In this document: piece by piece, positions 1 to 41,204 of the stretch
Layout: every line of letters begins with the position of its first letter
How positions within the stretch are numbered: position 1 is the first letter of the stretch
NCBI GenBank assembly: GCA_026627345.1
Contig: JAPNUP010000060.1
Span: 1-41,204, forward strand
DNA length: 41,204 bases
Reading direction: 5' to 3'
Origin: Bacillota bacterium
GTDB taxonomy: Bacteria > Bacillota > Bacilli > Alicyclobacillales > SLC66
The notes under the pieces: model-generated
Database searches by the model: none
What the model was told of the DNA's origin: nothing
What the model saw: the letters and a program-made list of their open reading frames with translations, nothing else
Program-made: the position numbers and the translations under genes

Positions 1-3000
1 CCCCAAGGCACTCCGTGTGCCTGCGCATACTGCTGCTGGCGTGAAAGTGCTCCGCGATAAGTCTCATCCCAAAGGGTCTTGCCATAAACCTTCATGAAAA
101 GAGGGGGCATGAAGTATTCGAACATCGTCCCCGACCACGAAAGCAGTGTAGGGTGGCCCCCCGCCTTTACCAGTGAACGGCCAAGTGCCAACCAGTGAGC
201 GGCCGATACCTGTCCGAGCGCAATCGCCACTAAGCTTGCTTGTCTCGCTTCCGAGGCAAGCAAGTCGTACAAAATGCTCTCGCGCTCTTCAATGTCCACG
301 TGATACCCGAGCGTAAACAGCTTGGCACGATGATCATATAAAGGGCGAAAATCCGTCGCCGTAATCAGCGCCTCCAAGCGGGCACCCAGTTCATCCTGTC
401 CGTCATCCGCTTCGAGGACAGCTTCGCGCACAGCGATGAGCGCTGCCACCAGATTCCCCGAGTCCACGGTGGATACGTAAAGAGGTTGCAGTGGACGCAG
501 AGTCCGCGTGTCGTACCAGTTGTACAGGTGCCCATGCCACTTCTCCATGGCTTCGACTGTAGTCAAGGTTCGATCCAGTCGTTCCCTCATCCCTTTTCGG
601 TCGATCAGACCCAGATCGCACGCGGCCACCGTGGAGGCGAGCAAAAGCGCGATATTGGTCGGAGACGTGCGCGCAGCGACGCCGACATCTGGTTCTAGCT
701 GCACATTGTCAGGCGGTAAGAAGTGCTCTCGATCGTTGGCGAACGTTTCGAAGAAATCCCAGATCTCACGGGCCAGCCCGATCATCTGTTGCCGTTCCTG
801 TTCACTTAGCGGGCGGCGCGGGCGCACGAGCGGCTTATCGAGCATACGTACGTAGGCAGGTGCAAACGCCCAAATCACAGACAGCAACAGCCCCGCGACC
901 CGAACATCTGCATTCGGAGCCTGCCAACCCACCCAAACGGCGAAAATCGCAACTAGTAAGTAACCAAACGGCTCGCGCAGGAGCGCCCGCTCATGTCGCC
1001 GATTGTGTCGACGCTCTACCTCAGCCGAACTGACCCACTCCAACAAGTGTCGGTGCGACACGTACAGTCGCCAGAGGGTGCGCCCAATCGCATCGAGCGC
1101 CAAGGCCGTCTCGAATGGCAGCAAAAGGGCGATGACGAGCGCCTGCGCAGCCGCAATCCCCACGTGTCGAGGATGCCGCACAATCTGCATAGGGTGTAGC
1201 ACCCGGCGCAGTATCGGCAAGCCTAAGGTGACGGCCAGTAGAATCACATAGTGGCTCGGTCGCCCAGGCAATGAAGTCAGGCCAAATAGGAGCACAATAA
1301 ATAACGCAGGCTGCATCAAGCTGCGTCGCAGATTGTCGATGATCTGCCAGCGGGTTAAAGCGCTAAGCGGCACACGTGCGGGCTTCCCTTGGCGATCCGG
1401 TGTCCTGTGCCGCAGCCAATCGAGCAGCTGCCAGTCACCGCGGATCCAGCGATGGAGCCGCGCTTGATACGCTGTGTATGTACCCGGATGATCGTCGATC
1501 ACCTCAATGTCAGCCAACAGACCTGCGCGCAAGAATCCGCCTTCCAGCAAATCGTGACTGAGCACGCGATTTTCCGGAATACGCTGGCATAAAACGGCGC
1601 CAAAGGTCGACACATCGAAGATGCCTTTGCCTGTAAAGATGCCTTGCCCCAGCAAGTCTTGGTACGGATCCGATACAGCAAACGCATATGGATCGATCCC
1701 AGGATCGCCTGCCCACAAGGCGGCGAGACGCGACCGCATCACCGCTTCGTGTTTGATGCCGACACGCGGTTGCAAGACCCCGTAGCCCTCGGCCACACGA
1801 GTCCCTTGCGCGTTCAATCGCGGCTTGTTGTATGGCAAGGCGATCGTGCCGATCATGCGCATCGCTGAGCCCATCGGCAACTGTGTGTCTGTATCTAGGG
1901 TGATGACATAGCGAATAGACGACCAGATCTCGCGTGGGCCCACCACCACGTCATAGCTGGTCGTGTCGCTACCTTGCAGCCACTCTACGAATTCGACGAG
2001 CTTGCCACGCTTTCTTTCCCATCCCATCCATACGCCTTCCGCCTCATTGTACAATCGGCGCCTGTGAAGGAGATGAAAAGTCGACCCGGCATTGGCATAT
2101 CGCTGTGCCAACTCTTCTATCGCCGAGTGTGCGGCCCTCAAGAGGGCGGCGTCGCCGCTTTGCGACTCCTGTGTAGCGTCTGCAAAGTCCCCGAGAATGG
2201 CAAAGTGAATATGCGGGTCGCGATTGGCCAGGTAATGCATCTCTAGCCGCTGCACGAGTTCGGCGACCTCGTCTTCACTGCTCCAGATCACCGGAATCGC
2301 GACCAGCGTACTAGCCTCTTTGTCCACACCTTGGGAATAATCGAGGCGCAAAAGCGGCTTCGTGCGGATCCGTGTTTCAATCAGCCAGTGAGCGACTGAA
2401 ACCGCCCACTGCGACGCCGGAACAAAGGCCGCGACTACTACGCCTAGCCAGCCTGGACTACGCCAGTTTTCGGGATCATCGTCGTATAACCAGCCGACAA
2501 AGATCAGCAAAAAAGCGACACATAGCGTGATGACCGTGGCGAGATAATAGCCTGCTCGATTGGGCAGGCGCCCGACGGTCGTTGCACGCCGAGGGCTGGC
2601 GCAGGCGCGAAGCGCTTTGACGAGCGCCCCCACGCCGACTGGATCGAGCAGGTAATAAGGCACATAGCAAGCCCTCGGTGCATCATCCAACGATTGAGAA
2701 GATTCCTGCCAAGCGCGATTGGCCAGTGCGACTGCCTGTTCGGCGACGAGCTGCTCTGGCACACGCAGCGACTTTGCCAGATGACCCACCCTTTGCCGCA
2801 AGCGATCGCGACTCACAAAATCGAGCCGTGCGTACGTGCCTGCCGCCTCGTCTCGCAACGTTTTGTCTACGACATTGATGACATCGGCGTACATGCGAAA
2901 GTCGAGTTTATCTAACCTATGGAGGCTTGTGATCAGATTCCCTGATTGCACCTGCTGCTCTGACTGCAAACGGTGTTCGTAGGAGACGAGGCGATCGAGA

Positions 3001-3707
3001 TCAGCCGTGCCGCTTTCTAGTCGACACGACAGCCACTCGCGCAGCTCTGCTTCATCGTCTGTATATTCACGCAGTTGCTCGACGAGTTGCACCAGCACCG
3101 CCCCTGCCATCGGCAACGCTTCACCTGCTCCTTCGAGCGCTTGGCGTAGTGCACCTGGACGCGGCTCTTTTCCCGCCGGCGCTACCACAGCCAACCACTG
3201 CGCGACGCGGTTTCCAGCCTCGCGGCGCGCGCGCACGCGCAGCATGACCTCGGACAAGCGTATGAGTAGCACTGCCCGCAGATAGACGGGCAGCGACCAA
3301 AGCTCGGCTTGTGTCAGCACACTCACATTTTGAAAAGCATTCACAAAATCAGCAAACGACTCCTGTTCAAAAGCACCGTCCACAGTATCGAGATAGGCAT
3401 CACAAAGCACTGCGATTCGCGGCTCGCCGCCTTTGAGTCTGGCGATCTGGAGCGGTCTCACAGCTAACGTACGCTCGGCAAGTAATCCTTGTTGTGCGAG
3501 AAAATCGAGATGATCGAGCAGCCATTCCTCCGCGGGCTGATTGTCTACACTTCCCTCAGCACGCAGCATCTGCCCATACTGTTGCAGTCGCTCAACCGCT
3601 CTATGTACTTGCCATCTACTGTTATCCTTGCGTCGGCTGACTCGCGCATTTTGCTCTAATGCCAACTCACGGGCTTTTTGCAGGGCCACTGTTGCCGTGA
3701 CTATCAT
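1..3707 (-). CDS. Cyclic beta-1,2-glucan synthase-like membrane protein (GT84), 3' end beyond the window
   Basis: The minus-strand frame from ATG 3707 stays open to the window edge (1,235 complete codons), so this is the N-terminal part of a very large protein; family members reach about 2,800 residues and end in a GH94 phosphorylase domain, which is not visible here. Seen: a helical N-terminal region with PAEEWLLDH (from about residue 60), two membrane segments near residues 388-440, then a GT84 glycosyltransferase with WMGWERKRGKL (560-570), the DxD pair D605/D607 in ITLDTDTQLP and a QxxRW-like RLHRW ending at W754. Five or so membrane segments follow (about 797-955), then the start of the glucoamylase-like cyclisation domain (GH189) with LPPDN (997-1001) and YDLLASEA (1147-1154). 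Family role: UDP-glucose-dependent synthesis and cyclisation of beta-1,2-glucan at the membrane. Start chosen for AGAGGGGA just upstream. The product is inferred because the C-terminal half is missing. Confidence 0.9.
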   Translation of the reverse strand, partial: MIVTATVALQKARELALEQNARVSRRKDNSRWQVHRAVERLQQYGQMLRAEGSVDNQPAEEWLLDHLDFLAQQGLLAERTLAVRPLQIARLKGGEPRIAVLCDAYLDTVDGAFEQESFADFVNAFQNVSVLTQAELWSLPVYLRAVLLIRLSEVMLRVRARREAGNRVAQWLAVVAPAGKEPRPGALRQALEGAGEALPMAGAVLVQLVEQLREYTDDEAELREWLSCRLESGTADLDRLVSYEHRLQSEQQVQSGNLITSLHRLDKLDFRMYADVINVVDKTLRDEAAGTYARLDFVSRDRLRQRVGHLAKSLRVPEQLVAEQAVALANRAWQESSQSLDDAPRACYVPYYLLDPVGVGALVKALRACASPRRATTVGRLPNRAGYYLATVITLCVAFLLIFVGWLYDDDPENWRSPGWLGVVVAAFVPASQWAVSVAHWLIETRIRTKPLLRLDYSQGVDKEASTLVAIPVIWSSEDEVAELVQRLEMHYLANRDPHIHFAILGDFADATQESQSGDAALLRAAHSAIEELAQRYANAGSTFHLLHRRRLYNEAEGVWMGWERKRGKLVEFVEWLQGSDTTSYDVVVGPREIWSSIRYVITLDTDTQLPMGSAMRMIGTIALPYNKPRLNAQGTRVAEGYGVLQPRVGIKHEAVMRSRLAALWAGDPGIDPYAFAVSDPYQDLLGQGIFTGKGIFDVSTFGAVLCQRIPENRVLSHDLLEGGFLRAGLLADIEVIDDHPGTYTAYQARLHRWIRGDWQLLDWLRHRTPDRQGKPARVPLSALTRWQIIDNLRRSLMQPALFIVLLFGLTSLPGRPSHYVILLAVTLGLPILRRVLHPMQIVRHPRHVGIAAAQALVIALLLPFETALALDAIGRTLWRLYVSHRHLLEWVSSAEVERRHNRRHERALLREPFGYLLVAIFAVWVGWQAPNADVRVAGLLLSVIWAFAPAYVRMLDKPLVRPRRPLSEQERQQMIGLAREIWDFFETFANDREHFLPPDNVQLEPDVGVAARTSPTNIALLLASTVAACDLGLIDRKGMRERLDRTLTTVEAMEKWHGHLYNWYDTRTLRPLQPLYVSTVDSGNLVAALIAVREAVLEADDGQDELGARLEALITATDFRPLYDHRAKLFTLGYHVDIEERESILYDLLASEARQASLVAIALGQVSAAHWLALGRSLVKAGGHPTLLSWSGTMFEYFMPPLFMKVYGKTLWDETYRGALSRQQQYAQAHGVPW

Positions 3708-3722
3708 TGCATTCCCCTCTAA

Positions 3723-3750
3723 ATAACGGCGCAGCCGCTTATTTTTCCCG
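3723..3750 (+). repeat. Copy 1 of a dispersed 28-base hairpin repeat
   Basis: The sequence ATAACGGCGCAGCCGCTTAT continues with TTTTCCCG. CGGC and GCCG pair around GCA, and the flanking ATAA/TTAT extend the stem. Nearly identical copies lie at 22710-22737 and 32392-32419, in the same orientation. This copy ends 15 bases upstream of the glucan synthase start codon, so it would sit in the 5' leader of that mRNA just before its ribosome binding site. Confidence 0.6.
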
Positions 3751-3812
3751 TGTGGTGTCGCTATAACGGTTTCAGTTCGAATCTATAGTATTTGCCAAAA
3801 TAGGTGAATTTA

Positions 3813-3854
3813 TAAAAAACAGCCTCCCCTCGCACGATGGCGAGAAGAGGCTGT
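3813..3854 (-). terminator. Rho-independent terminator of serC
   Basis: On the minus strand a 15-bp stem (3840-3854 with 3819-3833, two G-U pairs, 6-base loop) is followed directly by a run of six T. It lies 19 bases after the serC stop codon. Confidence 0.82.
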
Positions 3855-3872
3855 CGCAAAGAAACCGAGCAT

Positions 3873-4952
3873 TTAGCCGTGTTGGCGCATAAAGTCACGC
3901 ATGAAGTCAGCCAGTGCCTGACAGTGTTCCTCAGGTACCGCGTTATACGTCGAGGCGCGAAAATGTCCTAATTCGCGATGGCCTTTTAGACCCACAAAGC
4001 CGGCCTGCACAGAGGCGCTCAAGAACGCAGGCTCGAGCAGCTCATCTGCTAACCCAAACGTGATATTCATGTCCGAGCGATCAGGCTTCGCGACAAGCCC
4101 AGTGTAAAACCCGTCACTGTCGTCAATCGCTTGATAGATCAGGCCTGCTTTACGCGTGTTTCGCGCGGAGATCGCAGGCAGACCGCCTTGCTGGGTCACC
4201 CAATCGAGCACCAGACTCATCAGATAAATAGCGAACGTAGGCGGCGTATTGTATAGCGAATTACCTTTGGCATGCACTTCATAGCGGAGCATGGAGGGAA
4301 GAGTCTGGTTAGCTTTTGACAACATTTCTGGTTTCACAATCACCACCGTGACCCCAGACGGCCCCAAGTTTTTCTGCGCACCCGCGTAAATAAGGCCGTA
4401 CCGTGAGGCGTCAATCGAACGCGATAAGATATCGCTCGACATATCGCACACGATGGGTGTATTCCCAGTGTCGGGCAGTGAGCCAAGGCGCAGCCCTTCG
4501 ATCGTTTCATTGGAAGTGACATGAAGGTAAGCGGTGTTAGCCGGGAGTTCCAGACCACGGAGGTCGGGAGCCGTAAGCGGCCGGGTATCGGACGCGGCAA
4601 CGAGACGCGCGTCGCCGACCAGCTTCGCTTCTTTAAACGCCTTGTTAGACCAGTTGCCTGACTGTACATAACAGGCGACTTGCTCCGGATGCAGGAAATT
4701 CATGGGCACCATACCAAATTGCATCGAGGCCCCGCCTTGCAAAAACAAGATATGCGTCTCCTCCGCCACGCCGAGCAGTGAACGCAGCTGTTCCTTGGCC
4801 CGCTCATGCACCAGCTCATAGGCTTTGGAACGGTGCGACATCTCCATAATCGACATACCGCTGCCTTCATAATCAGGAAGCTCAGCCTGCGCGCGTTGAA
4901 GCACTTCATACGGCAACGCGGCTGGACCGGCATTAAAATTGTACGCCCTCAT
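3873..4952 (-). CDS. serC: Phosphoserine aminotransferase
   Basis: PLP-dependent class V aminotransferase that converts 3-phosphohydroxypyruvate and glutamate to phosphoserine in serine biosynthesis, and also serves pyridoxine synthesis in some bacteria. The protein opens with MRAYNFNAGPAALP, the family hallmark, and has the cofactor-binding lysine in YAGAQKNLGPSG; FRASTYNAV near the C-terminus is also typical. At 359 residues it has the usual length. I chose ATG 4952, with GGAG 7 bases upstream; a TTG at 4976 would add eight unlikely residues (MERERSVG). It is a single gene with its own terminator at 3813-3854; serA is not in the window. Confidence 0.95.
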   Translation of the reverse strand: MRAYNFNAGPAALPYEVLQRAQAELPDYEGSGMSIMEMSHRSKAYELVHERAKEQLRSLLGVAEETHILFLQGGASMQFGMVPMNFLHPEQVACYVQSGNWSNKAFKEAKLVGDARLVAASDTRPLTAPDLRGLELPANTAYLHVTSNETIEGLRLGSLPDTGNTPIVCDMSSDILSRSIDASRYGLIYAGAQKNLGPSGVTVVIVKPEMLSKANQTLPSMLRYEVHAKGNSLYNTPPTFAIYLMSLVLDWVTQQGGLPAISARNTRKAGLIYQAIDDSDGFYTGLVAKPDRSDMNITFGLADELLEPAFLSASVQAGFVGLKGHRELGHFRASTYNAVPEEHCQALADFMRDFMRQHG

Positions 4953-5040
4953 TCCCACACTCCGTTCTCTCTCCAAAATATCGGCATCGCGTCATAAAAA
5001 CCATCTAAGCGGCGCCCTATACGCTGTCTGGTATCGCTCC

Positions 5041-5046
5041 ATTATA
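5041..5046 (-). promoter_or_regulatory. Possible -10 box of the serC promoter
   Basis: The minus strand reads TATAAT here, about 90 bases upstream of the serC start. No good -35 hexamer stands at the expected distance (TGGAGG or GTGGAG), so this rests on the -10 box alone. Confidence 0.3.
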
Positions 5047-5095
5047 CCGCTCCGGTAAAACGTCCTCCACTTTGTCACATAAACGTCCACAAAGA

Positions 5096-5127
5096 GATAC
5101 CTCGGCGGACGTAAAAAACGAGGTATC
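5096..5127. promoter_or_regulatory. 9-bp perfect inverted repeat between serC and the PBP gene
   Basis: GATACCTCG (5096-5104) and CGAGGTATC (5119-5127) are exact inverted copies separated by 14 bases. They lie between two divergently transcribed genes, with AAACGTCC repeated nearby at about 5058 and 5081. This could be an operator or a leader hairpin for the plus-strand gene; no T-run follows, so a terminator is unlikely. Confidence 0.35.
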
Positions 5128-5190
5128 AACGAATCTCTGATAGCGTTACGATGTATAGAGCAAAGATAGGGGTACCAGGGGGAACGACTC

Positions 5191-7374
5191 ATGTCTACAC
5201 AAGTGCTTCATGAAAGGACCGATCCGATCCACCGCAAGCAGCGTCAAAAGACAGGGCGAGCTGGCCACCTCTTAACGCTGTTCACCATCGGCGCGCTGAC
5301 GGCAACGGCCATTGGCTTTGTGACGTGGCAGAAGGTGAGTGAGGAACTCGCCACACCACGGGTCAATCTCGCTGCCCTTGCCGTAACCAGTGAACCTTCG
5401 GACGTTTTCGACCGCTACGGTCACTTGCTGTTCGTGATTCCACCGAAAGGTCCAATCGATGTGCCGCTCTCAGCGACCCCGCGCCTGCTTCAACGCGCGC
5501 TGATCGCCACTGAGGACGCCGGATTCTATCATCAGGACGGTTTTAGCCTAGAATCCTATGTGCGAGCCGCGTGGCACGATGTCGTGCATCACGACGAAGG
5601 GCAAGGCGGTAGCACACTAACGCAACAACTAGCCAAAATCGTCTATCTCAGTGATAACAAAACGTTGAATCGCAAATGGCAACAGTTGATCCTCGGTATC
5701 CAGATCGCCAAACGTTACAACCATAATCAGATCCTCGACTTCTATCTCAACCGCGTATACTTTGGCGGTGGCGCCACGGGCATAGTGCAAGCCGCTTACA
5801 CTTACTTCGGGTTGCGGCCCAATCAACTGCATCGCCTGACCCTTGTGCAGTCCGCGCTGCTCGCAGGGATGCCGCAAGCGCCTTCGCTCTACGACCCGCT
5901 CGTCCATCCAGGGCTCGCACGCAAGCGGCGCAACGAAGTGCTGCAGCGTATGGAAATGGCGGGCTACTTGACGCCACAAGCGATGCGCCGCGCACAGGCT
6001 GCACCACTCGAATTGCATCCCGGACGCGGTACTGGGTTTTCAGTCCCTACAGTAGATGAGTCTTACCGCGACTACCTGCTCACGGAACTCGCCTCGCTGC
6101 ATCTCAGTGGTCTACTTGTGCACGGTGGTATACGCATTGACACAGATCTCGATCCACGCCTGCAGCAAGCAACGTATGATGCTGTCAACAACACACACCT
6201 TTACCCTACACCGCTGTCGACTGCTCACGAGGAGTTGCAAGGCGCCGCTGTCATGATCGATCCGCACACAGGGGGCATCATGGCACTCGTCGGGGGCAAA
6301 GCCAACACGTACACGGTAGGTGGATTCGACTACGCGACGCAGACAGAGCGCTCTCCCGGCTCTGCCATGAAACCACTCGTCGTGTACGGCCCCGCGATTC
6401 AAACGGGGCGCTGGAACGCCAGTTCCGCGGTGGAAGATGGACTACACAATCAGCTGACCTTTTCTGGCTACACGGTTAGTGACTGGGAGCCGCACTGGAC
6501 GGACAACGGCATGGTGAGCATCCGTTGGGCGCTTGCGGAATCGTGGAACGCTCCAGCCGTCTGGTTGTTGCACGAGATCGGGGTGAACCGCGGGATCGCC
6601 TTCGCTGATCGCGCAGGTCTGAGTTTGAACCACCCCGCCGATCGCAACCTGACCATCGCACTAGGTAATGTCATCCCAGGTATCTCACCCCTCACACTCG
6701 CCGATGCATACGCGTCTTTTGACAATAACGGCGTACGTATGCCGGCGCATGCAGTCATGCGCATCGTCAGCGATCGTGGGAAAGTGATGTATCAAGCGCG
6801 TCAACATCCCGTTACCGTGATGTCCAAGAGCACAGCCCATCAGATGGTCGCCTTGCTTGAGAATAATGTAACAAACGGTATTGTTGCCGGCGCCTCAGCG
6901 CCTGGCCACGAAGTCGCAGGCAAAACAGGGTCGGTCGCCTACAACAATTGGTCGCGTACGGACAGCGATCTCTGGGTAGCGGCGTTCACGCCTAACGTCG
7001 TCGGCGCGATCTGGGAAGGATATCCACACACGACGCTGGCGGACAGCCTGCCACAGTGGTCCAGCAAGTACCCGCCGATGATGTTTTCTGCGATCATTCG
7101 GCAAGGTTGGCCGTCTCATGGCGGGCGGTTCCCTGTACGGCCTGCGGTAGGCCCTGACTACCCAACCAACTTTCCAGCTCAACATACGAAGCCCGCAAGG
7201 ATTCGCACGCGTTCACACGCCGTAACGATTCACATCTCCGTCCCTCACCATCCGTCTCAGCAGCCTCAGCCTCCCAAGGCGCAGCCCCCACATCCACCCG
7301 GGCCTTCGCACCCGCCCGGTCGAGCCAAAGGCCCGGGAGGTCCACCGCCAGGACCAGGCAGAGGGCATCATTGA
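5191..7374 (+). CDS. Class A penicillin-binding protein (transglycosylase/transpeptidase)
   Basis: Bifunctional peptidoglycan synthase, 727 residues. One membrane anchor (about 27-47), a GT51 glycosyltransferase domain (about 75-250) with GGSTLTQQLAK (139-149) and ILDFYLNRVYFGGG, and a penicillin-binding transpeptidase domain with SAMK (391-394), SWN (451-453) and KTG (578-580). The transpeptidase triad is intact. The GT51 motifs are not standard: motif 1 reads EDAGFYHQDGF, with Gln where His of EDxxFxxHxG is expected (E108 is kept), and motif 3 reads RKWQQ, with Gln165 where RKxxE has a glutamate. The last about 45 residues are a Pro/Gly/His-rich tail. ATG 5191 has AGGGGG upstream. Likely envelope work together with the downstream cassette, though a hairpin at 7395 separates them. 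Confidence 0.93.
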   Translation: MSTQVLHERTDPIHRKQRQKTGRAGHLLTLFTIGALTATAIGFVTWQKVSEELATPRVNLAALAVTSEPSDVFDRYGHLLFVIPPKGPIDVPLSATPRLLQRALIATEDAGFYHQDGFSLESYVRAAWHDVVHHDEGQGGSTLTQQLAKIVYLSDNKTLNRKWQQLILGIQIAKRYNHNQILDFYLNRVYFGGGATGIVQAAYTYFGLRPNQLHRLTLVQSALLAGMPQAPSLYDPLVHPGLARKRRNEVLQRMEMAGYLTPQAMRRAQAAPLELHPGRGTGFSVPTVDESYRDYLLTELASLHLSGLLVHGGIRIDTDLDPRLQQATYDAVNNTHLYPTPLSTAHEELQGAAVMIDPHTGGIMALVGGKANTYTVGGFDYATQTERSPGSAMKPLVVYGPAIQTGRWNASSAVEDGLHNQLTFSGYTVSDWEPHWTDNGMVSIRWALAESWNAPAVWLLHEIGVNRGIAFADRAGLSLNHPADRNLTIALGNVIPGISPLTLADAYASFDNNGVRMPAHAVMRIVSDRGKVMYQARQHPVTVMSKSTAHQMVALLENNVTNGIVAGASAPGHEVAGKTGSVAYNNWSRTDSDLWVAAFTPNVVGAIWEGYPHTTLADSLPQWSSKYPPMMFSAIIRQGWPSHGGRFPVRPAVGPDYPTNFPAQHTKPARIRTRSHAVTIHISVPHHPSQQPQPPKAQPPHPPGPSHPPGRAKGPGGPPPGPGRGHH

Positions 7375-7394
7375 TGCTCACCCTTCACCCCTTT

Positions 7395-7425
7395 GACGTA
7401 CGCGACAACCCTTGTCGCGTACGTC
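7395..7425 (+). terminator. 14-bp perfect hairpin after the PBP gene
   Basis: GACGTACGCGACAA (7395-7408) pairs exactly with TTGTCGCGTACGTC (7412-7425) around a 3-base loop, 20 bases after the stop codon. The T-tract is poor, so termination may be partial. Confidence 0.55.
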
Positions 7426-7607
7426 TGCCTATCCTCGAAACCATCACCGATCCTCGAGTCAGGTAACGGTCATTCTGTGACCAATTTGTCAGCCAAACAT
7501 TACAATCTTGAAATTTAAACGAATGCAATTAAAATTACGGAGAAACTGTGGTAAGTTATCACTGAATGATGCCTGTATTCTATTTTTATAGATCTAGGGG
7601 TGAAGGG

Positions 7608-8831
7608 ATGAGTTCTATTCCCATAGCGCGCACTAAGATGTTAGCCCCACTGCGTTGGTGCGTCTATTTGTTAAGTGCTTACCCGATCATCAACTATCTT
7701 TTGCACATCCACCCGCTCACACCACTTGGCGGCATCTGGGACAAGGCAATCCTGCTCGCTTTGGCCTACTATGCTTACACCACACGACAGTGGAAGCCGC
7801 TGGACGCTACACAGAAGATGATCGTGTTCGTATTGGTGCTAGGCCTCGGACTCCTGATGATGAATGTCGGTGATTTGACCGTTACTTTTGCAGGGTATAG
7901 AGATGACTACACCTATATGATTTTCCCGATCTTGCTACCGTATGTGATCGAGAAAGAAGACATGGTTCCGCTGATTAAGTGGGTAGTACTGATCGGCTTT
8001 CTCGTCGCCATGCACGGTGTATACGAATACATCGTCAAGATCCCAGACCCGGCTTCTTGGGCCGATCCGCTACAGCACGAGCGTACGCGCATTTATTCGA
8101 TTTTCGGCAGCCCGAACATCATGGGTTCGTACATGGCTTTTATCACACCGCTGGCAGCCGGTGTCACGCTATACGAGAAGAACCGAGGTCAGCGCATTTT
8201 CTATGGGGTAGCGACTGCGATGGCGCTTTTCGCATTGCTGTTCACATTTACCCGCGGCGCTTGGGTCGGCTTTTTCGTTGCCGCGTTCGTCTTCACGCTA
8301 CTGGTCGATCGCCGCTGGACGATCGGCTTGCTCGTGGCCTCCGTGATCGGCGTCTTGTTCGTTCACCCGATTCACGCACGGGTATTCGAAATTCTTTCGC
8401 CCGTGTACATTTCTAAAGAAGTGGCCAACGGGCGTATCGCGCGTTGGATTAACGCCTACGACGAGATGCGGACAAGCCCACTGTTCGGCGTTGGTATGGG
8501 ATACTACGGCGGCGCCATTGCTTCCCAGTACTTCGGAATCACCTATGTCGACAATTATTATGCCAAAACGCTCGCGGAGACAGGGCTGGTGGGCCTTGGT
8601 AGCCTGCTGACACTGTTTGCCGTTTACTGGCGCGGCGTATGGCGCGTATGGAAAGAAGAGACCGATCCCCAAACGCGCTATCTGATCGCGGGCGTCCTCA
8701 GTAGCCTCACCGCTTTGCTGGTGCACAATGCGATGGAAAATGTCTTTGAAGAAGCACCGATGTACGTACTTTTCTGGCTGGTCGGATCAGTGGTCCTCAT
8801 TTACGGTCGCAAGGAGGCCGAGCATGCGTAA
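7608..8831 (+). CDS. O-antigen ligase/polymerase-like polytopic membrane protein (Wzy_C family)
   Basis: A 407-residue protein with about ten hydrophobic segments. FTFTRGAWVGFF and the stretch RIARW..SPLFGVGMGYYGG..DNYYAKTLAETGLVGL match the O-antigen ligase/Wzy_C pattern, with the arginine-rich loop between membrane spans. Family members join or polymerise lipid-linked glycans on the outer face of the membrane; in Gram-positive bacteria without LPS they act in capsule, secondary wall polymer or glycoprotein assembly. I chose ATG 7608, with AGGGG 7 bases upstream; ATG 7566 would add 14 residues and lacks such a site. It overlaps the next gene by 8 bases, so the two are translationally coupled. 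The substrate cannot be read from sequence. Confidence 0.8.
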   Translation: MSSIPIARTKMLAPLRWCVYLLSAYPIINYLLHIHPLTPLGGIWDKAILLALAYYAYTTRQWKPLDATQKMIVFVLVLGLGLLMMNVGDLTVTFAGYRDDYTYMIFPILLPYVIEKEDMVPLIKWVVLIGFLVAMHGVYEYIVKIPDPASWADPLQHERTRIYSIFGSPNIMGSYMAFITPLAAGVTLYEKNRGQRIFYGVATAMALFALLFTFTRGAWVGFFVAAFVFTLLVDRRWTIGLLVASVIGVLFVHPIHARVFEILSPVYISKEVANGRIARWINAYDEMRTSPLFGVGMGYYGGAIASQYFGITYVDNYYAKTLAETGLVGLGSLLTLFAVYWRGVWRVWKEETDPQTRYLIAGVLSSLTALLVHNAMENVFEEAPMYVLFWLVGSVVLIYGRKEAEHA

Positions 8832-10497
8832 TCCCGTACTCAGCCCATGGGCGCTCACCCCTATTCTCATGATCTACGCGGTCTGGGCCGTGCTCTTTCA
8901 CCAATTAGTGCTTACAGCCTGGACGCTTCAGTATTCCTATCTCGGCGTGATCGGGATTCTCGTCGCAGCGGCTATCGTTTTTGTGTCATTTCCGCGTTTG
9001 GAGCGCAAACCGCTCCTTTACTTCACTGCCTATGCCATGCTAGTCGGGATTGGGTTATCCAACGTCTTGACGCAGGTCTCCCCTTGGAACTGGATCGATC
9101 TCGTCGTCTTCCTCGTCCTGGCACTGCCCCTTGGCCGCTACGTGGTTCGTCTGCACATTCTTCAAGTCCTCTTGGTTGTGGCGTCTGTCATCGCACTCGA
9201 ACTTTGGGTGCCATTTGCCGATATGAGTGTCCTGTCTGCCTTCTCTCTTCGCTATGAAGCGAGCTTGGCGCCACCTTCACCGCTGAACAGCAACGTACCG
9301 GACGCCCTCACAGCGACCACTGCAGAGAACACCAACCCGACGATCACTACGCTGGCAGCTTTACCTGTCCAATCAGCGGCCAAGAAAACGCTCCTTCAGG
9401 CGATCAGTGCCTTTACGCCTGGACAGAGTACAGCGGCACGGGCAGATCTGCTCGATGAGTCCTTGGCGATCGCGGCGCTTACGCGTGTCCCCTCAGGTGG
9501 TTACCACCTGCAGGCAGCTACTGAGGCGCAATTACAAGCCGTGCCTTTTACATCGCTGACGCTATCTGATTTCCCGTTTCACACCGCACACATCATCAGT
9601 ACCCCAGACAAACAGCTACGCGTGGTAGAACCGATCACTGATTCTCCCACCACACTGCTTTCGATGCTGCTTAATCCAGACACGCTACCGCTGACCGCCG
9701 CTCGCCTGACGGTAGAAAGCGCGCGAACGACCGCCAACAGTTGGAGCGCACACGTGGCAAAAGCTACACCGCAAATTGACGGCTTATCAGTCGAAAACGG
9801 CGTCTTACACGGTACCTTTCACGGACAAGCCGTTCACATCCAAACTAGAGGGGTGACACTCCTTGGCGTCGCATCGTTTGCCCCGTCGCTCGGCCGAGCG
9901 GCAGAAGCCATGGTTGAAGGCAACAACGTCCTGCAGGTGGTCACCTTACCACCAGATCGTGTACGAATCCTGTCGACCTTGGTCGGCTCCTACATCCATC
10001 CGCTAACATCCGATATCCAGTTTGGCGATGTCCTTGGCAATCACACAGATGCGCTACTGATTAACACAGTCCCGGCTCAGATCGTGGTCTTGACGCCGCA
10101 AAATAAGTGGAAAACCCTATGGTCAAGCGGACAAGCTTCGTTTCGCTTTGAGGCGACCACTCATCAGACGAGCAACCGTGATTTGCTGATCGCCAATGCG
10201 CCGGCTCTCTACAGCACCAACCCAACGCGCTATCTCGGCGGGTATGTGTACAGCAATCACCAACTCGAACGGGTGTTTCGCGTATATCGAGCGAATCTGA
10301 TCAACGTGCACGCTGTGAGCCATGCCATGAGCGGATGGCCGACCATTATGGCCACAGTCTTTGACCAACCGGCGATTATGGTGCTAGAACCGAGTTCGAT
10401 CCCGTGGCTGACACTCGTCGATCTTGGCTTTGCTATCCTGATCATCACTGGACTCGTTCGCCGTATCAGAAGGAGGACCCGTCATGAAGCGGTCTAA
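8824..10497 (+). CDS. Membrane-anchored exported protein of unknown family
   Basis: I do not recognise the family. The 557-residue protein has four or five N-terminal membrane segments (to about residue 135), a large soluble part of about 390 residues rich in Thr, Ala and Ser, one C-terminal membrane segment (about 530-550) and a basic tail RRIRRRTR. In the soluble part, FGDVLGNHTDALLIN followed by QIVVLTPQNKWKTLW resembles FG-GAP/beta-propeller blades, which is only a suggestion. ATG 8824 has AAGGAGG at a good distance and overlaps the ligase-like gene; the frame is also open upstream to 8728, but that part reads within the upstream gene. The 3' end overlaps the lipoprotein gene by 14 bases. 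A partner of the ligase-like protein is likely from this coupling. Confidence 0.75.
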   Translation: MRNPVLSPWALTPILMIYAVWAVLFHQLVLTAWTLQYSYLGVIGILVAAAIVFVSFPRLERKPLLYFTAYAMLVGIGLSNVLTQVSPWNWIDLVVFLVLALPLGRYVVRLHILQVLLVVASVIALELWVPFADMSVLSAFSLRYEASLAPPSPLNSNVPDALTATTAENTNPTITTLAALPVQSAAKKTLLQAISAFTPGQSTAARADLLDESLAIAALTRVPSGGYHLQAATEAQLQAVPFTSLTLSDFPFHTAHIISTPDKQLRVVEPITDSPTTLLSMLLNPDTLPLTAARLTVESARTTANSWSAHVAKATPQIDGLSVENGVLHGTFHGQAVHIQTRGVTLLGVASFAPSLGRAAEAMVEGNNVLQVVTLPPDRVRILSTLVGSYIHPLTSDIQFGDVLGNHTDALLINTVPAQIVVLTPQNKWKTLWSSGQASFRFEATTHQTSNRDLLIANAPALYSTNPTRYLGGYVYSNHQLERVFRVYRANLINVHAVSHAMSGWPTIMATVFDQPAIMVLEPSSIPWLTLVDLGFAILIITGLVRRIRRRTRHEAV

Positions 10498-11224
10498 ACT
10501 ATTCGCGTGGACGGGCACAGCGTTGGTCAGTCTCTTGCTAACAGGATGCAACCTGGTCTCTGACCCGGCGCTCATGAAACAGACCCTGATCACGCGCCAA
10601 CTCGACCCACAAGGCCTGTCTCGCATCGATGCGTCACTGGCTATTATGCGCAGTACGCATACGTACTTACTCAAAGCGACGCAAACCTATACGGAAGGCT
10701 CCAATGTGAAAACGGCTGATTACTTCGGCACCATCTCACTGCCTTCGACCATTATGTTGAGTGAAACGATCGATGGCCTCAATGCCGTGATCTATCAGTC
10801 GGGCAAACATGCGTATGTCAATATGAATGGCAAGTGGCAATCGGCGCCACCCGTGACCAACGTCCTGCCTTGGGACGCCTTGGCGGCACTGTTAACACTG
10901 CATCCTCCGCGACAAGTATACGCTTTGCCTACTCAACCGGTACTTTCCTGGGAGTGCGATGTCTATCAGTTTCAAGAAACGATTCCGCAGAGCTGGCGCG
11001 GCGTCGTTCCCGCTTCAGAATGGCCGCTGATGCCGCGAGACGCCCTATATACCTTGTGGATCGACAAAGGTGATCATCACCTCAGGCAGATGGAGATCCA
11101 GTCCACCTCCGGCGTGCCGTCTCTTGGCACTGTCACTATGAACGCGGTGCAGACTTACGCGAACCTGAACCTGCCAGTCACGATTACCATGCCTGCAGGT
11201 CTAAAGAAACATTTGGAAAACTAA
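10484..11224 (+). CDS. Lipoprotein of unknown function, third gene of the membrane cassette
   Basis: A 246-residue protein with a short lipoprotein signal peptide: MKRSKLF, a hydrophobic stretch and the lipobox LLTGC (Cys22 would be lipidated). The mature part alternates strands (TYTEGSNVKTADYFGTISLP, then HAYVNMNGKWQSAPP) in the manner of LppX/LolA-like or DUF6612-type half-barrel lipoproteins; this is a resemblance, not an assignment. It starts inside the end of the preceding gene, with AGGAGG at 10470-10475, and the gene ends at a strong hairpin. Co-translation with the polytopic ligase-like protein and the exported membrane protein suggests an outer-face complex. Confidence 0.75.
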   Translation: MKRSKLFAWTGTALVSLLLTGCNLVSDPALMKQTLITRQLDPQGLSRIDASLAIMRSTHTYLLKATQTYTEGSNVKTADYFGTISLPSTIMLSETIDGLNAVIYQSGKHAYVNMNGKWQSAPPVTNVLPWDALAALLTLHPPRQVYALPTQPVLSWECDVYQFQETIPQSWRGVVPASEWPLMPRDALYTLWIDKGDHHLRQMEIQSTSGVPSLGTVTMNAVQTYANLNLPVTITMPAGLKKHLEN

Positions 11225-11230
11225 CCTGTA

Positions 11231-11275
11231 ACAGAACAGCCCGTATCCGTTGCTGCCGGATACGGGCTGTTCTGT
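11231..11275. terminator. Bidirectional terminator, 19-bp perfect stem
   Basis: 11231-11249 and 11257-11275 are exact inverted copies with a 7-base loop. They sit between the ends of the lipoprotein gene (+) and panD (-), where a two-way terminator is expected. Confidence 0.82.
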
Positions 11276-11286
11276 ACATCCTCTTC

Positions 11287-11664
11287 TTATAGATCTTTCA
11301 GCACATGTGACTCCACTTTAGTGATCTGATTTTTCTCGTCGACGTGGACGATATGGGCTGTGATCTGCTCATACTCTTCATCCGTCACATCGGCCAAAGA
11401 TAGCACAATCACCAGATCTGTGGGCTGAAACAGCCGCGCCGGCGGTCCGTTCAGGCACACTGTGCCACTGCCCGCAGGTGCGGGGATCGCATACGTCCGC
11501 CACAGTGTAGCGTTGGCTACGTTGGTCACCTGAACCATCTCATACGGCTTCAGGTTTGCAGCGTCCATCAACGCACGGTCGATCGTAATGCTGCCTACAT
11601 AGTCCAATCTGGCTTCCGTAACGGTAGCGCGATGTATTTTACCTTTACAAATGGTACGTAACAA
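11287..11664 (-). CDS. panD: Aspartate 1-decarboxylase proenzyme
   Basis: Pyruvoyl-dependent enzyme that makes beta-alanine from aspartate for pantothenate and CoA. The 125-residue length and N-terminus MLRTICKGKIHRATVTEA are typical. The self-cleavage site is visible as YVGSITID (Gly24-Ser25), which gives the pyruvoyl group on the alpha chain; TYAIPAPAGSGTVCLNG continues the family pattern. panB and panC are not adjacent, so it is a solitary gene here. A bidirectional terminator follows at 11231-11275. Confidence 0.95.
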   Translation of the reverse strand: MLRTICKGKIHRATVTEARLDYVGSITIDRALMDAANLKPYEMVQVTNVANATLWRTYAIPAPAGSGTVCLNGPPARLFQPTDLVIVLSLADVTDEEYEQITAHIVHVDEKNQITKVESHVLKDL

Positions 11665-11823
11665 ATGTATCTACCTCCCGTTGCTTATCATACCGTGAAA
11701 GTCCGTTGATTCATAGCGGCAATTGCATTACAGTAGAGTGTAAGCTTGGGATACGGGGAAGAAGCGCTCATATTCATAAGGGGTAAAGGGAATTCTGAGA
11801 GAGACATCCAAGGAGGCGTATTG

Positions 11824-13221
11824 GTGGCGGTATCCGGTGGCGGTAAAGGACCCAACAAGTCCGGTGTCAGTACAGAAGGTTTGCAGCGTAGCATGTCGAC
11901 GCGTCAGATCCAGATGCTCGCAATCGGTGGTGTGATTGGCGTCGGACTCTTCTATGGCGCCAGCTTGTCGGTAAAACTGGCCGGGCCTGCCGTCATCATC
12001 GATTTTGTGGTCTGCGGCCTCATCGTTGCCATCGTCATGCGTAGTCTGGCAGAAATGACTGTCGAAGAGCCGGTCTCTGGCTCCTTTGGCGTCTACGCCA
12101 AGAAGTATCTCGGTGAGCGCGTGAGCTTCATCACTTCATGGATGTGGTGGTTTTACTGGGTTGCAACTGTGATGTCAGAACTCGCGGCGATCGGTAAACT
12201 GATGGAGTACTGGTTCCCAACGTTACCTGCCTGGATTCCCGGTCTCGTCGCGCTAATCCTCTTTATCATGACCAATCTGTTCTCCGTACGCGTTTTCGGT
12301 GAAGTAGAGTATTGGTTTTCCACCCTGAAGGTATTTGCCGTTGGGATTTTTATGATATTTGGCGCACTGATTATTGCAACAGGGTTGTTTAACGGTGGAC
12401 ATGCGCTCGGATTTGTGAACCTATGGCAAAACGGCGGATTTGCCCCGAATGGTTTTCTCGGCATTGCCATGGCCATCTCCTTGACCGTGCAAGCCTATAG
12501 CGGGATCGAAACCTTAGGCGTAGAGGCTGGGGAAACCAAAGATCCTGAAAAGAACATTCGACGAGCATTTAAGACCGTGACGATTCGGATTGGCGTTCTG
12601 TACATCGGGTCTATTTTCATCATGCTCTCCGCTTTTCCGTGGACCTACTTGATCAACCACGCGGGTAGTCCTTATGTCCTACTATTCGCCAAGATCGGCA
12701 TTCCTTTTGCAGCAGGTCTCGTCAACTTGATCATCATCTTGTCTGGCCTCTCGTCTTGTAACACAGGCTTATATGGAGGCAGTCGGATGCTTTTTGGCAC
12801 ATCACTCGGTAGCCGCTTTGAAAAAACAGTTGGCCAATTGAACGCTCGTCGCGTACCGCACGTAGCCGTCTGGCTGACTGGGCTGGCAATCGCAGTTGGC
12901 ATACTCATCACTTATCTGGCTCCAGACAATGTCTATGTCTGGATAACGAGCGCTTCCGCCTTCGCTGACCTGTGGGTATGGGCGATCATTCTCATCAGTG
13001 AGATGGCTTTTCGGTCGAAGATGAACCGAGCAGGTACGACGCTACGCTACCCGGTTCCCTTGTGGCCGACTACACCGATCGTGGGGCTGATCCTCGTCGT
13101 GCTCTCTTTTGTCGCCATTCTCGTATCGCCACTGACTCGAATATCTGTGTTAACAGGCGTCGCTTTCCTGATCATCCTGTGGCTCTATCACGTCCTTGCA
13201 GCACGGCGCAAGATCGCTTAG
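11824..13221 (+). CDS. Amino acid permease (APC superfamily, AAT type)
   Basis: A 465-residue, 12-span secondary transporter. QIQMLAIGGVIGVGLFYGA near the N-terminus is the conserved APC helix-1 motif (GGxIGxGLF), followed by SLAEMTVEEPVSGSFGVYA and the helix-6 region YSGIETLGVEAGET, all typical of proton-coupled AAT-family permeases such as those for aromatic or basic amino acids or GABA. The substrate is not readable. I chose GTG 11824 with AGGAGG 7 bases upstream (TTG 11821 is the alternative); the open frame back to 11746 has no ribosome binding site. Its stop codon overlaps the stop of the convergent ligase gene. Confidence 0.88.
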   Translation: MAVSGGGKGPNKSGVSTEGLQRSMSTRQIQMLAIGGVIGVGLFYGASLSVKLAGPAVIIDFVVCGLIVAIVMRSLAEMTVEEPVSGSFGVYAKKYLGERVSFITSWMWWFYWVATVMSELAAIGKLMEYWFPTLPAWIPGLVALILFIMTNLFSVRVFGEVEYWFSTLKVFAVGIFMIFGALIIATGLFNGGHALGFVNLWQNGGFAPNGFLGIAMAISLTVQAYSGIETLGVEAGETKDPEKNIRRAFKTVTIRIGVLYIGSIFIMLSAFPWTYLINHAGSPYVLLFAKIGIPFAAGLVNLIIILSGLSSCNTGLYGGSRMLFGTSLGSRFEKTVGQLNARRVPHVAVWLTGLAIAVGILITYLAPDNVYVWITSASAFADLWVWAIILISEMAFRSKMNRAGTTLRYPVPLWPTTPIVGLILVVLSFVAILVSPLTRISVLTGVAFLIILWLYHVLAARRKIA

Positions 13222-14570
13222 ATAGCGAACTCTCTGATCGCTGTGCGCAGTTTACCAGAGCCTTGACGCGCAATCTCGGGAACGAGTTCCACTTTAATGT
13301 GGACCGTTCCCATTCTCTCTGTGATCTTCTCGCAAAAGGCGTCGATGTCCGCTTGCGCCAACCCCTCGTGCTGTAATAGCCGCAATACGACTTCCGTCCG
13401 GCTCTTTTGGATGACCTGAAATTGCCGTACGGTAGGCAAGATCCGCGCCAAGTTGGTAAAAAACTGCCCATTGATATAGGCGCCATCGGCGGTAATAAAG
13501 GTATCATTCTCCCGGCCATCCAAACTGCCGATCAGCGGAAGCGCCCGTCCACACGCGCAGTGCGCGTCTGACAGCGAAATCACATCCCCGAGCAGATAAC
13601 GTAAACGCGGCATCGCAAAGTTGTGCAGGTCCGTCACGACGATGAGACCTTTCTCCCCTGTCGCAACGGGCTCCTTCGTCGACATATCGACCGCTTCGAT
13701 CCAAGCCGTTTCGATGTTTAGATGCATGCCACCTTGCGGACACTCGTACGCAAGCAGACCGCCATCTCGCGCTCCGTACTCGTTGATCACGGGGCAACCA
13801 AAAGCCTTCGCGATCAACTCCCGGTCATGCGGATAAAGTGTCTCTGCCGTATTCAAAACGGCCGTCAGCGGATGGCGCAACGTACGTTTGTGAGAGATCA
13901 TAAACTCGGCAAAAAGCGCCAGCGCTGAAGCCCAACCGAACAAGTACACTGGTTTATAGGAGTCGATCAAGTCGAGATACTCGCTAATCTTTTCTTTGCG
14001 CAGATCGAATGACGGGATGAACACCTGATTTTTCAGCAGGCGATCTTTCCAGCGCTGTCGCTTCAACTGCTGACGCGAAAGTTCGATCGGAGAACCCCAC
14101 ACCATGACGCACGGGTCGCCGATCTGAATGCCCCACCAACCAAGCCCTCGCCACCGTGCGGCTTCGTAGTGCTCCACTGTAAAGCGATCCATATAAAACA
14201 TCGTCGGTTGGCCTGTAGACCCACCTGTGCGATTCAAGATCAACGTACTTTTATCCACATCATCCGCGATCAGTTCGTCAAACCTTTCGCGTACCGTCTC
14301 TTTTGCAAGTACCGGAAACTGTTGCAGCGCGGCGCCTGGATCCTGCTCGATCAAGTCGCGCAAATGTGCATAAGGCTTGTAGTAGGGGACATGATCGATC
14401 GTATGCAGCAAGAGTTTGCGAAGGGCGTCCGCTTGTAGCGCGAGTAGCTCCTTCTCCGGGAGCTTCGCGGACTGCTCGAGAGAACGCAGCAAGCGCCGAA
14501 TCTGGTTACCTTTTATCTTCTCCATCATTGGAAAAGCGATATGACGAATCCATACACTCTTTAGTCTCAT
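13218..14570 (-). CDS. PaaK/CapK-like adenylate-forming ligase (phenylacetate-CoA ligase family)
   Basis: A 450-residue member of the ANL-related PaaK/CapK group. Seen: the AMP-binding loop NRTGGSTGQPT, the NEYGARDGG motif, the RLRYLLGDVISL segment with a CACGR pair of cysteines, and GRENDTFITADG leading to the small C-terminal domain. Family enzymes activate an aryl or other carboxylic acid as acyl-AMP; some sit in capsule loci with unknown acceptors. No phenylacetate-degradation genes are nearby, so the substrate is open. ATG 14570 has AGGTAGG upstream; ATG 14576 is too close to it. The gene converges on the amino acid permease, with the two stop codons overlapping. Confidence 0.8.
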   Translation of the reverse strand: MRLKSVWIRHIAFPMMEKIKGNQIRRLLRSLEQSAKLPEKELLALQADALRKLLLHTIDHVPYYKPYAHLRDLIEQDPGAALQQFPVLAKETVRERFDELIADDVDKSTLILNRTGGSTGQPTMFYMDRFTVEHYEAARWRGLGWWGIQIGDPCVMVWGSPIELSRQQLKRQRWKDRLLKNQVFIPSFDLRKEKISEYLDLIDSYKPVYLFGWASALALFAEFMISHKRTLRHPLTAVLNTAETLYPHDRELIAKAFGCPVINEYGARDGGLLAYECPQGGMHLNIETAWIEAVDMSTKEPVATGEKGLIVVTDLHNFAMPRLRYLLGDVISLSDAHCACGRALPLIGSLDGRENDTFITADGAYINGQFFTNLARILPTVRQFQVIQKSRTEVVLRLLQHEGLAQADIDAFCEKITERMGTVHIKVELVPEIARQGSGKLRTAIREFAI

Positions 14571-14635
14571 ATGCATCCTACCTATACGATCAAATTAGGG
14601 TGAGCCTAGCCTACCCGTTCCTGATCATAACACAA

Positions 14636-14670
14636 ACCGACCTACCCCAGCGATCACGGGACAGGTCGGT
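14636..14670 (-). terminator. Terminator of the S53 protease gene
   Basis: On the minus strand ACCGACCT and AGGTCGGT (14663-14670 with 14636-14643) form an 8-bp stem, with CCC/GGG pairs able to close part of the loop, followed by TTTGTGTT. It lies 20 bases after the stop codon. Confidence 0.5.
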
Positions 14671-14689
14671 CTATGTAAACCCTTGACAC

Positions 14690-16606
14690 TCAGTGCTGCG
14701 CTTTGAGCCAACTCGCGAGACTCGCTGCGTTCGGTGACCCTACGCCAGTCGCCTGATTGTAACCTGGAACCGATGCATAGTACCAGTTGTCACCACTCGT
14801 AATCGGGATCAGTGGCGCGCCAGACCCGTAGTCGCCCGCTTTAGACAGCGTGTACAGTGCAGGATTCAGCATCCCCACTCGTCCACCGAGATCCTCATCG
14901 AGCAGCGCTGTGATGCCATTCATCTGCGGCGCAGTAAGGCTTGTGCCACCGACGTTTTTCATCCAACCGCCGTCCGGCGTGGAGTACACGAGATACCCCG
15001 TATAAGGGTCTGCATTTAACGAGATATCCGGGGTGTTGCGGCCCGCAAAGCCAGATGGCAAGCTAAAATCGAGAGACGGTGGATTCTGTGTGTTGTCAAT
15101 CAGCCTTTGATTGGGCGCAGTCGTCTGTATCCCTGAGACGCCTTGTTGATAGAAAGGCTTGGGCCACACGGAACTGACGCCACCGCCACCGCCAGTCGGA
15201 AATACGTTTTGGGTGTAGAGAGCGTACTGACCATCATGGGCCTCGATGTAATTCGTCAGGTAGTCCCATCCCCATGCGCGCGTTACAGGGACATTCACGG
15301 TACCATGCAGGAGTTTAATGGTGCCTGCATGCGTCGTTCCGCCCGTCGCGGTCACATAGGGATCAGACGATGGCGCGTCGACGGATACCACCTTAGAGAT
15401 AAATGGATAAGGAACTGCAGCGTTGACATCGTACGCACCTGAATCACCTGCAGCTGCAAACACCGTGATGCCTTGCGCTGCCGCTTCCATGAATGCCTGG
15501 TTCATCGCCTGCAGTTCGTTCAGCTGTCCGCCTGCCAGATAGAAGAGTTCCGGCGACCCCCAACTGACAGACAGCGAACTCACCACATTGTCGGACGCTG
15601 CCTGATAGAACACATCGTTAAAGCCCTCATCAGTGTTAGCCGCATCATAGACGACAATGTTAGCGTCTGGCGCCAGCCCACCGGATTGTTCTACATCAAG
15701 TGCGGTCTCAGCTGAGCCGACAGACGCTCCGATCTGCGCGCCGCCATCGACAAAGACTTGGGAGACCCGGTTGGGTTTCACCTTCAGATGAATCGCATTC
15801 CAGTAGTGATAGGCATCCGCGATATGAAAATTCGCAAATGTCGCGATGCCGATCGTCTCGCCCGTTCCTTTGATCCCTTGGTAGTACAGTGGATTGACAC
15901 CGTACATATTGGCGACATCGCCTACTGTATACTCGCCTGGAATACCAGTTGCAGTGCCGTGCTTCGGTAATGTCACACCAGTTTTACTGTCATCCGCAGG
16001 TTCAGCTGCTCCATCTTTCGGCGCCATCAGCATCTGTGGCGCAGAAGCTGCCACATTATCTAGCCCGATCGTGGTGAGAACATACTTTTGCAGGTTACTA
16101 GGAAACTTCACCGCTTGCGTAATGCCGTAGAAGTCCTGCCCACTGCTGGAGAAGTCTTCGATAGCCACCGAGAAAAGTTTCTCGAACGCGCTAGCCGGGC
16201 CGATCGCCTTGACCAGCAGTCCATCTGGATACACATACGCCTGAATATGATGCGCAGTCAGATAGGAGACAAAGGCAGATCCTACTGAAGTCGGTGGCGC
16301 ATAAAGGTTACGAAATACGGGGACGCTCAAAAACTTGTGAAAGTCGACACTAGTCGGCGTCTCCGTTTGCTGTATATAAGAGGCGAGGCCGGTCGGATTT
16401 TGAATCTTGAGGACAATGGATAGTGTCATGATCTGATTAGCATCTGCCGGCCCTAAATCAGTAATGGGCTGGGTCAATCCGAGAAGCGGTCGAACCAGCG
16501 GCTCGGCCTGCGCAGCGCGTGTACTGGCGAGCGCGGAGGATGAAGAGGCCAGAATCAGGCATCCGGAAACAATGATAGGCAACAACCAAGAACGACTGGA
16601 TTTCAA
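14690..16606 (-). CDS. Secreted kumamolisin-like serine-carboxyl protease (S53 sedolisin)
   Basis: A 638-residue preproenzyme: signal peptide (1 to about 28), activation prodomain (about 40-200, VDFHKFLSVPVFRNLYAP type) and an S53 catalytic domain. The catalytic residues are visible: E300 and D304 in SAETALDVE, the oxyanion aspartate D388 in AAAGDSG, and S556 in GGTSLTAP. Family members are pepstatin-insensitive endopeptidases that work at low pH outside the cell. Odd: kumamolisin binds calcium through aspartates in its DITSG and GWDPCTG motifs, but here the matching sites read PITSG (P601) and GYNQATG (N617). The start is TTG 16606 with GGGGAG upstream. Transcription is from the promoter at 16699-16727. 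Confidence 0.92.
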   Translation of the reverse strand: MKSSRSWLLPIIVSGCLILASSSSALASTRAAQAEPLVRPLLGLTQPITDLGPADANQIMTLSIVLKIQNPTGLASYIQQTETPTSVDFHKFLSVPVFRNLYAPPTSVGSAFVSYLTAHHIQAYVYPDGLLVKAIGPASAFEKLFSVAIEDFSSSGQDFYGITQAVKFPSNLQKYVLTTIGLDNVAASAPQMLMAPKDGAAEPADDSKTGVTLPKHGTATGIPGEYTVGDVANMYGVNPLYYQGIKGTGETIGIATFANFHIADAYHYWNAIHLKVKPNRVSQVFVDGGAQIGASVGSAETALDVEQSGGLAPDANIVVYDAANTDEGFNDVFYQAASDNVVSSLSVSWGSPELFYLAGGQLNELQAMNQAFMEAAAQGITVFAAAGDSGAYDVNAAVPYPFISKVVSVDAPSSDPYVTATGGTTHAGTIKLLHGTVNVPVTRAWGWDYLTNYIEAHDGQYALYTQNVFPTGGGGGVSSVWPKPFYQQGVSGIQTTAPNQRLIDNTQNPPSLDFSLPSGFAGRNTPDISLNADPYTGYLVYSTPDGGWMKNVGGTSLTAPQMNGITALLDEDLGGRVGMLNPALYTLSKAGDYGSGAPLIPITSGDNWYYASVPGYNQATGVGSPNAASLASWLKAQH

Positions 16607-16698
16607 CCTGAGGACTCCCCGCGTATGTCGTGTCGTAATCGTGATGGCAGCCGTCTATGTCCCGCATATAGGCCTATGTAAGACTACGATATGATCGA

Positions 16699-16727
16699 AT
16701 CATAGATGATTGCTTACGGGCTTGCAA
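16699..16727 (-). promoter_or_regulatory. Sigma-A type promoter of the S53 protease gene
   Basis: The minus strand has TTGCAA (16722-16727), a 17-base spacer and TATGAT (16699-16704). This leaves a leader of about 85 bases, which contains a 10-base palindrome ATAGGCCTAT at 16668-16677 that could be an operator. Confidence 0.6.
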
Positions 16728-16760
16728 GTAACTGGCGTAACCACTTCTTGTAGTATGATA

Positions 16761-16802
16761 TATTTTCATTCTATTGATATTGTATTTTCATATGAATATA
16801 AT
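16761..16802 (+). promoter_or_regulatory. Consensus promoter of the COG0701 permease with repeat motifs
   Basis: TTGATA (16774-16779), a 17-base spacer and a perfect TATAAT (16797-16802) form a near-ideal sigma-A promoter. TATTTTCAT occurs twice, at 16761-16769 and 16783-16791, 22 bases apart, and the second copy is part of the palindrome TTCATATGAA inside the spacer. That layout suits a repressor operator, for example of the ArsR type. Confidence 0.75.
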
Positions 16803-16834
16803 CAGACGAGAATACTAACAGGGGGTTTATCACG

Positions 16835-17902
16835 GTGTCACAGCTGTCTCCTACGCCAGCCACGATTCAAAGTGGGAAAAAGTGGGCTTGGCGCATTGCC
16901 TTATTCTTTATCATTTTGGTCATCGGTGAGTGGTATGTGAAATGGAACCCTTACTACCATAAAGCGTTTGTGGCAGCAGCCAAACACTCGATCGGCCACT
17001 CCATCGTCAGTGGTCAAACAGACGTCGCGCCGGCAGTATCCTTGACTGCCGCCTGGCACTACGCGTTGCACTACTATGACGCCGTCTGGGAAGCGGTCAT
17101 CCTTGGCGTGGTCGTCGGCGCTGCCGTTCAGGTCCTTATTCCACGCGACTGGCTGTTGCGTGCGCTTGGGGCGAACAAGGTGTCTTCTATCTTGACAGCA
17201 GGCGCTTTGGCGGTACCTGGCATGATGTGCACGTGCTGCAGCGCACCGATCGTCGTGGGGCTTCGCAAGCAGCAAGTCGCAGTCGGTTCGGCGCTGGCGT
17301 TCTGGCTTGGAAATCCCGTGTTGAACCCCGCTACGATTGTCTTCGCGGGCTTCGTGTTGGGATGGAAGTTTGCCATGATCCGCATCGTATTCGGTCTCAT
17401 CTTGGTTCTTGGCGTTGGGTTCATCGCCAACCGCTCTGCGTTTGCGCAGGCGCTTCCTGACACGGCGCGTACAGCTGTAGCGGACGCGGTACAAACAGAT
17501 AGTCGTCCACTCTGGATACGCTTTTTCAGTCAGCTAGGACGCCTCTCGATCACGATCCTACCGGTCTACATCCTGCTAGTGCTTGTGGTCGGTGCGCTCA
17601 GGAGTTGGTTATTTCCGGCGATCGACTTCGGTCACGCAGATGGTCTGCTATGGGTGATCGGACTCACCCTTGCCGGTACACTCTTTGTGATTCCTACCGC
17701 AGGCGAAGTGCCGATCATCCAGACACTGATGCAGTACGGTCTAGGACTAGGCCCAGCGTACGCGCTCCTGCTGACCCTGCCTGCGATCAGCGCACCATCG
17801 ATGGCGATGGTCTGGCGTCATTTTCCGAAGCGCGCGTTGCTTTTGGCCACCAGCGCGACCGTAGTCGTCGGTCTCGTGGCAGGACTCGTAGGCATGCTGT
17901 AG
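16835..17902 (+). CDS. COG0701/UPF0718 permease (ArsP-like, DUF318)
   Basis: A 355-residue membrane protein with about eight to ten spans. It carries the family's cysteine motif MCTCCSAP (131-138) followed by FWLGNPVLNPATIVF. Members of this group include ArsP, which exports trivalent organoarsenicals, and many uncharacterised permeases (YraQ-like). The cysteine cluster suggests a soft-metal or metalloid substrate, but the gene is alone, with no arsenic genes next to it. The start is GTG 16835 with GGGGG 9 bases upstream. It has a strong promoter at 16774-16802 and a strong terminator after it. Confidence 0.85.
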   Translation: MSQLSPTPATIQSGKKWAWRIALFFIILVIGEWYVKWNPYYHKAFVAAAKHSIGHSIVSGQTDVAPAVSLTAAWHYALHYYDAVWEAVILGVVVGAAVQVLIPRDWLLRALGANKVSSILTAGALAVPGMMCTCCSAPIVVGLRKQQVAVGSALAFWLGNPVLNPATIVFAGFVLGWKFAMIRIVFGLILVLGVGFIANRSAFAQALPDTARTAVADAVQTDSRPLWIRFFSQLGRLSITILPVYILLVLVVGALRSWLFPAIDFGHADGLLWVIGLTLAGTLFVIPTAGEVPIIQTLMQYGLGLGPAYALLLTLPAISAPSMAMVWRHFPKRALLLATSATVVVGLVAGLVGML

Positions 17903-17915
17903 CCCACATTGGACA

Positions 17916-17954
17916 AAGAGAGAGGCACTCCCGCCACGGGAGTGCCTCTCTCTT
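17916..17954. terminator. Bidirectional terminator, 18-bp perfect stem
   Basis: 17916-17933 and 17937-17954 are exact inverted copies with a 3-base loop. They separate the ends of the COG0701 permease gene (+) and the LacI-type regulator gene (-). Confidence 0.82.
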
Positions 17955-17974
17955 GTATAAGCGTGCCAGAAGCC

Positions 17975-19018
17975 TTACACGCCAATCTCCTGTCCAAACG
18001 GAATCCACGCGCCACAAGAACGCCGCACGACCAATTCGTGTTCGATCAGTTGGTTTGGCGCTGGTGCATCCGGGTGCGCGATCTGCGCAAGCAACAGCCT
18101 TGCCGCCGCCTGCCCTAGTTCATAGATGTGGACGTTCATGGTTGTCATCGGCGGGTTCGCCAGTTTCGCCAATGGGATGTCGTTGAACCCGGTGATTGCC
18201 ATATCCTCCGGAATGCGATACCCGAGTTCACCTGCTGCGCGCATCGCTCCGAAGGCGAGAACATCATCCGATGCCACAACCGCGCTCGGCCGATCAGCCA
18301 GCGCCAACAAGCGAACCATGCCGTCGCAACCGGCCTCCTCTTGAAAAGCGCCAAAGTAAAGGAGTGACGGATCAACCACCAAATGATGCTCTTGAAGCGC
18401 ATCAGAGTAGCCAGCCAAGCGGTCGAGCGTCACGATCAACTCTTGCGAGCCACCGATAAAGCCGATACGTCGATGGCCTAATGACAGCAGATGCGCAGTG
18501 ACGTCGTAGGCGGCCTTGCGATTGTCGTTATTGACCCACGCCACACCCTCCGCCTCAGCCGGTCGACCGATAAGCACAGACGCAATGCCATTTTCGCGAA
18601 TGACATCGAGCAAGGGGTCCTGTACGCGCGCCGTCATGAGAATCACACCGTCCACGCGCTTACTGCGAGCCATCTGCGTGAGCCGTTCCCCGTCATCTAA
18701 CCCTTGAAGCGCAGTCGACAAAAAAATGTCATACCCCGCCTGTTGCGCGATGTTCGCAATACCACGCAGGACTTCTGGAAAAAATGGATTTTGAAGAAAT
18801 TGGCCAATCTCACTAGGAATCAGAATTCCGATCGTCTCAGAACTCTTTTTCACCAGACTGCGAGCCACCGCATTCGGGTGATAGTCCAGATCTTTCATCG
18901 CCGCCATCACGCGCTCACTGGTTTCGCGACTAATCCGCGGATTGTGAGCGAGCACGCGTGAAACAGTCGAAGGACTGACACCCGCTCTGTGGGCCACATC
19001 CTTGATATTAGTTCCCAT
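17975..19018 (-). CDS. LacI-family transcriptional regulator of the maltodextrin operon
   Basis: A 347-residue repressor: an N-terminal helix-turn-helix, TNIKDVAHRAGVSPSTVSRVL, with the LacI hinge (YHPNAVARSL) and a periplasmic-binding-protein-like effector domain. It is the last gene of the operon that it probably controls; its likely operator is the palindrome at 24258-24269. ATG 19018 has AGGTG upstream and lies inside the last codons of the amylase gene (11-base overlap), so translation is coupled. The longer frame to 19063 would add a poor N-terminus. The effector is probably maltose or a maltodextrin, from context. Confidence 0.9.
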   Translation of the reverse strand: MGTNIKDVAHRAGVSPSTVSRVLAHNPRISRETSERVMAAMKDLDYHPNAVARSLVKKSSETIGILIPSEIGQFLQNPFFPEVLRGIANIAQQAGYDIFLSTALQGLDDGERLTQMARSKRVDGVILMTARVQDPLLDVIRENGIASVLIGRPAEAEGVAWVNNDNRKAAYDVTAHLLSLGHRRIGFIGGSQELIVTLDRLAGYSDALQEHHLVVDPSLLYFGAFQEEAGCDGMVRLLALADRPSAVVASDDVLAFGAMRAAGELGYRIPEDMAITGFNDIPLAKLANPPMTTMNVHIYELGQAAARLLLAQIAHPDAPAPNQLIEHELVVRRSCGAWIPFGQEIGV

Positions 19019-20876
19019 ACTCATCACCTGTCCACACCAGTAACATCGCGCTACGCGGCGCAATCGTAAGCGTAGCGCCCGTGCGCACTACTGCGCCTAC
19101 CTCTGAACCATAGACGATCGTCCACGTGCCATCTGGCAGCCGCTGATCCACAAGAGCCAACGAGGTAGGCTGCTTACCCGCATAGACGATTGCCATCACC
19201 ATTTGCCGCTCGCTTCTTCTCATAAATGCGTACAATTGTCGATTCCGCGCTTTGGCGAGCGGTCGCACATCCCCTATACGCAATGCCTCATAGGTATTGC
19301 GCAGTTCCATCAGGGTCTGATAATGCGCGAACAAGTCCATGTTCTGCGAGCGCTCATTCCATACCATACCTGCGCGACACAGCGGATCACCTGCGCCTTT
19401 CATCCCTACCTCATCCCCGTAGTATAACAGTGGCGACCCTGCAAAGGTAAATTGCAGGAAGCTGGCCAGCTTCATCCGTGTGACATCTCCGCGACACTCC
19501 GTGAGCAGACGGGGTGTGTCGTGCGAATCGAGCAGATTCCAAAGGGTGTGCAGTACCGGCTCCGGATACGCCGTGCGCACGCTGTCTATCGCGTCGTGAA
19601 AGCCGTGGGCATCGGCTTTTCCTTTGGCCAACCAATCGAGTATCGCGCGCCCGAGCGGATAATTCATCACCGCGTCAAATTCGTTGCCACGTAGCCACGG
19701 TGTCGCCACTTGCCAGATCTCTCCGCAGATCAACGCGTCTGGCTTTAGCGCCTTAATGCGGTCTCGAAAGTGCTGCCAAAAGCGATGCTCCACCTCATCT
19801 GAGACATCGAGTCGCCAACCGTCGATGTCAGCTTCGCGAATCCAGTACTCGCCGACTTGGCATAAGTACTCTTCGACTTCGGGATGCGCCGTTCGCCACT
19901 TCGGCATATTGGCCACATAGCCGAACGTCTCGTAATTGCGCTGCGTCGTGGACAGCGGCCATGACTTCGCATAGATGTAGTCTCGAAACGGGGACTCTTC
20001 CCCTTTCTCAAGTAAGTCGAGAAAGATCGGGTGTTGCGCTCCCATGTGGTTGAACACAGCGTCTAGCACGACTTTGATTCCGCGCTCATGGCAGGCAGCA
20101 ACCAGTTTGCGAAAGGTCTCCAAGTCTCCGAACTGCGGGTCGATCTGCAGGTAGTCTACTGTGTCATACTTGTGGTTCGACGGCGCCGTAAAAATCGGCG
20201 TCATGTAGAGAACCCCGACACCAAGCTTCCCTAGGTGATCGAGATGCTCGATGATGCCTTGCAAATCGCCGCCGTAGAAACTAAACGGCGTCGGCACCGA
20301 ATCCCAGGCGGCAAGCCCGGTCTTTGAAGGGTCGGCCATCGCTTTCGAACTGCGGGCAAAGCGCTCCGGAAACACCTGATAATAGGTGACACCACGGGCC
20401 CACTCTGGAGCTGCAAAGCGGTCTCGTTCACCTAGATAGGGCGTTTCAAACGCATCGTCCGGGTGTGGCTCCGTCTGCGTGACACCTTGGCGGCTGAAAA
20501 AACGTACCCCGCTTGCACTATGGATGCGAAACCAGTACTTGAACCGCTTGCTTTCACGCACTAATTTCGCCTGATAGATGGTGTACATGGTGCTCTCGCA
20601 CCACCGTCTGCGGGAAGAATACGCGGCTGGTGCCGTTATTCCGTGATCACTCTCATGTAAGGCACCCGCGTCGGAAAAAACTTCTGCCTGCGTCGTCACG
20701 CGCGTCTGCTCGATCTGAAATTTATCCATATGCACGACGTCTATACGGCGGGCGAAACCCTTGGCCACCCGCAACCGAACGACTAATGCGTCTCCATCTG
20801 CATAGGTGTACGGCTCTACAGAATCGTGAAACAACGAGATCGCGAGGGCATCGACGGGCTGACTAGAATCACTCAT
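19008..20876 (-). CDS. Neopullulanase / cyclomaltodextrinase-type alpha-glycosidase (GH13_20)
   Basis: A 622-residue enzyme with no signal peptide, so it acts in the cytoplasm on imported maltodextrins. An N-terminal CBM34-like beta domain (about 1-140) precedes the GH13 barrel. Seen: DAVFNH (272-277), the nucleophile D357 in GWRLDVSDE, the acid/base E386 in CGEIW and D453 in SHDTPR. The VSDE after the nucleophile and the CBM34-like domain fit the neopullulanase/maltogenic amylase/cyclomaltodextrinase subfamily. Its start overlaps the malG stop as ATGA, and its end overlaps the LacI gene start. Confidence 0.9.
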   Translation of the reverse strand: MSDSSQPVDALAISLFHDSVEPYTYADGDALVVRLRVAKGFARRIDVVHMDKFQIEQTRVTTQAEVFSDAGALHESDHGITAPAAYSSRRRWCESTMYTIYQAKLVRESKRFKYWFRIHSASGVRFFSRQGVTQTEPHPDDAFETPYLGERDRFAAPEWARGVTYYQVFPERFARSSKAMADPSKTGLAAWDSVPTPFSFYGGDLQGIIEHLDHLGKLGVGVLYMTPIFTAPSNHKYDTVDYLQIDPQFGDLETFRKLVAACHERGIKVVLDAVFNHMGAQHPIFLDLLEKGEESPFRDYIYAKSWPLSTTQRNYETFGYVANMPKWRTAHPEVEEYLCQVGEYWIREADIDGWRLDVSDEVEHRFWQHFRDRIKALKPDALICGEIWQVATPWLRGNEFDAVMNYPLGRAILDWLAKGKADAHGFHDAIDSVRTAYPEPVLHTLWNLLDSHDTPRLLTECRGDVTRMKLASFLQFTFAGSPLLYYGDEVGMKGAGDPLCRAGMVWNERSQNMDLFAHYQTLMELRNTYEALRIGDVRPLAKARNRQLYAFMRRSERQMVMAIVYAGKQPTSLALVDQRLPDGTWTIVYGSEVGAVVRTGATLTIAPRSAMLLVWTGDEYGN

Positions 20877-21721
20877 CCTTTGACCGACCCCGCAGTCAAG
20901 CCTTTGGAGATCAGCGGATTCAAGAAACCGAACGCCACCGTCAGCGGCACTGCACTAATCAGTGCTGCAGCCGCGAATTCACCCCACAGATGCGTGGCGA
21001 ATTGCCCACTGACCATCGAGTACATGCCCATCCCAAGCGTGAAGTTCTGAGGTGACTGCAAAATGGTGTTCGCCATTAGATACTCGCTATACATACCGAT
21101 GAGTGTCAAGAAAAAGATAACAGCGAGCATCGGGCGCGCCAACGGGAGTATTATTTTCCAAAATATCCTCCAATGTCCGGCTCCGTCCATAATCGCCGCT
21201 TCATCTAGTTCTCGCGGAATCGTATCGTAGTAGCCTTTGACCAGCCAGATGTTAAACGCGCTGCCACCGATCTGAATGAGGATGTACACCCACAGATTGT
21301 CGAGCAGGCTGAGTTGCGCCAGTTCTGCATAGATGGCTGATACAGACAGCACACCCGGAAACATTTGTAGCAAAATGAGCGCCATCAGCCCATATTTACG
21401 ACCATAAAAGCGCAGACGCGAGAAGGCATAGGCGCCGATCGCTGTCATGAACATCTGTGCTGTCGCGACAACAAGCGCCACTTCCGTGCTATTGCGTATC
21501 CAAATGCCGAAGTCAGTCGTCTTAAAAAGCGCGATATAGTTCGCAAATGATGCATTCGGCGGAATCAAGGAAGCCGAAAAGTCGGACTGTCCAGGGTTAA
21601 AGGAAGCCGACACCACGTACAACATCGGTATGATCGACACGATAATCACGATCCAAATAATCAGTCGCGAGAGGGAGGTGACTGCAAATTGACCTGGCTT
21701 AAAGGTTCGCTTGCTCTTCAT
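20873..21721 (-). CDS. malG: Maltodextrin ABC transporter permease, MalG type
   Basis: A 282-residue inner-membrane permease with six spans. The cytoplasmic EAA loop reads DEAAIMDGAGHWRIFWKIIL, where the ATPase docks. It pairs with the MalF-type permease and the binding protein upstream. AAGGAGG lies 10 bases before ATG 21721 and only 4 before an in-frame TTG at 21727, so the exact start is uncertain; with the TTG, the gene overlaps the malF stop. No ATPase gene is in the operon, so a shared MsmX-type ATPase encoded elsewhere is likely, as in many Bacillota. Confidence 0.9.
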   Translation of the reverse strand: MKSKRTFKPGQFAVTSLSRLIIWIVIIVSIIPMLYVVSASFNPGQSDFSASLIPPNASFANYIALFKTTDFGIWIRNSTEVALVVATAQMFMTAIGAYAFSRLRFYGRKYGLMALILLQMFPGVLSVSAIYAELAQLSLLDNLWVYILIQIGGSAFNIWLVKGYYDTIPRELDEAAIMDGAGHWRIFWKIILPLARPMLAVIFFLTLIGMYSEYLMANTILQSPQNFTLGMGMYSMVSGQFATHLWGEFAAAALISAVPLTVAFGFLNPLISKGLTAGSVKG

Positions 21722-21723
21722 CT

Positions 21724-22689
21724 TCAATCAACCTCCTTGAAAGCGCCTGTAAATTGCATGTTTAGCCAACTGATGAGGCCGACCAAGAGAAAGAGAATCA
21801 CAGACAAGGTCGCTGCATAGTCATAGCGATTGTACGTCAAGGTCATCTTGTAAGCCGCCGATGCGAGAATATCCGTGTAACCAGCAAAAGGCGTGCTATT
21901 GCGCGCTGGCCCACCGCCCGTGAGGAGATACACGGCGTTGAAGTTATTGAAACTATACGCGAAAGACGGGATCAGCAAGGGCAAACTGACCTTCCAGACG
22001 CTTGGCATGGAGATAAAGCGAAAACGCTGCCACCAGTTGGCACCATCCATCTCAGCTGCCTCGTACAGTTCGTCCGGCACAGACTGAAGCGCTCCGGTGC
22101 ACACTGTCATCATATACGGATACGACGCCCACAAATTCACCATCAGAATCGACACACGCGCCCAAAAAGGGTTAACGAGCCATGGGATCGCTGAGATGCC
22201 GACGAGATGAAGCGCTGCGTTGATCTGCCCGTAGCTCTGATTCAAGAGTCCTTGCCATGACAGAAGTGAAATGAGTCCAGGTACCGCCCATGGAATAATC
22301 AGAAGTGATCGATAGAGAGGCGCCTCTTTGATATTCTTGTTGTTCAGCAGCACAGCCAACAAGAGGCCTGCAAAGTAGTTGATCACCGTAGTGAGTAAGG
22401 CAAACATAATCGTCCAGATAAAAGTCGGCACGAACACGGCATTGAGCGGATCACTAGGGTTCAATAGTTCCGCATAGTTCCGCAAGCCAATAAAGCTATA
22501 GTTCATAAAGTGCATGGCGTCCCAGTTGGTGAACGAAATCCATATCGTGTACAGCATAGGGGCGAGACTCAGCACGCTAATGCTGATCAGCGCCGGCGCC
22601 AGATATCCATAGGCGCTCCACTGTATCCCCTTTTTGCGCCGTTTCACTCGCGTATTCCCCGAGTTGACAGCTGTTTCTCCGATAGCCAT
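21724..22689 (-). CDS. malF: Maltodextrin ABC transporter permease, MalF type
   Basis: A 321-residue permease with six spans. The EAA loop reads YEAAEMDGANWWQRFRFISM. I place the start at ATG 22689 (MAIGETAVNSG). The frame stays open to ATG 22782, but that part would translate through the hairpin repeat at 22710-22737, has no ribosome binding site and shows no family resemblance. The gap to the binding-protein gene is therefore about 180 bases and holds a stem-loop and the repeat, which may lower permease expression relative to the abundant binding protein. Confidence 0.88.
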   Translation of the reverse strand: MAIGETAVNSGNTRVKRRKKGIQWSAYGYLAPALISISVLSLAPMLYTIWISFTNWDAMHFMNYSFIGLRNYAELLNPSDPLNAVFVPTFIWTIMFALLTTVINYFAGLLLAVLLNNKNIKEAPLYRSLLIIPWAVPGLISLLSWQGLLNQSYGQINAALHLVGISAIPWLVNPFWARVSILMVNLWASYPYMMTVCTGALQSVPDELYEAAEMDGANWWQRFRFISMPSVWKVSLPLLIPSFAYSFNNFNAVYLLTGGGPARNSTPFAGYTDILASAAYKMTLTYNRYDYAATLSVILFLLVGLISWLNMQFTGAFKEVD

Positions 22690-22709
22690 AAAGACACGCC
22701 CAGCTTTCC

Positions 22710-22737
22710 ATAACGGCGGAGCCGCTTTATTTTCTGC
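22710..22737 (+). repeat. Copy 3 of the dispersed 28-base hairpin repeat
   Basis: ATAACGGCGGAGCCGCTTTA continues with TTTTCTGC; it diverges slightly at the end from the copies at 3723 and 32392. CGGC and GCCG pair. It ends 20 bases upstream of the likely malF start codon. Confidence 0.55.
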
Positions 22738-22791
22738 ACGTTGCGTCTGCAGGATGCCGCACACGGCAAATAGCTCTGTCATCTAGTAGAC

Positions 22792-22821
22792 GGGGTAAGG
22801 GCAACTTTCTACCCTTACCCC
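22792..22821 (-). other. 10-bp perfect stem-loop between malE and malF
   Basis: GGGGTAAGGG (22792-22801) and CCCTTACCCC (22812-22821) pair exactly around a 10-base loop, about 50 bases after the malE stop. No T-run follows on the minus strand. This fits an mRNA-stabilising or partly terminating structure that raises the binding protein over the permeases, as known for the malE-malF gap in enteric bacteria. Confidence 0.65.
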
Positions 22822-22871
22822 ACGTCAATCAAATATGGCGAGCCGTTCCCTAACCTACTGCGAAAGGCGAC

Positions 22872-24098
22872 TTAGCCTTGTACTTGAATGGCAGTCTTGA
22901 TGTTCTTCACAAACTGTGTGGCTCCAGCTTTGGCGCTGATCTGACCTTTGATGATGTTGCCGATGATCGTATCCGCGCTCCAGACCGAGCTCATCTGCGG
23001 AATGTTCGGCATCGGGAATGCGTACTTCAGCGCTGCGATAAAACCAGCATCATATTGATTGGTTTGCACGACTTTGCTCTTCTGGAGACTGACGATGGCA
23101 GGCAGGTCGGCATTGACCTTGAAGTAGCTCATCTGACCTTCATTCGCCATATACTGTGCGAGCGACTGAGCAGCCGGGATATTGTGGCTACGCGAGCTGA
23201 CAGCTGCCGTGATCACGCCGAGAAATGGAGTCGCCGGCTTGCCGTTAGGCAGGCTCGGGAGCTGCGCGACACCGAGGTCAATCTTGGACGACAGCATCTT
23301 AGACACATCCCAAGGGCCGTCGAGAATCATACCCACTTTACCTGACTGGAAGTTTGCCACCGAGATATTGCCCGTGGTGCTTGGCGTCATCCAGTGGTAG
23401 GTCCAGTCCATGCTGTGAAGCAGTGCGAAAGCTTTAACCGAGCCCGCGTTATCCAATCCGATGTTATTCGGATCCAGCGTGCCGTGGTTGTCTTTGAACA
23501 CATAGCCGCCCATGCCGCCGATGTAGGCATAATCGTAATAGAGATTGTGCTGTGCAAAGCCGAAGCCGTGCGCATTCGCATCTTTGACAAACTGAGCCCA
23601 GGTCTTAGGAGGCGTATGAATCAGTTTCTTATTATAGAAGAGAGCGATACTTTGTACGGACACCGGGTACGCCCACTGTTTGCCAGCGATCGTGACAGCT
23701 TCCATAGTGTAGGGATTGTACATTTTCGGATTCAAGTTGGTGACAGGGGCGAGCAAACCTTCTTGCTGGAACACGCCATTGTTATCGTGCGGCATACCGA
23801 AGATCACGTCAGGGCCTTTGCCTGAGCGAGCGGCCGTCGCGAAGAATTGGAAAGACTGCGTTTGCAAGATCACGCTAACCGTGTCGCCGTGCGCTTTCGC
23901 CCACTTGTTCGCCAACTGTTGTTCGACAGTGATCTCCGGCTTACCCCACCACGACCAGACCGTCAAGTGAACGCCTTTCGGGATGCTATCACGATGGACT
24001 GCGCCGGTAGCGGCAAACGCGCTTCCTGCTACAGACATGGTTCCGGTCAATGCGAGCGCAACAGCCATGCTGGCGCCTACTTTTCTGCTAAGTTTCAT
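22872..24098 (-). CDS. malE: Maltose/maltodextrin ABC transporter substrate-binding protein
   Basis: A 408-residue extracellular solute-binding protein of family 1. It has a signal peptide (MKLSRK, then a hydrophobic core, SAFA cleavage region), followed by HLTVWSWWGKPEITVEQQLA and later GKVGMILDGPWDVSKML, which are typical of maltodextrin-binding proteins. No lipobox cysteine follows the core, which is unusual for a Gram-positive binding protein; how it is retained at the surface is unclear. GAGGGGG precedes the ATG. It is the first gene of the operon and has the promoter and operator at 24258-24310. Confidence 0.9.
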   Translation of the reverse strand: MKLSRKVGASMAVALALTGTMSVAGSAFAATGAVHRDSIPKGVHLTVWSWWGKPEITVEQQLANKWAKAHGDTVSVILQTQSFQFFATAARSGKGPDVIFGMPHDNNGVFQQEGLLAPVTNLNPKMYNPYTMEAVTIAGKQWAYPVSVQSIALFYNKKLIHTPPKTWAQFVKDANAHGFGFAQHNLYYDYAYIGGMGGYVFKDNHGTLDPNNIGLDNAGSVKAFALLHSMDWTYHWMTPSTTGNISVANFQSGKVGMILDGPWDVSKMLSSKIDLGVAQLPSLPNGKPATPFLGVITAAVSSRSHNIPAAQSLAQYMANEGQMSYFKVNADLPAIVSLQKSKVVQTNQYDAGFIAALKYAFPMPNIPQMSSVWSADTIIGNIIKGQISAKAGATQFVKNIKTAIQVQG

Positions 24099-24257
24099 TA
24101 CTAAAGTACCCCCTCTTATAGATCTTGCGCAGATATTGCACAGTTACCCTGTCATTATCGTGAAAGAAGCACTGCGCCAAGGCGCGATAAAAATTCTTAA
24201 AACACCAGCGTCTAAGGCAATGTGATCGTTTTCACGAGTATTAAAATCCAGGGAAAC

Positions 24258-24269
24258 GTTTGCGCAAAC
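24258..24269. promoter_or_regulatory. Probable LacI-type operator of the maltodextrin operon
   Basis: GTTTGCGCAAAC is a perfect 12-base palindrome with a central CG, as LacI-family operators have. It overlaps AAACGTTT on its left. It lies about 13 bases downstream of the -10 box, at the expected transcription start, where binding would block the operon. The operon encodes a LacI-family protein. Confidence 0.6.
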
Positions 24270-24281
24270 TTCACGTCACCT

Positions 24282-24310
24282 ATAATACTCGCAAGGCTCG
24301 TAGTCTGCAA
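24282..24310 (-). promoter_or_regulatory. Sigma-A type promoter of the maltodextrin operon
   Basis: On the minus strand TTGCAG (24305-24310), a 17-base spacer and TATTAT (24282-24287). The leader to the malE start would be about 175 bases and contains a small GCGCC/GGCGC hairpin at 24174-24185. Confidence 0.7.
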
Positions 24311-24333
24311 TAGGTTTGTAATATCTTTTGCAC

Positions 24334-24374
24334 AAAAAAAGCGTAGCCTTCGCCATATTCGGCGCCGACTACGC
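24334..24374 (-). terminator. Terminator of the secreted Ig-like protein gene
   Basis: The minus strand forms GCGTAG/CTACGC and CGCC/GGCG paired blocks (24341-24374) followed by seven T. It separates this gene from the maltodextrin promoter just downstream. Confidence 0.72.
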
Positions 24375-24392
24375 GCTAGACAATTCAAACAC

Positions 24393-25304
24393 TCAGTTCG
24401 CGAAATATTCGATGTTCATGCCGCCTGCAATGCGCGCCTGCCCAGATGGTTGGGTCACGACAATCCGTACCGGCATCGCCTTGGCATGCGCAGGCCAAGC
24501 GATCTGCGTTTGAATCTGTCCGCTCATACTGGTAGTGAAGTGCAGGTCTGCACTGGCGGAAACGCCGCCCATCCCACCGACGTTCATACCGGCAGACGCA
24601 GTGGCCACCACGCCAGCGTTCGCCGATGACGTGACAACTACGTGCACACCTTTGATCGGCTGACCCTGCCTATTGTAGACTCCGATCGTGACCGTCTGTT
24701 TGGACATCGTCGAGGCAGACGCCATAAATGGATACACTGTGACATAATCGCCGATAGGCGCGGTCGGATGACTCCTGGGTGTCGTCCACCAGGCATCGAG
24801 GCTAGCCGTAGCCTTGTGCGTGGCGACATTGTACCCGCTCAGATCGCCCACTTTGATACCCACCATCTCCATCGAATCAGCACGCTGACCAAGGAGCACC
24901 AGTGTCGCCTTCCCTTGTGCATTGGTTTTCACGCTGTCGCGTGCAATAAAACGCGCTGCCGCCTTCGTACCCGACTGGATCCACACCTTCGGTGGCACAT
25001 TGCCAAGCGGCTTCATCGCTCCGATATAATAGGTAACCGTCTCGCCTGCCGCCGGATGCCCGTTGGCCAGCTTCGCGGTCAGCACAAAGGTCGCCTCGTC
25101 TTTGCTGGATGCGGTGCCCGGCGCCGCTTGCAGAGTCTGTGCAGTCTTGTCCACTGTCACTGAGGCGACGGCTAATGCCGTGACCTTCGAAGCGTGATGC
25201 ATGTCTGACTTGGCAAAAGACACCGTGCCAGTCGCCAGTGGCATCACCACCGCTGCACATAAACCCAGTACACCCGCGCCTCTGATCAGTGTTGCTTTCT
25301 TCAT
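24393..25304 (-). CDS. Secreted protein with Ig-like (Big1-type) domains, function unknown
   Basis: A 303-residue exported protein. A signal peptide (to about residue 31, TVSFA) is followed by two regions built like bacterial Ig-like domains: residues about 66-150 (FVLTAKLANGHPAAGETVTY, then TNAQGKATLVLL) and about 205-300 (VTIGVYNRQGQPIKGVHVVV, then SGQIQTQI). The pattern 'new material, allowed change, NAQGKA' is that of Big1/invasin-type domains. No anchor motif or enzyme domain is visible. GGGGG lies upstream of the ATG. It might be a surface or matrix protein, but nothing shows its ligand. Confidence 0.75.
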   Translation of the reverse strand: MKKATLIRGAGVLGLCAAVVMPLATGTVSFAKSDMHHASKVTALAVASVTVDKTAQTLQAAPGTASSKDEATFVLTAKLANGHPAAGETVTYYIGAMKPLGNVPPKVWIQSGTKAAARFIARDSVKTNAQGKATLVLLGQRADSMEMVGIKVGDLSGYNVATHKATASLDAWWTTPRSHPTAPIGDYVTVYPFMASASTMSKQTVTIGVYNRQGQPIKGVHVVVTSSANAGVVATASAGMNVGGMGGVSASADLHFTTSMSGQIQTQIAWPAHAKAMPVRIVVTQPSGQARIAGGMNIEYFAN

Positions 25305-25355
25305 CTGAACAAGCCCCCTTTTGTATATGAATATCCTACCTACTGCGCTATGTCT

Positions 25356-25384
25356 AGTCTATCCTAAGTAGTCAGGGATGACAA
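25356..25384 (-). promoter_or_regulatory. Possible promoter of the secreted Ig-like protein gene
   Basis: Minus strand TTGTCA (25379-25384), 17-base spacer, TAGACT (25356-25361), about 50 bases upstream of the start codon. The -10 box is a modest match. Confidence 0.35.
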
Positions 25385-25388
25385 AATG

Positions 25389-26645
25389 TCAGGCAGCTGG
25401 CTCGCGCCCTTCTCGGTCCATCCGCCCAAACGCCCACTGATAGAGCCCGGCATTCACTAGCTGCAAGACAGCAGTCAGAATCAGTGGCAACGATAGCAAG
25501 TCCGCATCAAACAGGTAGCCCGAAATCGTCGGTCCAAGTGACGACGGCAAGCGCATAGAGAGTGCATTGATACTCGTCGCCAGTCCACGCCGCTTATCGC
25601 GAGTCAGACTCGCGCTAAGGGCATTGCGATTACCTTGGGTGCCACGGTTGACAGCACTGCGGATGACAAATAGCGCAGAGGCGAGCGCGAAATTCGGCAT
25701 AAATGGCAATGCCAGCATCACCGCCGAACCGATCACGCGCATCCAAGTCACAGATTTGACCATCCCCACGCGCGAGGCCATTCGACCACTGACAATAGAG
25801 AAAAGGCCTGTAAGCAAGAAACTGATGGCCAGCGTAGCGCCGATCTGTGCGGTACTCGCCCCATAGCGAATGCTGAACCAATAGGCCATCATCGGGCCCG
25901 TGAGGCCCACTGCCAGGCCATTGAGGATATTGACCATCGCCAAAGTCGCCATGTTGCGATTTTCCTTCTTACGGATCTGACGCTCCGCTTGGGCGAGTGT
26001 CTCAGCGGTGGCCGGTGACTCCGCCCGGGAGCTGTCCGGCCGGGCATCCGTTTTCTCTTCGCGGATCTGCCAGACGATGGCAACACAAACAAGCGATAGC
26101 ACCGCGACCACCCAAAAAACCGGTCGATACGCGAGTAGCGGTGCGGTGTGCGTTTGCAGCGCAGGCCAACCACCGAGTAATGCTCCGAGTGCCATACCGA
26201 CGAATCCGACTGCGTTATTCAAACTAAACACGCGCCCGCGATCAATGCGATCGACATAGCGCGCAAGCAGCGCCTGCTCGGCTGGGCTAAAAGGGCCAGC
26301 GGCGCCACTTTGACCCCGCCCAAAGCCTGCGATCACAATCACGAGTACCAGCCACACGCCATAAGTCGTCAGACTCGCGACACAGGCACTGATCACCGTG
26401 AGCGCTTCATAGACGAGAAGAAACGGCCTTCGACCGATGCGGTCGCTAAGAATCCCGACGACTAGTATTAATGCGGCGCCAACCAACCCTGCCGCCGAGG
26501 TGACGCCACCAATAGCGACACCGCTCCAGTGCAGATCTTTGAGATAAAGTGTCAAATCGACCACCATCGCGCCTTGCCCGACACTACGAAGCGCGCGAAT
26601 CGCAATCAACTTTTTGACATTGTCGTGCATCGGTACTTTAGACAT
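25389..26645 (-). CDS. MFS transporter (multidrug efflux-like)
   Basis: A 418-residue, 12-span major facilitator. The cytoplasmic loop 2-3 motif is present as GILSDRIGRRPFLL, and the equivalent in the second half is SGRMASRVGMVKS. A charged central loop (about 195-230) divides the two halves. It follows the MarR gene by about 100 bases without an evident terminator, so it is probably the last gene of the ABC exporter - MarR operon; this context suggests efflux of a toxic compound. The start ATG 26645 has GGAGG 6 bases upstream. The substrate is unknown. Confidence 0.85.
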   Translation of the reverse strand: MSKVPMHDNVKKLIAIRALRSVGQGAMVVDLTLYLKDLHWSGVAIGGVTSAAGLVGAALILVVGILSDRIGRRPFLLVYEALTVISACVASLTTYGVWLVLVIVIAGFGRGQSGAAGPFSPAEQALLARYVDRIDRGRVFSLNNAVGFVGMALGALLGGWPALQTHTAPLLAYRPVFWVVAVLSLVCVAIVWQIREEKTDARPDSSRAESPATAETLAQAERQIRKKENRNMATLAMVNILNGLAVGLTGPMMAYWFSIRYGASTAQIGATLAISFLLTGLFSIVSGRMASRVGMVKSVTWMRVIGSAVMLALPFMPNFALASALFVIRSAVNRGTQGNRNALSASLTRDKRRGLATSINALSMRLPSSLGPTISGYLFDADLLSLPLILTAVLQLVNAGLYQWAFGRMDREGREPAA

Positions 26646-26741
26646 GTTGAACCTCCATTGCAGCGCACTTTGTTGCCCCCATCACGATGCCACCGTTGCT
26701 TATTCGCAAGACGATCGCGCGAGCCTACCGTGTTGTTTGGC

Positions 26742-27194
26742 CTATAACGCCTGTGCCACCCGCGTGAGCAAGTCGATGAGCGTCTCTTGCTCCTGTGCTG
26801 TCAGGGTTTGCAGAGCCGGTGACAGGCTGTCTTGCCGCAACATCTCCACCGTATGCATCAGCGCGCGGCCCTCGTCTGTCAAAGCGATCTGCCGCACGCG
26901 CGAGTCCTGCGTCGACTGCGTACGCACAACCCAGTTTTGTTTCTCCAGGCGATCGAGCATCTGCGACATGGTACTTGGGCGCACGTCCATATGCGCTGCC
27001 AGCTGACCGATCGTGCACCCCTCCTTGTGCCGCACATAGCGCAGGATTTGCCACTGCAAGCGGGTGACCTGGTGACCCCCTTGCGCCATGGCGCCCGATC
27101 GGAGTTGTCTATTGATGCGCCAAAAGGCATTCGCGAAGCGTTCAGTGACGTCGCGACCTGGCTGCTGATCACGCTTTTCATCAGGGTAAAGCAA
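26742..27194 (-). CDS. MarR-family transcriptional regulator
   Basis: A 150-residue winged-helix regulator. QWQILRYVRHKEGCTIGQLA, PSTMSQMLDRLEKQNWVVRT and the wing DSRVRQIALTDEG are the classic MarR order. I chose TTG 27194, with AAGGAGG 8 bases upstream; this gives the usual family length. The longer open frame to 27347 reads within the ABC exporter gene. The start overlaps the exporter's last codons by 14 bases, so the two are coupled. It probably represses its own operon through the palindrome at 29141-29156. Confidence 0.9.
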   Translation of the reverse strand: MLYPDEKRDQQPGRDVTERFANAFWRINRQLRSGAMAQGGHQVTRLQWQILRYVRHKEGCTIGQLAAHMDVRPSTMSQMLDRLEKQNWVVRTQSTQDSRVRQIALTDEGRALMHTVEMLRQDSLSPALQTLTAQEQETLIDLLTRVAQAL

Positions 27195-29115
27195 TGCGCT
27201 TACCTCCTTTTCCTTTTCCGCCATGCGGGGTCGACGACGCGGCTTCCGGAGCATCCGCGGACAATGTCCCCGGAACGCGGCCATCTTCTGAGAACTGCGC
27301 ATGGTACAACTGCTGGTACAGTTCGCACGAAGCGAGCAATTCGTCATGTCTGCCTTGCGCGACGATCACCCCGTGATCAAGCACGACGATACGGTCCGCC
27401 GCCAGAATCGTAGATAGGCGATGCGCGATGACCACAGCCGTACGCCCTTGCATGAGCGCCGTCAGCGCCGCTTGAATCTGACGTTCGACAAGTGTGTCTA
27501 GCGCACTCGTCGCTTCGTCGAGCAAGACAATGCGTGGCGCGCGCAACAAGACTCGCGCGATGGCGAGACGCTGCCGTTCCCCGCCCGACAACCGATACCC
27601 GCGCTCGCCGACGAGCGTGTCATATCCCTCCGGTAAGCCTGCAATCATGTCATGAATCTGCGCTGCCTGACAGGCCGCGATCAGCTCTTGGTCAGTCGCA
27701 TCTTCATACGCAAAAAGCAGATTGGCGCGAATCGTATCGTGAAAGAAAAAAGGATCTTGCGGCACGAGACCCATCTGCGAGCGAAGCGAATCGAGCGTCA
27801 GCGTTCGCGCATCGTATTCATCGACGAACATTCGCCCTGCGAGCGGATCAGAAAAGCGCGGCAACAGATGCAATAGTGTCGTCTTCCCTGCGCCACTCGG
27901 CCCGACTAACGCGATCATTTCACCAGGGTTGGCGACGAGATCGATATGGTCGAGCGCCAAGGTCGGCGTCTCGGTGTCTCGCTGGTAACTAAAAGACACT
28001 CCTTGCAGTTCAATGCGTCCGGCGATACTGCCAGGCGCCAGTTCGATCGTACCATCGGCTACCTCAGGATCAATGTCGAGGATCGCGAAAATTCTCCGAA
28101 ATAAAGCGATCGATGACAGCAGATTCACCTGTACTTGCGCGAGTTGACTAAAGGGGCTATACAAGCGACTGAGCAAAGACGTAAAAGCGACGATCGTGCC
28201 GATCCCCATCTCGTGATGAATCGCGAGCCACCCGCCGTAGCCCCATAACAGTGCGGGTCCGATCGAGGAAAACATGCCGATCCACATCATCAGCCAGCGC
28301 CCCACCACGCTTTGGCGCACGTAGAGATTGCGCAGATCGCGGTTGTCCTGATCGAAGCGAGCTGTTTCACGCTTCTCGCGATTGAAGATGCGCGTGAGCA
28401 GCGCCCCGCTGACGCCGAACTGTTCCGTGAGTTGCACCGTCAGTGTAGACAAGCGCTCTTGAATCTTGCCTTGGAGTTTTTGCCGCGACCGGCCCACCTT
28501 TTGCGTTGGCAACACGAAACCTGGCACGACGACCAGAGCGAGGAGCGTCAGTTGCCAATTCATACTGAACATGAAGACAAGCGTCGAGAGGATGACGAGA
28601 ATGTTACTGGCAAATCCGATCAACGTGTTATTGACCACGTTTTGAATCGCAGATACGTCGTTCATCACGCGTGACACGAGGTCTCCGGATTGGCGAGAGG
28701 CGAAGAATCCTACCGACTGGCGTTCCACATGCGTAAACAGCCGCAACCGATAGTCTGCCATCACATCTTGCGCAATCACGTTGCCAAGCCATGTCTGTAG
28801 CACTCCGAGCAGCCCGGTGACGATCGCCACGAGAATCAGCACGATCGTCAAGGCAATCACCAGTGAGATGCGATCCTGCAAGATGCCGTTATCGATGATA
28901 CGCTGCGTCAACCATGCCGGGATCACGCCACCGGCCGACGTCGCGATGAGTACCAGCGATACGATCATGGCGTTACGCCAGTACGGCACAAACGCCCGCA
29001 ACGCGCGCTTCAGAATGATCCAGTCAAGCCGTTCGGTCTTGGCAAGCTCGCGCATACGCCAATTGCTCCCGCCCCACATGCCACCACCGCCGCCGCCCCC
29101 CATGTGTACCCCCAT
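27181..29115 (-). CDS. ABC exporter, fused permease and ATPase (multidrug type)
   Basis: A 644-residue half-transporter: a six-span type IV transmembrane domain (about 45-330) and an ATPase domain with Walker A GPSGAGKT (405-412), signature LSGGERQRLAIA (from 509), Walker B IVLLDE (529-534) and the switch histidine in VIAHRLST. It would act as a dimer. The N-terminus is odd: MGVHMGGGGGGGMWGGSNW, a glycine run with Met and Trp before the first helix. The C-terminus adds a Gly/Lys-rich tail after the ATPase. First gene of an operon with the MarR and MFS genes, so drug or toxic lipid export is likely. ATG 29115 has GGTGGAG upstream. Confidence 0.93.
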   Translation of the reverse strand: MGVHMGGGGGGGMWGGSNWRMRELAKTERLDWIILKRALRAFVPYWRNAMIVSLVLIATSAGGVIPAWLTQRIIDNGILQDRISLVIALTIVLILVAIVTGLLGVLQTWLGNVIAQDVMADYRLRLFTHVERQSVGFFASRQSGDLVSRVMNDVSAIQNVVNNTLIGFASNILVILSTLVFMFSMNWQLTLLALVVVPGFVLPTQKVGRSRQKLQGKIQERLSTLTVQLTEQFGVSGALLTRIFNREKRETARFDQDNRDLRNLYVRQSVVGRWLMMWIGMFSSIGPALLWGYGGWLAIHHEMGIGTIVAFTSLLSRLYSPFSQLAQVQVNLLSSIALFRRIFAILDIDPEVADGTIELAPGSIAGRIELQGVSFSYQRDTETPTLALDHIDLVANPGEMIALVGPSGAGKTTLLHLLPRFSDPLAGRMFVDEYDARTLTLDSLRSQMGLVPQDPFFFHDTIRANLLFAYEDATDQELIAACQAAQIHDMIAGLPEGYDTLVGERGYRLSGGERQRLAIARVLLRAPRIVLLDEATSALDTLVERQIQAALTALMQGRTAVVIAHRLSTILAADRIVVLDHGVIVAQGRHDELLASCELYQQLYHAQFSEDGRVPGTLSADAPEAASSTPHGGKGKGGKRIALP

Positions 29116-29140
29116 GACATCACTCCACCCGGAAAATATG

Positions 29141-29156
29141 TTATATAGCTATATAA
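29141..29156. promoter_or_regulatory. 16-base perfect palindrome, probable MarR operator
   Basis: TTATATAGCTATATAA is its own reverse complement, and the symmetry extends outward (ATATG/ATATAT) with one mismatch. It covers the -10 region of the promoter for the exporter operon, whose second gene encodes a MarR protein. Confidence 0.65.
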
Positions 29157-29171
29157 TATATGTATCGTCAA
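29142..29171 (-). promoter_or_regulatory. Promoter of the ABC exporter - MarR - MFS operon
   Basis: Minus strand TTGACG (29166-29171), an 18-base spacer and TATATA (29142-29147). The leader is short, about 25 bases. Binding of a repressor to the overlapping palindrome would exclude RNA polymerase. Confidence 0.6.
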
Positions 29172-29264
29172 TGCGCGTGCAAGCACTAGTTGGTAGACGA
29201 GTCCTTCTGGACGTGTTACTTTAAAGAGGTTGGTGATAAAAGCAAGCAAAGGTCAGGTGATACG

Positions 29265-30959
29265 GTGAAGTTTTCCGAATATCCATATGAGCGCCCGAGC
29301 ATCGAGGCGTACGAACAGCACATGCAACACTTTTTGGAAGCCTTTTCTGCCGCCGCAAACGCCGATGAGCAAGCAGATCTGATGATGGGCATCAACAAAC
29401 TGCGCAGTGAATTCTCAACGATGCAAACCATTGCTAGTATCCGTCACACCATCGACACGACAGACGCTTTTTACGAGGGTGAACAGTCTTATTACGATGA
29501 GATCGGGCCTGTTCTCGAAAAGTACGGCACCGAGTTCTACACCCGCCTGCTAGCTTCTCCCTATCGCGCGGCACTGGAAGCGCGCTTTGGCGCACAGCTT
29601 TTTCGCTTGGCCGAGATGCAGTTGCGCACCTTCTCCGATGCAGTCATGGAAGACTTGAAACAAGAAAACAGACTATCCACCGAATATGGCAAGTTGATGT
29701 CGTCTGCGAAGATTATGTTTGAAGGTGAAGAGCGCACCTTGTCGCAGTTGACCCCGTTCCAGCAATCGCCTGATCGTGCCCTGCGCCAAGCTGCCTATGC
29801 CGCACGCATCGCCTTTATGACCGAACACGAAGCGGAGCTCGACCGCATTTACGACGAACTGGTCGCTGTGCGTACGCGCATCGCCCACACGCTCGGCTTC
29901 AAGAATTATGTCGAGCTCGGTTACTTGCGGTTGGCGCGCGGCGATTACAATGCAGAGATGGTCGCCGCCTACCGCGAGCAGATTCTACAGCATGTCGTGC
30001 CTGTGGTGACCCGCCTGAAACAACGTCAGGAAGCGCGCATCGGCGTTGACAAGCTGCGTTATTACGATGAGAGTCTGCAATTTACGGACGGCAACGCAAT
30101 TCCGCAAGGCGACGCGGACTTTATTGTCCAAGCTGGCAAGCGTATGTACGATGAACTATCCGCCGAGACCAGTGAGTTTTTCTCTTTCATGCTTGAGCAC
30201 GAGCTCATGGATCTCGTGAGCCGCAAAGGCAAACGCGGAGGCGGGTACTGCACATTTATCGACGAGTATTCGGCACCTTTTATCTTTTCGAATTTCAACG
30301 GCACCTCTGGCGACATCGACGTACTCACACACGAAGCTGGGCATGCATTCCAAGTTTACTCGGCGCGCGGCTACAGCATCCCTGAATACCACTGGCCAAC
30401 GATGGAATCCGCTGAGATTCACTCGATGAGTATGGAGTTTTTCACATGGCCGTGGATGGAGTCGTTCTTCGGCGAGCAGACGCAAAAGTACAAGTTTTCC
30501 CACTTGGCCGGCACGCTCCTGTTTCTCCCGTACGGTGTGGCGGTAGACGAGTTTCAGCACTTTGTCTACGAGCACCCGGAAGCGACAGCCGCGGCGCGTA
30601 AAGCGGCTTGGCGTGAGATCGAACGCAAGTATCTGCCGCACCGCGATTACGCAGGGTTCGAGTACTTAGAGCAAGGCGGCTTCTGGCATCAACAAGGTCA
30701 TATCTATCACACGCCGTTTTACTACATCGACTACACGCTGGCACAGGTGTGCGCGCTGCAGTTCTGGAAACGTATGCACGAGGACCGCGATGCGGCATGG
30801 GCAGACTACGTGCGGTTGTGTAAAGAAGGCGGGAGCAAATCGTTCTTAGAACTCGTCGAAGTGGCCGGCTTGAAGTCACCATTTTCCGCGGGTTGTGTGG
30901 AGTCGGTCATTCCAGACATCGAGCGCTGGTTGGATGCGGTGGACGACAAGGCGCTGTAG
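29265..30959 (+). CDS. M3-family oligoendopeptidase (PepF-like)
   Basis: A 564-residue cytoplasmic zinc metallopeptidase that trims oligopeptides. The zinc site HEAGH (356-360) is followed about 27 residues later by the third ligand region ESAEIHSMSMEFF. The length and the region PFIFSNFNGTSGDIDVLTHE fit the M3B oligoendopeptidase F group. I chose GTG 29265 with AGGTG upstream; the open frame back to 29190 lacks a site and begins inside the divergent promoter region. It may complete peptide use together with the secreted S53 protease, although no peptide transporter is in the window. Confidence 0.9.
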   Translation: MKFSEYPYERPSIEAYEQHMQHFLEAFSAAANADEQADLMMGINKLRSEFSTMQTIASIRHTIDTTDAFYEGEQSYYDEIGPVLEKYGTEFYTRLLASPYRAALEARFGAQLFRLAEMQLRTFSDAVMEDLKQENRLSTEYGKLMSSAKIMFEGEERTLSQLTPFQQSPDRALRQAAYAARIAFMTEHEAELDRIYDELVAVRTRIAHTLGFKNYVELGYLRLARGDYNAEMVAAYREQILQHVVPVVTRLKQRQEARIGVDKLRYYDESLQFTDGNAIPQGDADFIVQAGKRMYDELSAETSEFFSFMLEHELMDLVSRKGKRGGGYCTFIDEYSAPFIFSNFNGTSGDIDVLTHEAGHAFQVYSARGYSIPEYHWPTMESAEIHSMSMEFFTWPWMESFFGEQTQKYKFSHLAGTLLFLPYGVAVDEFQHFVYEHPEATAAARKAAWREIERKYLPHRDYAGFEYLEQGGFWHQQGHIYHTPFYYIDYTLAQVCALQFWKRMHEDRDAAWADYVRLCKEGGSKSFLELVEVAGLKSPFSAGCVESVIPDIERWLDAVDDKAL

Positions 30960-30962
30960 GCG

Positions 30963-32342
30963 TTACGCCCTCTCGGTCATAGAAAGCCGCATCGCAGTGG
31001 CCGCATCCGGATAATAGCCGGCGGCGATCCCTGCATATAAGGCTGCGCCTCGCGCAGCCTCTTCTTCATGCGCTGACACGCTAAGCGAAAGGCCGAAAGT
31101 CTGCGCCACCGCGTGTGCCAAATGTGGGTTGCGTCGGATCCCATTACCGGCCCCAAGCAACCGTGTGATCGTTTGTCGTATCTCCGCTGGTAGGCTATCC
31201 ACAAGGTCGCGAAGCTCCTGCGCCATCCCCCGCACCACACCGTCAATGAGTGGCTCCGGAAGAAAATTGTGTTCACTGAGTCCGGCGATCACCCCACGTG
31301 CGCTCGGATCGCTCCGGGTACCCGCAAACTGCGTGCGGACCTGCAACGGCTCGTCCGTTCCCGGCCAACGCGCGAGTGCTTCACTCATCGCCGCGTAGAG
31401 ACTCGCCTGTGGCTGTGAGGGAGGGCCAAAGAGTGTCAGAACGCGCTGAAAAAACGTCTCTAGCAGGGCATAAGCGCGCCCTCCGCTGAGCGTTACACCG
31501 ACTAAAAGCACACTGCCGTCGATAAACGGCCGGCACTCAAAACCGTCTATAGATGCACAGCGATCATCCGGCAACCAAAGCGACACTTGTGCACCGGTGC
31601 CGATATTGACACACAGCGTACCCACCGGTTCCGTGACGCTGCCGAGAAAACTCGCCTGATTGTCGCCGATCGCAGTGTACACCGCGACCCCATCTGGCGT
31701 ATGACCGACACTCGCATATTGCCCGACTGAAAGCACATCGGGTAACCAGTCTGGCGACACTTGTACGCGCGCGAGCGCATCGGCAGCAAATGCATGCCCA
31801 GTCCACAAGCCTAGGCTAGCTGCCTGCGTCGCATGTTGCAAAGGCCTAATCCGCCCTGTCAGACGAAGGGCCAGATAGTCGCCGATCGTACAAAGCGCGA
31901 CCGCTCCCTCTGGAACCCCGCCGGAGGTCATCAGCGCTGCATGTGTCACCAGTCCCCAGCCACTGGCAGCCGGATGCCCGGTACGATGGGCAAACCACTG
32001 CGCGAACGTGTGCCCCGATGGAGACGCCACCGCCGCGCGCCCGTCTTGCCACGTGTATAGGGGACTCACTGCGCCACCAGAAGCATCCACATACAAGATT
32101 CCGTGCATCTGTCCACTGATCCCAATGCCGCCGATATCCGGGACATCATGCGCGACCTCTGCCATCAGTCGCATGGCTACATCTGTGAGCACGCTCGGGT
32201 CTTGCAGACGCTCCCACGACTCTTCACCTGCGAGATCAGCGGCGTGCACCGCGCTCGTACAGCGCACCACCTTCCCTGTCTCACCTTCGATCACCACCGC
32301 CGCTATGGAGGTCGTCCCAATGTCTATACCCAGCCACTTCAT
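30963..32342 (-). CDS. FGGY-family carbohydrate kinase, possibly a sedoheptulokinase
   Basis: A 459-residue sugar kinase of the actin-like fold. MKWLGIDIGTTSIAAVV is the first phosphate-binding motif; GIGISGQMHGILYV, YTWQDGR and AIGDNQASFLGSV..LCVNIGTGAQVS follow in FGGY order. Of the FGGY kinases it looks most like the sedoheptulokinase branch (D-sedoheptulose to its 7-phosphate), but xylulose or another ketose is possible. ATG 32342 has AGGGG 8 bases upstream; GTG 32351 is the alternative. A copy of the hairpin repeat lies 50 bases upstream. It ends 3 bases from the convergent M3 peptidase stop codon. Confidence 0.75.
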   Translation of the reverse strand: MKWLGIDIGTTSIAAVVIEGETGKVVRCTSAVHAADLAGEESWERLQDPSVLTDVAMRLMAEVAHDVPDIGGIGISGQMHGILYVDASGGAVSPLYTWQDGRAAVASPSGHTFAQWFAHRTGHPAASGWGLVTHAALMTSGGVPEGAVALCTIGDYLALRLTGRIRPLQHATQAASLGLWTGHAFAADALARVQVSPDWLPDVLSVGQYASVGHTPDGVAVYTAIGDNQASFLGSVTEPVGTLCVNIGTGAQVSLWLPDDRCASIDGFECRPFIDGSVLLVGVTLSGGRAYALLETFFQRVLTLFGPPSQPQASLYAAMSEALARWPGTDEPLQVRTQFAGTRSDPSARGVIAGLSEHNFLPEPLIDGVVRGMAQELRDLVDSLPAEIRQTITRLLGAGNGIRRNPHLAHAVAQTFGLSLSVSAHEEEAARGAALYAGIAAGYYPDAATAMRLSMTERA

Positions 32343-32391
32343 CCGCGTCACCCCTTGCCTGATCGGCTCGTATGACGCAATGATACACTAG

Positions 32392-32419
32392 ATAACGGTG
32401 GAGCCGCTTATTTTTCCCG
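32392..32419 (+). repeat. Copy 2 of the dispersed 28-base hairpin repeat
   Basis: ATAACGGTGGAGCCGCTTAT continues with TTTTCCCG; it differs from the copy at 3723 at two positions. It lies between the ZIP transporter and the kinase genes, 49 bases upstream of the kinase start codon. A GGTGGT/ACCACC hairpin just beyond it (about 32424-32450) follows the ZIP stop codon. Confidence 0.6.
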
Positions 32420-32450
32420 TAAACGGTGGTGGGGGTGCACCGTACCACCC

Positions 32451-33272
32451 CTATTGTCCAAATACATTGCCTGCCATGTTCAACATGAACATCACGACAA
32501 GGCCGAATAGAAACCACAACCGCGCCGTACGCAGATAAGCCGCCTCGCGCAGCGCTGGCAACAGTTCGGCAAAGGCGATATAAAACATCGCCCCCGCCAC
32601 AAAGCCTGTGGCGATACGCACGACAGCCGACGACGCATGTCCTGCCAAGTCAATGCCGAGCATGACCCCAATCAACGTACACACCGCCGGAATAATCAAC
32701 ATCGTGCGTACCCGCGTGCGATCCCGTGGGAAGACAGCTGCCAGCGCCAGCCCCCACAGCACACCCTCAGGTAGCTTGTGCAGAATCATGGCGAGTGAAA
32801 ACCCTAGCGTATTGAACGTCAACGGGTGAAAAGACAAGGCGACCGCAACGCCTTCCAAAAAGGTGTGAAAAGATAGCGCGATGGCGAGTACGACGGCGCT
32901 TACTGGCGTAAAGGTCAGCGCGCTGCCGATGATCGACGAGGCTTCCGTCGCCGTCTCCGCCCCCTGCGACTGCTGCCGCTCCTCGCGTTGCCACATTCCG
33001 TCGGAGGCGTTGGTGGCCAACCACATCACCAGCGCGCCGAGAAAGATCCACAAAGGCGTCTGCGCGCCATTGCCGGACCAGGCGTCTGGCAAAAAATCCA
33101 GACACACAGCCGAGAAAAATGCACCTGTACCGAAGGCAAAGACGCGGGTGACGCCGCGCCCGTGTTCCATATTGCGCGCCGGACTAAGCGCCAAGTGCGC
33201 ACCGACGACGATGGACACCGCCGCGAACAGCCCAACGACAATAGGACCCCAAAACTGAACGACGATCGTCAT
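32451..33272 (-). CDS. ZIP-family divalent metal transporter
   Basis: A 273-residue membrane protein with about eight spans. The paired metal-binding helices read SFHTFLEGVAVALS and LHKLPEGVLWG, the ZIP signatures (HxxxEG). ZIP proteins move zinc, iron or manganese into the cytoplasm. The loop between spans 3 and 4 lacks the usual histidine cluster and is instead Gln/Glu-rich (REERQQSQGAETATEA). The start ATG 33272 overlaps the stop of a possible 41-codon reading frame upstream; AGGAG lies 10 bases before the ATG. Confidence 0.88.
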   Translation of the reverse strand: MTIVVQFWGPIVVGLFAAVSIVVGAHLALSPARNMEHGRGVTRVFAFGTGAFFSAVCLDFLPDAWSGNGAQTPLWIFLGALVMWLATNASDGMWQREERQQSQGAETATEASSIIGSALTFTPVSAVVLAIALSFHTFLEGVAVALSFHPLTFNTLGFSLAMILHKLPEGVLWGLALAAVFPRDRTRVRTMLIIPAVCTLIGVMLGIDLAGHASSAVVRIATGFVAGAMFYIAFAELLPALREAAYLRTARLWFLFGLVVMFMLNMAGNVFGQ

Positions 33273-33394
33273 CCACTGCCTACTCCTTTAGAAGACCCAG
33301 AAGACTCCTGCGCGGAAACGGGTGGTTTGCCGGTCTGCGGTGGTCGGTGCACGATGCCGTGCGGGAGACCACAACGCGCGTAGCCAATGACCAA
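33269..33394 (-). CDS. Possible 41-codon small ORF coupled to the ZIP gene
   Basis: The minus strand has AGGAGG, then a TTG codon 10 bases on, and 41 open codons that end in TGA overlapping the ZIP start as ATGA. An in-frame TAG stands just before the TTG. The peptide begins VIGYARCGLPHGIVHRPP after the start and is rich in Gly, Pro and Ser toward the end. I do not recognise it. The coupling and ribosome binding site speak for translation; the long spacing, TTG start and short length speak against. It may be a leader peptide. Confidence 0.22.
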   Translation of the reverse strand: MVIGYARCGLPHGIVHRPPQTGKPPVSAQESSGSSKGVGSG

Positions 33395-33491
33395 GGACTA
33401 TACACCTCCTGTGGTGACTGAGCAGTCTCCTTTAAAGCTATGACGCGATCAGCTCGGCCACGAACTCACCGACACCGTTTCGGCACAGGTT

Positions 33492-33944
33492 TTAGGCCGT
33501 CTCAGCCTTCTCTTTGCCAACACGCACGGCTGCGATATATAAAGCGAGTTCGATGACAAACAGGCAGACCTGAATGACCAGAATCACCGCCTCCCCCATC
33601 ATGCCAATGAGCATGACACTCATCGCAACGCTCATCAGAGTCGCTGTCGCAAGCTCCGCAATTTCCACCAGCGTCGCAAACTTTGGTGCCCACATCACCG
33701 GTATACACACGGAGACAATCGGCAGCCACACCGCCAGCACCTTACTGCCGCTCGTTAACTCGATAAACATCGCAAATACGAAACCGAGCGCCATACCGTT
33801 GACCATGCAGATACGCATGCGCATCGCCGCCCGCGTCCGATCAAGATGATCGAACGTCAAGTAACAGACGATCAAGCCGAGCACTGTACTGAGCGCACTT
33901 GCGGCAAGAAGTAGTGAATAATGCGGGTAAGCTGCGCCGCCCAT
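33492..33944 (-). CDS. Small membrane protein with four predicted spans, unknown
   Basis: A 150-residue hydrophobic protein. MGGAAYPHYSLLLAASALST opens the first span; further spans cover about 45-65, 70-90 and 105-140, and the tail is VGKEKAETA. I do not recognise the family. ATG 33944 has GAGGGGG 7 bases upstream. The frame stays open to 34496, but that part is antisense to the NUDIX gene and is not credible. It is divergent from the NUDIX gene and precedes the ZIP gene by about 220 bases. Confidence 0.7.
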   Translation of the reverse strand: MGGAAYPHYSLLLAASALSTVLGLIVCYLTFDHLDRTRAAMRMRICMVNGMALGFVFAMFIELTSGSKVLAVWLPIVSVCIPVMWAPKFATLVEIAELATATLMSVAMSVMLIGMMGEAVILVIQVCLFVIELALYIAAVRVGKEKAETA

Positions 33945-34025
33945 GGACAATCCCCCTCTTCTATACAGATATTCAGGCGCCGGCTTGGCCATTCGCCAGA
34001 CGGTGACATCGCCACCGCGAGTACG

Positions 34026-34034
34026 TGCTAGAAT
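34026..34034 (+). promoter_or_regulatory. Possible extended -10 promoter of the NUDIX gene
   Basis: TGCTAGAAT fits TGnTAnAAT. It lies 28 bases before the start codon. The -35 region is weak (GTGACA at 34003, 20-base spacing). Confidence 0.3.
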
Positions 34035-34061
34035 AGAGACACTGCATGGGGGGTGTGCGCG

Positions 34062-34628
34062 ATGGCGGCACAGTTTTGCGAACGGTGTGGAACCAAACTG
34101 CAAGAAAGACTCATCTCCGATAAAGAAAGAAAGGCTTGTCCTGCCTGTGACTTTGTGTATTGGGGCGACTACAGTATCGGCGTCGGCGCCCTGGTCATGC
34201 GCGATGACCGACTGCTGCTCGTCAGGCGCAGTGAAGACCCTGGCAAAGGGCTGTGGACCAATCCGGGAGGTTACTGCGAACAAACAGAGCCACTCGAACA
34301 AACCGTTGTCCGCGAGGTCAAGGAGGAAACAGGAGTGACTGCGCGCGTGCGCCACATCGTGGCCCTTCGCGATCGCGCACATGTCATACACAACTTGTAT
34401 GTCGTCTTTGCGATGGATTATGTAGATGGCGAACCGACACCTGATCTCGTAGAAGTCGATCAGGCCGGCTTTTTCACACGTGCTGAGATAGCGCACATGA
34501 ATGTCGCCGGGTTGACCCGCTGGCTAGTGGAAGTCGCCTATGACAAGAGCCAGGGTGGACTCGCGGCAGACCGTAGCCCGCACGTGACCGCCGAAGGCAA
34601 CAGCCTGTTTCGCGTCGTAAAACACTAG
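34062..34628 (+). CDS. NUDIX hydrolase with N-terminal zinc ribbon
   Basis: A 188-residue protein. Two CxxC pairs (FCERCGTK and ACPACDF) form a zinc ribbon before the NUDIX fold. The NUDIX box runs from GGYCEQTEPLEQ through REVKEETGV, matching Gx5Ex7REUxEExGU, so the catalytic residues are present. Family members hydrolyse nucleoside diphosphates linked to other groups; those with a zinc ribbon include NADH pyrophosphatase-like and ADP-ribose hydrolases, but the substrate here is not readable. ATG 34062 has GGGGGG 8 bases upstream. It ends 4 bases from the convergent GH32 gene. Confidence 0.87.
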   Translation: MAAQFCERCGTKLQERLISDKERKACPACDFVYWGDYSIGVGALVMRDDRLLLVRRSEDPGKGLWTNPGGYCEQTEPLEQTVVREVKEETGVTARVRHIVALRDRAHVIHNLYVVFAMDYVDGEPTPDLVEVDQAGFFTRAEIAHMNVAGLTRWLVEVAYDKSQGGLAADRSPHVTAEGNSLFRVVKH

Positions 34629-34632
34629 ATGT

Positions 34633-36066
34633 TTAAGCGAGGTCATAGACTTCAAGTGACGCTACAGTCACTCGACCGCCGACGCTATACAGATCGACTG
34701 CGTGACGATTCACGACACCCGGTAGCACGCAGGACATCGTGACTACGCCATCGTCGACAAACAGCTCTACTGTCGACACGTCGATCACCAGACGAAAGGT
34801 GAGGTGCACGTCCGTAGGCACGTAAGGTATCGTGCGCAAGACGCGATCGGTCTCACTGTGTACGCGCAAAAGTTGTAGCGCTTGAAGCGTTGTCGAGAAT
34901 GCGAAGATTAGCACAGGATCTGCCGAGTCAGCGAGAGAAAGCCGCAATCCCACCTCTTGCGCGTCTCCTTGTCCGATAGCATAGGAAACGACTACCTCGA
35001 AAGTCCCCATAGTAGGCGCTGGCACGCTGCAAAGCTCGTTTGGCACCAGCGTGCGCGTCATTGCAGGATCCACCGTTAAGACAGGCTTGCGGTTTGCGCG
35101 CAGTGTCTCGACCGGCGCAAACCGCAGATGCTTGTCCGCCCCGAGTGTCAGGACGCGCGGCAGTGACATACATCCGCACCAGCCTTGCGCTTGTACAGGA
35201 CCGTATCCGCGAAACCACGGCATCCAATCCCAGCCGTTCATCCAGGCCACCACCACACGTCGTCCAGCGGAATCTTCGAGCGTCTGAGGCGCGTAGAAGT
35301 CGAGACCGTAATCGACCTGACCCGTGATCTCCGCAGTGAATGCGCCTGACGTATAATCCAGATGTCCGATCAGATACGTGGTTTGCCGATCCGGCAACCC
35401 GATCGGCGAGAACATCAACACGTCTTTCCCATCCATCGAGAAGAAATCAGGGCATTCCCACATCGAGCCCTGTGACCCGTCACTTTGTGCCGCAATCCCA
35501 ATATAAACCCAGTCTGTTAGATGCGCCGACTTATACAAGACGACTGCGCCCTGATCGTCAATCTGAGTCCCGAGTAGCATGTACCACGCGTCCTCATGCC
35601 GCCAGACCTTCGGATCGCGAAAGTGCTCTGTGCAGCCCGGCGGTTGCCCCTCGAGCACGGGGTTGCGGTCATATTTGTCAAAGTGCACGCCATCAGCACT
35701 TGTGGCTAGACACTGCACTTGTCGCAAGTGTCCATCCTGATAGGTGGACCCTGTGTAGACCACTTTCAGTAGCCCAGCATCCTCCACTGCAGTGCCTGAG
35801 AAGCAACCGCCTTCTGTATCCGCATCGTACGCCTGACTCGGTGCAAGCGCGATCGGCTGGTGGATGAAGTGCAGCCCATCTGTCGTCGTCGCATGCCCCC
35901 AGTGCATCGGGCCCCAGTGAGTGGCTTTCGGATTATGCTGGTAGAAGAGGTGATACACGCCGCCATAGTAAATCAGACCATTCGGGTCGTTGATCCAGTT
36001 TTCCGGCGCTGTAAAGTGCAATCGCGGGCGAAGATCCGTTGTGATGCTATTCTCGCTGTCTACCAT
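34633..36066 (-). CDS. GH32 beta-fructosidase (sucrose-6-phosphate hydrolase/levanase type)
   Basis: A 477-residue enzyme without signal peptide, so cytoplasmic. The three GH32 catalytic residues are visible: nucleophile D27 in WINDPNG, transition-state stabiliser D151 in FRDPK, and acid/base E204 in WECPD. A C-terminal beta-sandwich follows (about 330-477). It hydrolyses fructose-ended sugars such as sucrose, sucrose-6-phosphate or short fructans. No sucrose PTS or fructokinase lies beside it. It begins 7 bases after the stop of the sensor kinase gene, so the two are very probably one transcript, which is an unusual pair. Confidence 0.9.
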   Translation of the reverse strand: MVDSENSITTDLRPRLHFTAPENWINDPNGLIYYGGVYHLFYQHNPKATHWGPMHWGHATTTDGLHFIHQPIALAPSQAYDADTEGGCFSGTAVEDAGLLKVVYTGSTYQDGHLRQVQCLATSADGVHFDKYDRNPVLEGQPPGCTEHFRDPKVWRHEDAWYMLLGTQIDDQGAVVLYKSAHLTDWVYIGIAAQSDGSQGSMWECPDFFSMDGKDVLMFSPIGLPDRQTTYLIGHLDYTSGAFTAEITGQVDYGLDFYAPQTLEDSAGRRVVVAWMNGWDWMPWFRGYGPVQAQGWCGCMSLPRVLTLGADKHLRFAPVETLRANRKPVLTVDPAMTRTLVPNELCSVPAPTMGTFEVVVSYAIGQGDAQEVGLRLSLADSADPVLIFAFSTTLQALQLLRVHSETDRVLRTIPYVPTDVHLTFRLVIDVSTVELFVDDGVVTMSCVLPGVVNRHAVDLYSVGGRVTVASLEVYDLA

Positions 36067-36073
36067 CGACCCT

Positions 36074-37588
36074 TTAGCCCCCCATCACGACGTTCGTCAT
36101 GTCTCTCAGCGTGACCCAACCATCGTTCTTTGTCGACATAGGTGCACCGATTTCCCCTACATGGTGCAAAGGCAAGATGACTTGGACCGTGGTCCCGTGT
36201 CCGATCTGACTCACGATCTCGAGCGACCCTTGATGCAGTTCCATGATCTTTCGGCACACCATAAGCCCGAGGCCAGTGCCTTTTTCCTTGGTCGTATAGA
36301 AAGGCTCCCCCAGTTTCGTCAGTCGCGCTTGACTGATCCCTTTACCTTCATCGCCAATCTCCACAACAACACAGTCATCTTGCTCGCGAAGTGTGATAAA
36401 CGTACGTCCCCCTTCAGGCATAGCCTCGATGGCATTGAGCAGGACGTTGATAAAAACCTGTTTGAGTTGATTCGGCTCGCCGAAGACGAGCGCATCAAAG
36501 GCCAAGTAATCTGTGAAAATCATCACGTTGTTCAAGTGCGCCTGAGGGCTGATCAAAGCGATGACCTCTTCCACCAACGGCGCCACCACCGTCGGCACCA
36601 TCGCTACCGCTTGCGGCTTGGCCAGCAATAGCAATTCGCTCAGCACCTTGTCCACCCGTTCGAGTTCACCCAAGATCATATCCATATACCGTGAATGAGC
36701 ATCATCTATAGTCGGTCGCATCAACTGCGCAAACCCTTTGATCACCGTCATCGGATTGCGTATCTCATGCGCGATGCCTGCCGCTAATTGGCCTGCCATC
36801 GCCAACTTTTCCGTTTGCATGATCGCCTGCTCCAGACGCTTTCGTTCCGTCACATCGCGGCCGATGTCTATGACCTGTACGACCTCACCTTTGGCGTTTC
36901 GTACGATCTTCACTGTATTCTCAATCCAGACATAGTGCCCTGCCTTGTGCCGCACCCGACAGGTAAAATGCGTGACATCCTCGCCACGGGCCACTTGTTC
37001 AGCGATCACGTCAAGCTGCGAAAGATCATCCGGATGATAGATAGACGCAACGGTCTTACCAAGTAATTCTTCTGACTGGTAACCCAGCACCTTTTCGATA
37101 GCAGGAGACAGGTATTCCAGCTGACCTTGGCAGTTAGCGAACGTTATCACATCTTGCGCTTGCTCTGCGAGCAAGAGAAAGCGTTCCCGTGCGGCCCGCG
37201 CATCCTTCTGATAGTAGCGACGCTTGGAGATATCGCGGTACATGCCAATGAGCAAACGATCCTTCCCTTGTCGCCAAGGTGTAATAGAGAGCTGGACCGG
37301 GATCTCGCGCCCATCGCGGTGACAGGCCATCGTCTCGATGGGACGTCCGTCAAAAGGTACGCGCTGTTGCGTGCAAAACCGTCGGAGAATTTCTGTATAC
37401 ACAGCCTTCATCCGCGAGGGAATGATCGGTGAGATCGGTTGGCCCAAGCACTCGTCGTGGGTATAGCCAAACATGCGTTCGGCTGCGCGGTTCCAAAACA
37501 CGGCAACGCCTTTCTCGTCGATGACGACCACAGCGTCACCAAGGGCTTGCACGATACTATATAAAGTGGTGGGTCTAAGGGGCAGCAC
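36074..37588 (-). CDS. PAS-PAS sensor histidine kinase, sporulation-kinase type
   Basis: A 504-residue kinase with no membrane segment. Two PAS domains (about 10-125 and 135-255) are followed by the phosphoacceptor H274 in AAGIAHEIRNPMTVIKGFAQ and an ATPase domain with N box NVLLNAIEAMPEGG, G1 DEGKGI and G2 GTGLGL. The phosphoacceptor motif is that of the KinA-KinE/Spo0F phosphorelay kinases. No response regulator is adjacent, which supports an orphan kinase that feeds a phosphorelay. GTG 37588 has GGAGG 7 bases upstream; ATG 37630 has no comparable site. The GH32 gene follows 7 bases on. PAS ligand unknown; cytosolic redox or metabolite sensing is possible. Confidence 0.9.
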   Translation of the reverse strand: MLPLRPTTLYSIVQALGDAVVVIDEKGVAVFWNRAAERMFGYTHDECLGQPISPIIPSRMKAVYTEILRRFCTQQRVPFDGRPIETMACHRDGREIPVQLSITPWRQGKDRLLIGMYRDISKRRYYQKDARAARERFLLLAEQAQDVITFANCQGQLEYLSPAIEKVLGYQSEELLGKTVASIYHPDDLSQLDVIAEQVARGEDVTHFTCRVRHKAGHYVWIENTVKIVRNAKGEVVQVIDIGRDVTERKRLEQAIMQTEKLAMAGQLAAGIAHEIRNPMTVIKGFAQLMRPTIDDAHSRYMDMILGELERVDKVLSELLLLAKPQAVAMVPTVVAPLVEEVIALISPQAHLNNVMIFTDYLAFDALVFGEPNQLKQVFINVLLNAIEAMPEGGRTFITLREQDDCVVVEIGDEGKGISQARLTKLGEPFYTTKEKGTGLGLMVCRKIMELHQGSLEIVSQIGHGTTVQVILPLHHVGEIGAPMSTKNDGWVTLRDMTNVVMGG

Positions 37589-37630
37589 AACCGAACCTCC
37601 GTGAACATGAAAGCCTCTACGCCAACTCAT

Positions 37631-37649
37631 GAGGTCAGCCTATGACCTC
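37631..37649. promoter_or_regulatory. Dyad at the start of the kinase - GH32 transcript
   Basis: GAGGTCA (37631-37637) and TGACCTC (37643-37649) are exact inverted copies 5 bases apart, and ATGAGG/CCTCAT add outer symmetry. They lie right downstream of a promoter-like sequence, where a repressor could act. Confidence 0.4.
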
Positions 37650-37652
37650 CTC

Positions 37653-37681
37653 ATTTTGCGACGTGATTCTGCGCGCGTCAA
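37653..37681 (-). promoter_or_regulatory. Probable promoter of the kinase - GH32 operon
   Basis: Minus strand TTGACG (37676-37681), 17-base spacer, CAAAAT (37653-37658). The start codon lies about 65 bases downstream. Confidence 0.45.
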
Positions 37682-37763
37682 TAGTACTCAGGAGCATGCG
37701 TCAGCGTCACTCGTGCGAAGAACGGTGTGCGAGAAGCCTCTTCGTTAAGCTGCGCGCAAACAG

Positions 37764-37793
37764 CCTGCCGCCTTTGCATCGCAAGGCGGCAGG
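37764..37793 (-). terminator. Terminator of the CE7 esterase gene
   Basis: CCTGCCGCCTT and AAGGCGGCAGG pair (11 bp), with a further GC/GC pair after a one-base bulge, just after the esterase stop codon. The minus strand then reads CTGTTTGC, so the T-tract is weak. Confidence 0.6.
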
Positions 37794-37801
37794 GTACTTG
37801 C

Positions 37802-38761
37802 CTAGTCAGCGAGGAAAAATGACAGGGTAGCGTCTGCGAACCCCGGCAGATGTTCGTGGCCGAAGTCTGGGTACAAAAGGTAGCGCTTCTCTGAAGGAAT
37901 CCGATTGTATGCAGCAAACTGCGTGGACGGCGGGCAGATGGTATCCGCCAAGCCTACGGCCATCTGCACTTTTCCCCGGATGCGAGAAGCCAAATGTTGC
38001 ACGTCAATGTAGCCAAGTGTCGTAAAGATTTCCTCTTCTCGTTCATGACGCGGATCGTGACTGCGAAAATAATTCCGCAATTCTTGATACGCTTGCGTCG
38101 CGAGATCCATCTCCCACACCCGGCGATAGTCGCACAAAAATGGATAGGCCGGCGCCACTTTGGCAATCCGTGGTTCGAGTGCCGCACAGGCGAGCGTCAA
38201 TCCACCACCTTGTGAGCCACCAGTCGCATACACCTTCGTCGCATCCACTTCTGGCAATTGCATCGCGACTTCAGCCAACTTCGCCGTGTCGAGAAACACC
38301 TGCCTAAAGAGTAGCTGATCCGGGTGATCATCCAAGCCACGGATGATGTGTCCGTTCAACGTGGTTCCGCGCACACTCCCGCAGTCTTGCGACGACCCGC
38401 CCTGCCCTCGTACATCCATGGCGAGTACGGAAAAGCCGAGCGCCGCATACCCCACCTTGTCGAGCCAGTCTCCTGCATGCCCGGCATAACCGTGAAACAT
38501 CAAAATCGCTGGATGAGGCTCACCGACCTGCTTGGGCCGCGCGTACTTCGCGTGAATCCGCGCCCCGCCAACCCCTGTGAAATACAAATCAAAACATTCG
38601 ACGCCTGGTGCTATGAAGTTACTTGCGACCAGTTCTACAGCAGGATCAATCGCTTTCATGTCAGCGAGTCCACGCTGCCAGTAAGCGTCAAAATCCTCTG
38701 GCTTCGGGTTTCTGCCCTCATAGGTGAGCAGTTGCGCAAGCGGCAGATCGATTAAAGGCAC
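37802..38761 (-). CDS. CE7 acetyl xylan esterase / cephalosporin C deacetylase
   Basis: A 319-residue alpha/beta hydrolase without signal peptide. The CE7 marks are present: RGQGG (118-122), nucleophile S183 in GGSQGG, D273 in GLADTICPP and H302 in GHEHLPG. Family enzymes form hexamers in the cytoplasm and remove acetyl groups from imported short xylo-oligosaccharides. The start is GTG 38761 with AGGGGG 8 bases upstream. No xylanase or xyloside transporter lies beside it. It probably forms a single-gene transcript, with a terminator at 37764-37793 and another hairpin upstream at 38859-38888. Confidence 0.92.
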   Translation of the reverse strand: MPLIDLPLAQLLTYEGRNPKPEDFDAYWQRGLADMKAIDPAVELVASNFIAPGVECFDLYFTGVGGARIHAKYARPKQVGEPHPAILMFHGYAGHAGDWLDKVGYAALGFSVLAMDVRGQGGSSQDCGSVRGTTLNGHIIRGLDDHPDQLLFRQVFLDTAKLAEVAMQLPEVDATKVYATGGSQGGGLTLACAALEPRIAKVAPAYPFLCDYRRVWEMDLATQAYQELRNYFRSHDPRHEREEEIFTTLGYIDVQHLASRIRGKVQMAVGLADTICPPSTQFAAYNRIPSEKRYLLYPDFGHEHLPGFADATLSFFLAD

Positions 38762-38858
38762 GCTGTCATCCCCCTATCAGCATCTAGCAACAGCATATCA
38801 CACGATATCGTCTTCTTGGCTAACATCCTGCGCGCGAAGTCTGAGGCCTGGGATAGAC

Positions 38859-38888
38859 AAAAGCGCTCACTTCCCGAGCTGTGAGCGC
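38859..38888 (-). terminator. Terminator of the TIM-barrel isomerase gene
   Basis: GCGCTCAC (38863-38870) and GTGAGCGC (38881-38888) pair exactly; on the minus strand TTTTG follows. It lies 12 bases after the stop codon. Confidence 0.68.
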
Positions 38889-38899
38889 CTTTATGAACT

Positions 38900-39748
38900 C
38901 TACGACTCAGACGCTAAGGCTTGCTCAGCCTCCGTCAGACACGCCAGTGCACGCGGCACTTCTAGGGCAAAGTCCTCAAAGTGACACTCCACCGAAACCC
39001 CTTGATCATACCCGGTTGACTTGAGCACTCGGAGCAGATCTCGCATATCTCCCACATCGCTCGGCGCAAATCCTGGATAACGCCGCTCTTCTTTATTCGC
39101 CACATGGATATGCGACAGTAAGTGAGCGGTCTGACTCAGCACAGCCAAGGGCTCTCTTTGTGCATACATGTGGTAGGTATCGGCAAGTAGTCGCACCCGG
39201 CTTAACCCAAGCCGCTCTACCCACCTGGCCGCCTCGACAACTGTATTTAAAATGTCAGACTCAGCGCTTCGCAAAGGTTCAATAACCATCATAACGTCAG
39301 AGCCTTCCGTCTCCTGTTGGCAGATCTCGAGGAACCGGGCGATCTGTGCGTCAGCCTGATCGCGTGAGAAGCCAGCCGGAGCCGAACGAGCCCGGCCGCT
39401 GCCAAAAACCAGACGCTGCACACCCAAACCGTCAGCGCGATCCACCACACGCGCCATATACGCCTGCAGCGCATGTGTATCTGCCTGTGGCCCGACGATG
39501 GGCAGCGTCTCCGGAATCAAGCTGTTACAAGCGAATATGGGAAGGGGCGCAAACGACAAAGCCGTCCGAACGACATCATACTCCTGCTCCGTCAAAGCCA
39601 TGAGACTGGACACCGTCAGTTCGACAAATGAGAATCCAGCGTCAAAGACCGTATCGATCTGTCGCAACAGTCCAGCTAGCCTGACTTGCACGTCCTGTCC
39701 GGTTGCCTCACCTCTCGTCCAAGCTGACAAACAGCATCCATATTGCAT
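38900..39748 (-). CDS. Sugar phosphate isomerase/epimerase-like TIM-barrel protein
   Basis: A 282-residue protein of the xylose isomerase-like (AP_endonuc_2) fold. Metal-binding positions of the family are recognisable: VIEPLR with its glutamate, LLADTYHMYAQRE with aspartate and histidine, SHIHVANKEERRYP with histidine, and VSVECHF with the last glutamate. Family members are ketose 3-epimerases, hydroxypyruvate isomerases or inosose dehydratases; the exact reaction cannot be told. ATG 39748 has AAGGAG 9 bases upstream, within the longer open frame that begins at 39769. A membrane protein gene lies 30 bases upstream on the same strand. Confidence 0.8.
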   Translation of the reverse strand: MQYGCCLSAWTRGEATGQDVQVRLAGLLRQIDTVFDAGFSFVELTVSSLMALTEQEYDVVRTALSFAPLPIFACNSLIPETLPIVGPQADTHALQAYMARVVDRADGLGVQRLVFGSGRARSAPAGFSRDQADAQIARFLEICQQETEGSDVMMVIEPLRSAESDILNTVVEAARWVERLGLSRVRLLADTYHMYAQREPLAVLSQTAHLLSHIHVANKEERRYPGFAPSDVGDMRDLLRVLKSTGYDQGVSVECHFEDFALEVPRALACLTEAEQALASES

Positions 39749-39778
39749 GCGCGTCATCTCCTTATCCATACAGTCGGC

Positions 39779-40306
39779 TCATTTTGGTGCACTTTGCGCA
39801 AAAGACCGGGCTCGCAAGTACAACATGATTCCAGTAAATGCGTAGTAGGCAAATACGAGGGCAAACAGCCCAAGGCTAGATCCATCGGACAGCAGTGAAG
39901 GGGCCGGAGCAGTTGGCGACTGTGCCCCACTTTGTAGCAAAGAACCATCTGTAGAAAAATCTGTTAAAAGTCGCGCCAGAAAGAGTAGCGTAACGATTGC
40001 GCCAATCCATAGATTCATCCGATAATGCATGACGCCTCCCCGTTCTTCATAACGAACAGTGCGCATCGCTATGCCGCCAAGCACGACACCGAGTACAAGC
40101 CCGACTGCGTACCACAAGAAAACAGCTGTCGGAACCACGGAAGCCTGCAAAACCGGAATCAACACCAGCAACAAAAGCCAGATGACAGTACGCGTCAGCA
40201 ATCTGCGCGACTGCAGCGGGATAAAGCGCACGGTTCGCGACACACGACGGTATAGAGAGTAACCGAGCAATAACACGATAATGACAATACTTGAGGACAA
40301 CGCCAT
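39779..40306 (-). CDS. Membrane protein, possibly DUF1453/CcdC-like
   Basis: A 175-residue protein with about four or five spans: one at the N-terminus (SSSIVIIVLLLGYSLY), then a basic loop RFIPLQSRRLLTRT, two spans, the loop RTVRYEERGGVMHYRMN and two more. This order resembles the DUF1453/CcdC group, but the match is by pattern only. The start is uncertain: ATG 40306 has AGGAG only 2 bases upstream, TTG 40300 has better spacing, and the frame is open to 40378. It lies 30 bases before the isomerase gene and is probably co-transcribed. Confidence 0.6.
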   Translation of the reverse strand: MALSSSIVIIVLLLGYSLYRRVSRTVRFIPLQSRRLLTRTVIWLLLLVLIPVLQASVVPTAVFLWYAVGLVLGVVLGGIAMRTVRYEERGGVMHYRMNLWIGAIVTLLFLARLLTDFSTDGSLLQSGAQSPTAPAPSLLSDGSSLGLFALVFAYYAFTGIMLYLRARSFAQSAPK

Positions 40307-40569
40307 CACTCCTGTCGAAAAGGCGGCTACGATAGCGCCATATGTACCATCTCTTCGAGGTATGCATACGGCACGCAAATGATCCGAATCTCCATGGTGA
40401 TCCCCCCGACTCAGTACTCATCGCCATCATTCTATGAAAAGACATCCTTTTAGAAAAGTCATGCCTACCCTTGGACCAGAAACGCAAGACGTGCTCTTAG
40501 CCTGCACGAATAAAAAGACAGGAAACAGGCAATCTCACGTTTCAAGACTGCCCTTCAAACTCAGACCAG
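40307..40569. other. Intergenic region without a recognised gene
   Basis: About 260 bases between the membrane protein and the isochorismatase-family genes. I see no coding frame with a ribosome binding site and no clear RNA. On the minus strand a weak hairpin (GGCA/TGCC, about 40527-40555) followed by TTTTTATT near 40505-40512 could end the isochorismatase-family transcript. Confidence 0.4.
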
Positions 40570-41136
40570 TCAATTCGCCAGTGATGCTACCCACTGCTCG
40601 ACCGTACACACCTCTGCCTGTCTAGGAAACACCTTCTCCAAGAGCACGCGATGTACTTCCGGATCCGCGTCCATACAAGCATCGTTCAGCACGGTCAGCG
40701 AGAAGTCTTTGTCCGCTGCTTCGCGGAGTGTCGAAAGCACGACTCCACTGGTCGCGATACCCGTGAGAATCAACGAGTCGATCTGTTGCGCGCGGAGAAT
40801 CACCTCCAGAGTACTACCGGCAAAAGCACTCACTCGGTACTTGGTCACGATCGGTTCACCGGGTGCAGGCTGCACGGACTCGTGAATCTGCGTCGCATGA
40901 TCCGCAACGGTCATACCGCCTACTTGAGAAATGCGCGAGAAGCCCAGATTGCGCGGACTGACTTCCGGATAGCCTTCACTGAAACCCACGCGTACGAAGA
41001 TCACAAAAATCCCGTGCTTGCGAGCGGCGGCCAGGGCTGATTGTACTGGTAACAGCGCCTCAGGACTTTCGGCAAATCGCGAAACGATGCCATTTTGGAC
41101 ATCCATGATGAGCAAAGCGCGGCGTTGATTCGACAT
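40570..41136 (-). CDS. Isochorismatase-family hydrolase without the usual cysteine
   Basis: A 188-residue protein of the isochorismatase-like fold. D12 in LIMDVQNG and K99 in VTKYRVSAF match two of the family's catalytic triad. The third, a cysteine in TxxCV of nicotinamidases and other amidohydrolases, is replaced: GIATSGVVLST has Val132 there. True isochorismatases also lack this cysteine, and a group with the same GIATSGVVLST motif is common. So it is probably not a nicotinamidase; the substrate is open. No siderophore or phenazine genes lie nearby. AAGGAG stands upstream of ATG 41136. Confidence 0.85.
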   Translation of the reverse strand: MSNQRRALLIMDVQNGIVSRFAESPEALLPVQSALAAARKHGIFVIFVRVGFSEGYPEVSPRNLGFSRISQVGGMTVADHATQIHESVQPAPGEPIVTKYRVSAFAGSTLEVILRAQQIDSLILTGIATSGVVLSTLREAADKDFSLTVLNDACMDADPEVHRVLLEKVFPRQAEVCTVEQWVASLAN

Positions 41137-41204
41137 GAGTAAACACTCCTTGGTGAGTTATGAACATTCTCGTCTATTCTACCGTCTTTTCTATACGTGC
41201 GCAC

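Follow-up and report, generated by a model that had tools for sequence, protein, structure and literature searches.

A conserved trio of a Wzy_C membrane enzyme, a propeller protein and a lipoprotein probably assembles a wall sugar polymer in spore-forming Gram-positive bacteria

In the O-antigen ligase WaaL (GT121, PDB 7TPG/7TPJ), a His residue plays a catalytic role, and polymerases of the same clan, like SEDS proteins, carry an Asp or Glu where O-antigen ligases have this His (PMC10920833). WpaA and WpaB of Bacillus anthracis also belong to the clan of Wzy and WaaL and were proposed to act in the synthesis of secondary cell wall polymers (SCWPs), for which repeat polymerisation and attachment were called an open question (PMC6030368). 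In Paenibacillus, synthesis of the SCWP, a polymer that anchors the S-layer, is associated with TagO-TagA-CsaB clusters. As for lipid handling outside the membrane, mycobacterial lipoproteins of the LppX/LprG/LprF group pair with the transporters MmpL7 or Rv1410. Members of the LprG/LppX fold bind triacylated glycolipids and LAM (PMC4709180). The assembly of wall sugar polymers is a step that has been poorly understood so far.

Here, we analysed a locus in a 41,204-nucleotide stretch of DNA (the window) in which three plus-strand genes, referred to as lig, mid and lip (Table 1), overlap by 8 bases (ATGCGTAA) at the lig/mid junction and by 14 bases at the mid/lip junction, as the initial annotation had described and as the open reading frames confirmed. 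AAGGAGG-type ribosome sites are found before mid (8811-8817) and before lip (10470-10476), and the three genes look like one unit. This unit lies between a PBP1A-like gene upstream and a convergent panD gene downstream and is flanked by one inverted repeat on each side: the upstream repeat may mark the end of the preceding unit and the downstream repeat may be a two-way terminator. Promoter-like sites were not more frequent than in shuffles, and PADLOC gave no match, leaving a defence role without support.

Table 1. Features of the lig-mid-lip locus in the window
Feature	Position	Strand	Description
Perfect 14-bp inverted repeat	7395-7425	.	Between PBP1A-like gene and lig
lig	7608-8831	+	ORF, 407 aa, Wzy_C (PF04932) polytopic membrane enzyme
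lig R216	8253-8255	+	Aligns with WaaL R191
lig R276	8433-8435	+	Aligns with WaaL R265
lig D315	8550-8552	+	Aligns with WaaL catalytic His (His313 in 7TPG)
mid	8824-10497	+	ORF, 557 aa, membrane protein with beta-propeller ectodomain
mid N-terminal five-TM-helix bundle (aa 8-138)	8845-9237	+	Model secondary structure, hydropathy
mid exported beta-propeller (aa 140-527)	9241-10404	+	Integrin-alpha structure match
mid C-terminal TM helix (aa 528-556), Arg-rich tail	10405-10491	+	AlphaFold2 model, hydropathy
lip	10484-11224	+	ORF, 246 aa, lipoprotein
Perfect 19-bp inverted repeat	11231-11275	.	Between lip and convergent panD

Like WaaL, lig is a membrane enzyme of the Wzy_C superfamily (Pfam, 51.1 bits vs a cut-off of 31.7, E 1.7e-13) that matches the WaaL structure 7TPG (E 1.3e-4), and both diphosphate-binding arginines of WaaL align with arginines that are invariant among the trio lig sequences. 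Unlike WaaL, lig has no catalytic His and carries Asp315 instead, a residue found in 52/52 sequences of the order and of trios and in 35/35 clostridial ones, while other Bacilli Wzy_C proteins have 19 His and 9 Asp at this position; its hosts are moreover Gram-positive bacteria with no LPS, and it is tied to mid and lip. The first description of lig as an O-antigen-ligase/Wzy-like protein thus holds for the superfamily (PF04932) and fails for the ligase His. The arginines, together with an Asp at the WaaL-His position, correspond to the signature of the GT-C1 inverting polymerases, which include the Wzy-type enzymes and SEDS (PMC10920833), and relatives of lig are located in flippase-bearing polymer clusters. 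Lig differs from these polymerases in having two extracytoplasmic partners of its own, the propeller protein and the LprG-like lipoprotein, for which the literature searched gave no counterpart. It differs also from WpaA and WpaB, which were proposed for the step that we propose for lig (PMC6030368): they belong to PF13425, which was not among the Pfam matches of lig at E up to 1. Since an Asp replaces the ligase His and since the nearest relatives of lig are found in SCWP synthesis clusters, sequence comparisons make lig more likely a polymerase than a ligase, although the Asp alone is no proof of polymerisation. This corrects the initial proposal of a complex that joins a glycan to an acceptor.

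Neither mid nor lip matched a Pfam or NCBIfam family as a single protein, per-member family scans of 33-34 homologues returned nothing, and PDB sequence-profile matches were only chance or short-repeat ones that we rejected. Their designation as proteins of unknown family is therefore right for sequence families, but both folds are recognisable. The AlphaFold2 model of mid (pLDDT 88.3) and its hydropathy bore out the predicted topology of N-terminal spans, a large exported domain (390 residues) and a C-terminal anchor. This domain aligned with integrin-alpha propellers (Z 15.4, 290 residues aligned, rmsd 4.5) in a VIA alignment that was more consistent than a Foldseek search with the whole model, which gave mixed propellers with low TM-scores. 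FG-GAP Pfam matches above cut-off were detected in distant mid homologues (L073, L219 and L120) and not in the window protein, which differs from FG-GAP/integrin-alpha propellers also in having its propeller flanked by five TM helices on the N-terminal side and by one on the C-terminal side.

That the third gene encodes a lipoprotein was confirmed by its LTGC lipobox, with Cys22 (codon 10547-10549) as the lipidated residue. In its AlphaFold2 model (pLDDT 85.6), an LppX/LprG-type fold spans aa 40-246 and matched LprG (3mh8, Z 16.9), LppX (2byo, Z 16.9) and LprF (4qa8, Z 16.8) with an rmsd of 2.5-2.7 over 166-174 aa; the next group of structures reached Z 11 vs ~16.9. Besides fold and lipobox, lip shares no detectable sequence similarity with these mycobacterial proteins (PF07161, LppX/LprAFG, had no match in 33 lip members at E up to 1), and its partners are a glycosyltransferase and a propeller protein, not a transporter. 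Matches of lip to 'Cake' were discarded, as they were repeats of one 18-residue stretch. The modelled lipid-cavity fold suggests that lip may bind lipids.

Homologues of mid were found in 58/61 relatives, and dozens of relatives show the same gene order and overlaps, so that the arrangement is not a product of chance. The window genome has a second trio upstream of rplS, which is the position of the trio in nearly all relatives of the order; in the second trio of a sister genome (G001), an apparently frameshifted lig turned out to result from a run of N at an assembly gap and is no pseudogene. As regards the suggested check of the three-gene order, lip adjoins mid in 52/52 mid loci and lig adjoins the pair in 47/52, while lig was lost or has decayed in the other five, three of which still contain lig remnants. 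The separation of mid and lip from lig, which had been named as evidence against a joint system, is thus seen in a minority of loci. True mid-lip fusions exist at two loci (L104 and L120), and in A. tolerans and A. mengziensis a second copy of lig is joined to the membrane bundle of mid, the original lig having decayed in one of these two species. Since these fusions, like the conserved order, link all three proteins, the complex of lig, mid and lip proposed at the outset is likely in these Gram-positive, Alicyclobacillaceae-type bacteria.

In a phylogenetic tree, the trio ligases fell into one clade (SH-aLRT 97) that includes secondary lig-only copies and is nested among ligases of SCWP clusters. 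Clostridia have ligases of this clade but no mid or lip beside them, as is also true of the second copies in Alicyclobacillus, indicating that the chemistry does not require these two proteins. Conversely, since mid and lip are kept without lig in 5/52 loci, they may work with other enzymes or have further roles.

The SCWP clusters of lig relatives encode TagO, LCP, a MurJ-like flippase, GT4, CsaB, a UDP-sugar dehydrogenase and TagA. Within the window, the trio has no glycan gene next to it, and trios of two families (f21 and f63) likewise lack glycan neighbours. The initial statement that no glycosyltransferase or flippase gene is adjacent is thus correct for the window, but it does not extend to all relatives: csaB lies directly upstream of the trio in G059, MurJ and GT4 genes are near the trio of G489 and a GT4 gene is near that of L120, both GT4s belonging to the family that occurs in CsaB clusters. 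Close relatives (L219, L220, L221 and L110) have their gene in a polymer cluster together with flippase and glycosyltransferase genes, which is the case neither in the window nor at the rplS locus. The window genome encodes one TagA, three LCP and three SLH proteins, with TagA and an LCP transferase together on another contig, which fits the early suggestion that the glycan is made elsewhere; it lacks a PF04464 teichoic-acid polymerase, and its only PF04932 proteins are those of the two trios. It resembles CsaB SCWP systems in having TagA, LCP and SLH proteins and differs from them by the absence of CsaB (0 matches), which exceeded its cut-off only in G059 among 61 genomes. Considering this absence from the window genome and nearly all relatives, the polymer would not be a classical CsaB-pyruvylated SCWP.

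Several other readings of these data were considered. Lig may be a true ligase that transfers the completed glycan from undecaprenyl-diphosphate onto a lipoprotein or a membrane lipid, with lip carrying the lipoglycan outward, by analogy with LprG, which helps place lipoarabinomannan. The ligand range of the LprG/LppX fold (PMC4709180) and the family name O-antigen ligase would agree with this, and mid and lip, which are absent from SCWP-cluster relatives, may mark a different acceptor. We nevertheless find it doubtful, since Asp replaces the O-antigen-ligase His in 87/87 order, trio and clostridial sequences and since the wall-polymer clusters that house its nearest relatives also encode LCP transferases, the enzymes that carry out the ligation. 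It is unlikely that mid and lip form an independent module, for example in lipid trafficking or envelope-stress sensing, with lig only a frequent neighbour: they do stay intact together in the five loci that have lost lig or retain a decayed copy, and the envelope-stress sensor RseB matches the lip structure more distantly (Z 10.9), but the adjacency of lig in 47/52 loci holds across several Bacillota families whose other neighbours differ, and the lig-mid bundle fusions, with the original lig decayed in one species, argue against it.

We consider it more improbable still that lig is an O-oligosaccharyltransferase for exported or S-layer proteins, with mid and lip presenting the protein acceptor. 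SLH-domain proteins do occur in 18/18 genomes of the family, but the matches of lig to PEP_O_lig_1 and TfpM are weak and far under the equivalog cut-offs (34.7 vs 188 and 26.1 vs 600), and the conserved loci have no exosortase, pilin or target gene as a neighbour. The oligosaccharyltransferase cousins of O-antigen ligases also share the His that is an Asp in lig. An IctB-like transporter of bicarbonate or another small molecule is very improbable: IctB (TIGR00947) is the best NCBIfam match of lig, but its 99.4 bits are far from the 366.4 required, the diphosphate arginines are conserved and the neighbours in relatives are glycan genes.

With moderate confidence, we thus favour a wall-glycopolymer assembly complex of polymerase type, not ligase type, with a propeller partner and an LprG-like carrier. 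In this model, lig would take undecaprenyl-diphosphate-linked glycan units at the outer face of the membrane and would most likely polymerise them, its two arginines holding the diphosphate and Asp315 activating the acceptor. The membrane bundle of mid would dock to lig, placing the propeller over the enzyme, where it could bind or guide the growing glycan or its acceptor, while lip, anchored beside mid, would hold the lipid end of the donor, the product or the released carrier. LCP enzymes would then receive the finished polymer and attach it to the wall. A bolder and more tentative version is that spore-forming Bacillota couple polymerisation to the handling of lipids outside the membrane, with the propeller as a scaffold of the Wzy-type polymerase and with the LprG-like carrier perhaps removing or holding the lipid of the product or the spent undecaprenyl carrier.

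The literature searched, which comprised open-licence papers only, contained no account of this trio. The trio, which many spore-forming Gram-positive bacteria share as a unit and which probably assembles a wall sugar polymer, provides a conserved candidate enzyme for SCWP polymerisation or attachment and two partners, apparently undescribed in that literature, and it makes this question testable in non-pathogenic Alicyclobacillus. An LprG-type carrier fold tied to a Wzy-type enzyme would join two usually separate fields of cell-envelope biology and, if true, the coupled polymerase-carrier machine would provide the missing polymerisation step of SCWP-like polymers.

The three overlapping plus-strand genes that the initial annotation had placed here are borne out by their ORFs, which overlap by 8 bases (lig/mid) and 14 bases (mid/lip). 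They encode a polytopic membrane enzyme passing PF04932 (Wzy_C; lig), a membrane protein with a propeller ectodomain (mid) and a lipoprotein (lip), and the perfect inverted repeats on either side of this trio fit with it being its own transcription unit. The upstream PBP1A-like protein scores 440 bits against NCBIfam PBP_1a, under the cut-off of 509, and carries a long Pro/His/Gly-rich tail. Further along, a large exported protein resembles, by eye, S53 (kumamolisin/sedolisin-type) peptidases.

Coordinates of features in the window and at other loci
Feature	Location	Strand	Remark
lig	window 7608-8831	+	ORF
mid	window 8824-10497	+	ORF
lip	window 10484-11224	+	ORF
PBP1A-like gene	window 5191-7374		upstream of lig
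panD	window 11287-11664		downstream of lip, convergent
Perfect inverted repeat	window 7395-7425		5' flank of trio
Perfect inverted repeat	window 11231-11275		3' flank of trio
S53-like protein	window 14690-16606	-	by-eye reading
tagA and LCP gene	G000:C181 (L229) 34-1778		window's genome; adjacent
csaB	L073:4102-5478 (G059)		CsaB pyruvyl transferase; overlaps lig start
lig-mid membrane-helix fusion	L100:7821-9689		A. tolerans
lig-mid membrane-helix fusion	L103:7911-9716		A. mengziensis

Mid is present in 58 of the 61 relatives. Among the relatives that carry a name are many Alicyclobacillus as well as Ferroacidibacillus organovorans and Sulfoacidibacillus thermotolerans. At the mid loci of the window's own and related genomes, lip always adjoins mid (41/41, one of them fused) and lig does so at 36 of 41; at the five loci where lig is missing, mid and lip are intact, with scattered lig remnants upstream of mid at three (L053, L055 and L058) and no lig trace found at L050 and L066. 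Among 397 further genomes sampled across the phylum, nine, from other families of Bacillota, carry mid, all in the order lig-mid-lip and with varying neighbouring genes, and two further loci (L120 and L219) also hold all three genes, bringing mid-lip adjacency to 52/52 loci and lig adjacency to 47/52. The L073 lip is matched at only E 6e-4, yet has a lipobox.

The best evidence for a putative lig-mid-lip complex comes from gene fusions. Mid and lip form a single protein in L104 and L120, where the lipobox cysteine is lost, and one ORF in L180, L187, L188 and L219, whose internal lipobox is kept and could still be cleaved. In A. tolerans and A. mengziensis, the latter also carrying the decayed canonical lig of L055, a second lig copy beside a GT2 gene is fused to the membrane bundle of mid, with the propeller deleted. 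These fusions tie the three proteins together. We consider it likely that all three work together. Other second lig copies (L105, L106 and L115) also adjoin this GT2, with no mid or lip alongside.

Lig is very probably a glycan enzyme. It matches the solved O-antigen ligase WaaL (7TPG; profile E 1.3e-4), and its invariant R216 and R276 correspond to the arginines binding the undecaprenyl-PP diphosphate in WaaL. The catalytic His position of WaaL is the invariant Asp315 in lig; of the other Bacilli Wzy_C proteins, 19 have His there and 9 have Asp. His occupies this position in O-antigen ligases, whereas in SEDS proteins and same-clan polymerases it is an Asp or Glu, for which a role in activating the acceptor is proposed (PMC10920833). 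Asp315 in place of His thus argues for polymerase-type chemistry, making lig fairly probably a polymerase rather than a ligase.

The AlphaFold2 model of mid, built with 34 homologues (pLDDT 88), predicts five helices, then a domain rich in beta-strands (140-527) and a final helix at the C-terminus. Among solved structures, integrin-alpha beta-propellers match it best (Z 15.4 over 290 residues, rmsd 4.5, 9% identity), and Pfam recognises FG-GAP repeats in distant homologues. The AlphaFold2 model of lip (pLDDT 86) matches LprG (Z 16.9), LppX (16.9) and LprF (16.8), with LolA and RseB far lower (Z about 11). Triacylated glycolipids and LAM are ligands of LprG, which also transfers triacylglycerol between membranes, and PDIM placement requires LppX (PMC4709180). 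As no PF07161 sequence match was found in lip, the predicted likeness is one of common fold rather than of demonstrated family membership or function.

The window contig belongs to a 2.76-Mb genome with a second complete trio on contig C162 (mid and lip each 39% identical to the window copies). The genes just downstream of that trio, which we take from their sequences to encode ribosomal protein L19, an RbgA-type GTPase, RNase HII and YraN, mark the trio location in nearly all relatives. The window trio is an old paralogue, since its lig branches below the other ligases of its family (SH-aLRT 99% and 96%) and G001, the sister genome, likewise carries a second trio in this panD context. The apparent split of the G001 second-copy lig (L040, around 10390) into two ORFs is an artefact of an assembly gap filled with N. 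Between paralogues, lig is slowest to diverge (50% identity or more; mid 37-43%, lip 36-42%); faster divergence is common among outer-face proteins.

The trio ligases group as one clade (97%) in a maximum-likelihood tree; this clade includes secondary lig-only copies and has Clostridia ligases beside it and Bacilli ligases further out. These neighbours sit in wall-polymer clusters: L220 reads TagO, LCP (a transferase attaching polymers to the wall), MurJ-like flippase, lig, GT4, CsaB, UDP-sugar dehydrogenase and TagA (domains confirmed), and L110 holds GT4, lig, CsaB and TagA. Two trio loci outside the order keep similar company, one in G059 beside csaB and one in G489, where two GT4 genes, an ORF resembling dehydrogenases and a flippase gene of the MurJ family surround the trio; the GT4 next to the L219 and L120 trios and the one in the CsaB clusters belong to a single family. 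G059 has 54 SLH hits.

The window's genome encodes one TagA and three LCP proteins, so that a linkage-unit pathway with LCP attachment is present. TagA adjoins one LCP gene on a contig of only 3.6 kb, leaving the remainder of this cluster unassembled. The same genome gave three SLH-domain hits and no CsaB, PF04464 teichoic-acid polymerase or Wzy_C protein beyond the two trios; among its Wzy_C proteins, lig is the only candidate for chain building.

A wall polymer resembling secondary cell wall polymers (SCWPs) is somewhat favoured as the product of the trio. SCWP polymerisation and ligation have been called open questions, with WpaA and WpaB, which belong to a different Pfam family from lig, the only candidates named (PMC6030368). 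The trio, whose function we infer throughout, is therefore a useful candidate for these steps.
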